Below are positions 1 to 41,849 of a DNA stretch of 41,849 nt, piece by piece. Location: positions 1-41,849 of IMG/VR virus record IMGVR_UViG_3300025122_000041. The stretch is one strand, 5' to 3'. The notes under the pieces were generated by a model. That model was given only the letters and a program-made list of their open reading frames with translations, did no database searches and was not told where the DNA came from. The position numbers and the translations under genes are program-made. This DNA is from a virus. Position 1 is the stretch's first letter; every line of letters begins with the position of its first letter.

Positions 1-3000
1 AATCAGCAAGGTGTAAAGCTTTTCAGCAATAGCCTATCAGCACACGTGACATTTAAGGATTTTTTAGCCGCCACAGAACAGTTATTGAAGCCGATCGCTG
101 CGCCTCAATTAGGGCTTCACATAAAGAATAAGGACCAGGTTGGTCAAGATGCTCAGGATCCCGGAGGTGTGTATGGTGGTAAAGAGGGTGGCGGATCTGA
201 ATTTGGGATGATATTTTTACCCTTTATTGCGGCACATCGTAAAGCCAAGATGGGGGACTCCACCATGAAGGAGATGCTTTTTGCATTACTGTTGTTGGCA
301 CGTGACTATCGGGTATCAAATTCCTGTGGAAAAGCAGCGCGCCGCCCTCTAGAGAATTGGGAGTTATCGCCACACTGGAGAAACAAGACCAACTCCGGAA
401 ATGCCGCCCAATACGGATTTCAACTAGCCAATGATGGTACCTATTGGGAGATATACGCAAAATTCTTTCAGGCGTGGGAGTCGGATACAGTCCCAGGTGA
501 ATTTTCCAACGCAGCCGGCGAAGGGAAGACTAGTGTAAGGCAGGCAATGGAGCGTCTGTGCGAGAATATTGCATATCTTTCCATTCAAGCCGGTGTTGCC
601 GGCTTACCTGGAGGGATCCAGGCGTCGGAGGCATCTGTGGGTTATCAATACCACCCTAGGCCGAAAGCATCTGTACAGAATAATCAGATGGCAAAAGACT
701 ATGACACTGGTGATACTAACAAACTCGCGGATACCGGGAATGAGGGGACTGCTTCCGGGGGCCTAATGGGGGATGAGCCCTTAAACCTCACAATCGCCGA
801 TCCTGGAGGAAAAACCGGCTCCGATAAAAAATGGAACGGCACTATTAGATTAAGGGATGAGCTTATTATGATGGTGGAGAATTATCGAGGGGGCTTTTTC
901 AATGACTCCGGAGTTCGAAAGCTCGATATTTTCAGCGTGATAATTGATTTTGCCGATAGCATTCTCAAGCGTACCACGGAGCGCGCCGGGAGGGCATCTG
1001 GATTGTCCGCCTTCCCATTTTCAATGATGAACCCAGACGATAGAGTCAATTGGGAGTCTAGGCTCACACAGGCTCATGGACAGGGCCATGATTTCTTCCT
1101 TGCCATGGCCTTTGAGATGTTTATTAATTTCATAGGTGAGTGTTACCCTGTGGGAATGAGATATATGGCCGACATGGAATTCTCACGATATTACATGCAT
1201 TATAACCCCGAAGCCGCGCGTCAGCTTATTGTGTATACAGATTTGATCAGAAACATGTTGGAGACCGGTGAGGTTGGTATAGGTGACTATTCTCAACGCG
1301 GCAGTGCTAATGCGAATCTGGTTGCAGAGTATTTTGACGGCGTGGGTTCGATTGATTATTCCGAAGCCGACAACGAGGACTATGAGCGTGAGCTAATAAC
1401 GGAGTCCGTGTTGAGAACTGCGGAGATGGCTGGATGGACATGGCTTCTCGACGCTGCCCGGGCACTACAGGGTGAATTTACCCTTGTTAATACAATGTGC
1501 GCACATCTTGAAGCATTCTCTAAGGTATTTAAGGCACAGGCTGATGAAGCTGTAACAAAGATAAAGGACCTGCAAATATATTCTGATTCCTTAGGAGAAT
1601 ATAAATCACTTGAGTTTTTCGGATCCGATCCGGGTGAGCATCCGTTAGTGGAGGGGATGATGGAAAAGCTGAACCGACAATCACAGGCTTTGAGAATGTA
1701 CAGGGTGGGCAAAGAGAGACTTATTAGGGACAGTGATCCGGATCCTCCTGTTACTGCGGACCTAGCTGCAAGCGATTACACTGATAACCAGTATAATCAG
1801 GCGTTAAGAGGCAGTAATGAAATGTTATTGGACACTCTATTCAAACAATTGACCACATCCACACGTAGAAATGTTAGAGTTCTTGCAGTTGGGATACCGG
1901 CAGGGTTGTTAACACAATTAGGTAATTCACCGGTGGATGGAGGTGCGATTGATTCGAACGAGCACATAGTGGTCGCAGGCACACCGGCTGGCGGAAAACC
2001 GAATTATGACTATTCAATTATTAGACTTAAGGTGCACAGGCAATCACTTCTATATCCAGAACTAGTATTCACTCCGCGTGTGTATGAATATAGTGCTCAG
2101 ATATTTGTGGGAAATAATTTTGGGATGAATATGAACGTTGAGCCCGCCCCTGTTAGTGACCGCTCTCCCGCGACGGGCGTACCTTCACGTGCAAATAATA
2201 TGGATCAACTAATTGACTCAGTTACATTTCAATTTATCACCGGATTGGGTGAGACCCAGTTTACCGGAAAAACTTTTTTGGAGGAGAAGGTTGATGCAAT
2301 TGCCGGTGAACAATACTATAATCGAAGAGTAATAAAATCGTTCATGAATGCAGTAGGTGTTGGTTCTTTTAATACAATTACCACCAAGTCAACCGGCACC
2401 CTTAAGCGTGTTCGACGAATTCTAGCTAACCATCTTTTTGACCATGCTCTTAAATTGCGATCTAGAATCCTCCACGGTTTGGATTTTGACGAATCAACAT
2501 TTTACGAACCGAAATTCAGGTTCCTTAATGATCTACACGTGGAACAAGCCGGCATTGAGTTCTTTACAACTTTTCTTCAAGAAGGCGCTTCAGTCGGTGG
2601 TGACAGTATTAAATACCTTCCCGCGGGCGCCGCCGGCGATGCATTCATTCAGGAATTTCGGGGAGGATCCGCAGCTGCTATCGGGGGCGGCTTTGATGTT
2701 CTGATGGAGAATTTTGACAAGGGGCCATTTACTTACAAGAGAATAGCAGATGCGGCTGATGCAGAGATGGCGGATGCCCTTCAAGATAATTTAACCACAC
2801 GGGATGAATTGCGAATGCTACGAATGATTGCCGGTTCTCCGATGTTTTATCCTAAGTTTTACAAACAGCAGCTTTTACAAAATAGAGAATTTGATAGGAC
2901 CTTTCTATTGCCTATTGACATTGATGATTTTGGTCTCGCCTATCCTCAACCGACCAAAGCCGCCAACGACATTTTCGGGACTTTATACGATGCCGATATG

Positions 3001-3159
3001 ATTGTACTAAGGGATCCCGACGATGCCTCTCCGTTATCAACAACGGTGAATGAAGATCGGGACGTCCATCGCCTATTGGTGGATCCGCGAGGTGGGAGTG
3101 AAGAGAGTTTTGCACTTGACCGATTCTGGGTTGAGCTTGAAGTAATTTCGGGAGGCTAA
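1..3159 (+). CDS. Large virion structural protein, 5'-partial
   Basis: The reading frame is open from base 1 with no stop and no ATG, so the gene almost certainly starts before the window. The first in-frame alternative start, GTG at 46, has no ribosome binding site. At least 1052 residues are visible. I recognise no catalytic domain, signal peptide or membrane segment. The protein is a long mixed-composition chain, rich in Gly, Asp and aromatic residues, of the kind found in phage virion proteins. It ends 2 nt before the FN3-domain gene, whose Shine-Dalgarno site (GGAGG, 3151-3155) lies inside its last codons, so the two are co-translated. A role as a baseplate, tail-fibre or other virion component is inferred only from size and from the structural genes downstream. 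Confidence 0.75.
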   Translation, partial: NQQGVKLFSNSLSAHVTFKDFLAATEQLLKPIAAPQLGLHIKNKDQVGQDAQDPGGVYGGKEGGGSEFGMIFLPFIAAHRKAKMGDSTMKEMLFALLLLARDYRVSNSCGKAARRPLENWELSPHWRNKTNSGNAAQYGFQLANDGTYWEIYAKFFQAWESDTVPGEFSNAAGEGKTSVRQAMERLCENIAYLSIQAGVAGLPGGIQASEASVGYQYHPRPKASVQNNQMAKDYDTGDTNKLADTGNEGTASGGLMGDEPLNLTIADPGGKTGSDKKWNGTIRLRDELIMMVENYRGGFFNDSGVRKLDIFSVIIDFADSILKRTTERAGRASGLSAFPFSMMNPDDRVNWESRLTQAHGQGHDFFLAMAFEMFINFIGECYPVGMRYMADMEFSRYYMHYNPEAARQLIVYTDLIRNMLETGEVGIGDYSQRGSANANLVAEYFDGVGSIDYSEADNEDYERELITESVLRTAEMAGWTWLLDAARALQGEFTLVNTMCAHLEAFSKVFKAQADEAVTKIKDLQIYSDSLGEYKSLEFFGSDPGEHPLVEGMMEKLNRQSQALRMYRVGKERLIRDSDPDPPVTADLAASDYTDNQYNQALRGSNEMLLDTLFKQLTTSTRRNVRVLAVGIPAGLLTQLGNSPVDGGAIDSNEHIVVAGTPAGGKPNYDYSIIRLKVHRQSLLYPELVFTPRVYEYSAQIFVGNNFGMNMNVEPAPVSDRSPATGVPSRANNMDQLIDSVTFQFITGLGETQFTGKTFLEEKVDAIAGEQYYNRRVIKSFMNAVGVGSFNTITTKSTGTLKRVRRILANHLFDHALKLRSRILHGLDFDESTFYEPKFRFLNDLHVEQAGIEFFTTFLQEGASVGGDSIKYLPAGAAGDAFIQEFRGGSAAAIGGGFDVLMENFDKGPFTYKRIADAADAEMADALQDNLTTRDELRMLRMIAGSPMFYPKFYKQQLLQNREFDRTFLLPIDIDDFGLAYPQPTKAANDIFGTLYDADMIVLRDPDDASPLSTTVNEDRDVHRLLVDPRGGSEESFALDRFWVELEVISGG

Positions 3160-3161
3160 GA

Positions 3162-5279
3162 GTGGGAATTCTAACACCCGTCGATAATGAATTGGTATTC
3201 ATTTCAGAACCTTCAGAACCAATTAACATTTTGGCAATTGCAGGACCTGAACTAATACACAGTCACTTTCGATACAAGTATTACGTGCCGGATGAGTCGA
3301 TAAATGACTCTGGTTATGTACAGCTCGACACAAATGATATTGAGCTCCAAGCCCGCGGCAGCGGGATGTTTAGCCTAAAGACCACCGGGGTAGACATGGA
3401 GGATCTGCGATATCGAATTGGCAGACAGATACCTCGTTTTGTCGACATTACCATTGAAACTGATTCGCCGGCGGTCCTGGCACAGAATGATTACACACCC
3501 ACCCAGATGACGGAGAGAATAGGGCAGCTTGGTCTAAATGACTCGAGCGCTTTGATCGAGGCAAATTTAGCCACTGCACATGATGATTCAGCTGTTTCTG
3601 CTTCATCTCCAACAAAGTTGTTTGTTTCCATATCATTGCAGGACAGCGACCTGGCTTGGGAAACAGGGCGAGAAATTTTGTTCACAAATGACCTGCGCAT
3701 GTCAACTGATGATTCCATCACGCGGTCACTTGCCAATCTCGGAGGTGTGTATTCAGAGAACATAATTCCTGTGGAAGTTTATGAGTCCTGGTGGGCAAAT
3801 GCAAAGAATATGCTAGGTGATGATGTGGCTTATTCGACCGGTGGCAGGTTGGAGGCTGGATCGACCCCACAGGAGGATACTGCGGCACATGTATTTCAGG
3901 CCCAAATTAATCAGTTGAGATATGGTGACCTGATACTAAGGGGGACAACAAATGCTGTGAGCCCTTTTTCTCACGATTTTGCGTCGGATGTCGGGCTGGC
4001 TATCACCATGCAGCGCGCTGCTACCAGCGAAGACGGGTTCACCGGTCCGGAATCTTGGAATGTTCCAATTGCACCCATTACTCAGGCCGGTTTTGCAGGT
4101 ATTAGTGACGCTGAGTTAGAGGAACTCACCGCCGGAGGTGAAGCTACTTTTGAGCAGAATGACATTATTCCCCTGGGTTACGTTGTGGACAAATATGAGA
4201 CATATGGTGATGGTACTAGGTTTCAACACCGTCCGATTGTTTTAGGTAACATAATACAGAAGACGGTTATAGACACGGCTGTTGCAGTCGGACGCACATA
4301 CAGCTATCAGGTTCGAGCAGCTTATTTGATTCGCTTGACTGTTTCGGATGATGATGGTGATGAATTTAAGATTACGGCACTATTCCTATCCAAACCGACT
4401 GCTAGCACCAAATGTGTATGTAATCCACCTCCCACTCCCCCGGATCCGCCTGGAGACATAAAGTTTGCTTATGACTATGAGGATAACAATCTTGCTATCC
4501 ATTGGGCATTTCCTATTTCGAGTCAACGAGATGTAAGATATTTTCAAATTTATCGTCGATCTTCATTTTTAGAGCCGTTTCAGCTGATTAGAGAGTACGA
4601 TTTCAATGACCGGGTTGAAAGATATGACAGGGGAACACTGCGACGCATAGATTTAATTGAGCGTCAAATTAGTGATAATCGACCTAATCCTAAAACATAC
4701 TATATCGATAATGAATTTGGTATGGATAGTAAATTCATATACACCCTCGTTGCCGTTGATGCTCACGAAAATAGCTCTAATTATTCTATCCAATTTAAGG
4801 TGTACTTTGATAGATTTACAAACAACATTATTGTGGAAGATGTCTCTCCTTCTGGTGCACCTCGCGATTACCCGAATTATTATCTATCACCTATTATTGA
4901 TGGAGTCAGATACGATACAGTATTGACGGAGGATGCAATTAAGGTTAGTCAACATAAGGAATTTGAGGTATATCTAGATCCAGCTGCCATGAAAATTTTC
5001 AAACCAGGTGAGGGAAGTGAGGCTGCAATGATAGATACACATCACGTGGTTTTTGCTAGTGGACAAGCCCCGGATCCGGCCGACACGAACATGGTGGGAA
5101 AATATGTAATGCAAATTATTAATGTAGATAATGCTAGAACTAGTGGCCTGGAAATCCGAATTAATGACAAGCGGGAGTCCCTCTACGCCGGTGGACCCAA
5201 TCCATATGCGACAGTCGATACTGGGGCGGACATTCCAAGAGATGATCAAGGAGATATGATTGGTGGATTTGTTATATAG
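3162..5279 (+). CDS. Virion protein with FN3-like domain
   Basis: A 705-residue protein starting at GTG 3162, preceded by GGAGG at a spacing of 6 nt. Residues about 416-560 resemble a fibronectin type III fold: a Pro-rich linker (PPPTPPDPPGD) just after a CVC motif, then strands typical of FN3, including LAIHWAFP, VRYFQIYRRSS and a later FIYTLVAVDAHENSS. FN3 and related Ig-like domains are common in phage tail and surface proteins, where they act as spacers or weak carbohydrate binders. The N-terminal 400 residues are not recognised. It follows the partial structural gene by 2 nt and precedes a 154-nt gap, so it ends the first operon segment. Probably a tail or surface structural protein; the exact position in the particle is unknown. 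Confidence 0.7.
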   Translation: MGILTPVDNELVFISEPSEPINILAIAGPELIHSHFRYKYYVPDESINDSGYVQLDTNDIELQARGSGMFSLKTTGVDMEDLRYRIGRQIPRFVDITIETDSPAVLAQNDYTPTQMTERIGQLGLNDSSALIEANLATAHDDSAVSASSPTKLFVSISLQDSDLAWETGREILFTNDLRMSTDDSITRSLANLGGVYSENIIPVEVYESWWANAKNMLGDDVAYSTGGRLEAGSTPQEDTAAHVFQAQINQLRYGDLILRGTTNAVSPFSHDFASDVGLAITMQRAATSEDGFTGPESWNVPIAPITQAGFAGISDAELEELTAGGEATFEQNDIIPLGYVVDKYETYGDGTRFQHRPIVLGNIIQKTVIDTAVAVGRTYSYQVRAAYLIRLTVSDDDGDEFKITALFLSKPTASTKCVCNPPPTPPDPPGDIKFAYDYEDNNLAIHWAFPISSQRDVRYFQIYRRSSFLEPFQLIREYDFNDRVERYDRGTLRRIDLIERQISDNRPNPKTYYIDNEFGMDSKFIYTLVAVDAHENSSNYSIQFKVYFDRFTNNIIVEDVSPSGAPRDYPNYYLSPIIDGVRYDTVLTEDAIKVSQHKEFEVYLDPAAMKIFKPGEGSEAAMIDTHHVVFASGQAPDPADTNMVGKYVMQIINVDNARTSGLEIRINDKRESLYAGGPNPYATVDTGADIPRDDQGDMIGGFVI

Positions 5280-5433
5280 ACTTTATATAATCTCTAATTG
5301 GGTTTTGATGTAATTAATCGAACATTGTAATGTTTACACGGGGATTCATGGTAATATTTTTATGTAAATCACGTAAAAAGAATTAGAAAACTTTGAGACA
5401 AATATTTATGAAAGGTACCAGGGGAAAATTCTA
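5280..5433 (+). promoter_or_regulatory. Long leader region with small hairpin
   Basis: This is one of the longest non-coding gaps in the window. It holds a perfect small inverted repeat at 5321-5334 (AACATTGTAATGTT), an A/T-rich stretch and the word ACGTAAAAAGAA at 5371-5382, nearly repeated at 32005-32017 in the leader of the first sheath gene. The following gene has AGGGGA about 8 nt before its ATG. A late promoter is plausible here, but neither a T4 late box (TATAAATA) nor a convincing -35/-10 pair is present, so the call rests on position and on the shared word only. Confidence 0.25.
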
Positions 5434-6159
5434 ATGGGATTTTTAGATCATTCAACCAACAACATTATCGTCGATGCTGTCTTGACCGATACAGGACGAC
5501 GCTTTTTATCAAGAAACGATGGATCTTTTTCAATCGTCAAATTTGCTCTAGGAGATGATGAGGTTGACTATAGCATAATCAAGCAATTTGGCCGGTCGGT
5601 TGGGAAGGAGAAGATCAACAAAAATACGTTGGTCTCTGAAGCGCAGACTAACGGTAAGCTGGCGATGAAATATAAATTGTTAAGCGTTAGCAATCCAAAT
5701 TTGGTGAGATTGCCTAGTTTTTCATTTAAGGGGCTCACCAGCACATCTCCTTCTGTTTCAGTGACCCGCGGGCAAATAGCGGGGACTAACGTAGAGGAAG
5801 TTATTGTTGAGCAGAGCATTGCTGATATAAACACAATAGATATTGAGTTAATCGATAATGCATTTTCGGTTTCAATGAGAAATGATCTACTGAGACTAAG
5901 TGTGGGAAATCGCGCAGTAGCCCCTCAGGACATAAGTACGGATAGGATCGCAACATACCTCGTAACTCGTGGCCCCACTTTGACGGCCAAGGGGGGCGCT
6001 AGGTTAACAGTACAACTCAACACGAGATCCATCACGGATTCTCAATTTAGCACATTTGGAAATTATGGTAGTAAAGCTACGATTACAACATTTGTAGAGT
6101 TTACCGGTATGAGTTCAGGCCAGAGAATTACACTACAAGTTGATATATCAAAAAGCTGA
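5434..6159 (+). CDS. Conserved virion structural protein
   Basis: A 241-residue protein with AGGGGA upstream of its ATG. The N-terminus (MGFLDHSTNNIIVDAVLTD, then TGRRFLSRNDGSFSIVKFA and LGDDEVDY) is a pattern I associate with a family of virion proteins in large T4-like and marine phages. The function of that family is unknown to me. There is no signal peptide, membrane segment or enzyme motif. The second half is beta-rich with many Thr/Ser/Val residues (VTRGPTLTAKGGARLTVQL). The next gene starts 10 nt after its stop, with GAGGA in the gap, so it belongs to the same structural operon as the two larger proteins that follow. Confidence 0.7.
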   Translation: MGFLDHSTNNIIVDAVLTDTGRRFLSRNDGSFSIVKFALGDDEVDYSIIKQFGRSVGKEKINKNTLVSEAQTNGKLAMKYKLLSVSNPNLVRLPSFSFKGLTSTSPSVSVTRGQIAGTNVEEVIVEQSIADINTIDIELIDNAFSVSMRNDLLRLSVGNRAVAPQDISTDRIATYLVTRGPTLTAKGGARLTVQLNTRSITDSQFSTFGNYGSKATITTFVEFTGMSSGQRITLQVDISKS

Positions 6160-6169
6160 CGAGGAATAA

Positions 6170-7474
6170 ATGGCAACTTATAAAGAACTGTCTGCGGCTG
6201 ACGTTAAGACAAGCAAATCTGTTTTAAATCAATTAATAGACATTGTACAGGCTGATATTTCTAGTTCAAACACTAGACAGAAATATCAGGTTTTTGTTAC
6301 GGGAGGAATAGGACCGGGTGTTACTTCTTCTCTACATCAAACTATATATGATCAAGACTTTACACTACAAACTGCAAATCCGTTATTTGACATGACAGTG
6401 GGGCTGTATGTCAGTGGGGCATCAGTGACCGGAAGTCAGACCGGTGAGGACGTTAACGGAAAGTTACTTTTCCCATCAAATTCACTAATGATGAGGGAGA
6501 AAATTAATATATATCGTCAATTTGCACAGTTGTTGAAAGGAGACTCCGGTGAGAAATTCTTTTCCCCTCCTAACAATACTGATTCAGATAATAGAATAGA
6601 CGATGCCCTATTCATAGCTTATAAGCGATTATTTGCGAGGGATAAAATTAAGCGAGAAACATTCGCAATGAGATTTTATACTAGCGCTAGCGCCACAGAT
6701 ATAGGGGAAGACGGATCTTTATCAAAACAGACAGGCCGTGATAATTTGGCTCGTGGTACTATATCCGGATCGATGATTATCACCGATTTAGGTTCAGCTA
6801 CTAACCAGACTCAGGTGTCATTTGGAGGGGAGGTCGGCGCCTTGGTGGACGCGAATGATACAAACAACAAGGTTGGGTTGGTATATTATGATCAAGGAAT
6901 TGCAGTCCTTAATTTGAAAAGAGTACTTTCAGGAAGTCAGAGAGTTTCCGGAACAATCGATTCCATGCAAGCGGCAGCATCAATAAACGGTTACTCGGTG
7001 CCTGCTGGAAAAACCATAATTGGAGCCCGGAAAGCCGCTGCGGGTCCAGCACAAAGTGACAGGACAGCCACCGCATATGGCAATCCCAATGCCACCTTCA
7101 TCCCGGATTTTGTGGTGTCCGCTTCAATTGACAATATTATTAATCATGTTGCAGAAGTTCGTTTTCAGTCTGGGTCGGCTCTTACTGCGATGACATTCCA
7201 GAATCAGACAAATATCAATTCAACACTGATTTTCTGTCGAGCATCTGCTGATGAATTCAATTATTCAGCCAACCCAACCTTTACTAACAGCAGTGATGAT
7301 AGGTTGGTCGTAATTGAGCCGACTGAAGAAACAACGCAGAGAACGTTTACGTTCCCAACTGCGATTGGACTGTACGATGCCAACGATAATTTGTTGGCCG
7401 TATCGAAATTATCTAGGCCGGTCGAAAAAAATGATGAGAAGGATATCACGTTTCGTGTTCGGCTAGATTTCTAA
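6170..7474 (+). CDS. Structural protein with shared C-terminal module
   Basis: A 434-residue protein starting at ATG 6170 behind GAGGA. No enzymatic motif is visible. Its last ~85 residues carry a module also found at the end of the next protein: Cys-Arg-Ala followed by SANPTF, then a GLYDANDN turn, then LSRPVEKNDEKDITFRVRLDF-like residues to the C-terminus. Both proteins finish with F-R-V-(R/K)-(L/I)-D-F. A shared terminal module in adjacent virion genes suggests either assembly onto the same partner or duplication of a docking domain. The N-terminal half (residues 1-160) includes a helical segment around MMREKINIYRQFAQLLKG. Probably a tail, baseplate or head surface component; family function unknown. 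Confidence 0.7.
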   Translation: MATYKELSAADVKTSKSVLNQLIDIVQADISSSNTRQKYQVFVTGGIGPGVTSSLHQTIYDQDFTLQTANPLFDMTVGLYVSGASVTGSQTGEDVNGKLLFPSNSLMMREKINIYRQFAQLLKGDSGEKFFSPPNNTDSDNRIDDALFIAYKRLFARDKIKRETFAMRFYTSASATDIGEDGSLSKQTGRDNLARGTISGSMIITDLGSATNQTQVSFGGEVGALVDANDTNNKVGLVYYDQGIAVLNLKRVLSGSQRVSGTIDSMQAAASINGYSVPAGKTIIGARKAAAGPAQSDRTATAYGNPNATFIPDFVVSASIDNIINHVAEVRFQSGSALTAMTFQNQTNINSTLIFCRASADEFNYSANPTFTNSSDDRLVVIEPTEETTQRTFTFPTAIGLYDANDNLLAVSKLSRPVEKNDEKDITFRVRLDF

Positions 7475-7495
7475 TGCTGATGTCAGAGGGCTAAC

Positions 7496-10400
7496 ATGGG
7501 AATCATTAAGCTCGAGGCGGAAAATTTTGATTTCAGTACGATCGTAACACATCCCAGTAGATCGTGGAGTAGCTCTTCCCTTGGGGAGATTGCTACTCCT
7601 GGTGTAACGGGGTCAGTTTTTGTATTTGCTGAGAGATCAGAGGCCGTTAAGGACGCTGACCTATTAATAGTGGATAAGCGGGCGTTGGGGTTCCAGAGTT
7701 TTCCCGGTGCCATTGGTCAGCAAAAGCTCACGCTTTCTGAGCTATTGCGTACTATTAGTGTCGAAACCAAGGACTATCCCATTTATTCCGAAGATAGTTT
7801 GTCATTGGGTGCAGTGAAAACAATGATAGACTTTGTAACGTTGATGCCACAGAGCACCAGGTCATTACAGCAAAAAAATATATCTAGATTTTCTCAACCG
7901 GCTCCGACTGAGGGAGTTATAAACGACAGTAATGGTAATGTGGTATTTGATGGCAATCTTGGTCAGCGACAGAATGCAGCATTCAGGACCCTTCAGAATA
8001 CATACTTTCCATCCTACCAGACCACATTTCCTGGAGTTGGGATGGACTATCGAAATTACCATTCACTGAATTTCTTTACTTCATCTCAAACCCCTAATGA
8101 TTCTGTACTCATATATCCGGCCCATACCATGTCGACCCCTGAGGCTCAGTACGGTGATGCCGGGGGAGCGCTCGCCAAAACGCCATTAGATTTTGACCTT
8201 CCATATCGACCACGTGATGAATGGACATTTAGTTTTTACATAAATCCCCGATACAATGATGCATTTGATCATATCAAAGGCGCGACAGCTACTGTGGGAA
8301 AGAGAGGGGCCAACGTCTTCCGCGCCGGAACCATTATGCACATGTCGTCCTGTTATGCAATATCCCTAATAACAGGGAGTAGTATTGGGCAGGACGGTAA
8401 GCCGGACACGTTTCGAATAATGCTACAATTGAGTCATAGTGCTGAAGTGCCCCCTAGTGAGGTTCCCTGTAACGGCCGCGGCCCTGGCGGCCCGGGGAGG
8501 ACAGACGGTCACCTACAATCTCCACAAGACCTGATTTTCTTTTCATCGGATTCCGGTTCACTGAAACACAATCACTGGCATCACGTTGCAATAACTTGGC
8601 CTGGGTTCATGAACAATGGTGGTACCGGTAGTTTCTACATTGACAACAAGTTGGACTGTGAGTTCCGACCGGTGACCGGGCGCCATCCTGGTACCAACCA
8701 GGAAGCCCTACCAACCCCCCTACACAATTTACCACCTGTCACTCAATTTTTTCCCCCTGCGGCTGATTTCAATGGGTTTATGCAGACACCTGACGGTACG
8801 CAGTACGGTTTCGGCATGAAGGAATATGAGTGGCCAGTGTTACGCAATAGAGGAAGGGGCCAGTCTCCACCCGGTAAGACTCGGGATCCGGATGCACTTT
8901 TTATAGGGAACTTTTATGAGGGTGATAATCAGCATGCCAATGGTAGCGCAATCACAAATTATTTCAACCAGACTGTCGCGGATTTTGAGGGAATTTGGGC
9001 ACTTACGTCCTCTTATGATGATCCTAGAAATTTCAATCCTGCCAATTTTCGTCATCCGCTAAATGCTGAAATACACGATCTAAGAATTTATAAGAAGGCG
9101 CTTAGCGCTGACCAAATATATTCTGCATCGCGTGCCGGCCCGCGCTCTGTCGTAACACAGAGTTCATATGCACAGTGGTCGACCACAACCGCGAAGTTCG
9201 ATCCAAGTGCAATACAGTGGGAACGCGTATGGTACGATGACTCTGCTCTGGAAACAGTTCAGCTGGGGTTTGTCAAAGGTCCCAAGACTGCAAGAAATCC
9301 GGATTTGATGCTTTATATTCCGCCCTTCTTTGTAAAGGAGTCCAGGAAGAGGAGAGTATTTAAGGGCCCTCGCCAGAGAACGTCTGCCAGAGTAGAGACC
9401 ATCAATCCGATAAATACTAGAATGAGCTTTAATGCCAATATTCACGATATTAATCTGCAAAATTTCTGTCGGGAGTTTGTGCTAGGAAGGTATCCCAGGT
9501 TATTCAATATGACGGCCAGTGCTGAACAGCAAGGACAGAGTAATGGTGGTACTGATAGTCTGTCGCCTCAGATGAGATGCGATGGCAAGGGCCTAATGAT
9601 AAAAGAAGACGATGACTGGATATCCGGCGGCGGCATCGGTGTTGCGAACATGACGCGAAAGAGAACCATCTATGGAAAGGACAAGGCAGAAAGAAAGATG
9701 GTCAACCGGCGTAATTTGACCATATTGCCTAACGACAATGGATTATTTCAACCAAATTTCACTCTGCTATTGACTGGCACTTCCGGAGGAAAGCAATTGT
9801 CAGAGGCATCAGGATTCAAATCCCGCGTAAAGGTTGGCGCAGCTTTTCGTCCTCCACAGTCTAAAAATGATCCAGTTTACGATAAAGATCTAAACATAGG
9901 AATAACCAGTGGCTCAGAGATGGATCGGTTTGTCAATAGCAATTCAAAAATATTTACCGGTAAGGATCCGCAGTGGGATACATCATATAATACTGTAAGT
10001 GACGTGACTGGACTTTCGCCTGAGGGGGATGAGACATATGGGCCACAGCACGGAAATACCTCTCCTAAGCCCAAACTACAGGGAATATTGGACTTGAGCA
10101 TGATTGACCTGTCCGACCTAATTTTTGTTCATCCGGATCAAAATGCAAAATTTCTATCCAAAATAGATCTTATGCATGATGACCCACTCTTAGATAACAT
10201 AATAACGCCCTTTTCCCCGATCCAATTTCCGCTGAATGTAGAGGAGGACGATGAGGATCCTCCTGACCTGACTGGGATTGGACCATACATGTACATAATG
10301 CTAAAGGACCCAAGCTCAAATGCAAAGACCATGTTTAATATTCCTCAATTATTTTATGGTGACGGTATCCAAAAGAATAGCATGACGATAAAGGGAGGAA

Positions 10401-10882
10401 TTGGCACAACTAAATTTGGTGTTATACACAGAGACAGGGAATTTAAGCAAACGTTAAAAATAACTCTTAAGGATAATGGGGAGGGTGTATTATATCGGGC
10501 CGATGCACTGACTCCTCCCGCAAAGTGGAACAAGGTTGGAAATGTGCTTTACGGTGATGGCCTGGTAGCAATTCTATCACCTCACTTAAAGGATTTTGGT
10601 GAATTGGAACACTCATTTGATTTTCGAGGTACACACAACATCCACGTATTAGAGATTATGATTCCGTGTCCGGCCGGTAAAATTAATTCGTCGTCCAATC
10701 CTACCTATCGACCACTGCTACCTTCTAGTGAATTGTTTGATACAAATTCAGATTTTGTGTATATTAGTGGACTAAGCCTTCATGATGATAATTTCAATGT
10801 ACTTTCTAGAACCAATTTGGCACAGCCAGTACAGAAACGATCATCTGATAAATTGATGTTCAGGGTAAAAATTGATTTCTAA
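7496..10882 (+). CDS. Giant virion protein with LamG-like domain
   Basis: A 1128-residue protein starting at ATG 7496 with AGGG upstream. Residues about 235-550 look like a LamG / concanavalin A-like jelly roll: WTFSFYINPR at the start, the hallmark NHWHHVAITW followed by GTGSFYIDNKLD, and AEIHDLRIYKKALSADQI at the end. In this family such domains bind carbohydrates or proteins, so a role in recognising a host surface glycan is a reasonable inference. The last ~80 residues (from PCPAGKINSSSNPTY to FRVKIDF) are homologous to the C-terminus of the preceding protein. Its stop (TAA) overlaps the start of the RuvC-like gene by one base, coupling a structural gene directly to a DNA-processing gene. 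Confidence 0.75.
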   Translation: MGIIKLEAENFDFSTIVTHPSRSWSSSSLGEIATPGVTGSVFVFAERSEAVKDADLLIVDKRALGFQSFPGAIGQQKLTLSELLRTISVETKDYPIYSEDSLSLGAVKTMIDFVTLMPQSTRSLQQKNISRFSQPAPTEGVINDSNGNVVFDGNLGQRQNAAFRTLQNTYFPSYQTTFPGVGMDYRNYHSLNFFTSSQTPNDSVLIYPAHTMSTPEAQYGDAGGALAKTPLDFDLPYRPRDEWTFSFYINPRYNDAFDHIKGATATVGKRGANVFRAGTIMHMSSCYAISLITGSSIGQDGKPDTFRIMLQLSHSAEVPPSEVPCNGRGPGGPGRTDGHLQSPQDLIFFSSDSGSLKHNHWHHVAITWPGFMNNGGTGSFYIDNKLDCEFRPVTGRHPGTNQEALPTPLHNLPPVTQFFPPAADFNGFMQTPDGTQYGFGMKEYEWPVLRNRGRGQSPPGKTRDPDALFIGNFYEGDNQHANGSAITNYFNQTVADFEGIWALTSSYDDPRNFNPANFRHPLNAEIHDLRIYKKALSADQIYSASRAGPRSVVTQSSYAQWSTTTAKFDPSAIQWERVWYDDSALETVQLGFVKGPKTARNPDLMLYIPPFFVKESRKRRVFKGPRQRTSARVETINPINTRMSFNANIHDINLQNFCREFVLGRYPRLFNMTASAEQQGQSNGGTDSLSPQMRCDGKGLMIKEDDDWISGGGIGVANMTRKRTIYGKDKAERKMVNRRNLTILPNDNGLFQPNFTLLLTGTSGGKQLSEASGFKSRVKVGAAFRPPQSKNDPVYDKDLNIGITSGSEMDRFVNSNSKIFTGKDPQWDTSYNTVSDVTGLSPEGDETYGPQHGNTSPKPKLQGILDLSMIDLSDLIFVHPDQNAKFLSKIDLMHDDPLLDNIITPFSPIQFPLNVEEDDEDPPDLTGIGPYMYIMLKDPSSNAKTMFNIPQLFYGDGIQKNSMTIKGGIGTTKFGVIHRDREFKQTLKITLKDNGEGVLYRADALTPPAKWNKVGNVLYGDGLVAILSPHLKDFGELEHSFDFRGTHNIHVLEIMIPCPAGKINSSSNPTYRPLLPSSELFDTNSDFVYISGLSLHDDNFNVLSRTNLAQPVQKRSSDKLMFRVKIDF

Positions 10883-11445
10883 TGATCTTGGGTTTAGACG
10901 TATCAACTAGTTGCACCGGTTGGTGTATTATGGATTCCGAATCCAAATTTATACAGATGGGGTATATTGAGTTGTCTAAGACCAATACCATGTTTGAAAA
11001 GGCAAATGTTGTTCATATTATATTAGAAAAATTGCGGGAAGAGTTTGATATAACAGATGTATCCATTGAAGAGAACCTGCAGGCATTCCGCCCAGGTTTT
11101 TCTTCGGCCAAGACATTGATGACTTTGGCACGTTTCAATGGTGTTGTGTCATATCTGTGTGAGCAAATATTTGGATTGGAACCAAAGTTTGTCAATGTCA
11201 ATGTTGCCAGAAAAAAGGTGGGACTTAAGATAATTCGGAGATCTAAGGGAGGCGCGCCAACCAAACATCAGGTGTTAGACTGGGTAACCAAACAGCTTAA
11301 GGAAACCGACTATACATGGCCTGTTAAAGCGCTTAAATCCGGCCCTAGAAAGGGAACTGTTGTATTCGAGAGCGGTTGCTATGACATGGCGGATGCTTTT
11401 GTTATTGCAACTGCTGCCATTGAACAGGGTGAACAATTAAGTTAG
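10882..11445 (+). CDS. RuvC-like Holliday junction nuclease
   Basis: A 187-residue protein of the RNase H-like / RuvC resolvase type. It opens with ILGLDVSTSCTGW, where Asp6 is the first metal-binding acid; the second acid lies in VSIEENL (Glu63/Glu64); the C-terminal helix has CYDMADAFVIATA with Asp168 and Asp171. That is the expected DEDD arrangement and the expected length. In the cell the enzyme would cut four-way or branched DNA, a job done in T4 by the unrelated endonuclease VII before and during packaging. The start codon overlaps the stop of the upstream LamG gene (TAATG), and the primase gene follows after 16 nt. Cognate specificity, whether Holliday junction or other branched DNA, cannot be told from sequence. 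Confidence 0.85.
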   Translation: MILGLDVSTSCTGWCIMDSESKFIQMGYIELSKTNTMFEKANVVHIILEKLREEFDITDVSIEENLQAFRPGFSSAKTLMTLARFNGVVSYLCEQIFGLEPKFVNVNVARKKVGLKIIRRSKGGAPTKHQVLDWVTKQLKETDYTWPVKALKSGPRKGTVVFESGCYDMADAFVIATAAIEQGEQLS

Positions 11446-11461
11446 AGTGGCCTAATATTAC

Positions 11462-12436
11462 ATGATGATATCTGTTAAGTCCAAGCTCGGTTTTTTGAGC
11501 CGGACCTTTGGAACGCCGGCTAGGTCTACTGATGGTATCAATTATGCATTTACGTGCCCTAATTGTGTTTCAACCGATAAAAATAAGAGAAAATTAGTCG
11601 TTAAAATAGACGACGACAGCTATCACTGTTGGGTCTGTGATATCAAGGGTCGTGGATTAACAAAATTATTGCAGCGCTACGTTCCATCTGCACTTGAAGA
11701 ATACAGGGCTAATTACTGTAAGAGCAGAAGCTTCAAGCTAGATTTGCCTGATGAAAGTGATGTACAAAAGAATCTTGAGATTAAGGATTTTAAATTATTG
11801 GCATTGCAAAAAAATAGTTCGGATCCCGATATAAAAGCTACCCTGAAATACGTTGCCAGTCGAGGGTTAACTGACAGGGATATGTGGTATTTTAAATTAG
11901 GGACAACCACCTCTGGGCGTTTTCGTCGACGTGTTATTATGCCATCGTTTGACATAAATGGTGACATGAATTATTATGTTGCACGTGCCATTGATAAGGA
12001 TGCTGGAAGAAAATACATTAATGCTAGGACCCCCAAGAAGAACATTATATTCAATGAATTGAACATTAATTGGAAGTGTAGGCTTACACTGGTGGAGGGA
12101 CCATTTGATTTAGTGAAATGTGATGAGAATGCAACATGTATATTGGGTTCAAGCCTAGATGAAAAATACGCCTTATTTCAAAAAATAGTCAAAAATCAAA
12201 CTCCAATTATTTTGGCTCTGGACCCTGACGTAATTCACAAGGCCCACACAATTGCTAAGAGATTAACGGAGTATGGAATTTCAATTGAAATGCTTGATTT
12301 AAATAAATTTAATGATGTAGGTGAAATGTCTAAAAAAGATTTCATGCGCGCAAAAAGCTCGGCCAATCTATGGAATGAAAACGCTCGCCTTTTTCATATG
12401 ATTGCCTCTTTAAAGAGCGGGTCAATTTTAAAGTGA
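11462..12436 (+). CDS. DNA primase (DnaG / T4 gp61-like)
   Basis: A 324-residue protein with an N-terminal zinc ribbon (TCPNC at Cys32/Cys35 and CWVC at Cys56/Cys59, CX2C-X20-CX2C) and a C-terminal TOPRIM fold: LVEGPFDLVKC with Glu212, then LALDPDV with Asp254 and Asp256. This order of zinc ribbon then TOPRIM is that of DnaG-type primases; the length is close to T4 gp61 (342 residues). It would make RNA primers for lagging-strand synthesis with a replicative helicase, which is not in the window. Two adjacent ATGs (11462, 11465) are possible starts; neither has a strong Shine-Dalgarno site. It lies 4 nt upstream of the Mre11/Rad50 fusion, so the two are probably co-translated. Confidence 0.85.
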   Translation: MMISVKSKLGFLSRTFGTPARSTDGINYAFTCPNCVSTDKNKRKLVVKIDDDSYHCWVCDIKGRGLTKLLQRYVPSALEEYRANYCKSRSFKLDLPDESDVQKNLEIKDFKLLALQKNSSDPDIKATLKYVASRGLTDRDMWYFKLGTTTSGRFRRRVIMPSFDINGDMNYYVARAIDKDAGRKYINARTPKKNIIFNELNINWKCRLTLVEGPFDLVKCDENATCILGSSLDEKYALFQKIVKNQTPIILALDPDVIHKAHTIAKRLTEYGISIEMLDLNKFNDVGEMSKKDFMRAKSSANLWNENARLFHMIASLKSGSILK

Positions 12437-12440
12437 TATT

Positions 12441-15400
12441 ATGAGTTTTAAGTGCCTTCATATAGCAGATACCCATTGGAGAGGGCTTAGCCGACACAGT
12501 GAGTACCGCGAGACATTTAATGACCTATTTGCTCGTGCAAGAAAACTGGAACCTGATATAATATACCTAGGTGGAGATATTGTCCACTCCAAGACCCAAG
12601 GGATATCACCTGAGTTAATTGATTGCCTGAATTGGTGGTTTACGGAGATGGCAAAAATTGCACCGGTGCATGTTATTCTAGGCAATCATGACGGCTTGAT
12701 CCTGAATAAGCATCGACAGGATGCGATTAGCCCAATCCTGGATGCATTAGACAACCCTAGGATTCATCTCTACAAGAAGTCCGGTGTATACCCTACTGGA
12801 ATACCTGGGTACAACTGGTGTGTGTTTTCGTGTTTCGATGAGAAAGGATGGGAGCATGTGGCACCGATTGAGGGCGATATTAATATTGCACTATATCATG
12901 GCGCAGTCGTTGGATGTAAAACTGATTTTGACTGGAATATTGAGGGAGAAATTGAGGCTAGTTTTTTTGATGGGTATGATTTTGCATTTTTGGGAGATAT
13001 TCACAGAAGGCAGTTTTTAAATGATAAGGAAACTATAGCATATTGTGGGTCAACAATTCAACAAAATTATGGGGAATCCCCTGGAAAGGGATTTTTATTT
13101 TGGACAATTTACGGAAAGGACAATTTCGACGTTAAGTTCTATCCGGTAAAGCACACGATGCCGTTTGTTACCATCGATTGGACCGGTGCGGTTTCAGAGA
13201 CCGTAAAAAGTGCATGTACATACCAAGCCAGGTCTAGGTTTAGAGTCAGGGTATCAATTCCAATCTCTCAGGCAGAGATAAAGCATCTACATGCTGAACT
13301 TAAGGAAAAATTACTGGCCAGTGAAATTGTTTTTAAATATGAAGATACAGATAGTGATCTACAGTCTCTGAATCTTCAAGATCAGGACCTCTTTAAGGAG
13401 GACTTGCGAGATAGTAAGACTCATCTACACTTACTTAGGGACTTTTATGCTGATAGAGAAATTCCAGACGATCAGTGGGATTTTATTGAGAAACTAGCGA
13501 ACAATTATGTCACGCAAGTTGCCTTAGAGGAGTCAACTACCCGAAACGTTAAGTGGTCAATTAGAAAATTGTATTTTGAGAATACTTTTGCGTATGGTAA
13601 AGACAATGTTATTAACTTTGATAAGTTGTCTGGTGTGTCGGGAATTTTTGGAAAAAATAGGGTTGGTAAGTCGTCTATTCCAGGAACCTTAATGTATGCC
13701 CTCTTTAATACCACTGACCGCGGTCCCATCAAGAATTTACATGTAATAAATTCAAGGAAAGGACATTGTCAGGCAAAGGTTGATATTAGTGTTGATGGAA
13801 GACTATACCGAATAGAGAGACAGACGGTCAAGCATCAGACCAGAAAGGGAAAAATGCATGCTGTTACACATCTCAATCTATTACAAATAGACATGGAGGG
13901 TAATACTACAAAAGACTTGACCGGTGAACAAAGAAGGGAGACTGAGAAGATTCTCAAAAGGATGGTCGGGTCTTCTGATGATTTCCTTTTGACGTCCCTG
14001 GCTAGCCAGGGTGATATGAATAATTTCATAAAACAACGTGCTACGTATAGAAAGTCTGTGTTGGGTAATTTTTTAGATCTTAATATTTTCGATAAGTTAC
14101 ATGAAAAAGCGAAAGAAGACTCCAATGAAATTAGGTTTGCTCTAAAGAATGTGCCAGATAGAGAGTGGGATACTACAATTTCTGAAAAGAAAAATAGGCT
14201 CAAAACGTTTCAAGATAGAAGGGACAATATTAATCCGCTACTTGAAAAGCTTCAATTACGTGTCCAAAATTTGCAAATTATACTGGCTACCCATAAAGAG
14301 AATGATCTAGTGACTGTCGAGGATATTGATAGCCAGAAATTAATAATTGAGGAAGAAGGGAAGAGATTAATTCAGGTGGGTGAGGCAATAGCTGGAGCCA
14401 AAAATAATGATTGTACAGTTAAGTCAAAGCTTAAGAAGATACAGGAGATAAAAAAACAATTTCCAATTGATGAGCTGCATGAAAAATTAGTGGAACAGCA
14501 GCATCTTGAAAAGAGTCTGGTTGAGATTGAACACAATTATGAACGAGAGAAGACACTGCTAAAAAATCAAAAGAGGTCAGTGAAGAAGCTAGCTAGCGTT
14601 CCGTGTGGAGATGAATTCCCGACTTGCAAGTACATTAAGGAATCACATCAGAATAAGCTCAAATTGACATCCCAGGAAGGGAAAGTCGAAGAGATAATGT
14701 CACACCTAACCGCAGCCAGAAAAGCTCTCCAATGTACTATACAGGAGAATCTCAAGGATAAAATTGCTAAATACGATGCAATATTGATTGATGAAAGAGA
14801 ATTGCACCTAGAATATTCTAGAAACAAGCTAATAATTGATAAGTTGCAGAATGAGAAAAACATTCTGGGTAATCTAATTGATGAAATGAAGCAAAAATTA
14901 GCTGAGATGAGACTTCAGGTGAGGAATGATATTCCTGAAGAGGTATTAAAAGTTCATGCAGACGTAAAAAATTTACGCACTCAAATTAATCAACTTGATA
15001 CTCAGAGGCTAAGCCTGTCAGAACAAATTGGACTGTTGACTAGTGAAATTGAAAAATTACAATTAGAAAAAGCCAAGTATGCTGAGATCCTTAAGGAGTG
15101 GAGGGCTTATGAATTATTCATGAATGCTGTTTCAAAGAAAGGAATTCCTCTATGGATAATGAGTGCACAATTGCCGGCAATCAATGTAGAGATATCCAAA
15201 ATTTTACAGGGCGTAGTAGGTTTTACTGTTGAGCTTGAAGCCGACTCGAATTCAAATGACATGGACATATTTATTAATTACGGAGACTCTAGACGTATAA
15301 TTGAGTGTGCTTCAGGGATGGAAAAGATGGTGTCTTCCATGGCAATTCGTGTGGCACTCACAAACATCAGTTCTCTGCCTAAGACTGATATGCTAATTAT

Positions 15401-15584
15401 CGATGAAGGATTTGGTGCATTGGATGAGATGAATGTAGAGGCATGCAATCGACTTCTGGAATCACTAAAGAAATGGTTCAAGAATATATTGGTGATATCA
15501 CATGTTGATGCTGTGAAGGATGCCGTTGACAACAATATTGAGATAATGAGAAGGAATAAAGATGCGCACGTTCAAGTTGAGTGA
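12441..15584 (+). CDS. Fused Mre11-like nuclease and Rad50-like ATPase (gp47-gp46)
   Basis: One 1047-residue chain combines the two subunits of the T4 gp47/gp46 (SbcD/SbcC, Mre11/Rad50) complex. Residues 1-~370 are a calcineurin-like nuclease: ADTHW (Asp10, His12), YLGGDIVHS (Asp46), LGNHD (Asn82-Asp84), LYHG (His153), FLGDIHRR (Asp186, His188). Residues ~371-1047 are an SMC-like ATPase: Walker A GKNRVGKSS (405-412), a Q-loop in ASQGD (Gln523), a long coiled coil with a hook CGDEFPTC (Cys722, Cys729), signature CASGMEK (956-962), Walker B MLIIDEGFGALDE (984-996) and switch His1021. There is no internal start near the junction. In T4 the pair resects double-strand ends for recombination-dependent replication. 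An ATG and coupled spacing of 4 nt link it to the primase. Confidence 0.9.
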   Translation: MSFKCLHIADTHWRGLSRHSEYRETFNDLFARARKLEPDIIYLGGDIVHSKTQGISPELIDCLNWWFTEMAKIAPVHVILGNHDGLILNKHRQDAISPILDALDNPRIHLYKKSGVYPTGIPGYNWCVFSCFDEKGWEHVAPIEGDINIALYHGAVVGCKTDFDWNIEGEIEASFFDGYDFAFLGDIHRRQFLNDKETIAYCGSTIQQNYGESPGKGFLFWTIYGKDNFDVKFYPVKHTMPFVTIDWTGAVSETVKSACTYQARSRFRVRVSIPISQAEIKHLHAELKEKLLASEIVFKYEDTDSDLQSLNLQDQDLFKEDLRDSKTHLHLLRDFYADREIPDDQWDFIEKLANNYVTQVALEESTTRNVKWSIRKLYFENTFAYGKDNVINFDKLSGVSGIFGKNRVGKSSIPGTLMYALFNTTDRGPIKNLHVINSRKGHCQAKVDISVDGRLYRIERQTVKHQTRKGKMHAVTHLNLLQIDMEGNTTKDLTGEQRRETEKILKRMVGSSDDFLLTSLASQGDMNNFIKQRATYRKSVLGNFLDLNIFDKLHEKAKEDSNEIRFALKNVPDREWDTTISEKKNRLKTFQDRRDNINPLLEKLQLRVQNLQIILATHKENDLVTVEDIDSQKLIIEEEGKRLIQVGEAIAGAKNNDCTVKSKLKKIQEIKKQFPIDELHEKLVEQQHLEKSLVEIEHNYEREKTLLKNQKRSVKKLASVPCGDEFPTCKYIKESHQNKLKLTSQEGKVEEIMSHLTAARKALQCTIQENLKDKIAKYDAILIDERELHLEYSRNKLIIDKLQNEKNILGNLIDEMKQKLAEMRLQVRNDIPEEVLKVHADVKNLRTQINQLDTQRLSLSEQIGLLTSEIEKLQLEKAKYAEILKEWRAYELFMNAVSKKGIPLWIMSAQLPAINVEISKILQGVVGFTVELEADSNSNDMDIFINYGDSRRIIECASGMEKMVSSMAIRVALTNISSLPKTDMLIIDEGFGALDEMNVEACNRLLESLKKWFKNILVISHVDAVKDAVDNNIEIMRRNKDAHVQVE

Positions 15585-15801
15585 TGACTGGATTATTCTA
15601 TCAAATGATCGTAAAATGCAGAGATTTAAAGATTTTATTTGTATAGTGCCGAAGGATTATAATCCAGGAACACCATTTGATTGTCCGCAGTGTGGTGTAT
15701 TATTTTCAGATAGTGACGATCTTAAGGCATATCATAATTATCGGTGCTGTAAGGAGTGCTCTTATGATGGAACACAGGCAAGTAACAGGACTAAAAAATA
15801 A
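15562..15801 (+). CDS. Small zinc-binding protein, unknown function
   Basis: A 79-residue protein starting at ATG 15562 behind AGGAA, inside the last 23 nt of the fusion gene. It has four cysteines in two pairs, FDCPQCGVLF (CX2C) and RCCKECSYD (CX2C), about 20 residues apart, as in a zinc ribbon, plus conserved-looking DDWIILSNDRKMQRF at the front. The overlap with the recombination gene suggests coupled translation and possibly a related role, such as DNA or nucleoprotein binding, but I do not recognise a named family. An ATG overlapping the stop of the fusion gene (15584) is in another frame and opens nothing. Confidence 0.75.
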   Translation: MRTFKLSDDWIILSNDRKMQRFKDFICIVPKDYNPGTPFDCPQCGVLFSDSDDLKAYHNYRCCKECSYDGTQASNRTKK

Positions 15802-15896
15802 TTAGTAATTTATTTAAGACTACGATGTGAAAAACTATTAGGGTCTACGGGAAAGACTAACTGGTGTTCACATAGTTATAATGATGGAGAAAATCT

Positions 15897-16271
15897 ATGC
15901 TTAGCTCAAACAACGTTAATGCTCTTGGTAACATTTTAAATACCACATTTGGTAAGGGTGGGGATGGGACAATTTCTATTGGTCACTCCCTGCAGGGTAA
16001 TATACTAACCCTAAGATATACTACTATCGTTCACTTTGCCTCAGAACAAAGTATGAGTCATCAGGTCCGATCACTAGCTGAAGAGTCTATGGACCGACTG
16101 AATAATAAAATTGCAGATATTAAAAAACAATTTAAAGATTCGACCGGTCATGCTCTTAAGATTTCAGAATTATCCAATAGAGATGATATTGAGATGATTC
16201 AAGCGACGTCCAATTCTCCCAGGAAAATTGCATACTATAGACGATATGCGGATTTAGAGATTGATGCTTAA
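15897..16271 (+). CDS. Conserved small protein upstream of terminase
   Basis: A 124-residue soluble protein with GGAGA about 6 nt before its ATG. The visible pattern (TISIGHSLQGNILTLRYTTI, then a helix ESMDRLNNKIADIKKQF, then SPRKIAYYRRYADLEI at the end) is one I have the impression of seeing beside terminase genes of large T4-like phages, but I cannot name a function. Its stop overlaps the terminase start codon by one base (TTAATGG), so the two proteins should be made in coupled amounts. Position would fit a small terminase subunit (gp16-like), but no helix-turn-helix or ring-forming coiled coil is clear, so that remains a guess. Confidence 0.65.
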   Translation: MLSSNNVNALGNILNTTFGKGGDGTISIGHSLQGNILTLRYTTIVHFASEQSMSHQVRSLAEESMDRLNNKIADIKKQFKDSTGHALKISELSNRDDIEMIQATSNSPRKIAYYRRYADLEIDA

Positions 16272-17866
16272 TGGCACCTGTCAACAAACAGAAGCAAGTA
16301 AAAGAGATCGTGAAGTGCGGGAAAAAGCCCGTTTACTTTTTTAACAAGTATGTGAAGATCCAACACCCGCAAAAGGGTCTTATAGAGTTTGACACATTTT
16401 CCTTCCAGGATGAATGCGTGGAAAATTTTGTTGAACATCGTTTTAATATTATCCTGAAGTCTAGACAGCTGGGAATATCCACGCTGACTGCAGCTTATGC
16501 TGTTTGGCTAGCCATTTTTTATAAGGACAAGAACATCCTGGTCATCGCGACCAAATTAAGCGTTGCAATGAACTTTATTAAAAAGGTTAAGGTTGCATTA
16601 CAAAGTCTCCCTAGGTGGCTTGTTCTACCAGAGCTTACTTCAAACAACAAACAGTCTTTGGAGTTTTCAAATGGATCATCAGTAAAGGCTGTGCCAACAT
16701 CAGATGATGCCGGCCGTTCAGAAGCACTTTCTCTTCTAATTGTTGATGAAGCGGCATTTGTTAGAAATTTTGATGAATTATGGACCGGATTATACCCCAC
16801 TGTGTCAACCGGTGGTCGTGCTATTGTACTATCAACGCCTCATGGGGTTGGTGGTCAGTACTACGATTTATATATGAAAGCCGTTGCACGCGAAAATGAG
16901 TTCAATCCGATTAAGTTACCATGGGATGTACATCCGGAACGTGATGAAGAGTGGTTTGAAACTGAATGCCGCAATCTGAGCCAAAAGCAAATTGCGCAGG
17001 AACTAATGTGTGATTTTGCTGCAAGTGGCGATACTTTTTTGAGCGCTGATGATATTGAATTTATGCGAACTAGGGTCTGTGCACCACTGGAGAAATGGGG
17101 TCCGGAGATGGGGGTATGGGTCTGGAAATATGCATTGAGTGAACACAAATACGTTATTTCTGCTGATATCGCTAGAGGTGATGCAGCCGACTATTCAACA
17201 TTTCAGGTTATTGATACTAGTGAGTCGGAGGTAGTTGCTGAATACAAAGGAAAAATTCCACCTGATCAATTTGCGACACTTTTAAATGAGGCCGGCATGC
17301 GCTATAATAAGGCGCTGTTGTGTCCGGAAAATAATACATACGGTTATGCCGTTGTCATGAAGCTACAGGAGTTAGCTTACCCAAATCTATATTTCAAGAA
17401 TAGGCGTGATAAATTTGCTGCGATGTATGGTACGGATAGTATGATTCATAAGATTGGATTTACAACGTCTGGTCAGACACGCAGTCAAATTTTAACCAAG
17501 CTTGAAGAGGTAATACGAAACAGGCAAATCCGAATTTACTCTTCAAGGCTCTATGAAGAATTGAAGACGTTTATATGGAAGGGTACCAAAGCTCAGGCCC
17601 AAAAAGGGAAGAATGATGATTTGGTTATGGCACTTGCAATAGGTATCTGGCTTTATGATACCTCGGTTGATTATAGTAAACATACTGTTGATAGCAATCG
17701 TGCTATGCTAGATGGGTTTGCAATTAATACCTCAAAACCGCGACAACAATCAAGAAGCCCGTTCGAAAAGTACGCTTTGAACCCTTTCAAACCGGTGATA
17801 TTATCAACAATGCCAGAGTCTGGATCGGTAGACTCTGCTTATGGCGACATGAGTTGGTTATTGTGA
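16271..17866 (+). CDS. Terminase large subunit (gp17-like)
   Basis: A 531-residue packaging motor: an N-terminal ATPase and a C-terminal RNase H-like nuclease. The Walker A region reads ILKSRQLGISTLT (residues 61-73), with the lysine before SRQ rather than the GKT of T4 gp17. Walker B is LLIVDE (155-160), the coupling motif is LSTP (187-190). The nuclease acids are Asp299 (SADIARGD), Glu353 (CPENNTYG) and Asp449/Asp450 (GKNDDLVMA). It cuts concatemeric DNA and pumps it through the portal into the prohead. It lies just upstream of the portal gene, as in T4-like phages, and begins on the stop codon of the preceding small gene. Confidence 0.95.
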   Translation: MAPVNKQKQVKEIVKCGKKPVYFFNKYVKIQHPQKGLIEFDTFSFQDECVENFVEHRFNIILKSRQLGISTLTAAYAVWLAIFYKDKNILVIATKLSVAMNFIKKVKVALQSLPRWLVLPELTSNNKQSLEFSNGSSVKAVPTSDDAGRSEALSLLIVDEAAFVRNFDELWTGLYPTVSTGGRAIVLSTPHGVGGQYYDLYMKAVARENEFNPIKLPWDVHPERDEEWFETECRNLSQKQIAQELMCDFAASGDTFLSADDIEFMRTRVCAPLEKWGPEMGVWVWKYALSEHKYVISADIARGDAADYSTFQVIDTSESEVVAEYKGKIPPDQFATLLNEAGMRYNKALLCPENNTYGYAVVMKLQELAYPNLYFKNRRDKFAAMYGTDSMIHKIGFTTSGQTRSQILTKLEEVIRNRQIRIYSSRLYEELKTFIWKGTKAQAQKGKNDDLVMALAIGIWLYDTSVDYSKHTVDSNRAMLDGFAINTSKPRQQSRSPFEKYALNPFKPVILSTMPESGSVDSAYGDMSWLL

Positions 17867-17900
17867 TTTATGTAAGTAATTTTTTTTATAGAATATTAAA

Positions 17901-19877
17901 ATGGCTAAAAATTCAAAAAATCTTTTTCAAAAATTAACACAGCTTTTTAGATCGGGCCCGATTGTAAAGAGAAAGGTCAGAAACTTTACTGAGCCAACGG
18001 CATCAACGGCATTAGAGCTATTTAGGCGTAACCATAGTGATGTCTACAATTCAACTCTGAGTGCATACGGTGCTTATGACAGGATGTCACGTTATAGTGA
18101 TTTTAGTGAAATGGAGGCAACACCTGAAATTGCATCTGCTTTAGACATTTATTCTGAAGAGTCCGTTTCGCCTGATGAGCAGGGTCACGTTTTACACATT
18201 TATTCAGAGAACAAGAGAATTCAAGAGTTATTACACAATCTATTTTATGATGTTTTAAATGTTGAGTTTAATCTTGTAATGTGGGTTAGAAATCTGTGTA
18301 AGTATGGTGATTTCTTTTTATTCAATGATATTTCTCCGGAATATGGTGTAATCAATGCATTTCCAATTGCAATTTCTGAAATAGAGCGTGAGGAGAGTTT
18401 CGACCCGAATAACCCTGCTGCAGTCAGGTTTAGGTGGTTGACACAGGGTAACACTACTTTAGAAAACTGGCAAATTACACATTTTAGGTTACTTGCAAAT
18501 GACGCTTTTCTTCCTTATGGTACATCTGTCCTAGAATCCGCCAGACGAATCTGGAGACAATTAATTTTAATTGAAGACGCTATGCTGGTATACAGGGTTA
18601 TTCGAGCACCGGAAAGGCGAGTTTTTTATATTGATGTTGGAAATGTACCCCCGGATGAAGTTTCAAATTATTTGGAGCAGGCACAGTCTAGCCTAAAGAG
18701 GAGTACTGTAATTAATAAAGATTCAGGACAAGTCGATCTCAGGTATAATCCTATGTCGGTTGATGAGGATTATTTTCTTCCTGTTCGCGGTGGTGAGTCC
18801 GGTACTAAGATTGATACTTTGGCAGGAGGTCAAAATACGGCTGCAATTGAGGATGTGGAGTATATTCAAAAGAAATTGTTTGCTGCTCTCAAGGTACCAC
18901 GTGCATATCTAGGATACGATGAAGATATCGGTGCAAAGGCCACCCTAGCCCAAGAGGATATTAGGTTCTCGAGAAATATTCAGCGAATTCAGAAGACTGT
19001 TATAGCAGAACTTAATAAGTTGGCGATGATTCATCTATACTGTCATGGGTATGATAGTGATGATTTAATTGATTTTGAATTAATGTTATCCAACCCGTCT
19101 TCTGTCGCCCAACAGCAAAAACTTGAATTAATTCGTGCCAGATTTGAGATTGCCGGTACGGCTCCCGAGGGAATGGTTTCTAGGGACTGGATTCGAAAGA
19201 ATGTTCTGGGTCTCACAAATGAGGAAATCAAGCAAATTGAGGTTGGAAAAGAGGGAGACAAGATTAGAGATGCCGAACTTGAACAGGCAGCTACGGAGGC
19301 AACTGAGGCCGGAGCCGGTGAAGAAGCTGGGGGTGAGGAGGCCGGAGGTGAGGAAGGAGGTCTTTTCGCAGCTGATGAAACCCCAGGAAAATTATTGACA
19401 TCATTTACCGATATTGATGAAAATGATGAGGAAGATGATGAGGATGAAGAAGGTGACGACCATCCACCCTTTTCAATTGAGGATACGGATACACCATCCC
19501 GCGTGCAGGACCAGATTAGGAATATATTCAATGAACCGATAAAAAAGTCAAGAAAGGTTCGTGGAGGTCGGCGCGATCTTGATATGCCAGACTTTCTCAG
19601 CATGACTAGCGTGGGTAAACCGGCGAGGCAACAAGATTCTATGAATATGCCATTTGGTCGCAATTCTTTAAGAAATCCATTTGGCGAAAATACTAGTACC
19701 TTAGAAAAGGGCGAGATGAAAATTATGAAGAGTCATAAGTTAACTCAAGAGGTTGAACGCGTTTTAAGTAGTCTCGGCAGTGCAATAGGTATTAAAAGGG
19801 ATCAATTGCTGTCAGAACGTGACAATAACGATCAAGCAACCGAAGAGGAAAATACCACAGATGAGCAAGGTACATAA
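17901..19877 (+). CDS. Portal protein (gp20-like)
   Basis: A 658-residue T4-type portal vertex protein, which forms the dodecameric ring that nucleates head assembly and conducts DNA. Recognisable segments include YDRMSRYSDFSEMEATPEI, IASALDIYSEESV, IWRQLILIEDAMLVYRV, RAPERRVFYIDVGN and LKVPRAYLGYDE followed by ATLAQEDIRFSR. The C-terminal third (from about residue 455) is low-complexity and very acidic (GEEAGGEEAGGEEGG, then a run of Asp/Glu near 505-520), longer than in T4 gp20 (524 residues). The ATG lacks a good Shine-Dalgarno site and follows a T8 run at 17880-17887. It overlaps the next gene and sits 34 nt after the terminase. Confidence 0.92.
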   Translation: MAKNSKNLFQKLTQLFRSGPIVKRKVRNFTEPTASTALELFRRNHSDVYNSTLSAYGAYDRMSRYSDFSEMEATPEIASALDIYSEESVSPDEQGHVLHIYSENKRIQELLHNLFYDVLNVEFNLVMWVRNLCKYGDFFLFNDISPEYGVINAFPIAISEIEREESFDPNNPAAVRFRWLTQGNTTLENWQITHFRLLANDAFLPYGTSVLESARRIWRQLILIEDAMLVYRVIRAPERRVFYIDVGNVPPDEVSNYLEQAQSSLKRSTVINKDSGQVDLRYNPMSVDEDYFLPVRGGESGTKIDTLAGGQNTAAIEDVEYIQKKLFAALKVPRAYLGYDEDIGAKATLAQEDIRFSRNIQRIQKTVIAELNKLAMIHLYCHGYDSDDLIDFELMLSNPSSVAQQQKLELIRARFEIAGTAPEGMVSRDWIRKNVLGLTNEEIKQIEVGKEGDKIRDAELEQAATEATEAGAGEEAGGEEAGGEEGGLFAADETPGKLLTSFTDIDENDEEDDEDEEGDDHPPFSIEDTDTPSRVQDQIRNIFNEPIKKSRKVRGGRRDLDMPDFLSMTSVGKPARQQDSMNMPFGRNSLRNPFGENTSTLEKGEMKIMKSHKLTQEVERVLSSLGSAIGIKRDQLLSERDNNDQATEEENTTDEQGT

Positions 19878-20721
19878 TAAAAAGAGAAACGTTGGTATTA
19901 TTTTTGAACAATTAGTGCAGTTTATTGCTGATGCAGTAGTAAAAAAACGTTTTGCTGATGCCAGAAAATGTAGGGATATTATTCGTACCCACTTCAAGTC
20001 CGGGACGGAGCTATATCGGGAGTTTCGTCTTTTTAATGCATTGGTAAAAACACGAGTAGAACATAGTGGACTGGCTACAAGGATTTTAAGTGAAGCCCGC
20101 GACGCGACTAAGAAAATAAATCAGGTAAAATTACGGTCACAAAAATCTTCGTTGATAAAGGATATTAACCATAAATTAAACGAGAGAAATTTTTATAATA
20201 GGCGAGTTACCGATTACACAAGTTATGCGACTATTCAAACTTTAATGAACGACTGGCGCCATAACAATTCGGTTGACATAGGGCGCGTCGCAAAATTTGA
20301 GGATGGCGTGTGTCAATGGCTGTTACAGGAGGGTAATACGGAAAATTCTGACATTATCGCCTATAATGAGAGTTGTGATCCACTAACGTTTAGAATATTT
20401 TTTCAGAAATTTAATGAAAAGTATGTCGACAGCTTAAATGATCGACAGATTAAAATTTTAAATGCATATGCATTTGATTCAACTAATGGCGGCGAAAATT
20501 TGGCCGCTCAGCTTAAGTTGCTGCAGGAGGATATTGTCGACGACCTTAATCAATATATTCAGTCTTGTGAGAACTCTATATTGACAGAAAAATATGAACG
20601 TGTTATGAATAAAATTCTCGAATTTGATCCGACAAATATCTGTGATCAATCGATTTCTAAGGCGTTGATGTTAGCTAATCTTCATTGTGAAATTTTGGGA
20701 GATGATGATGAAAAATCTTAA
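19861..20721 (+). CDS. Unknown protein between portal and protease
   Basis: I choose ATG 19861 (286 residues), overlapping the portal gene by 17 nt; a GTG at 19819 would extend it but has no better signal. The protein is helical and basic at the front (HNKKRNVGIIFEQLVQFIA, RFADARKCRDIIRTHF), with ELYREFRLFNALVKTR and TSYATIQTLMNDWRHNN further on. It occupies the position of the T4 core genes 67/68 between portal and prohead protease, but no similarity to those short proteins is visible. Co-translation with portal and protease supports a head assembly role. It has no enzyme motif. Confidence 0.7.
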   Translation: MSKVHNKKRNVGIIFEQLVQFIADAVVKKRFADARKCRDIIRTHFKSGTELYREFRLFNALVKTRVEHSGLATRILSEARDATKKINQVKLRSQKSSLIKDINHKLNERNFYNRRVTDYTSYATIQTLMNDWRHNNSVDIGRVAKFEDGVCQWLLQEGNTENSDIIAYNESCDPLTFRIFFQKFNEKYVDSLNDRQIKILNAYAFDSTNGGENLAAQLKLLQEDIVDDLNQYIQSCENSILTEKYERVMNKILEFDPTNICDQSISKALMLANLHCEILGDDDEKS

Positions 20722-21310
20722 AGTCCTATCCGACTGGGCACCTTTTGAATATTCCAAAGATATGATAAAGGAATCTAAAGAAGAAAATGATGGGAAAGTT
20801 ATCTTGAAGGGAATTCTTCAAAAAGCAAATACGCTTAATCAAAATGGGAGAATATATCCAACAGTCATCCTCGAACGTGAAGTTAGAAATTATCAAAAAT
20901 TTATTAAGGAAAATCGTGCTCTTGGAGAGTGTGACCACCCCGATTCATCGGTGGTTGAACTTAAGAATGTCTCACACATTATTAGGGAAGCTCACATGGA
21001 TGGGGATGTTTGTTATGGCGAGGTGGAATTGTTGAATACGCCATGTGGTAAAATTCTACAGAATTTAGTTGAGGCCGGTGTAACCTTAGGCATCTCATCA
21101 CGAGGGGTTGGTTCAACTCAAAAAGATGGTGATTATCAAGTTGTACAAGATGACTTTCAATTGATTTGTTGGGATTTTGTCTCTGAGCCATCCACACCTG
21201 GAGCGTTTATGATGCAAGAAGGTAAAGCGGTATCATCGTCAGAATTAAACAATTATTTTAAAAAGACAGATAGAATTGATAGAATATTTAACGAAATCTT
21301 AGACTGGTAA
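20708..21310 (+). CDS. Prohead core protease (gp21-like)
   Basis: A 200-residue serine protease of the T4 gp21 type (MEROPS S80), which matures the prohead by cutting scaffold and capsid proteins at (Leu/Ile)-X-Glu sites. Landmarks: GILQKANTLNQNGRIYP near residue 35-51, catalytic His77 in GECDHPDSS, and nucleophile Ser130 or Ser131 in LGISSRGVGS. The GTG at 20687 is an upstream in-frame alternative, but ATG 20708 has GGGA at a good distance (20697-20700) and gives a normal N-terminus. It overlaps the preceding gene by 14 nt. Order portal, protease, scaffold, capsid protein matches T4, except for small genes between protease and scaffold. Confidence 0.92.
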   Translation: MKNLKVLSDWAPFEYSKDMIKESKEENDGKVILKGILQKANTLNQNGRIYPTVILEREVRNYQKFIKENRALGECDHPDSSVVELKNVSHIIREAHMDGDVCYGEVELLNTPCGKILQNLVEAGVTLGISSRGVGSTQKDGDYQVVQDDFQLICWDFVSEPSTPGAFMMQEGKAVSSSELNNYFKKTDRIDRIFNEILDW

Positions 21311-21315
21311 TTTAG

Positions 21316-21717
21316 ATGAAAGTCACCAAACAAACGCTTAAAAATTTAGTTAAAGAATGCCTAATGGAAATATTGTCAGAAGGATTGGGGGAAAAAAAGG
21401 CTAGATTAAAACCTCAAAATTTATCAAGGCAATCAAAGCCCCGCCGGCGCGCTCCCGATTTGACACAATTTAATAATGCTGTTTCTGAAACCGTCAATAG
21501 CCTGACCAACGACCCTATTATGGCTTCAATTTTCGAAAATACTGCCAAAACAACCCTACAGGAACAAATTAGTATGGAGGCTCCGTCTCGTGGGTCTCAG
21601 ACCGGTGGCTTAGTTTCGGGTGATGGCGAAGAAAAAATAGGTGATCCCGAGGAAGTTTTCGGGAGTGCATCTCAGAACTGGGCTGCTTTAGCATTTCCTG
21701 AGAAGAAAATACGATAG
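21316..21717 (+). CDS. Small candidate internal head protein
   Basis: A 133-residue protein starting 5 nt after the protease stop. The first 24 residues form a charged amphipathic helix (KVTKQTLKNLVKECLMEIL) ending in Leu-Ser-Glu-Gly, which fits the (L/I)-X-E|(A/G) rule of the T4 prohead protease, with cutting expected after Glu22. The rest is low-complexity (KPRRRAPD, GGLVSGDGEE). The layout resembles T4 internal or core proteins that carry a short N-terminal capsid-targeting sequence removed on maturation. That reading is an inference from the motif and from the position between protease and scaffold; the protein belongs to no family I can name. Confidence 0.6.
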   Translation: MKVTKQTLKNLVKECLMEILSEGLGEKKARLKPQNLSRQSKPRRRAPDLTQFNNAVSETVNSLTNDPIMASIFENTAKTTLQEQISMEAPSRGSQTGGLVSGDGEEKIGDPEEVFGSASQNWAALAFPEKKIR

Positions 21718-21768
21718 CAAAAATTGCATGTGATAGATATGTATTATAAGGACACAGCGGAGGATCAA

Positions 21769-22104
21769 ATGTCTAAAGTAAGAAAACTCACACCTACCAT
21801 ATTAAAGAAAATGGTCTTGCAAGAAAAACGCCGAATTATGGAAGTTTTAGAGACCGGTGAAGAAGATTCTGAGAAGGTTGCCAATAAAACTGATGAGGTT
21901 GATGCTGATGATCAGGCCAATACTTTAGCTAAGGATATTGACCATGTTAAAGCTCTTAAAATTAAGGAAGCTCGCTTAAAGAAAGCACTTCAAAGAATAA
22001 ACGAAACCAAGTTTAAAATTAAGGAAGTTCGTTTAAAGAAAGCCCTCCGACGTGTGCACGCAGCTAAAAATAAAATTAAGAAAAGAATTGCAAAAGCTCT
22101 TTAG
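21769..22104 (+). CDS. Small Lys-rich protein with 19-residue repeats
   Basis: Start is set at ATG 21769, which has GGAGG at 21759-21763; an in-frame TTG at 21724 lacks such a site. The 111-residue product begins with VRKLTPTILKKMVLQEKRRI, has an acidic middle (EEDSEKVANKTDEVDADD), then three repeats of a 19-residue basic helical unit (KIKEARLKKAL..., KIKEVRLKKAL..., KIKKRIAKAL). Repeated amphipathic Lys/Arg helices suit DNA or scaffold binding inside the head, similar in character to T4 internal proteins. No named family. It sits in the head-assembly operon between protease and scaffold. Confidence 0.65.
   Translation: MSKVRKLTPTILKKMVLQEKRRIMEVLETGEEDSEKVANKTDEVDADDQANTLAKDIDHVKALKIKEARLKKALQRINETKFKIKEVRLKKALRRVHAAKNKIKKRIAKAL
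21957..22090 (+). repeat. Three-copy 57-nt tandem repeat
   Basis: The word ATTAAGGAAG at 21961 recurs at 22018 exactly 57 nt later, and ATTAAGAAAAG at 22075 after another 57 nt. The first two copies agree over about 30 nt with two differences, both at sites that vary little in the protein. The unit encodes 19 residues (KIK--RLKKAL plus spacer). The period equals a whole number of codons, so copy number could vary without frameshift. Confidence 0.75.
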
Positions 22105-22121
22105 CTTTTTGGAGAATTTAC

Positions 22122-22622
22122 ATGCCCAGCGCTCCTCAAATTATAGTTGAAATTCCGACCACCAAAAAAGGACTAGACCCCCGTGGATCCGCAGATACAG
22201 CAACCCTTCAAGCGGCATTTCCAGCTTCACCAATTTATAAAAAAGAACTTGATGATGACGAAAGACGAGATTACTATCAGAAGAACATCCTTGATGGTGT
22301 GAATACTAAAAATATAATGTTTGGGACATTTAATCCGAACTTTGTTGATGCTCCGGATTATAGTGATGTTAGGACCGGTGGTGGTGGGGATCCGGCCAGT
22401 CCGTGGGTACCTAATCCAGTTTCTCCCGGGGCCGGCACTGTAAATCCCACAAAGCAAGGGGATCCTCCTCCTGATTTTGGTGTGGAGCCAAATGACACAC
22501 CATATATGGGAGATGGTAGCAAGCTTTCTCCGAAGACGGCCTCCGAACTTATTTCTGGTCAGACGCTAGGAAAGCTCATACAACCGAATGAAAACGGAAG
22601 CAGCAGCTATAAGGTTGGTTAA
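22122..22622 (+). CDS. Pro/Gly-rich small head-region protein
   Basis: A 166-residue protein with GGAG 9-10 nt before ATG. The N-terminal part is ordinary (APQIIVEIPTTKKGLDPRG, then LDDDERRDYYQKNI), while residues 85-140 are a Gly/Pro-rich linker (RTGGGGDPASPWVPNPV, then SPGAGTVNP). No known domain, membrane segment or signal peptide. The C-terminus ends in SSSYKVG. Its stop codon lies inside a 16-bp perfect palindrome (22618-22633). Position in the protease-to-capsid interval implies a minor head or prohead component, by context only. Confidence 0.6.
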   Translation: MPSAPQIIVEIPTTKKGLDPRGSADTATLQAAFPASPIYKKELDDDERRDYYQKNILDGVNTKNIMFGTFNPNFVDAPDYSDVRTGGGGDPASPWVPNPVSPGAGTVNPTKQGDPPPDFGVEPNDTPYMGDGSKLSPKTASELISGQTLGKLIQPNENGSSSYKVG

Positions 22623-22633
22623 GCTAGCTTAAC
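22618..22633. repeat. 16-bp perfect palindrome
   Basis: GTTAAGCTAGCTTAAC is perfectly self-complementary and covers the stop codon of the preceding gene, at the start of a 71-nt non-coding gap. It has no T-run behind it, so it is not a typical terminator. It could be a dimeric regulator site or an mRNA end-protecting stem, but nothing else supports either. Confidence 0.5.
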
Positions 22634-22693
22634 TTGAACGGAAATCAAACCTAACGGTATGCATATTTAAACTAGCATTGTGTAGTTAAGATA

Positions 22694-23326
22694 ATGCGTA
22701 AAATTAGGGTTTGTATGGATAGACGGGCAAAAATAGACATCCGCGGGACCTACCGGAATCACTCTCCAGTTTTTAATGATACTAGGAGTGGTCTTGGATA
22801 TGGGTTGTCTGTACCTAGTGGTAGGTTCGAACCTAGGTCATTACAACAAAGTTTCCCGTATCTTGATGAAGATCCATATGAGGTAGAAGAGTTGGATGAT
22901 GAAAAGCTAGACAACGATATTAAATCTAAGATTTCGTCTAAGCTAAATGTAAATGCACATGCCACTGATTCTTTGGCGGCAAATCGCACGGACCCATTTT
23001 ATTATGCGGCTGGCAATACTAAATTTTCTGAAAACATTTCTGTTGCTAAAAATTCTATTGTAGCTATTCCTGGTTTATATAAAGGCGCGCCCGGTGGATC
23101 GACCGTAGGAGGATTTAGCACGGCACCGGCGGTTAGCGTGAAATCCTATAGGCGAACCGGTACAAAGAGGGGATATTCTAGCCCTCCACCACCAACAGCC
23201 ACCCCAAAGGGCTATGAATTGGTTACATTTAATTTAAAGGACATGCTTGACAATGATGAAATAGCTATCATGAAATTTAAAGCCCTGAGGGACTACATCG
23301 ATATGATGGCTGATAAGGCAGAATAG
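22694..23326 (+). CDS. Small head-region protein, unknown function
   Basis: A 210-residue protein starting at ATG 22694; the Shine-Dalgarno site is weak. It is basic at the front (KIRVCMDRRAKIDIRG), acidic around residues 55-80 (YLDEDPYEVEELDDEKLDND), then low-complexity (APGGSTVGGF, SSPPPPTATPKG), and ends in a helix (MKFKALRDYIDMMADKAE). No recognised domain. Nine bases separate its stop from the TTG of the bS21 gene, whose Shine-Dalgarno AGGGG overlaps its stop codon, so the two are tightly coupled. A minor virion or assembly role is inferred from context. Confidence 0.6.
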   Translation: MRKIRVCMDRRAKIDIRGTYRNHSPVFNDTRSGLGYGLSVPSGRFEPRSLQQSFPYLDEDPYEVEELDDEKLDNDIKSKISSKLNVNAHATDSLAANRTDPFYYAAGNTKFSENISVAKNSIVAIPGLYKGAPGGSTVGGFSTAPAVSVKSYRRTGTKRGYSSPPPPTATPKGYELVTFNLKDMLDNDEIAIMKFKALRDYIDMMADKAE

Positions 23327-23335
23327 GGGTTCATT

Positions 23336-23542
23336 TTGTCAAAACCTGTTAACGTAAGTGTAGAGATGGGAGGCCGTATTAGGTCAGTGGATCAATTAAT
23401 TCGAAAATTTTTACGGTGCTGCAAAGAGGAAGGTTTTTTACGTGATGTTAGGTCTAAATCTAGATACGAAAGTAAAAGTGAAAAAAGGCGTAGAAAAAAA
23501 CATGTTGCAATTAAACGTGCTAGTAAAAAAGTTGATAATTAA
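23336..23542 (+). CDS. rpsU: Ribosomal protein bS21 homologue
   Basis: A 68-residue, strongly basic protein whose residues 17-65 align with bacterial bS21 without gaps: VDQLIRKFLRCCKEEGFLRDV against [20 protein letters not shown] of E. coli, followed by the RYE and KRRRKK...AIKR segments that match FYE and ERKRAK...AVKR. I count about 11 identities in the best 30 positions. bS21 binds the 30S subunit near the anti-Shine-Dalgarno end of 16S rRNA and helps initiation. Start is TTG 23336 with AGGGG 6 nt upstream; an internal ATG (23366) would cut the first ten residues only. It lies inside the capsid operon, 45 nt before the scaffold gene, so it should be made late in infection. Confidence 0.85.
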   Translation: MSKPVNVSVEMGGRIRSVDQLIRKFLRCCKEEGFLRDVRSKSRYESKSEKRRRKKHVAIKRASKKVDN

Positions 23543-23587
23543 CTTTTGCGTGTGCACACATATTTAATCACAATGGAGGAGCATTAG

Positions 23588-25327
23588 ATGTCATTATTTG
23601 AAGAGGCAGTAGCTGATGCAGTTAAATTAAGGAAAGTTGCTGAGCAGACCGCTAAGCAAAAAATCATTGACAACATCACCCCCAAGATAAGGCAAATTAT
23701 TGAACAAGAATTGGTCAGTGATGAACCTGGTGATGAAGTCGACGTTGAAGACGAGGATGAAGCTATTTTAACAATGGATGACATTCTTGTTGGGGACGAG
23801 GATGAACCAACCCCCGAAGGCAAGATTGATATTGATGTGCACGGTGATGCCACTTTCGCATTTTCAACTGATGATATTGAAGTGGGTGAAGAGGAGACTG
23901 ACGATGACGAGGTCATGACCTTAAATCAAGAATCTGCTCGTGCATTAGCGTATGTGATTAAAAATCCAAAAACACTCAGACAGTCTAAAATTGCAAGGCT
24001 TCAAGAAAAAATTCAGAAACTAGATCGAATATTAGAGTTTATAGAGGATAAAGAAATATCGCAGGATTTGCGAGAGTCTGTGCGTAAAAGTTACATAGGA
24101 TTGATCAAAGAAGTTACAAGTTTGCGTAGACGCGCAATACTTACAAAAAGAGCGAATGAAAGGAAATTTCTTCGTTCGAGATTCAACGGAATTTTAAAGG
24201 AGTTTAAAACAATGTCTAGAAGACGTGCTGAAACGCTTTTTGATAGGCTTTTCGAAACTAAACGCAATTTGCGCGAGCTTGATGTCGTGCTTGATGATGA
24301 AGACCTGGAAACACTCGGTGTTGAAGACGTCGAAGGTGCTGACGTTACGGCCCTTGATGTTGGCGTAGAATACGCCGGCGAAGAGGAAGAGGGCGGCGAA
24401 GACGAAGAGGAATTTGGTGCCGAAGAAGAAGAAGTCGAGGAGGGCGATGTGTACGAAGCCGGTCTTGATGAGCTTGATCTTGTGCTTGATGATGAAGATC
24501 TTGAAACTTTAGGCGTTGAAGATATCGAAGGTGCTGACGTTACGGCCCTTGATGTTGGCGTAGAATACGCCGGCGAAGAGGAAGAGGAAGGTGGCGAAGA
24601 GGAAGAGGGTGGTGAAGAGGAAGTTCTTGAAATTGATGAAGGGATGCTTCGTCGCGAGCTTCGTCGTATGCGCCGTTTGCGTGAGCAGGAAGAAGCTGCA
24701 GATGCTGATCCTTATTTGGATCATGGCGGCGAAGATTTGGGTGATGTTGTTGTTGATGTTGATGAAGAAGATCTTCTCAATGCTCTTGATGATGAGCTCG
24801 GTGATCCCGATGTACCAACTCCTACTGTTGAGTCGTTCCGTCGACGTCGTGCACGTCGCCAGGCTTCTCGCCGGCGAACAACCAGTCGCTCTCACAGACC
24901 TACAAATATTCGTGAATCTCGAACCAGAAAAACACTAATCAAAGAGAGCCGTAAAAATCGCGCTCTTACCGGTAAGCTGGGCAAGACCAAGAGAGTTATC
25001 TCGGCCATGAAGAACCAGCTTAATGAGATGAACCTGTTTAATGCAAAGCTCTTATATGTTAATAAATTAATGCAAAACAGGAATCTCAGTACCAGACAGC
25101 AGAAGGCAATCGTTGAGGCACTTGATAGTGCAAAGACTCTTCGTGAGGCTAAACTGCTTTATAAGAGCTTGACCGTTTCGCTTAAGAAGCGTGGCGGTAC
25201 CCTTACTGAGGGTAGAATTGCTAGGACGCTCGGATCGTCTTCCAGATCAATCCGGTCGGCAGCGCCGTCCAAAAGTGGAACTGAGGTGGATAGATGGGCC
25301 GTTCTTGCAGGGATAAACCAGGACTAA
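23588..25327 (+). CDS. Prohead scaffold protein (gp22-like)
   Basis: A 579-residue core/scaffold protein with GGAGGA before ATG. Residues 45-115 and 230-350 are highly acidic (EDEDEAILTMDDI; runs of Glu/Gly), the centre is helical and charged (QSKIARLQEKIQKLDRILEF), and residues 405-450 are Arg-rich. The C-terminal segment LNEMNLFNAKLLYVNK followed by QQKAIVEALDSAKTLREAKL is the pattern of gp22-type scaffolds. It is about twice as long as T4 gp22 (269 residues), partly from a 65-residue duplication. The scaffold fills the prohead and is degraded by the protease. It directly precedes the capsid gene, as in T4, and shares its more CGT/GAC-biased codon use. Confidence 0.85.
   Translation: MSLFEEAVADAVKLRKVAEQTAKQKIIDNITPKIRQIIEQELVSDEPGDEVDVEDEDEAILTMDDILVGDEDEPTPEGKIDIDVHGDATFAFSTDDIEVGEEETDDDEVMTLNQESARALAYVIKNPKTLRQSKIARLQEKIQKLDRILEFIEDKEISQDLRESVRKSYIGLIKEVTSLRRRAILTKRANERKFLRSRFNGILKEFKTMSRRRAETLFDRLFETKRNLRELDVVLDDEDLETLGVEDVEGADVTALDVGVEYAGEEEEGGEDEEEFGAEEEEVEEGDVYEAGLDELDLVLDDEDLETLGVEDIEGADVTALDVGVEYAGEEEEEGGEEEEGGEEEVLEIDEGMLRRELRRMRRLREQEEAADADPYLDHGGEDLGDVVVDVDEEDLLNALDDELGDPDVPTPTVESFRRRRARRQASRRRTTSRSHRPTNIRESRTRKTLIKESRKNRALTGKLGKTKRVISAMKNQLNEMNLFNAKLLYVNKLMQNRNLSTRQQKAIVEALDSAKTLREAKLLYKSLTVSLKKRGGTLTEGRIARTLGSSSRSIRSAAPSKSGTEVDRWAVLAGINQD
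24275..24586 (+). repeat. Two-copy 195-nt in-frame repeat in scaffold gene
   Basis: A 117-nt unit at 24275-24391 recurs at 24470-24586, offset by exactly 195 nt (65 codons). The final 62 nt (24330-24391 and 24525-24586) appear identical, while the first 55 nt differ at synonymous or conservative positions. Each copy encodes ELD-VLDDEDLETLGVED then EGADVTALDVGVEYAGEEEE. The perfect half implies a recent duplication or gene conversion. Confidence 0.85.
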
Positions 25328-25366
25328 TAAACTAGGATTTTAAATTACAATAAGGAGTAATGAAAA

Positions 25367-27271
25367 ATGTCCAAAAATTTCTCACTTAATCAGCTAACCG
25401 AAGGTATTCGGCAACGACACCTAGGTTCGCAAAATCGATTGCTTGTGGAGAAGTGGTCCCGCACTGGTTTGCTCCGTGGATTGGACGGTGTAAATCGCGA
25501 GAACATGTCTCGTCTGCTTGAAAATCAGGCAGCCCAAGTACTTCGTGAGGCCAACAGTGTTTCTACTGGAGCCGGCGCAATGGCCGGATCCGGTGATCTA
25601 CAGGGTTTCACAAATATTGCATTCCCAATCGTACGTCGGGTCTTTGGCGGTCTAATTGCCAATGAGCTCGTTTCCATCCAGCCGATGAGTCTTCCTTCCG
25701 GACTGCTCTTCTATCTGGATTATACGTACGGTGGCAGAGAGTCGTATACGGCCGGTTCATCGAACTTTGGTAATGTGTCGATATACGCAGGTTCGGGTTC
25801 CATTTATAACGATCCCGCGGGCAAGGGCGTACGCTCTGGTTCCCTAGGGGTAGGTGGTCAGTATGACCTCGCTGGATCCGGCTTTACTCGGGTACACAAG
25901 AATTCGGCTGCCATTACCCTTACGGCTTCTGGAGCTTTTGGTAATAACAAAACTATCAACAACGGTGGTACTCTTACACATACCGGTTCTACTGATGCCA
26001 AATTGTTACAGTATGACCCGCAGGTCTCCGACTTGATTGAAGGCGACCCCGCCCGCACCAACACCGGCAAGTTCCAGGCAGTGTTCGTGCCGCTTTCGGC
26101 CGCAACTGATGGTGATACTACGCTGGCTAAAGAGTGGGCATTCCACACCAACGGTACATTTAGAAGTGCCGCAGGTAATGGTATTGCCGACCCGGGCGTT
26201 GACAAGGTGCCTGGTACCCTTCAGGGTGGCGAGAACATCTGTAATGTTCGACGTTTGAACCAGATGGGTACGTACACCTCAAACGCTGGCTTTACGTCGG
26301 ATCCACTTATTGGTGTCAACACCGCGAATGCGGTTCTAATGTGTATCGTTACCGGTACGAAGCATGAAGCCGAGACTGTTTACGTTTCGTATCCGCTTTC
26401 TCCATCGCTTGAAACCGGAGCCTCCGATGGTTCGTCGCTGACAATTCCGACTTTCGAGTCCAATTTCGGTACCGATCCGAGTCCGGCAATCCCAGAGATT
26501 GATATCAAGATTGAGTCTCTGGCTGTTACTGCGGTAACCCGCAAGCTGCGCGCTCGTTGGTCTCCGGAGCTTGCTCAGGACCTGAATGCTTACCACAGTC
26601 TAGACGCTGAGGTTGAGCTTACTCAGATTCTTTCTGAGCAGATTGCTCTGGAAATCGATCGTGAGATTCTTAATGACCTCCTTATGGGAGCCAAGGTTGT
26701 TAGATATTGGTCTCGTGCGCCAGGTAAGTTTGTCAATAAGGAAACAGGTAAGGCACTTGGAAAGCTCGATTCCCTCGCACCTGGACCATCCTTTGCAGGA
26801 ACGGTTCGCGAGTGGTATGAGACCCTTACTGAGACAATCATTGATGTTGCCAACGAGATTCATCGCTTGACTCTCCGCGGATCGGCCAACTTTATTGTGG
26901 TTAGCCCCGATGTTGCAACAATGCTTGAGGCTTCGGTCCTGTATCGTCCATCTTATACTCTTGATGGTGATGGACAGGTCAGTCAGCCGATGTCACTTGG
27001 TGCCGAAAAGATTGGTACACTGAGCAATCGCTTCACGGTCTACAAGGACCCCTACTTCCCACGCAACAAGGTTCTTGTTGGGTATAAGGGTGGTAGCTAC
27101 CTTGAGACCGGGTATGTGTACGCTCCGTACGTACCTCTCATCGTTACTCCGACGATCTTCGCTCCTGAGGACTTCACCCCACGTAAGGGTGTGATGACTC
27201 GTTACGGAAAGAAGATGGTCCGCAGTGACTTCTACGGTACCGTAACGGTTCAGGATCTTAATATCATCTAA
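25367..27271 (+). CDS. Major capsid protein (gp23-like)
   Basis: A 634-residue HK97-fold capsid protein of the T4 gp23 group (T4: 521). The hallmark is GFTNIAFPIVRRVFGGLIAN followed by ELVSIQPMSLPSGLLFYLDY. Residues 1-61 form the propeptide; VLREANS gives a prohead protease site (Leu-X-Glu) after Glu61, close to T4 residue 65. A Gly/Thr/Asn-rich insertion (about residues 130-340) replaces the shorter T4 insertion. The C-terminal core includes ITLRGSANFIVVSPDVATML-like residues and PYVPLIVTPTIF. AGGAG lies 9 nt before ATG 25367. It is the last gene before a strong terminator, and its codon use is visibly adapted (CGT, GGT, ACC), as expected for the most abundant protein. Confidence 0.95.
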   Translation: MSKNFSLNQLTEGIRQRHLGSQNRLLVEKWSRTGLLRGLDGVNRENMSRLLENQAAQVLREANSVSTGAGAMAGSGDLQGFTNIAFPIVRRVFGGLIANELVSIQPMSLPSGLLFYLDYTYGGRESYTAGSSNFGNVSIYAGSGSIYNDPAGKGVRSGSLGVGGQYDLAGSGFTRVHKNSAAITLTASGAFGNNKTINNGGTLTHTGSTDAKLLQYDPQVSDLIEGDPARTNTGKFQAVFVPLSAATDGDTTLAKEWAFHTNGTFRSAAGNGIADPGVDKVPGTLQGGENICNVRRLNQMGTYTSNAGFTSDPLIGVNTANAVLMCIVTGTKHEAETVYVSYPLSPSLETGASDGSSLTIPTFESNFGTDPSPAIPEIDIKIESLAVTAVTRKLRARWSPELAQDLNAYHSLDAEVELTQILSEQIALEIDREILNDLLMGAKVVRYWSRAPGKFVNKETGKALGKLDSLAPGPSFAGTVREWYETLTETIIDVANEIHRLTLRGSANFIVVSPDVATMLEASVLYRPSYTLDGDGQVSQPMSLGAEKIGTLSNRFTVYKDPYFPRNKVLVGYKGGSYLETGYVYAPYVPLIVTPTIFAPEDFTPRKGVMTRYGKKMVRSDFYGTVTVQDLNII

Positions 27272-27299
27272 TCTTAGATTGGTGATAATCCAAACCCTA

Positions 27300-27329
27300 G
27301 GGGGGGCGTTTTCGCCCCCCCTTTTTTTT
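27300..27329 (+). terminator. Intrinsic terminator after capsid gene
   Basis: A perfect 9-bp G/C stem (27300-27308 with 27313-27321), TTTT loop and an eight-T tract (27322-27329), starting 28 nt after the capsid stop. Stem of seven G:C plus CG pairs makes it the strongest hairpin in the window. Confidence 0.93.
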
Positions 27330-27419
27330 AATCTGGTTCTAAAATACTGTAGATTTTATTAGTTATGAGCAATGTTACATCACAACGCAATAATTAGCAT
27401 GTATTAGCAAGGTAGTACT

Positions 27420-27665
27420 ATGCAGAATATCGATGTCAAGGGCTCAATACTTCGTCTTCGTGAACTCCGCGAAAAATTGTGCAGTAATCAAAAGGACTGG
27501 GCGGAGGTATATGAAGTAAGAGACTTTGTTGTAGGGCACTTGCAAGAGCTTCATAATATGATATGTGACAGGAAGGTTCGTAGAAAAAAATTAGAGGATA
27601 AATCTTCATTTATCTTAGAGTCTTTATCGTCGATGCCCAATTCCGATAGTGGGGGAGATGTCTGA
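27420..27665 (+). CDS. Small helical protein, unknown function
   Basis: An 81-residue charged, largely helical protein (ILRLRELREKL, VRDFVVGHLQELHNMICDRK) with AAGG before ATG. No domain recognised. It is the first gene after the capsid terminator, so the 90 nt before it should carry a promoter, though none is obvious by eye. Its TGA overlaps the next start (TGATG), so the pair is translationally coupled. Confidence 0.6.
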   Translation: MQNIDVKGSILRLRELREKLCSNQKDWAEVYEVRDFVVGHLQELHNMICDRKVRRKKLEDKSSFILESLSSMPNSDSGGDV

Positions 27666-27991
27666 TGCCTGATGAGAATGGATGGAGTGAATATTCTAGA
27701 CTGGTGCTTAAAGAGCTAGAAACTCTGGCAAGTAGTATTCAAGCACTGAATACAGAAATTCAGGAGTTAAAACAGGAAATTGCGCAGATGAGGGCCCGAG
27801 AAGATCGGGTGGATGACCTTAAGGCATGGAAGGAGAAGATTGATGAGGTGGCATCTCCTTCTCAATTAAAAGAGCTTGTGGATGAAATTCAACATCTCAA
27901 GTCATTTAAAATAAAAGCCATCACCGTCTTTACAGTTGTACAGTTTGGGATGGGTGCGGCCCTGTGGTTCATGAAGGTCCTGGGCGGTTAG
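27665..27991 (+). CDS. Coiled-coil protein with C-terminal membrane segment
   Basis: A 108-residue protein with a heptad-like helix at residues 15-50 (LETLASSIQALNTEIQELK, QEIAQMRARE), a linker (EVASPSQLKELVDEI) and one hydrophobic segment at about 85-104 (AITVFTVVQFGMGAALWFM). Coiled coil followed by a C-terminal membrane helix is also the layout of XhlA-type lysis accessory proteins and some phage membrane proteins, so a lysis or membrane-docking role is possible. No holin or endolysin partner is nearby, and its head-gene neighbours would equally fit an assembly role at the membrane. It is the only clear single-helix membrane protein in the window apart from the tape measure candidate. Confidence 0.6.
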   Translation: MPDENGWSEYSRLVLKELETLASSIQALNTEIQELKQEIAQMRAREDRVDDLKAWKEKIDEVASPSQLKELVDEIQHLKSFKIKAITVFTVVQFGMGAALWFMKVLGG

Positions 27992-28020
27992 ATTTTAGCC
28001 GGTAAAACATATGTGCTAAT

Positions 28021-28053
28021 GCCTACTTATCGGTAGGCCCGGACCATTATAAT
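28021..28053 (+). promoter_or_regulatory. Hairpin and -10-like box before 28106 gene
   Basis: A 6-bp stem with 6-nt loop (GCCTAC...GTAGGC, 28021-28038) is followed by TATAAT at 28048-28053, about 50 nt before a strong Shine-Dalgarno (AAGGAG) and ATG 28106. No good -35 box is at the right distance. A promoter is expected here because the gene has its own terminator and distinct composition; the evidence is otherwise weak. Confidence 0.25.
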
Positions 28054-28105
28054 CACCTGACACCCACAGGGGACCGGAAGCATTGGGAGCAAAAGGAGAA
28101 AGATT

Positions 28106-28558
28106 ATGCCAAAAGTAACAGTTACAGGTGCAAAAGGGCTGGTTCAGTCAACCGGCACTGGCTTCGTTCTGGAAGACGTTGCCTCAGCACTAAGCACACA
28201 ATCCGTCGAGGCTCCCGCAGCTGCCGCAGCTGCCACCGCTTCCAGAATCAAAGTCACCACGCAACTTGCCTTGGTGGACCAAGCCAACGACGCTAATGAT
28301 CGTGCTTATTTGCCTTCGCCAACATCCGTTCCAACCGGCCACTGGGTCATCATTACCGACATCGGCGGCGCAGGTTTTGAGCTGAGCTCAGAGGGTGATG
28401 GTACCACCGCAACCACAATCAACGGAACTGCGGTAACGAATGGCGCTGGAGTTTATGCAAAAGAGCTTGCAGTTGCAGCAGACCAGACGATTGTATGTAC
28501 CAAGGCAGGCGCTAATGCTTGGATCTGTGGAACGGCGACGGCAACAGTACCGGACTAG
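28106..28558 (+). CDS. Ala/Thr-rich protein, candidate capsid decoration protein
   Basis: A 150-residue protein with a strong AAGGAG site. It starts PKVTVTGAKGLVQSTGTGF, has an Ala run (EAPAAAAAATAS), then a beta-rich half (TGHWVIITDIGGAGFELSS, ICGTATATVPD). No enzyme motif. Base composition is more GC-rich and codons more C/G-ending than in its neighbours. A short, abundant-looking beta protein placed just downstream of the capsid gene in its own transcription unit, with a terminator 50 nt later, suggests a head decoration or head-fibre protein. That is inference from context and composition; recent acquisition is an alternative or additional explanation. Confidence 0.6.
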   Translation: MPKVTVTGAKGLVQSTGTGFVLEDVASALSTQSVEAPAAAAAATASRIKVTTQLALVDQANDANDRAYLPSPTSVPTGHWVIITDIGGAGFELSSEGDGTTATTINGTAVTNGAGVYAKELAVAADQTIVCTKAGANAWICGTATATVPD

Positions 28559-28603
28559 GTCATAGTTTGGTTTAGCAAAAAAGATAAAATGCTTATATTT
28601 TTT

Positions 28604-28632
28604 GGGGGCATCCTTCGGGGTGCCCCTTTTTT
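28604..28632 (+). terminator. Intrinsic terminator, TTCG loop
   Basis: A 9-bp stem (28605-28613 with 28618-28626, one G:T pair) closed by a TTCG tetraloop and followed by TTTTTT. It ends the transcript of the candidate decoration gene, 46 nt after its stop codon. Confidence 0.9.
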
Positions 28633-28720
28633 ATTTTATTTTAGAGACTTCAGGGGCTAGATGTCTAGCAGCTACATCGAGTTTTACCTACTTATTAGGG
28701 ATACTTCCCGGGAGATCTAG

Positions 28721-29917
28721 GTGGCTACATTTGCGACAACGCTGAATCCAACTCCATTTGGTTTTTTTGATAAAGATGCAGCTTTTCAGACGGAGGCAGA
28801 TGCGCTAGTAACATTTACTAAACGTAAATTAGGCGATGACATTCTTAGCGTTGAGCTTACCAAGAAACAGATTTGGGCGTGTTTCGAAGAATCTTTGCTT
28901 GAATATAGTTCTATTGTTAACATATATCAGGCCCAGTCTCAGATGATGGATCTGTTAGGTTTCCCCACCGGTAGCGCAATATCAGGTTCAACAAATATTG
29001 GTCCCCATGGCTTTGAACAAATGTTACCCAGGGCGAGCTTAGATTACCTTGATCGTCTGGGTGAACCATACGCAGGCCAAGCTGGATTAGGTGGTTCGTA
29101 TAATTCAATGTCAGGCTCAATTAAGTTGGAAAAGGGTGTTCAGGATTATGACATATATGACCTTCTAAAGGATGGAAGTGATAATCTCATTTTTTCTTCA
29201 AGTCTGAATAGCCCTGTCACCAAACTTAAAATTCTGGAGGTGTATCACTTTTCACCTCAGGCTGCCTATAGATTTTTTGACACCACGTCAGCGATCAATT
29301 ATTTGAATAACGAATTTTCATTTGAATCATTTACTCCAGAGACTATATTTTATGTCTTGCCTGTTTTTGAGGATGTTTTGAGGGCTGGGCAAATGGATTT
29401 ATCCAATCGAGTTAGGCGATCAAATTATTCCTATAGGATTATGGGCACAAAAATTCGAATATTTCCAAGGCCTACCATGGATGACCCGAAGAGTCTTTGG
29501 TTGCGTGTTGGCTTTGGTAATAACCCTTTCAATCCGAGTTATAGAGACGATACAAAATTTGGCACCAACAATCTATCAAATATACCATATGGCAACCTGC
29601 AATTTGATAGGATTAATAGCATAGGCCGCCAGTGGGTTAGGCAGTATACATTAGCGTGTGCGAAGGAGGTTTTAGGGTTGGTACGCTCTAAATTTAGCAC
29701 AGTGCCTATTGCTGATGCCGAATTGAGTCTTAATGGAGATGCTCTTATAACGCAAGGTCGTGAGGAGAAGTCAGATCTAAAAACCACCCTTAAGGAAATC
29801 CTTGACAAGATGACTTATAATCAATTGGTAATAGCGGAGGCTGATAAGAGTGATGCTATATTGAGGTTGTTGAAAAACATTCCCATTCCCAATGGCAAAG
29901 CTATCATCATGGGTTAG
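28721..29917 (+). CDS. Neck protein (gp13-like)
   Basis: A 398-residue protein starting at GTG 28721 with GGGAG about 8 nt upstream. Segments such as TPFGFFDKDAAFQTEADALV, KRKLGDDILSVELTKKQIW and EESLLEYSSIVNIYQAQSQ, plus YSYRIMGTKIRIFPRP later, match the pattern I know for T4-type neck proteins. gp13 and gp14 form the neck that seals the packaged head and accepts the tail. It is followed after 11 nt by the gp14-like gene, and T4 has the same order gp13-gp14. Assignment to gp13 rather than another connector protein rests on this order as much as on sequence. Confidence 0.75.
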   Translation: MATFATTLNPTPFGFFDKDAAFQTEADALVTFTKRKLGDDILSVELTKKQIWACFEESLLEYSSIVNIYQAQSQMMDLLGFPTGSAISGSTNIGPHGFEQMLPRASLDYLDRLGEPYAGQAGLGGSYNSMSGSIKLEKGVQDYDIYDLLKDGSDNLIFSSSLNSPVTKLKILEVYHFSPQAAYRFFDTTSAINYLNNEFSFESFTPETIFYVLPVFEDVLRAGQMDLSNRVRRSNYSYRIMGTKIRIFPRPTMDDPKSLWLRVGFGNNPFNPSYRDDTKFGTNNLSNIPYGNLQFDRINSIGRQWVRQYTLACAKEVLGLVRSKFSTVPIADAELSLNGDALITQGREEKSDLKTTLKEILDKMTYNQLVIAEADKSDAILRLLKNIPIPNGKAIIMG

Positions 29918-29928
29918 GAGATTAGGGC

Positions 29929-30612
29929 GTGTCTAGACTTTTCATAACACCACGAGAAATTGACTTTATTGCGGATCTAAATAAGGAGATTATTAAGGAC
30001 GTAATAGGGCAAAAGATCTATTTTTATAAAGTCAGAGAGGATCTGTCCAGCATACATGATGTTTATGAAGAATCAGTCGACAAGGTTTTTGACCCTCCAG
30101 TTGAAATTGACGCCCGCGTTGACTGGGATCCTTCGGAGGTTCGTACAACTCGTTTTGGAATGGAGAATTATTACAGTATAAACGTTTATATCCAGTCACG
30201 TGATATGTTGGATAAGGATATTGATATTGAGCCCGGTGATTATTTTAGTTATGGTGACGTCTTTTTTGAGGTCACTTCCACCTTAGTTACTAGCAATATT
30301 TACGGTCAGGTTGAGCACTCAACCGGAATTAAAGTAGTCGGTAAACAGGCTAGAATTGGACAGATTCTTCGAGACCCAATCGGCCCGACAGATGAATCAT
30401 ACAGTGATGAGGATGCTGTACAGGAGACGTATATACAACAGAGGGGGTTTGAGGAAAATCGTCTAGGTAAGACCGGGGATGTGAGATCGTTGCAGGAAAA
30501 GGGCGTACTTGAAAAACCAATTTCAAAGCCAACTGAGGTTTCACCTCGGGGTGGCAATGACAAGGAAAATGAAGCTGGAATTATCGATTCTTCATTTTAT
30601 GGGGACGATTGA
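29929..30612 (+). CDS. Neck / head completion protein (gp14-like)
   Basis: A 227-residue protein from GTG 29929, preceded by GGAG. Recognisable parts are SRLFITPREIDFIADLNKEI, KDVIGQKIYFYKV, VYEESVDKVFDPPVEIDARV and YYSINVYIQSRDMLDKDI, a pattern of T4-type gp14-like connector proteins. With gp13 it forms the neck collar. The C-terminal 60 residues are polar and probably flexible (QEKGVLEKPISKPTEVSPRG). It is followed after 12 nt by a tail gene, placing it at the head-tail junction in the gene order as well as in the particle. Confidence 0.75.
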   Translation: MSRLFITPREIDFIADLNKEIIKDVIGQKIYFYKVREDLSSIHDVYEESVDKVFDPPVEIDARVDWDPSEVRTTRFGMENYYSINVYIQSRDMLDKDIDIEPGDYFSYGDVFFEVTSTLVTSNIYGQVEHSTGIKVVGKQARIGQILRDPIGPTDESYSDEDAVQETYIQQRGFEENRLGKTGDVRSLQEKGVLEKPISKPTEVSPRGGNDKENEAGIIDSSFYGDD

Positions 30613-30624
30613 TGGGAGTTTTAA

Positions 30625-31980
30625 ATGTCAACTAGATTTACTAAGGGTAAGGGGGATGCCAACTCAACCTCATCAGGATATGAGGGCGCGAATATTCCTG
30701 ATGATTTGCATATGCCTTCGTGTACAATCGAGGACGTTGATCGTGCATTATTTAATTTGTTTAATGAAGAGCTTCCATTTTTCTATAAATTGGAAAAGGA
30801 GTCTAGACGAATTCCGGTTATTTTTGCAACTGGCGAAAGGTTTGCAATCCTGAGGCGTAAAAGGCCGTTGAGAGACAATTCAGGTGTATTAATTCTGCCA
30901 TTAATTTCAATGCAGAGAACCGGCGTACAACAAGAGAATTTAAAGGGTGGCGGTCCTGGAGAGGGTGAGCCACTGGTAATTAAGAAGCGCCTCAGTAAGG
31001 ATGATATTGACTATCAGAGACTGATCAATAAGCTAAATTTACAAAATGCAGATGATATTGCGTCTGATGGAAATACGGTCGGAGGACGTTCGGCTTCCGA
31101 TAATGCTATATCCCAGTATGATTCAGCTAAGCCCGGGGCATTGGCGACGAAGAGAGCTCAGCCGGCTCCGACGATAGCAACTCGGCTTGGGCAATTGCTT
31201 AGACCGAATTTAAATAGAAATATATTTGAAATTATTACGATTCCTCCAACTAAATTTTTTACGGTATCGTACAATATTACGTTTTGGGCTCAATATACAC
31301 AACAGGTCAATGATATGATGGCTGTCATAATGAGTGCATATGTTGATATGAGAAGGCGAACATTTCGACTGGAGACGGAGAAGGGTTATTGGTTTATTGC
31401 ATATGTTAATTCACAGCTCACACCCGGTAACAATTTTGATGACTTTACTGATAGCGAGAGGCTAGTGAAGTATAGTATGGATATTGATGTTCCGGCATTT
31501 TTAATTGCGCCGAATTACCCTGGGTCTCGAACACCCATGCGCAGATATGTTTCAACACCTGAATTGCATTTTCAGGCAATTGCCGTTGAATCACTTTCCC
31601 CCAGCGCATTTACTAGCCAACCGGTTCAAGGCATTGTATCAGGTGATTCTGATAAATATATTTTACAAGATCTGGATGATGACGGTGCAATTTTTCCTGG
31701 GTCTGCCGTTGCTGGTGATGCAATTGCTGCTAGCGATTCCAGAGACCTTAGGGATGGCTCGGGTGTATATAACGTTAAGACCGCGAATATTGGTGGGGCC
31801 CTCGGAGGTGCACCATTAATACCAGCACGTAGTCTAATGACTAATCCATTTACCGGTCAAAAACTTTCAATACCAATTCGTTCAATAACCGCCACCTCAA
31901 AGGGAGAAGTGGTCTATAAGGACATACATGATGATGTCGAATATGTAAATTTGGAGGTGCTTGAGAACATTACTTCATAG
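30625..31980 (+). CDS. Tail terminator / sheath-stabiliser candidate (gp15-like)
   Basis: A 451-residue structural protein starting at ATG 30625. Residues 190-300 contain RNIFEIITIPPTKFFTVSYN, ITFWAQYTQQVNDMMAVIM and FRLETEKGYWFIAYVNSQL, a layout resembling the T4 gp15 type that caps the tail tube and holds the sheath. The C-terminal third is variable (DDDGAIFPGSAVAGDA) and ends in SKGEVVYKDIHDDVEYVNLE. It is longer than T4 gp15 (272). The location between gp14-like and sheath genes is where T4 has gp15, which supports the reading, but no search was run; a neutral name is conserved tail-region structural protein. Confidence 0.6.
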   Translation: MSTRFTKGKGDANSTSSGYEGANIPDDLHMPSCTIEDVDRALFNLFNEELPFFYKLEKESRRIPVIFATGERFAILRRKRPLRDNSGVLILPLISMQRTGVQQENLKGGGPGEGEPLVIKKRLSKDDIDYQRLINKLNLQNADDIASDGNTVGGRSASDNAISQYDSAKPGALATKRAQPAPTIATRLGQLLRPNLNRNIFEIITIPPTKFFTVSYNITFWAQYTQQVNDMMAVIMSAYVDMRRRTFRLETEKGYWFIAYVNSQLTPGNNFDDFTDSERLVKYSMDIDVPAFLIAPNYPGSRTPMRRYVSTPELHFQAIAVESLSPSAFTSQPVQGIVSGDSDKYILQDLDDDGAIFPGSAVAGDAIAASDSRDLRDGSGVYNVKTANIGGALGGAPLIPARSLMTNPFTGQKLSIPIRSITATSKGEVVYKDIHDDVEYVNLEVLENITS

Positions 31981-32048
31981 AGCTGTTTGAAATACCGGTA
32001 TCTTACGTAAAAAAGAACATACTTATTCACGAAAAAGGAGACGTGTGA

Positions 32049-35000
32049 ATGGCTGAACAGACTTTTAGATCCCCTGGTTTTTTTCCGCGTGAAGTAGATT
32101 TGGGACTACCGGCAAGAGGTCCTAGCGGAATTCCTGCTGGTGTTGTTGGAACTGCCCTCAGAGGCCCTGCTTTTATTCCAGTGACGGTGGGAAATTTTAA
32201 CGAATTTGATACTGCATTTGGTGGTGTTTCTGCGGATAGATTTGGTGTATTGGCAGTACAGGAATTTTTGCGATACAAACAAAGTTGTACGTTTGTTCGA
32301 GTCTTAGGGGGTGGTTCTAATGATGTAAGCACTGATTTTTTGACCACTGAGAGACTGGGAACAGTGAAGAATGCCGGCTTTAAGCTTGAACCCGCTGGCG
32401 CTCACCAATCTGGCCAGACCCAGGGTGGTCAAATCGAGTATGGAGCAGTACAATTCATTGTGGCAAAGCACTATGTTAGCCAGTCCAAGTCAATACAGTA
32501 CCCAATATTCTCACAGAATGACAGCTTCCAGGGAGATGTCCGTGAGATTCATACCTTAGGTCATAAGTTTAATGACACTACTGGAAAAGTGGTGGCGATA
32601 CTTCGTGCCGTACTATTCACTACATCAGGTTCACTTTTTCGTATAAGAGACTGGAATATAAATCTTCCCGGTCTCACGGAGGACCTCGGGCAGGGGCCAG
32701 ACTATGCCAGTCCCGACGCAACCGACCCCAGGAATGCATTTAAGTTAATTCTATCATCGACTAGTGCAACGTTTGCCCAAACACCTGGCGGACTGAAGGG
32801 CGTTCAAGTGTATAGCGCTTCTCTGGATCCGGATAGTAACAATTATTTGGGAAAGATTCTGAATACTGACCCCCTCAAATTTCAAGAACGTCAGCACTTA
32901 TTATACCTGGATCTTCCCGTCGACAATGATATTGCGCCGGTGTATGACAAAGCTGGATCAATAGGCATACTTTCTGGTTCAACTGAGAAGGCCAATGGCG
33001 CTGCCGGAGCGTCCCTTGAATTTATTGATGCATTTGGCAGGTTTGATACCAGATATAAAACCCCCAGAACCCCATGGATTAAATCACAACCTTTCGGTTC
33101 AAATGAGTATGACCTATTTTATGTTGAGACGTTATCTGACGGTGCATATGCGAATGATAAATTTAAGGTTTCCATCGCAAACCTGAAAGCATCCGCTGAT
33201 AACACATACCCATATGGGACTTTTGAAGTCCAGATTCGTAATTTTGATGATACCGATGTCGATAAAAAGATTATTGAGAGGTATCCCGGGTGCAATCTAG
33301 ACCCACTCAGCAATCAATTTGTTGGGAGGGTCATCGGTGATATGAAGGAGAGCTTCAATTGGGACGGCCGAAATGAAACAGAACGACGAATAGTTGTTAC
33401 TGGACAGTATGCGAATAGATCTCTACGTGTTCGTGTGGTGTTGTCCACTGATCTACAAAAGGGTAATATACCCAGGACATCATTGCCGTTCGGGTTTGGC
33501 GGAATTCCGGTAATAAAGACTAGCGATGCTTTGAGTCATATCGCTTCGTATGTACCGTCGGTTAACCCCGCAGTGGGCCAGCTCGGATACGGTCGTCGTT
33601 TGTGGATGTCAGGTTGTGCGGATAGATACGCCCATACCGGACCCGGGGAATCTGCTCAGTACCACCCGGCACAGACTGCCTCTTTGTTGACCTCTTCAAT
33701 CATGCCTCCGTTACCCCTTCGATTTAAGGTTACCAAGGGAAACACCAAGGCCACCCCGCTCTTTAGTGGACACGCCGGTGCAGAGGAGAGAGTTAGTGCC
33801 GCATATTACTGGGGCGTGCAGAATACACGAATTACCTCCAGCAGGGCAGTGAATGCCAGTCAGGAGTTGAATCCAATTGTAAATGCATACACTAAATTTC
33901 ACGGGATTCAGAAATTGGACATGGTAGTAACCGGTGCAGGAGTGGACGTATTCAATAATAACGCATTTACCCTGTCTCGTGTGGCTTTACACAATGAGCT
34001 TGACGCAGCCGGACATATTTCAGCAATAACCGGTACTGCCAAGGAACATATGTTGGAAGCTGCCTATATTCGAGGCATGGCAAAATTAAATGAAAAGAAT
34101 TACACCGTTATAGATCCAACAGGCAGCAGGAAGACCAGGATCACGCTTGGAACGTTACTTAACTCATCGTCTGTAAAGTTTAATAAGTTTACTGAATTTG
34201 CGAAGTTTACCACCATTTTCTATGGTGGCTTTGACGGATTAAATATCCTCGATCGTGATCAATTTCTCATGAATGATAGGGCCACCTCAACCGCAACTCG
34301 AGGAAAAGCGTCCTCAGATTTCTCAGATCTGGGTCTGTCGACACAACCGGCAGGTACCGGAAAGGATAATAGCATTATTCGTGCATATCGGATGGCCTCA
34401 AAATTGCTCACTAACAAATATTCTAGCAATATTAATATTCTGGCAATTCCAGGCATCAGAGAACAGTATGTGACGGACTACGCCTCGGATAGGACTCGTG
34501 ACTATGGTCTTGCAATATATCTTATGGACCTGGAGATAGTCGATGAAAATCAGACCAGGTTATTCAACAATGAGGGTGATTTTATCCCGGATGTTGATGA
34601 AACGGCGGCAAAGATGGACGGCCGAGGGGTGGATAACAATTTTGTGGCAAGTTATTTCCCGGATGTATTTATCCAGGATCGATCGAGTGGGCAGGTTTTA
34701 TATGCCCCGGCTTCGGTGGCTGCATTACAGGCGGTAGGACAGAATGATAATATAGCAAAACCATGGTTTGCACCGGCAGGATTTAGTCGAGGTGCCCTTG
34801 CTAGTGTAACTAATGTCAAGGTGCGACTAACTGCTGTCGATAGAGACACACTGTATGAGAGTCGAATTAATCCAATTGCGACTTTCCCAAATAGCGGCTT
34901 TGTGATATTCGGACAGAAGACACTACAACTAGCACAATCTGCACTGGACAGAGTTAATGTCAGAAGGATGTTGTTAGATGTTAAAAGAGCAGTAATAGGT

Positions 35001-35261
35001 GTCGCTAGAAGAATACTGTTTGAGCAAAATACACCTGCCACTCGAGCGCGCTTCGTATCACAGGTTACGCCCCTGTTGGCACTAGTACAGGCGCAACAAG
35101 GAATTGACCAGTTTCGTGTTGTGATGGATGATACTAACAATACACAAGACGATGTCCTCAATAATCAATTAAATGGTAAGATTGTTATAGTCCCAACTCG
35201 CGCTGTTGAGTTTATCGCAATTGACTTTATTATTGACCAGGCCGGGGTCACCTTTGTATAA
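32049..35261 (+). CDS. Tail sheath protein, copy 1 (gp18-like)
   Basis: A 1070-residue contractile sheath protein with GGAG before ATG. N-terminus: FRSPGFFPREVDLGLPARG, then GIPAGVVGTALRGPAFIPVT and VLAVQEFLRYKQSCTFVRVL. C-terminal sheath domain: QLAQSALDRVNVRRMLLDV (about residue 960), then RILFEQNTPATRARF and PTRAVEFIAIDFIIDQ. The ends, which form the inner sheath core, are conserved; the middle is much longer than in T4 gp18 (659 residues), so extra surface domains are likely. It contracts to drive the tube through the host envelope. A second sheath gene follows after 30 nt. Confidence 0.93.
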   Translation: MAEQTFRSPGFFPREVDLGLPARGPSGIPAGVVGTALRGPAFIPVTVGNFNEFDTAFGGVSADRFGVLAVQEFLRYKQSCTFVRVLGGGSNDVSTDFLTTERLGTVKNAGFKLEPAGAHQSGQTQGGQIEYGAVQFIVAKHYVSQSKSIQYPIFSQNDSFQGDVREIHTLGHKFNDTTGKVVAILRAVLFTTSGSLFRIRDWNINLPGLTEDLGQGPDYASPDATDPRNAFKLILSSTSATFAQTPGGLKGVQVYSASLDPDSNNYLGKILNTDPLKFQERQHLLYLDLPVDNDIAPVYDKAGSIGILSGSTEKANGAAGASLEFIDAFGRFDTRYKTPRTPWIKSQPFGSNEYDLFYVETLSDGAYANDKFKVSIANLKASADNTYPYGTFEVQIRNFDDTDVDKKIIERYPGCNLDPLSNQFVGRVIGDMKESFNWDGRNETERRIVVTGQYANRSLRVRVVLSTDLQKGNIPRTSLPFGFGGIPVIKTSDALSHIASYVPSVNPAVGQLGYGRRLWMSGCADRYAHTGPGESAQYHPAQTASLLTSSIMPPLPLRFKVTKGNTKATPLFSGHAGAEERVSAAYYWGVQNTRITSSRAVNASQELNPIVNAYTKFHGIQKLDMVVTGAGVDVFNNNAFTLSRVALHNELDAAGHISAITGTAKEHMLEAAYIRGMAKLNEKNYTVIDPTGSRKTRITLGTLLNSSSVKFNKFTEFAKFTTIFYGGFDGLNILDRDQFLMNDRATSTATRGKASSDFSDLGLSTQPAGTGKDNSIIRAYRMASKLLTNKYSSNINILAIPGIREQYVTDYASDRTRDYGLAIYLMDLEIVDENQTRLFNNEGDFIPDVDETAAKMDGRGVDNNFVASYFPDVFIQDRSSGQVLYAPASVAALQAVGQNDNIAKPWFAPAGFSRGALASVTNVKVRLTAVDRDTLYESRINPIATFPNSGFVIFGQKTLQLAQSALDRVNVRRMLLDVKRAVIGVARRILFEQNTPATRARFVSQVTPLLALVQAQQGIDQFRVVMDDTNNTQDDVLNNQLNGKIVIVPTRAVEFIAIDFIIDQAGVTFV

Positions 35262-35291
35262 CCATAGTTAATAGGAAAGGGAGTTTTATGA

Positions 35292-38200
35292 ATGGCTGAA
35301 AATTCACTGAGAGGCGCTGGAGTATTTGCAAAAGAAATAGACGTCTCACAACCTCAAGGGGTATCTCCCAGCGGAATCCCTGCTGCTGTCATTGGTACGG
35401 CGAGAACCGGTCCAGCCTTTGTTCCCATTACCGTAGGAAATATTAGAGAATTTGTTTCGAGATTTGGGGATGTTGATAGCACCAAATTTGGTGCCCTGGC
35501 CCTCCGAGAGTGGCTGGATAATAGAAGTGCAGGTACCTTTGTACGTCTATTAGGGGCCGGTGACGGTAAGAAGAAGACCACCACCGGAAACAACACAGGT
35601 AAGGTGACCAACGCAGGCTTTGTTGTGGGAGGACAACTTCCCCAAGATGACGGAAATTTGGGTGATAATACATATGTGCGTGATAGTGGATGGGGGCAAC
35701 CTGGCCTAGGACGAACATATATTCTGGGATGCTTTATGTCAGAGTCAGCCGCAAGTAGCGACAAGGTTTTCTCCACGGCCGGTATCAGCACGCACAGTAA
35801 AATAAGCATTGCCGAGCGAACTAAACCTATTGTTCGTGGCATCCTGATGGCTCCCTCTGGAGTCCAGCTTTCACTTTCCAGTGCCGTTTACAAGGATAAT
35901 ACATTGGGTGGTGCTGGTCAAGTAGCCGGAGGGCCCAGTGGTGATGTACCAAAGTCAGCTCCAACTTCGAATGATGCTGCACCGGTTAATTCCTTTGTGA
36001 TGTATCTGAATAACTTTAAACAGAGTTCAGCCTACTCTACCATTATTACTGCATCATTTGATCCCCAGTCGGACGGTTATTTTGCCAATCGGCTCAATAG
36101 AGATCCCAGCAAAATTGAAGAGGCTGGTCATCTACTATACTCACATTTCAATATCTACAATGCTCAGGCAGTTATCACCGGCTCGGACTCTCGCCTAACG
36201 CATGCCTCCACCTTTCGGCACGCTCCGACAGAGCTGGCATTTCTTCTAACATCATCGCTGGCCAGGAATGTTGGCACTGCGCTCAGTGCTGGTAGCACTG
36301 CCGGCATTCCAAACTTTGAGGGATTTGAAGACAGATTCCAGCATTCAAAAAGCCCATGGTTTATATCCCAGGATATGGGCAATGGTCCTAAAAATCTTTT
36401 TAAGGTCCATGCCCTTGCGGATGGATCCGGATATAATTCTGCCGTTGACGTTTACAAGGACGACCTGCTACCCAATCAGATAAAGATTAGCATCCAAAAT
36501 ATTATGGCAGTTGCTCCGGTGAACCGGACCCCTGGAAATGAGTATGGCAGCTTTGATCTGATGGTAAGAAAGATTGATGATAGTGATAAAAATCCTGAAA
36601 TTTTTGAAAAGTTCAATAATTTGAGCCTTGATCCCGGGTCTGATAGATACATTGGTCGTATAATTGGCGACATGGAGGTATATTTTGACTTCGACAAGGA
36701 GAAACGCGCTCAAAAAATTGGAGTTAGAGGAAGGTATCCTGTCCGTTCTCAGTATATTCGAGTTGAAATATCCAATGATGTTCAGGAAGGACGGGGATCA
36801 ATTAGTCCAACGGTATTACCGATAGGTTTCCGTGGTCCGGCTCACCTGGTGACATCCGGATCCAGTATTGTACAATCCCGTACCGTTCCAGGCGACGGCG
36901 GCGCAACCCCGGCGTTACAAAATGCAGACACTTTGAGAGAAGTTACTCAGCCTCCGGTACCGTTTAGGTGGCATATAGGTATTGGTGTTGAGGATACGCT
37001 TAACTTTAAACCTGACTTTAATTTCTATTGGGGTGTTCAGTTTACACGAAAATCGATTTTGAATCAGCCAAACCAGGACACAACTTTCGAAGATAGCCTG
37101 TATTCCTGGACCAGGTACTATCCTAGTTTTCAAACTACATGGCAAAATGCTGTGGTAGGTGACAATGCCGGAACTGCTGATCAGGGTGGGACCATATTGG
37201 ACAGTGACGTTTTTGGTAATAATAGATTCACATTGGAGCGAATTCAGGTAGTGACTTCCAGTGTAGAGGGAGCATCTGATGTTGCTAACTTAGCCGAGGC
37301 ACAGGCATTCCGGTATCGACGTAATGCAGTAGTAGGGGCGAATCCAGTAACTCAGTTAACTCTTAAGGATGGTTCAAAACAAATGGGTAGGTTCCTTAAT
37401 GTTGATAAGGACTTTCCCAAGGCTTCAAATGTAACCAAGGCTCTTAAATTCAGCGTTTTTCTGCAGGGTGGTTTTGATGGAGTAAATATTTTTAATCACG
37501 ATAAGATCGCATTCACCGACGCTGCTGTTCGTAGGGAGTATGATGACTCTTCCAACCAGGGAGGAGTTGCATCTGGCCCAACTATTCAGGCCTACAGAAA
37601 GGCGATTGATATCCTTGCCGAACATTCAAATGCTGATATTCAACTGTTAGCCATTCCGGGATTGCGCCACCCATCCGTTACGGATTATGCTCTAGATGCT
37701 ATGGAGGACCGCTTCGATGCAATGTATATCATGGATATCGAAAAGAAGGACAAGAACAATAGTTTTGTTACCGGCTCTACCGCCGTTGCCGACGTCGGAT
37801 ACACAGCCGATCGATTTGCTGCGCGCGGTTTGAATTCATCCTTTGCTGCTGCCTATTTTCCAGACATTATATTGAGAGACCGCGTCGGCGGGACTAGTGT
37901 GGTACCCGCATCGGTTGGAGTTCTGGGTGTTTATGGACTTAACGATGCCCTTGGATTTCCATGGTTTGCCCCTGCGGGATACACCCGCGGTGTAGTTACA
38001 CACGCTCTAAGGAGCACCTTATCTCTTGCAGTAGATGACAATAATGTCCTGGCTTCCACGGACGTTAATCCAATTATTGATGTGGTAGGTCAGGGGACGT
38101 TGGTATACGGTCAGAGAACCCTTTTCAAGGCACAGAGCGCATTAGATCGTATTAATGTGCGTCGATTGCTTATTGACATTAGACGGCGAGTCAAACAAAT

Positions 38201-38459
38201 TGCAAACACAATATTGTTTGAACCAAACCGTGAGGAGACCTTGGCCAGATTCAGTTCGGCAGTTGATCCGGTACTAAGTACCATTCAGCAGCAGCAGGGT
38301 GTCGATCGTTATCGTGTACAGATAGATGCTACAACTACAACCCAGGCAGATATTGAGAATAACACAATTAGAGGAAAGATATTCTTGCAACCGACAAAGT
38401 CAATTGACTTTATTGAGCTTGACTTTGTGGTATCCAACACCATAGATACCGGGGCCTAA
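35292..38459 (+). CDS. Tail sheath protein, copy 2 (gp18-like)
   Basis: A 1055-residue paralogue of the preceding sheath protein with GGGAG before ATG. Matching landmarks: LRGAGVFAKEIDVSQPQG, GIPAAVIGTARTGPAFVPIT and FGALALREWLDNRSAGTFVR at the N-terminus, FKAQSALDRINVRRLLIDI (about residue 946), NTILFEPNREETLARF and PTKSIDFIELDFVVS at the C-terminus. The core domains are clearly related to copy 1 while the middle has diverged strongly, so the duplication is old and both copies are intact. It lies 54 nt before the tail tube gene, as gp18-gp19 in T4. Both may build one mixed sheath, or one may form a specialised end. Confidence 0.93.
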   Translation: MAENSLRGAGVFAKEIDVSQPQGVSPSGIPAAVIGTARTGPAFVPITVGNIREFVSRFGDVDSTKFGALALREWLDNRSAGTFVRLLGAGDGKKKTTTGNNTGKVTNAGFVVGGQLPQDDGNLGDNTYVRDSGWGQPGLGRTYILGCFMSESAASSDKVFSTAGISTHSKISIAERTKPIVRGILMAPSGVQLSLSSAVYKDNTLGGAGQVAGGPSGDVPKSAPTSNDAAPVNSFVMYLNNFKQSSAYSTIITASFDPQSDGYFANRLNRDPSKIEEAGHLLYSHFNIYNAQAVITGSDSRLTHASTFRHAPTELAFLLTSSLARNVGTALSAGSTAGIPNFEGFEDRFQHSKSPWFISQDMGNGPKNLFKVHALADGSGYNSAVDVYKDDLLPNQIKISIQNIMAVAPVNRTPGNEYGSFDLMVRKIDDSDKNPEIFEKFNNLSLDPGSDRYIGRIIGDMEVYFDFDKEKRAQKIGVRGRYPVRSQYIRVEISNDVQEGRGSISPTVLPIGFRGPAHLVTSGSSIVQSRTVPGDGGATPALQNADTLREVTQPPVPFRWHIGIGVEDTLNFKPDFNFYWGVQFTRKSILNQPNQDTTFEDSLYSWTRYYPSFQTTWQNAVVGDNAGTADQGGTILDSDVFGNNRFTLERIQVVTSSVEGASDVANLAEAQAFRYRRNAVVGANPVTQLTLKDGSKQMGRFLNVDKDFPKASNVTKALKFSVFLQGGFDGVNIFNHDKIAFTDAAVRREYDDSSNQGGVASGPTIQAYRKAIDILAEHSNADIQLLAIPGLRHPSVTDYALDAMEDRFDAMYIMDIEKKDKNNSFVTGSTAVADVGYTADRFAARGLNSSFAAAYFPDIILRDRVGGTSVVPASVGVLGVYGLNDALGFPWFAPAGYTRGVVTHALRSTLSLAVDDNNVLASTDVNPIIDVVGQGTLVYGQRTLFKAQSALDRINVRRLLIDIRRRVKQIANTILFEPNREETLARFSSAVDPVLSTIQQQQGVDRYRVQIDATTTTQADIENNTIRGKIFLQPTKSIDFIELDFVVSNTIDTGA

Positions 38460-38513
38460 GCTTTGTGATGCTAGAGTATATTTAGATTAGTAAAGATTTT
38501 AAGGAGATTTTAA

Positions 38514-39002
38514 ATGGCAGAGACACTCTCAGTAACGGACATGTTACCGAATAAATTCGAACCGAAAAGAAAATTTCGGTGGGTGTTTGCAATAGAGGGC
38601 ATAGACTCATTTCTGATGAAGACATCAGCACGCCCTACGGTTACAACCACAGAGCAGGAAATTCCGTTCATAAATTCATTCCGTTACATTGCCGGCAAGA
38701 CCAAATTTGAGCAGATCTCACTGACTCTACATGATCCTATTGCACCATCTGGAGCACAACAGGTGATGGAGTGGATTCGGACAGGTTTTGAATCGGTATC
38801 AGGCCGTGCCGGTTATGCTGATTTTTATAAGAGAGATTGCCAGCTTAAGCTTCTGGATCCGGTCGGTACTGTTGTGGAACTATGGGACCTGAAAGGCTGC
38901 ATGCTTGTTACAACTAATTTTAATGATCTGGATTATGGTAGTGAGGACCCGACGGAAATAGCCATAACTATTCGGGCCGATAATATCGTCCTGCAGTTCT
39001 AG
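38514..39002 (+). CDS. Tail tube protein (gp19-like)
   Basis: A 162-residue protein, the same length class as T4 gp19 (163), starting at ATG 38514 with AAGGAG upstream. Typical segments: KRKFRWVFAIEGIDSFLMKT, then ARPTVTTTEQEIPFINSFRY and GKTKFEQISLTLHDPIAPSG, and the end TEIAITIRADNIVLQF. It polymerises inside the sheath as the rigid tube through which DNA passes. It follows the sheath genes and is closed by a terminator 39 nt after its stop, as expected for a highly expressed structural gene. Confidence 0.93.
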   Translation: MAETLSVTDMLPNKFEPKRKFRWVFAIEGIDSFLMKTSARPTVTTTEQEIPFINSFRYIAGKTKFEQISLTLHDPIAPSGAQQVMEWIRTGFESVSGRAGYADFYKRDCQLKLLDPVGTVVELWDLKGCMLVTTNFNDLDYGSEDPTEIAITIRADNIVLQF

Positions 39003-39040
39003 AGTAATAAAATAATTTTATAAAATCTAATTTTATTAGA

Positions 39041-39069
39041 AAAGCCCACTTCGGTGGGCTTTTTTTTTA
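39041..39069 (+). terminator. Intrinsic terminator after tail tube, TTCG loop
   Basis: A perfect 9-bp stem (39041-39049, AAAGCCCAC; 39054-39062, GTGGGCTTT) with TTCG loop and a run of T to 39068. It separates the highly expressed tube gene from the hub/tape-measure genes. Confidence 0.93.
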
Positions 39070-39103
39070 CAAGTTTTCTTTTGGCGCTATATTATATTCT
39101 AAA

Positions 39104-39123
39104 GTCTGGATGCAATTCCAGAC
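39104..39123 (+). promoter_or_regulatory. Leader hairpin before gp26-like gene
   Basis: A perfect 7-bp stem (GTCTGGA 39104-39110 with TCCAGAC 39117-39123, 6-nt loop) lies 20 nt before ATG 39144. There is no T tract, so it is not a terminator. It follows an A/T-rich stretch with two overlapping TATATT boxes (39088-39098), and would lie at or near the 5' end of the transcript, where it could affect translation or stability. Confidence 0.35.
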
Positions 39124-39143
39124 CTTGCATTGGGATAATTAGT

Positions 39144-40004
39144 ATGACAAAAAATGATGATAGAGCGTTCAGGAACGAAGTATTCACAGCAGCCCAAGCT
39201 CAGCAACAAGGCATTCCAACACGTAACGTGATGAGGGATGACTTTGATATTGAAATTCCGGTTGAGAGTGTTCCCTTGCCCTCCTCAGGGGTGGCATATC
39301 CTGTTGACAGCCCACTTCATGGACAGGAAACGATTGAAGTGACGGCAATGACAGCTAAGGAAGAAGATATATTAACGTCTAGGGCACTAATCAAAAAAGG
39401 TTCTGTTATTACTGAACTTCTTCGTTCCTGTATAGTAAACAAGAATGTTAATCCAAATACGATGCTTTCTGGTGATAGAAATGCTCTAATGACTGCGATT
39501 CGAATTACGGGGTATGGATCAGATTATACTGTTGAAGTTGACTGCCCGGCATGCAGTGAGAGATCCAAACAGACATTTGATCTTACTGAACTTCCAATTA
39601 AGAGGCTTGAAATTTCTCCGGTGCAGCTGGGTGACAATATTTTTGAAACTGAGTTACCACTAACAAAGAAAAAGGTTCAATTTAAGTTTTTAACCGGTGA
39701 GGATGAGCGTGAGATGTCGGTGGTGAGTGATAGAAGAAAGAAGAGTGGAATGATTAGAGACACCATGGTTACCCAGAGATTCCAACAACAGCTAGTTTCT
39801 GTTAATGGCATTACCGATAGGTCTAAGATTAACACTTTTATTGGACATATGCCTGCTGGAGATTCGCTTTATCTCAGAAAATATATTGATCGGCATGAAC
39901 CCGGGGTCGATATGAAGTCATGGATGGACTGCGCACAGTGTTTTGAGAGCTCGGAGGTGCGCCTTCCGATGGGCGCCTCGTTTTTTTGGCCTGACCTCGA
40001 GTGA
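39144..40004 (+). CDS. Baseplate hub protein, gp26-like, zinc-binding
   Basis: I choose ATG 39144 (286 residues); the frame is open back to 39054, but that start lies inside the terminator. Core motif: AKEEDILTSRALIKKGSVIT, ELLRSCIVNKNVNP, RNALMTAIRITGYGSDYTVE, then CPAC (Cys134, Cys137) and, near the end, CAQC (Cys263, Cys266), which together suit one zinc site. This is the pattern of the T4 gp26 baseplate-hub family, involved in hub and tail-length assembly around the tape measure. It ends GASFFWPDLE on a TGA that overlaps another ORF in the +1 frame, across a run of seven T (39981-39987). The Shine-Dalgarno site is weak. Confidence 0.75.
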   Translation: MTKNDDRAFRNEVFTAAQAQQQGIPTRNVMRDDFDIEIPVESVPLPSSGVAYPVDSPLHGQETIEVTAMTAKEEDILTSRALIKKGSVITELLRSCIVNKNVNPNTMLSGDRNALMTAIRITGYGSDYTVEVDCPACSERSKQTFDLTELPIKRLEISPVQLGDNIFETELPLTKKKVQFKFLTGEDEREMSVVSDRRKKSGMIRDTMVTQRFQQQLVSVNGITDRSKINTFIGHMPAGDSLYLRKYIDRHEPGVDMKSWMDCAQCFESSEVRLPMGASFFWPDLE

Positions 40005-40242
40005 TAAAGAAATATTCCTTGAGCCAATTTTTGCGTTGATGTATTACATGGGCTTCACCTACAGTGAGGCATATGCATTACCGGTTTGGCAGAGGATGTG
40101 GTTTATCACGCGGCTACAGAAGGAATTAAAGGGCGCTAATGGAGAGACGTCACGAGCAGCTCACGACAATGACCCGACCCAACGTGCTCTAGCTGGTAGG
40201 CATAATCCGGGCGCGCCGGCTAGATTGAGAAGATTCACCTAG
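39943..40242 (+). CDS. gp51-like downstream ORF, start uncertain (possible frameshift product)
   Basis: A 99-codon frame, overlapping the gp26-like gene in the +1 frame. The part that looks protein-like begins at the upstream stop: SDKEIFLEPIFALMYYMGFT, then YSEAYALPVWQRMWFITRLQ, which resembles small T4-type hub-assembly proteins (gp51 class) downstream of gp26. Residues before that are a shadow of the other gene. The only early start is TTG 39943 without a ribosome site; ATG 40039 and 40048 also lack one and would remove part of the conserved stretch. A +1 shift on TTT-T at 39984-39987 would join it to the gp26-like protein. The C-terminus is polar (ASRAAHDND-like, HNPGAPARLRRF). Confidence 0.55.
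   Translation: MRARRCAFRWAPRFFGLTSSDKEIFLEPIFALMYYMGFTYSEAYALPVWQRMWFITRLQKELKGANGETSRAAHDNDPTQRALAGRHNPGAPARLRRFT
39981..39987 (+). other. Possible +1 frameshift site (T7 run)
   Basis: In the gp26-like frame the run reads TTT TTT TGG, 17 nt before the stop. Phe-tRNA slipping from TTT to the overlapping TTT one base on would enter the downstream frame at GGC CTG ACC. No start codon with a ribosome site serves the downstream ORF. A homopolymer sequencing error would give the same picture. Confidence 0.35.
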
Positions 40243-40260
40243 GGACTGATAGTTATTATA

Positions 40261-40527
40261 ATGAAAAGAAAATCAGATAATGTAGGTGGCAATCAATTGC
40301 GTGGGCTTTTCGCCCGGGCCATTATGGACGAGAATATCTCTATTGACGTGAAAGGCACTTCTACTCATGCTCAGGTGACCCGGGTGGTTCTGGAGGCATC
40401 TAGATATCTTTTTCATACTCTGCATAGAGAGGACGCGTCACTTGAAGATCTTCAGGAAGCGCTTGATCGAAAACACCATGCCGCTACTCATTATCAAAAA
40501 ATATTTGATGCCAATTGGTATTTCTAA
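40261..40527 (+). CDS. Small protein before tape measure, unknown function
   Basis: An 88-residue, mostly helical protein starting at ATG 40261 (QLRGLFARAIMDENISIDV, then VVLEASRYLFHTLHRED and LEDLQEALDRKHHAATHYQ). No domain, membrane segment or zinc motif. It sits between the gp26/gp51-like genes and the tape measure candidate, the position where small tail-assembly chaperones occur, but no family could be recognised. The Shine-Dalgarno site is weak. Confidence 0.6.
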   Translation: MKRKSDNVGGNQLRGLFARAIMDENISIDVKGTSTHAQVTRVVLEASRYLFHTLHREDASLEDLQEALDRKHHAATHYQKIFDANWYF

Positions 40528-40574
40528 ATCTTCTTCACATGATACTTAATACTAATATGTAAGGGCGGTGTATC

Positions 40575-41849
40575 ATGCCAAATGGAGATCTTGGCGAGCA
40601 GGTCACACTTCAGAGAGAGATTAATAAGCTCCTTCAGGAAAGGCAGCGTCTTCTGAAGCGTAATCAAACGTTGTCACAAAAGCTTTGTGATGCAGCCAAG
40701 TGTGCTCAGGAAGCACAGCAGGGGGCTGCAGGTGCAAGTCGTGAGATGACCAACAGCCTGCGACAAAGTTTGGACCCGGCTGATGAATTGTCAGAGTCGT
40801 TTGAGGATATAGCTGACAGCGCCGATAATGCTCGTGGAGGAATAGGGGGTGCATTGTCGGGTCTGATGTCGAGTGGCTGGGCCAAAGGTGCTGCAATTAT
40901 CGGTGGCCTGGGTTCCGTCTTTATGAAGGTGACCGGACTTATCGGCGGATTTATTGACATAATGGCTTCGGCCGTAAAGGGAATATTCAGTATAGGCGTA
41001 TCGATACTTATGTTACCGGTTAAATTTCTTACCGGCCTGATAAAACATGCCGGTAATTTAACGGGGGGGTCTACTGCTCTGAGAGAGGCCTGGGAGGATA
41101 TACGTGAGGTCTGGGGTGACACAGCCTCAAATGAAGGCAAGGCGGTTCGGTTGAATATGCGCAAGATGCGCTCGGAATTCAATAAGACAGCCAGCGCTGG
41201 TGCTTCCTTTCGGAGGGTCTTCGGCTTCGGCCCAGAGGGAATGGGCAAGGCCCAAAAGGAGGTCCTGGAGCTGTCTCAGGCCCTAGGGACGGCATTTCAT
41301 CATCTATCGAAGACCATGAATGAGGAGACCTGGGCCGCTACGGTGAAGTTGCGCCGTGGACTGGGACTGACCATGGAGAGTTTCGGAGCGATTGGAAAAC
41401 ACGCCGCTTCAATGCGCAAGGACCTGAATCAGGAACTCGAGGACATTGCTAAGATGTCGATACATATGTCCAAAGTGTCCGGAATATCCGCGAAGGCAAT
41501 CAGTAGGGACTACGGTGAGATGGCGGCTGATGTTGCGAATTATGGTCACATGGATATGAAGGCGAAGATGTCGGTCATCACCTGGTCCAAGAGGATGGGA
41601 ATTGAGATGAAAGCGCTAAGCGCCGTCCAAGAGAGATTCCTGAATTTTGATAGTGCGGCTGAATCTGCAGCCAATATGGCTCAAGCCTTTGGGGCGAATG
41701 TCGACGTGATGAAACTGGTCACTGCCGAGAACCCCGCGGACCAGATAGAGGAGTTACGCAGGGCTCTCTTCGCCACCGGAAGAAGTGTTGAAGATATGAC
41801 ATTGGCCGAGCGTAGGATGCTTGAACAGGCTAGCGAACTCAAGGGTGAT
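40575..41849 (+). CDS. Tape measure-like tail protein, 3'-partial
   Basis: An open frame from ATG 40575 (AAGGGCGG upstream) to the window end, 425 codons with no stop. It begins with a coiled-coil helix (LQREINKLLQERQRLLKRNQ), then a Gly-rich hydrophobic part at about residues 100-160 (WAKGAAIIGGLGSVFM, GLIGGFIDIMASAVKG, GVSILMLPVKFLTGLI), then long helical repeats (LNMRKMRSEFNKT, LNQELEDIAKMSIHM, IEELRRALFATGRSVEDM). Long helices plus internal hydrophobic segments are typical of tape measure proteins, which set tail length and enter the host membrane. Codon use is more GC-rich than in the upstream small genes. The position after hub/chaperone genes supports the call; another large tail protein is possible. 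Confidence 0.65.
   Translation, partial: MPNGDLGEQVTLQREINKLLQERQRLLKRNQTLSQKLCDAAKCAQEAQQGAAGASREMTNSLRQSLDPADELSESFEDIADSADNARGGIGGALSGLMSSGWAKGAAIIGGLGSVFMKVTGLIGGFIDIMASAVKGIFSIGVSILMLPVKFLTGLIKHAGNLTGGSTALREAWEDIREVWGDTASNEGKAVRLNMRKMRSEFNKTASAGASFRRVFGFGPEGMGKAQKEVLELSQALGTAFHHLSKTMNEETWAATVKLRRGLGLTMESFGAIGKHAASMRKDLNQELEDIAKMSIHMSKVSGISAKAISRDYGEMAADVANYGHMDMKAKMSVITWSKRMGIEMKALSAVQERFLNFDSAAESAANMAQAFGANVDVMKLVTAENPADQIEELRRALFATGRSVEDMTLAERRMLEQASELKGD

Follow-up and report, generated by a model that had tools for sequence, protein, structure and literature searches.

In the viral contig analysed here, a gene for a short tail assembly chaperone is overlapped at its 3′-end by a protein-like sequence in the +1 frame. 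The question raised by this locus is whether there are two genes, one gene broken by an error, or one gene from which two chaperones are made and, in the last case, by what means the frame is changed. The window, the whole stretch of DNA analysed, is a 41.8 kb fragment of a contig of a T4-superfamily myophage, with Pfam matches to a gp17-like terminase, gp20 portal, gp21 protease, gp23 capsid and sheath proteins. The features of the region are as follows.

38514..39002, + strand: tail tube gene (gp19-like; PHROG 4542 tail tube protein, E 6e-27)
39144..40004, + strand: short tail assembly chaperone (TAC-N, T4 gp26-like, PF12322) in frame 0; ATG start, 286 aa, stop TGA at 40002-40004
39953..39957, + strand: Shine-Dalgarno (SD)-like GGAGG upstream of the proposed shift site, in excess over synonymous shuffles
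39959..39976, + strand: RNA hairpin predicted by folding between the GGAGG and the T-run, 39959-39964 paired with 39971-39976
39981..39990, + strand: proposed shift site TTT TTT T GGC, T7 at 39981-39987; P-site codon 39984-39986, skipped T 39987, frame-0 A-site TGG 39987-39989, +1 codon GGC 39988-39990
39988..40242, + strand: +1-frame C-terminal domain of the putative long isoform, 84 aa, mostly helical; stop TAG at 40240-40242
40261..40527, + strand: small ORF of 88 aa from the ORF listing, located after the chaperone gene and before the tape measure position
40575..41849, + strand: likely tape measure gene, assigned by position and length and cut by the end of the window

The order of tail tube gene, chaperone gene and tape measure position is common to the window and its annotated relatives, and places the locus between the tail tube and tape measure genes, as a frameshift of the lambda G/GT type requires. 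The ORF at 40575-41849 has no family match of its own, and a tape measure protein is annotated at the equivalent position in relatives. The small ORF at 40261-40527 has no family match in Pfam- and PHROG-type searches; in Microcystis phage Mel-JY01, a small ORF likewise lies between the chaperone gene and the tape measure position. Between the tail tube and chaperone genes (39040-39069) there is an intrinsic-terminator-like hairpin with a T run (aaaagcccacttcggtgggctttttttt), and a terminator is annotated at the equivalent place in phage SP-15.

The frame-0 gene ends TCG TTT TTT TGG CCT GAC CTC GAG TGA, and the +1 frame is open throughout the overlap, reading GGC CTG ACC TCG AGT GAT AAA and onward to the TAG, so that the joined protein would read SFF|GLTSSDKEIF. 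The original prediction, that a gp26-like gene is overlapped in the +1 frame across TTTTTTT, is thus borne out. The protein-like +1 sequence that it described is also present, and begins at 39988 rather than at 39943, where a TTG is the mechanical first start-like codon. A single copy of TTTTTTTGGCC is present in the 41.8 kb window, versus 0.04 expected.

Relatives were collected by searching separately with the short protein and with the +1 domain, and these independent queries identified ~80 IMG/VR loci each; with the +1 domain as the sole query, its conservation was seen in 78 loci, with identities of up to 74%. Both parts are present in 152 IMG/VR loci, a set that includes the window and the window's own copy, and in 151 of these the +1 frame holds the second part. 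The sole exception, L155, has a normal TTT TTT TGG junction and a further frame break downstream. All but two of the distinct junctions conform to TTY-YTT-T-GGY: TTTTTTTGGC (TTT TTT T GGC) is found in 116, TTTCTTTGGC (TTT CTT T GGC) in 8 and TTCTTTTGGC (TTC TTT T GGC) in 4, and the remainder comprise two that have GGT and two irregular loci, L155 and L159, of which L159 has an altered junction. In all 132 distinct regular loci, frame 0 stops three to six codons past the site. The length of the T-run is kept at seven, with a T as the preceding base in only 1 of the 132. Of these loci, 130 have GGC as their first +1 codon, and GGC accounts for 23% of the glycine codons elsewhere in the gene. Comparison of the junction across relatives had been set beforehand as a test of the frameshift, and both the T-run and the overlap proved to be conserved. 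Searches of cellular genomes gave 14 matches, all in metagenome bins and probably on phage contigs, with the +1 extension present at all 13 of the junctions read. As separate observations, the further break in L155 (5960-6020) lies ~18 codons into the +1 domain and is either an error or marks a pseudogene, and the contigs of this phage group that were binned in genomes labelled Flavobacteriales, Methylococcaceae, Halobacteriovorax and Woesearchaeota (L180-L193) are likely binning errors.

The short protein matches PF12322 with 55.8 bits, above the cut-off of 24.5, and also matches PHROG 150 (baseplate hub). Its AlphaFold model (pLDDT 87.8) matches the predicted hub protein of SP-15 and T4-like hub assembly proteins, and the model of the +1 domain has helices at residues 4-21, 25-30 and 33-52. 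In T4, PF12322 extends over the whole length of gp26 and over residues 1-201 of gp51, which has ~48 further residues. The profile of the +1 domain aligns with a profile of T4 gp51 C-termini plus cyanophage extensions with an hhalign probability of 95.2 (E 2.9e-8); against the T4-group extensions alone the match is weak (6.8%), and the homology became clear only because the cyanophage extensions bridged the gap. With a frame-0 product in PF12322 and a +1 domain homologous to the C-terminus of gp51, the reading favoured from these sequence comparisons is that one gene encodes both isoforms, the frame-0 product being a short, gp26-like, and the shifted product a long, gp51-like, tail assembly chaperone. 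The second part had been labelled gp51-like and the locus read as a joining of gp26-like and gp51-like proteins. The frameshift itself is supported; the homology to gp51 holds for its C-terminal end only, which excludes the second part being a whole gp51, and the products are better described as short and long isoforms of one chaperone. The two genes that provide the short and long forms in T4 have no counterpart in the window, where, in this fragment of a contig, there is one overlapping pair. The identification of gp26 and gp51 as tail assembly chaperones is credited in PMC10885494 and PMC12846349 to Vladimirov, Gautam and Davidson (2022, Virology 566:9-15). A fold search with the 84-aa domain gave nothing significant, nor did a PDB search with the N domain, in which the HK97 chaperone 2ob9 was fifth at E 2.5. 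Membership in DUF6760 (PF20546) was rejected, as the matches (E 0.024 and 0.17) were weak and below the cut-off.

Outside the IMG/VR set, the isolates Microcystis phage Mel-JY01 and Flavobacterium phage immuto have the site TTT TTT T GG or TTT CTT T GG. A +1 extension is present at other sites in Bacillus phage SP-15 (TTT TTT CAC), Listeria phage LIS04, Streptococcus phage GXN1 (TTC TTT CGT), Streptomyces phages BRock (CTG TTT CGC) and LuckySocke (CTG TTT CAG) and huge phage LR756508 (TTT CTA); none of the five sites given here has a T7. A further group has the extension in the -1 frame, with T TTT TTC or T TTT TTT as the site: Agrobacterium phage Atu_ph07, PA5oct, Sinorhizobium phage phiM12 (L205), Delftia phage phiW-14 (L207) and the cyanophages P-SSM2 (L201) and S-PM2 (L202). 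In P-SSM2 and S-PM2, there is also an ATG just past the stop codon. A scan of twelve records for PF12322 identified two matches in each of T4 and Campylobacter phage NCTC12673 and one in each of the other ten; the gp26 and gp51 genes of T4 are separate and on opposite strands. With +1, -1 and two-gene arrangements all found within the family, the pair of isoforms seems, from these gene arrangements, to have been kept while the means of making it changed: one gene with a +1 shift here, apparently a -1 shift in others, and two genes in T4. In one marine locus, L066 (3435-3560), a -1 extension lies beside the heptamer A AAT TTC, for which a local indel is an alternative explanation.

Two RNA elements precede the site. 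Of 110 representatives, 89 have a GGAGG in the 60 nt that precede the site, versus a mean of 15.6 and a maximum of 28 in synonymous shuffles, and 84 have a hairpin of -4 kcal/mol or lower whose end is no more than 3 nt from the site, versus a mean of 34 and a maximum of 47 in shuffles, counts that come from loci related by descent rather than from independent events, with shuffles that control for protein sequence and not for ancestry. Other windows of the same genes contain GGAGG in 23 of 1182 cases, and control sites have such a hairpin in 10%. The first G of the GGAGG lies at -34 from the skipped base in one clade and at -28 in another, and so the motif occupies different amino acid positions; it lies 20-26 nt upstream of the P-site codon. 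The hairpin between the GGAGG and the site averages -8.0 kcal/mol in the -34 clade, versus -3.5 in shuffles, and -4.7 in the -28 clade, versus -0.8. The elements follow one another in the same way in outgroups whose spacing differs: in Mel-JY01, a gap of ~31 nt from the GGAGG is filled by a hairpin of -10 kcal/mol, and the order in LR756508 is GGAGG-TGATG-CGCATCCcgttGGATGCG-AAC-TTT CTA. The GGAGG and the hairpin are under selection at the RNA level. As GGAGG or GAGGT and a hairpin are kept in several of the +1 relatives that lack the T7, these elements go with +1 shifting and not with the T7. The GGAGG is absent from about one-fifth of the representatives, and from LIS04, GXN1 and L187. SD cores precede roughly half of the genes, which makes the use of SD sequences by the host ribosome probable. 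A strong downstream stimulator was considered and set aside, as downstream structure shows only a modest excess (mean -6.3 versus -4.5 kcal/mol in synonymous shuffles), and a search of Rfam gave nothing above gathering at the shift site.

We consider it likely that both chaperones are made from the one gene by ribosomal +1 slippage, aided by the SD-like GGAGG bridged to the site by the hairpin. Most ribosomes would then remain in frame 0, add five further residues (WPDLE) and terminate, releasing the short gp26-like chaperone. In a minority, a proportion that is itself presumed, peptidyl-tRNA-Phe would occupy the P site at YUU (tRNA-Leu on the CUU variants) with the Trp codon UGG in the A site, its decoding assumed to be slow, and the tRNA would slip one base forward onto UUU, making GGC the next codon and adding 84 residues to give the long isoform equivalent to gp51. 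The GGAGG would pair with the 16S rRNA and the hairpin would shorten the path between them, allowing a distant SD-like element to push the ribosome forward as in prfB. By analogy with lambda gpG and gpGT, the tape measure protein may be coated by the short form, with the extension serving to recruit subunits of the tail tube or hub. In the TTT CTT T and TTC TTT T variants, the YUU-U is kept while the T-run is broken, and distant relatives shift at UUU_C; it is for these reasons that the ribosome is favoured as the slipping agent. The CUU_UGG_C variant resembles two +1 sites quoted in PMC5009743, CUU_UGA_C of prfB and CUU_AGG_C of Ty1. The SD spacings known are 3 nt for +1 and 9-14 nt for -1 shifts (PMC5009743), and the GGAGG, at 20-26 nt, fits neither. 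That it might represent a new type of stimulator, in which an SD-like element at a varying distance (~17 to 32 nt from the slippery hexamer) drives a +1 shift through a bridging hairpin, is a suggestion that we make tentatively and would rate as somewhat doubtful. If correct, a hairpin-delivered anti-SD interaction would be common to marine T4-like, Streptomyces and huge phages.

In the main alternative, the frame would instead be changed during transcription, if the hairpin beside the U7 caused RNA polymerase to skip one base and the resulting U6 mRNA directed synthesis of the long form. Deletion of one base gives exactly the right frame, the hairpin adjoins the T-run in the proportion of representatives given above with a terminator-like geometry, and loss of one base at T5C5 in a Roseiflexus IS system requires an adjacent stem-loop (PMC5009743). 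The same geometry argues against the ribosomal model, as a hairpin in contact with the T-run would be unwound within a ribosome paused there, and its position suits RNA polymerase. Such slippage is nevertheless unlikely: TTTCTTT and TTCTTTT variants exist, with L032 and L036 having hairpins of -10.8 kcal/mol, distant relatives with UUU_C or UUU_CUA have GGAGG or GAGGT and a hairpin and no T-run, no role of GGAGG for RNA polymerase is known, and efficient homopolymer slippage has been shown with runs of nine (PMC5009743), whereas the run here is held at seven. A -2 ribosomal shift on the U7, which would add one extra residue, reaches the identical frame and is used by phage Mu (PMC5009743). It would, however, leave tRNA-Phe mismatched with UCU in the TTC TTT T loci or with GUU in the CTG TTT C loci, where re-pairing after a +1 shift is good, and is very improbable.

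The probability that the second ORF is a separate gene, one that yields no fusion protein and is translated after re-initiation or from a start in the overlap, is marginally lower still. The upstream GGAGG could serve initiation, and a TTG or GTG falls within the overlap in some loci, but from the upstream in-frame stop to codon 10 of the domain, 59 of the 132 distinct loci have no ATG, GTG or TTG; an ATG is available in the +1 stretch in only 30, and the start-like codons are at differing places. This agrees with the prediction that the second part lacks a usable start, and the relatives share no clear ATG preceded by a ribosome site; moreover, the equivalent domain is fused in frame in T4. 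Although homopolymers are error-prone, a sequencing or assembly indel in one continuous gene is ruled out for practical purposes by the +1 relation in all but one of the 152 loci and in the isolates Mel-JY01, immuto and SP-15, by the near-invariant junction and by the loci without a start codon, and a continuous gene with six Ts is found in no relative.

Frameshifted tail chaperones are classical, and for lambda gpG and gpGT and their relatives Xu, Hendrix and Duda reportedly described the shift in 2004. Ribosomal +1 slippage at the locus described here would share with lambda the position just upstream of the tape measure gene and the same outcome. Lambda, in contrast, shifts -1, no sequence homology was found, and the fold match to HK97 2ob9 is not significant. 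With T4, the locus shares the PF12322 N-terminal part, an extension homologous to the gp51 C-terminus and the logic of short and long isoforms, but one gene with a +1 shift would replace two genes on opposite strands. The T4-like -1 genes of P-SSM2, S-PM2, phiM12 and phiW-14 are closer, each being one gene with a homologous out-of-frame extension and a poly-T site near the end of the short form, and differ in shifting -1 at U UUU UUC/U and, in the cyanophages, in the ATG just after the stop. The prfB and Ty1 sites, whose A-site codon is a slow one or a stop, also have a YUU in the P site that slips to UUU or UUA and a good +1 codon (GAC, GGC); here, unlike in those systems, the SD-like element is 20-26 nt away with a hairpin between, rather than 3 nt, and the A-site UGG is an ordinary sense codon. 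Transcriptional slippage in the Roseiflexus IS630 (Penno et al. 2015) likewise has a hairpin directly upstream of a T-containing run and loses one base, whereas here the outcome persists in relatives whose run is interrupted or missing, and a GGAGG is conserved.

T4 has been stated to be the exception to tail chaperone frameshifting (PMC5009743). As PMC12846349 cites Vladimirov et al. for -1 poly-T sites in T4-like chaperone genes, the -1 type, to judge from that citation, has probably been reported already. Cases of +1 shifting are known in other phage genes and tails, in Listeria PSA and HSTV-2 (PMC5009743). The literature search, to which the full text of Vladimirov et al. 2022 was external, found neither a broadly conserved T4-family +1 version nor the arrangement of SD-like element, hairpin and site. 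These two features are apparently new; frameshifted tail chaperones are known, and T4-type chaperones and -1 poly-T sites have apparently been described. A +1 shift in a T4-like phage had been expected to be unusual; frameshifting as such, given the -1 cases, is not foreign to these phages. With its many natural variants in marine metagenomes, the site offers a ready system for the study of efficient bacterial +1 shifts that do not involve a stop codon, and of whether the effect of an SD-like element can be transmitted by a hairpin.

A conserved frameshift also explains a common gap in annotation. The out-of-frame extension is unannotated, or truncated to a false small ORF, in the GenBank records of several phages, among them immuto (L161, 6726-6989), LIS04 (L165, 5711-5942), SP-15 (L167, 5675-5894) and GXN1 (L164, 5732 onward). 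Elsewhere in the window, two adjacent and very large genes at 32049-35261 and 35292-38459 (1070 and 1055 aa) each match tail sheath families and constitute a pair of tandem sheath paralogues with long N-terminal additions.
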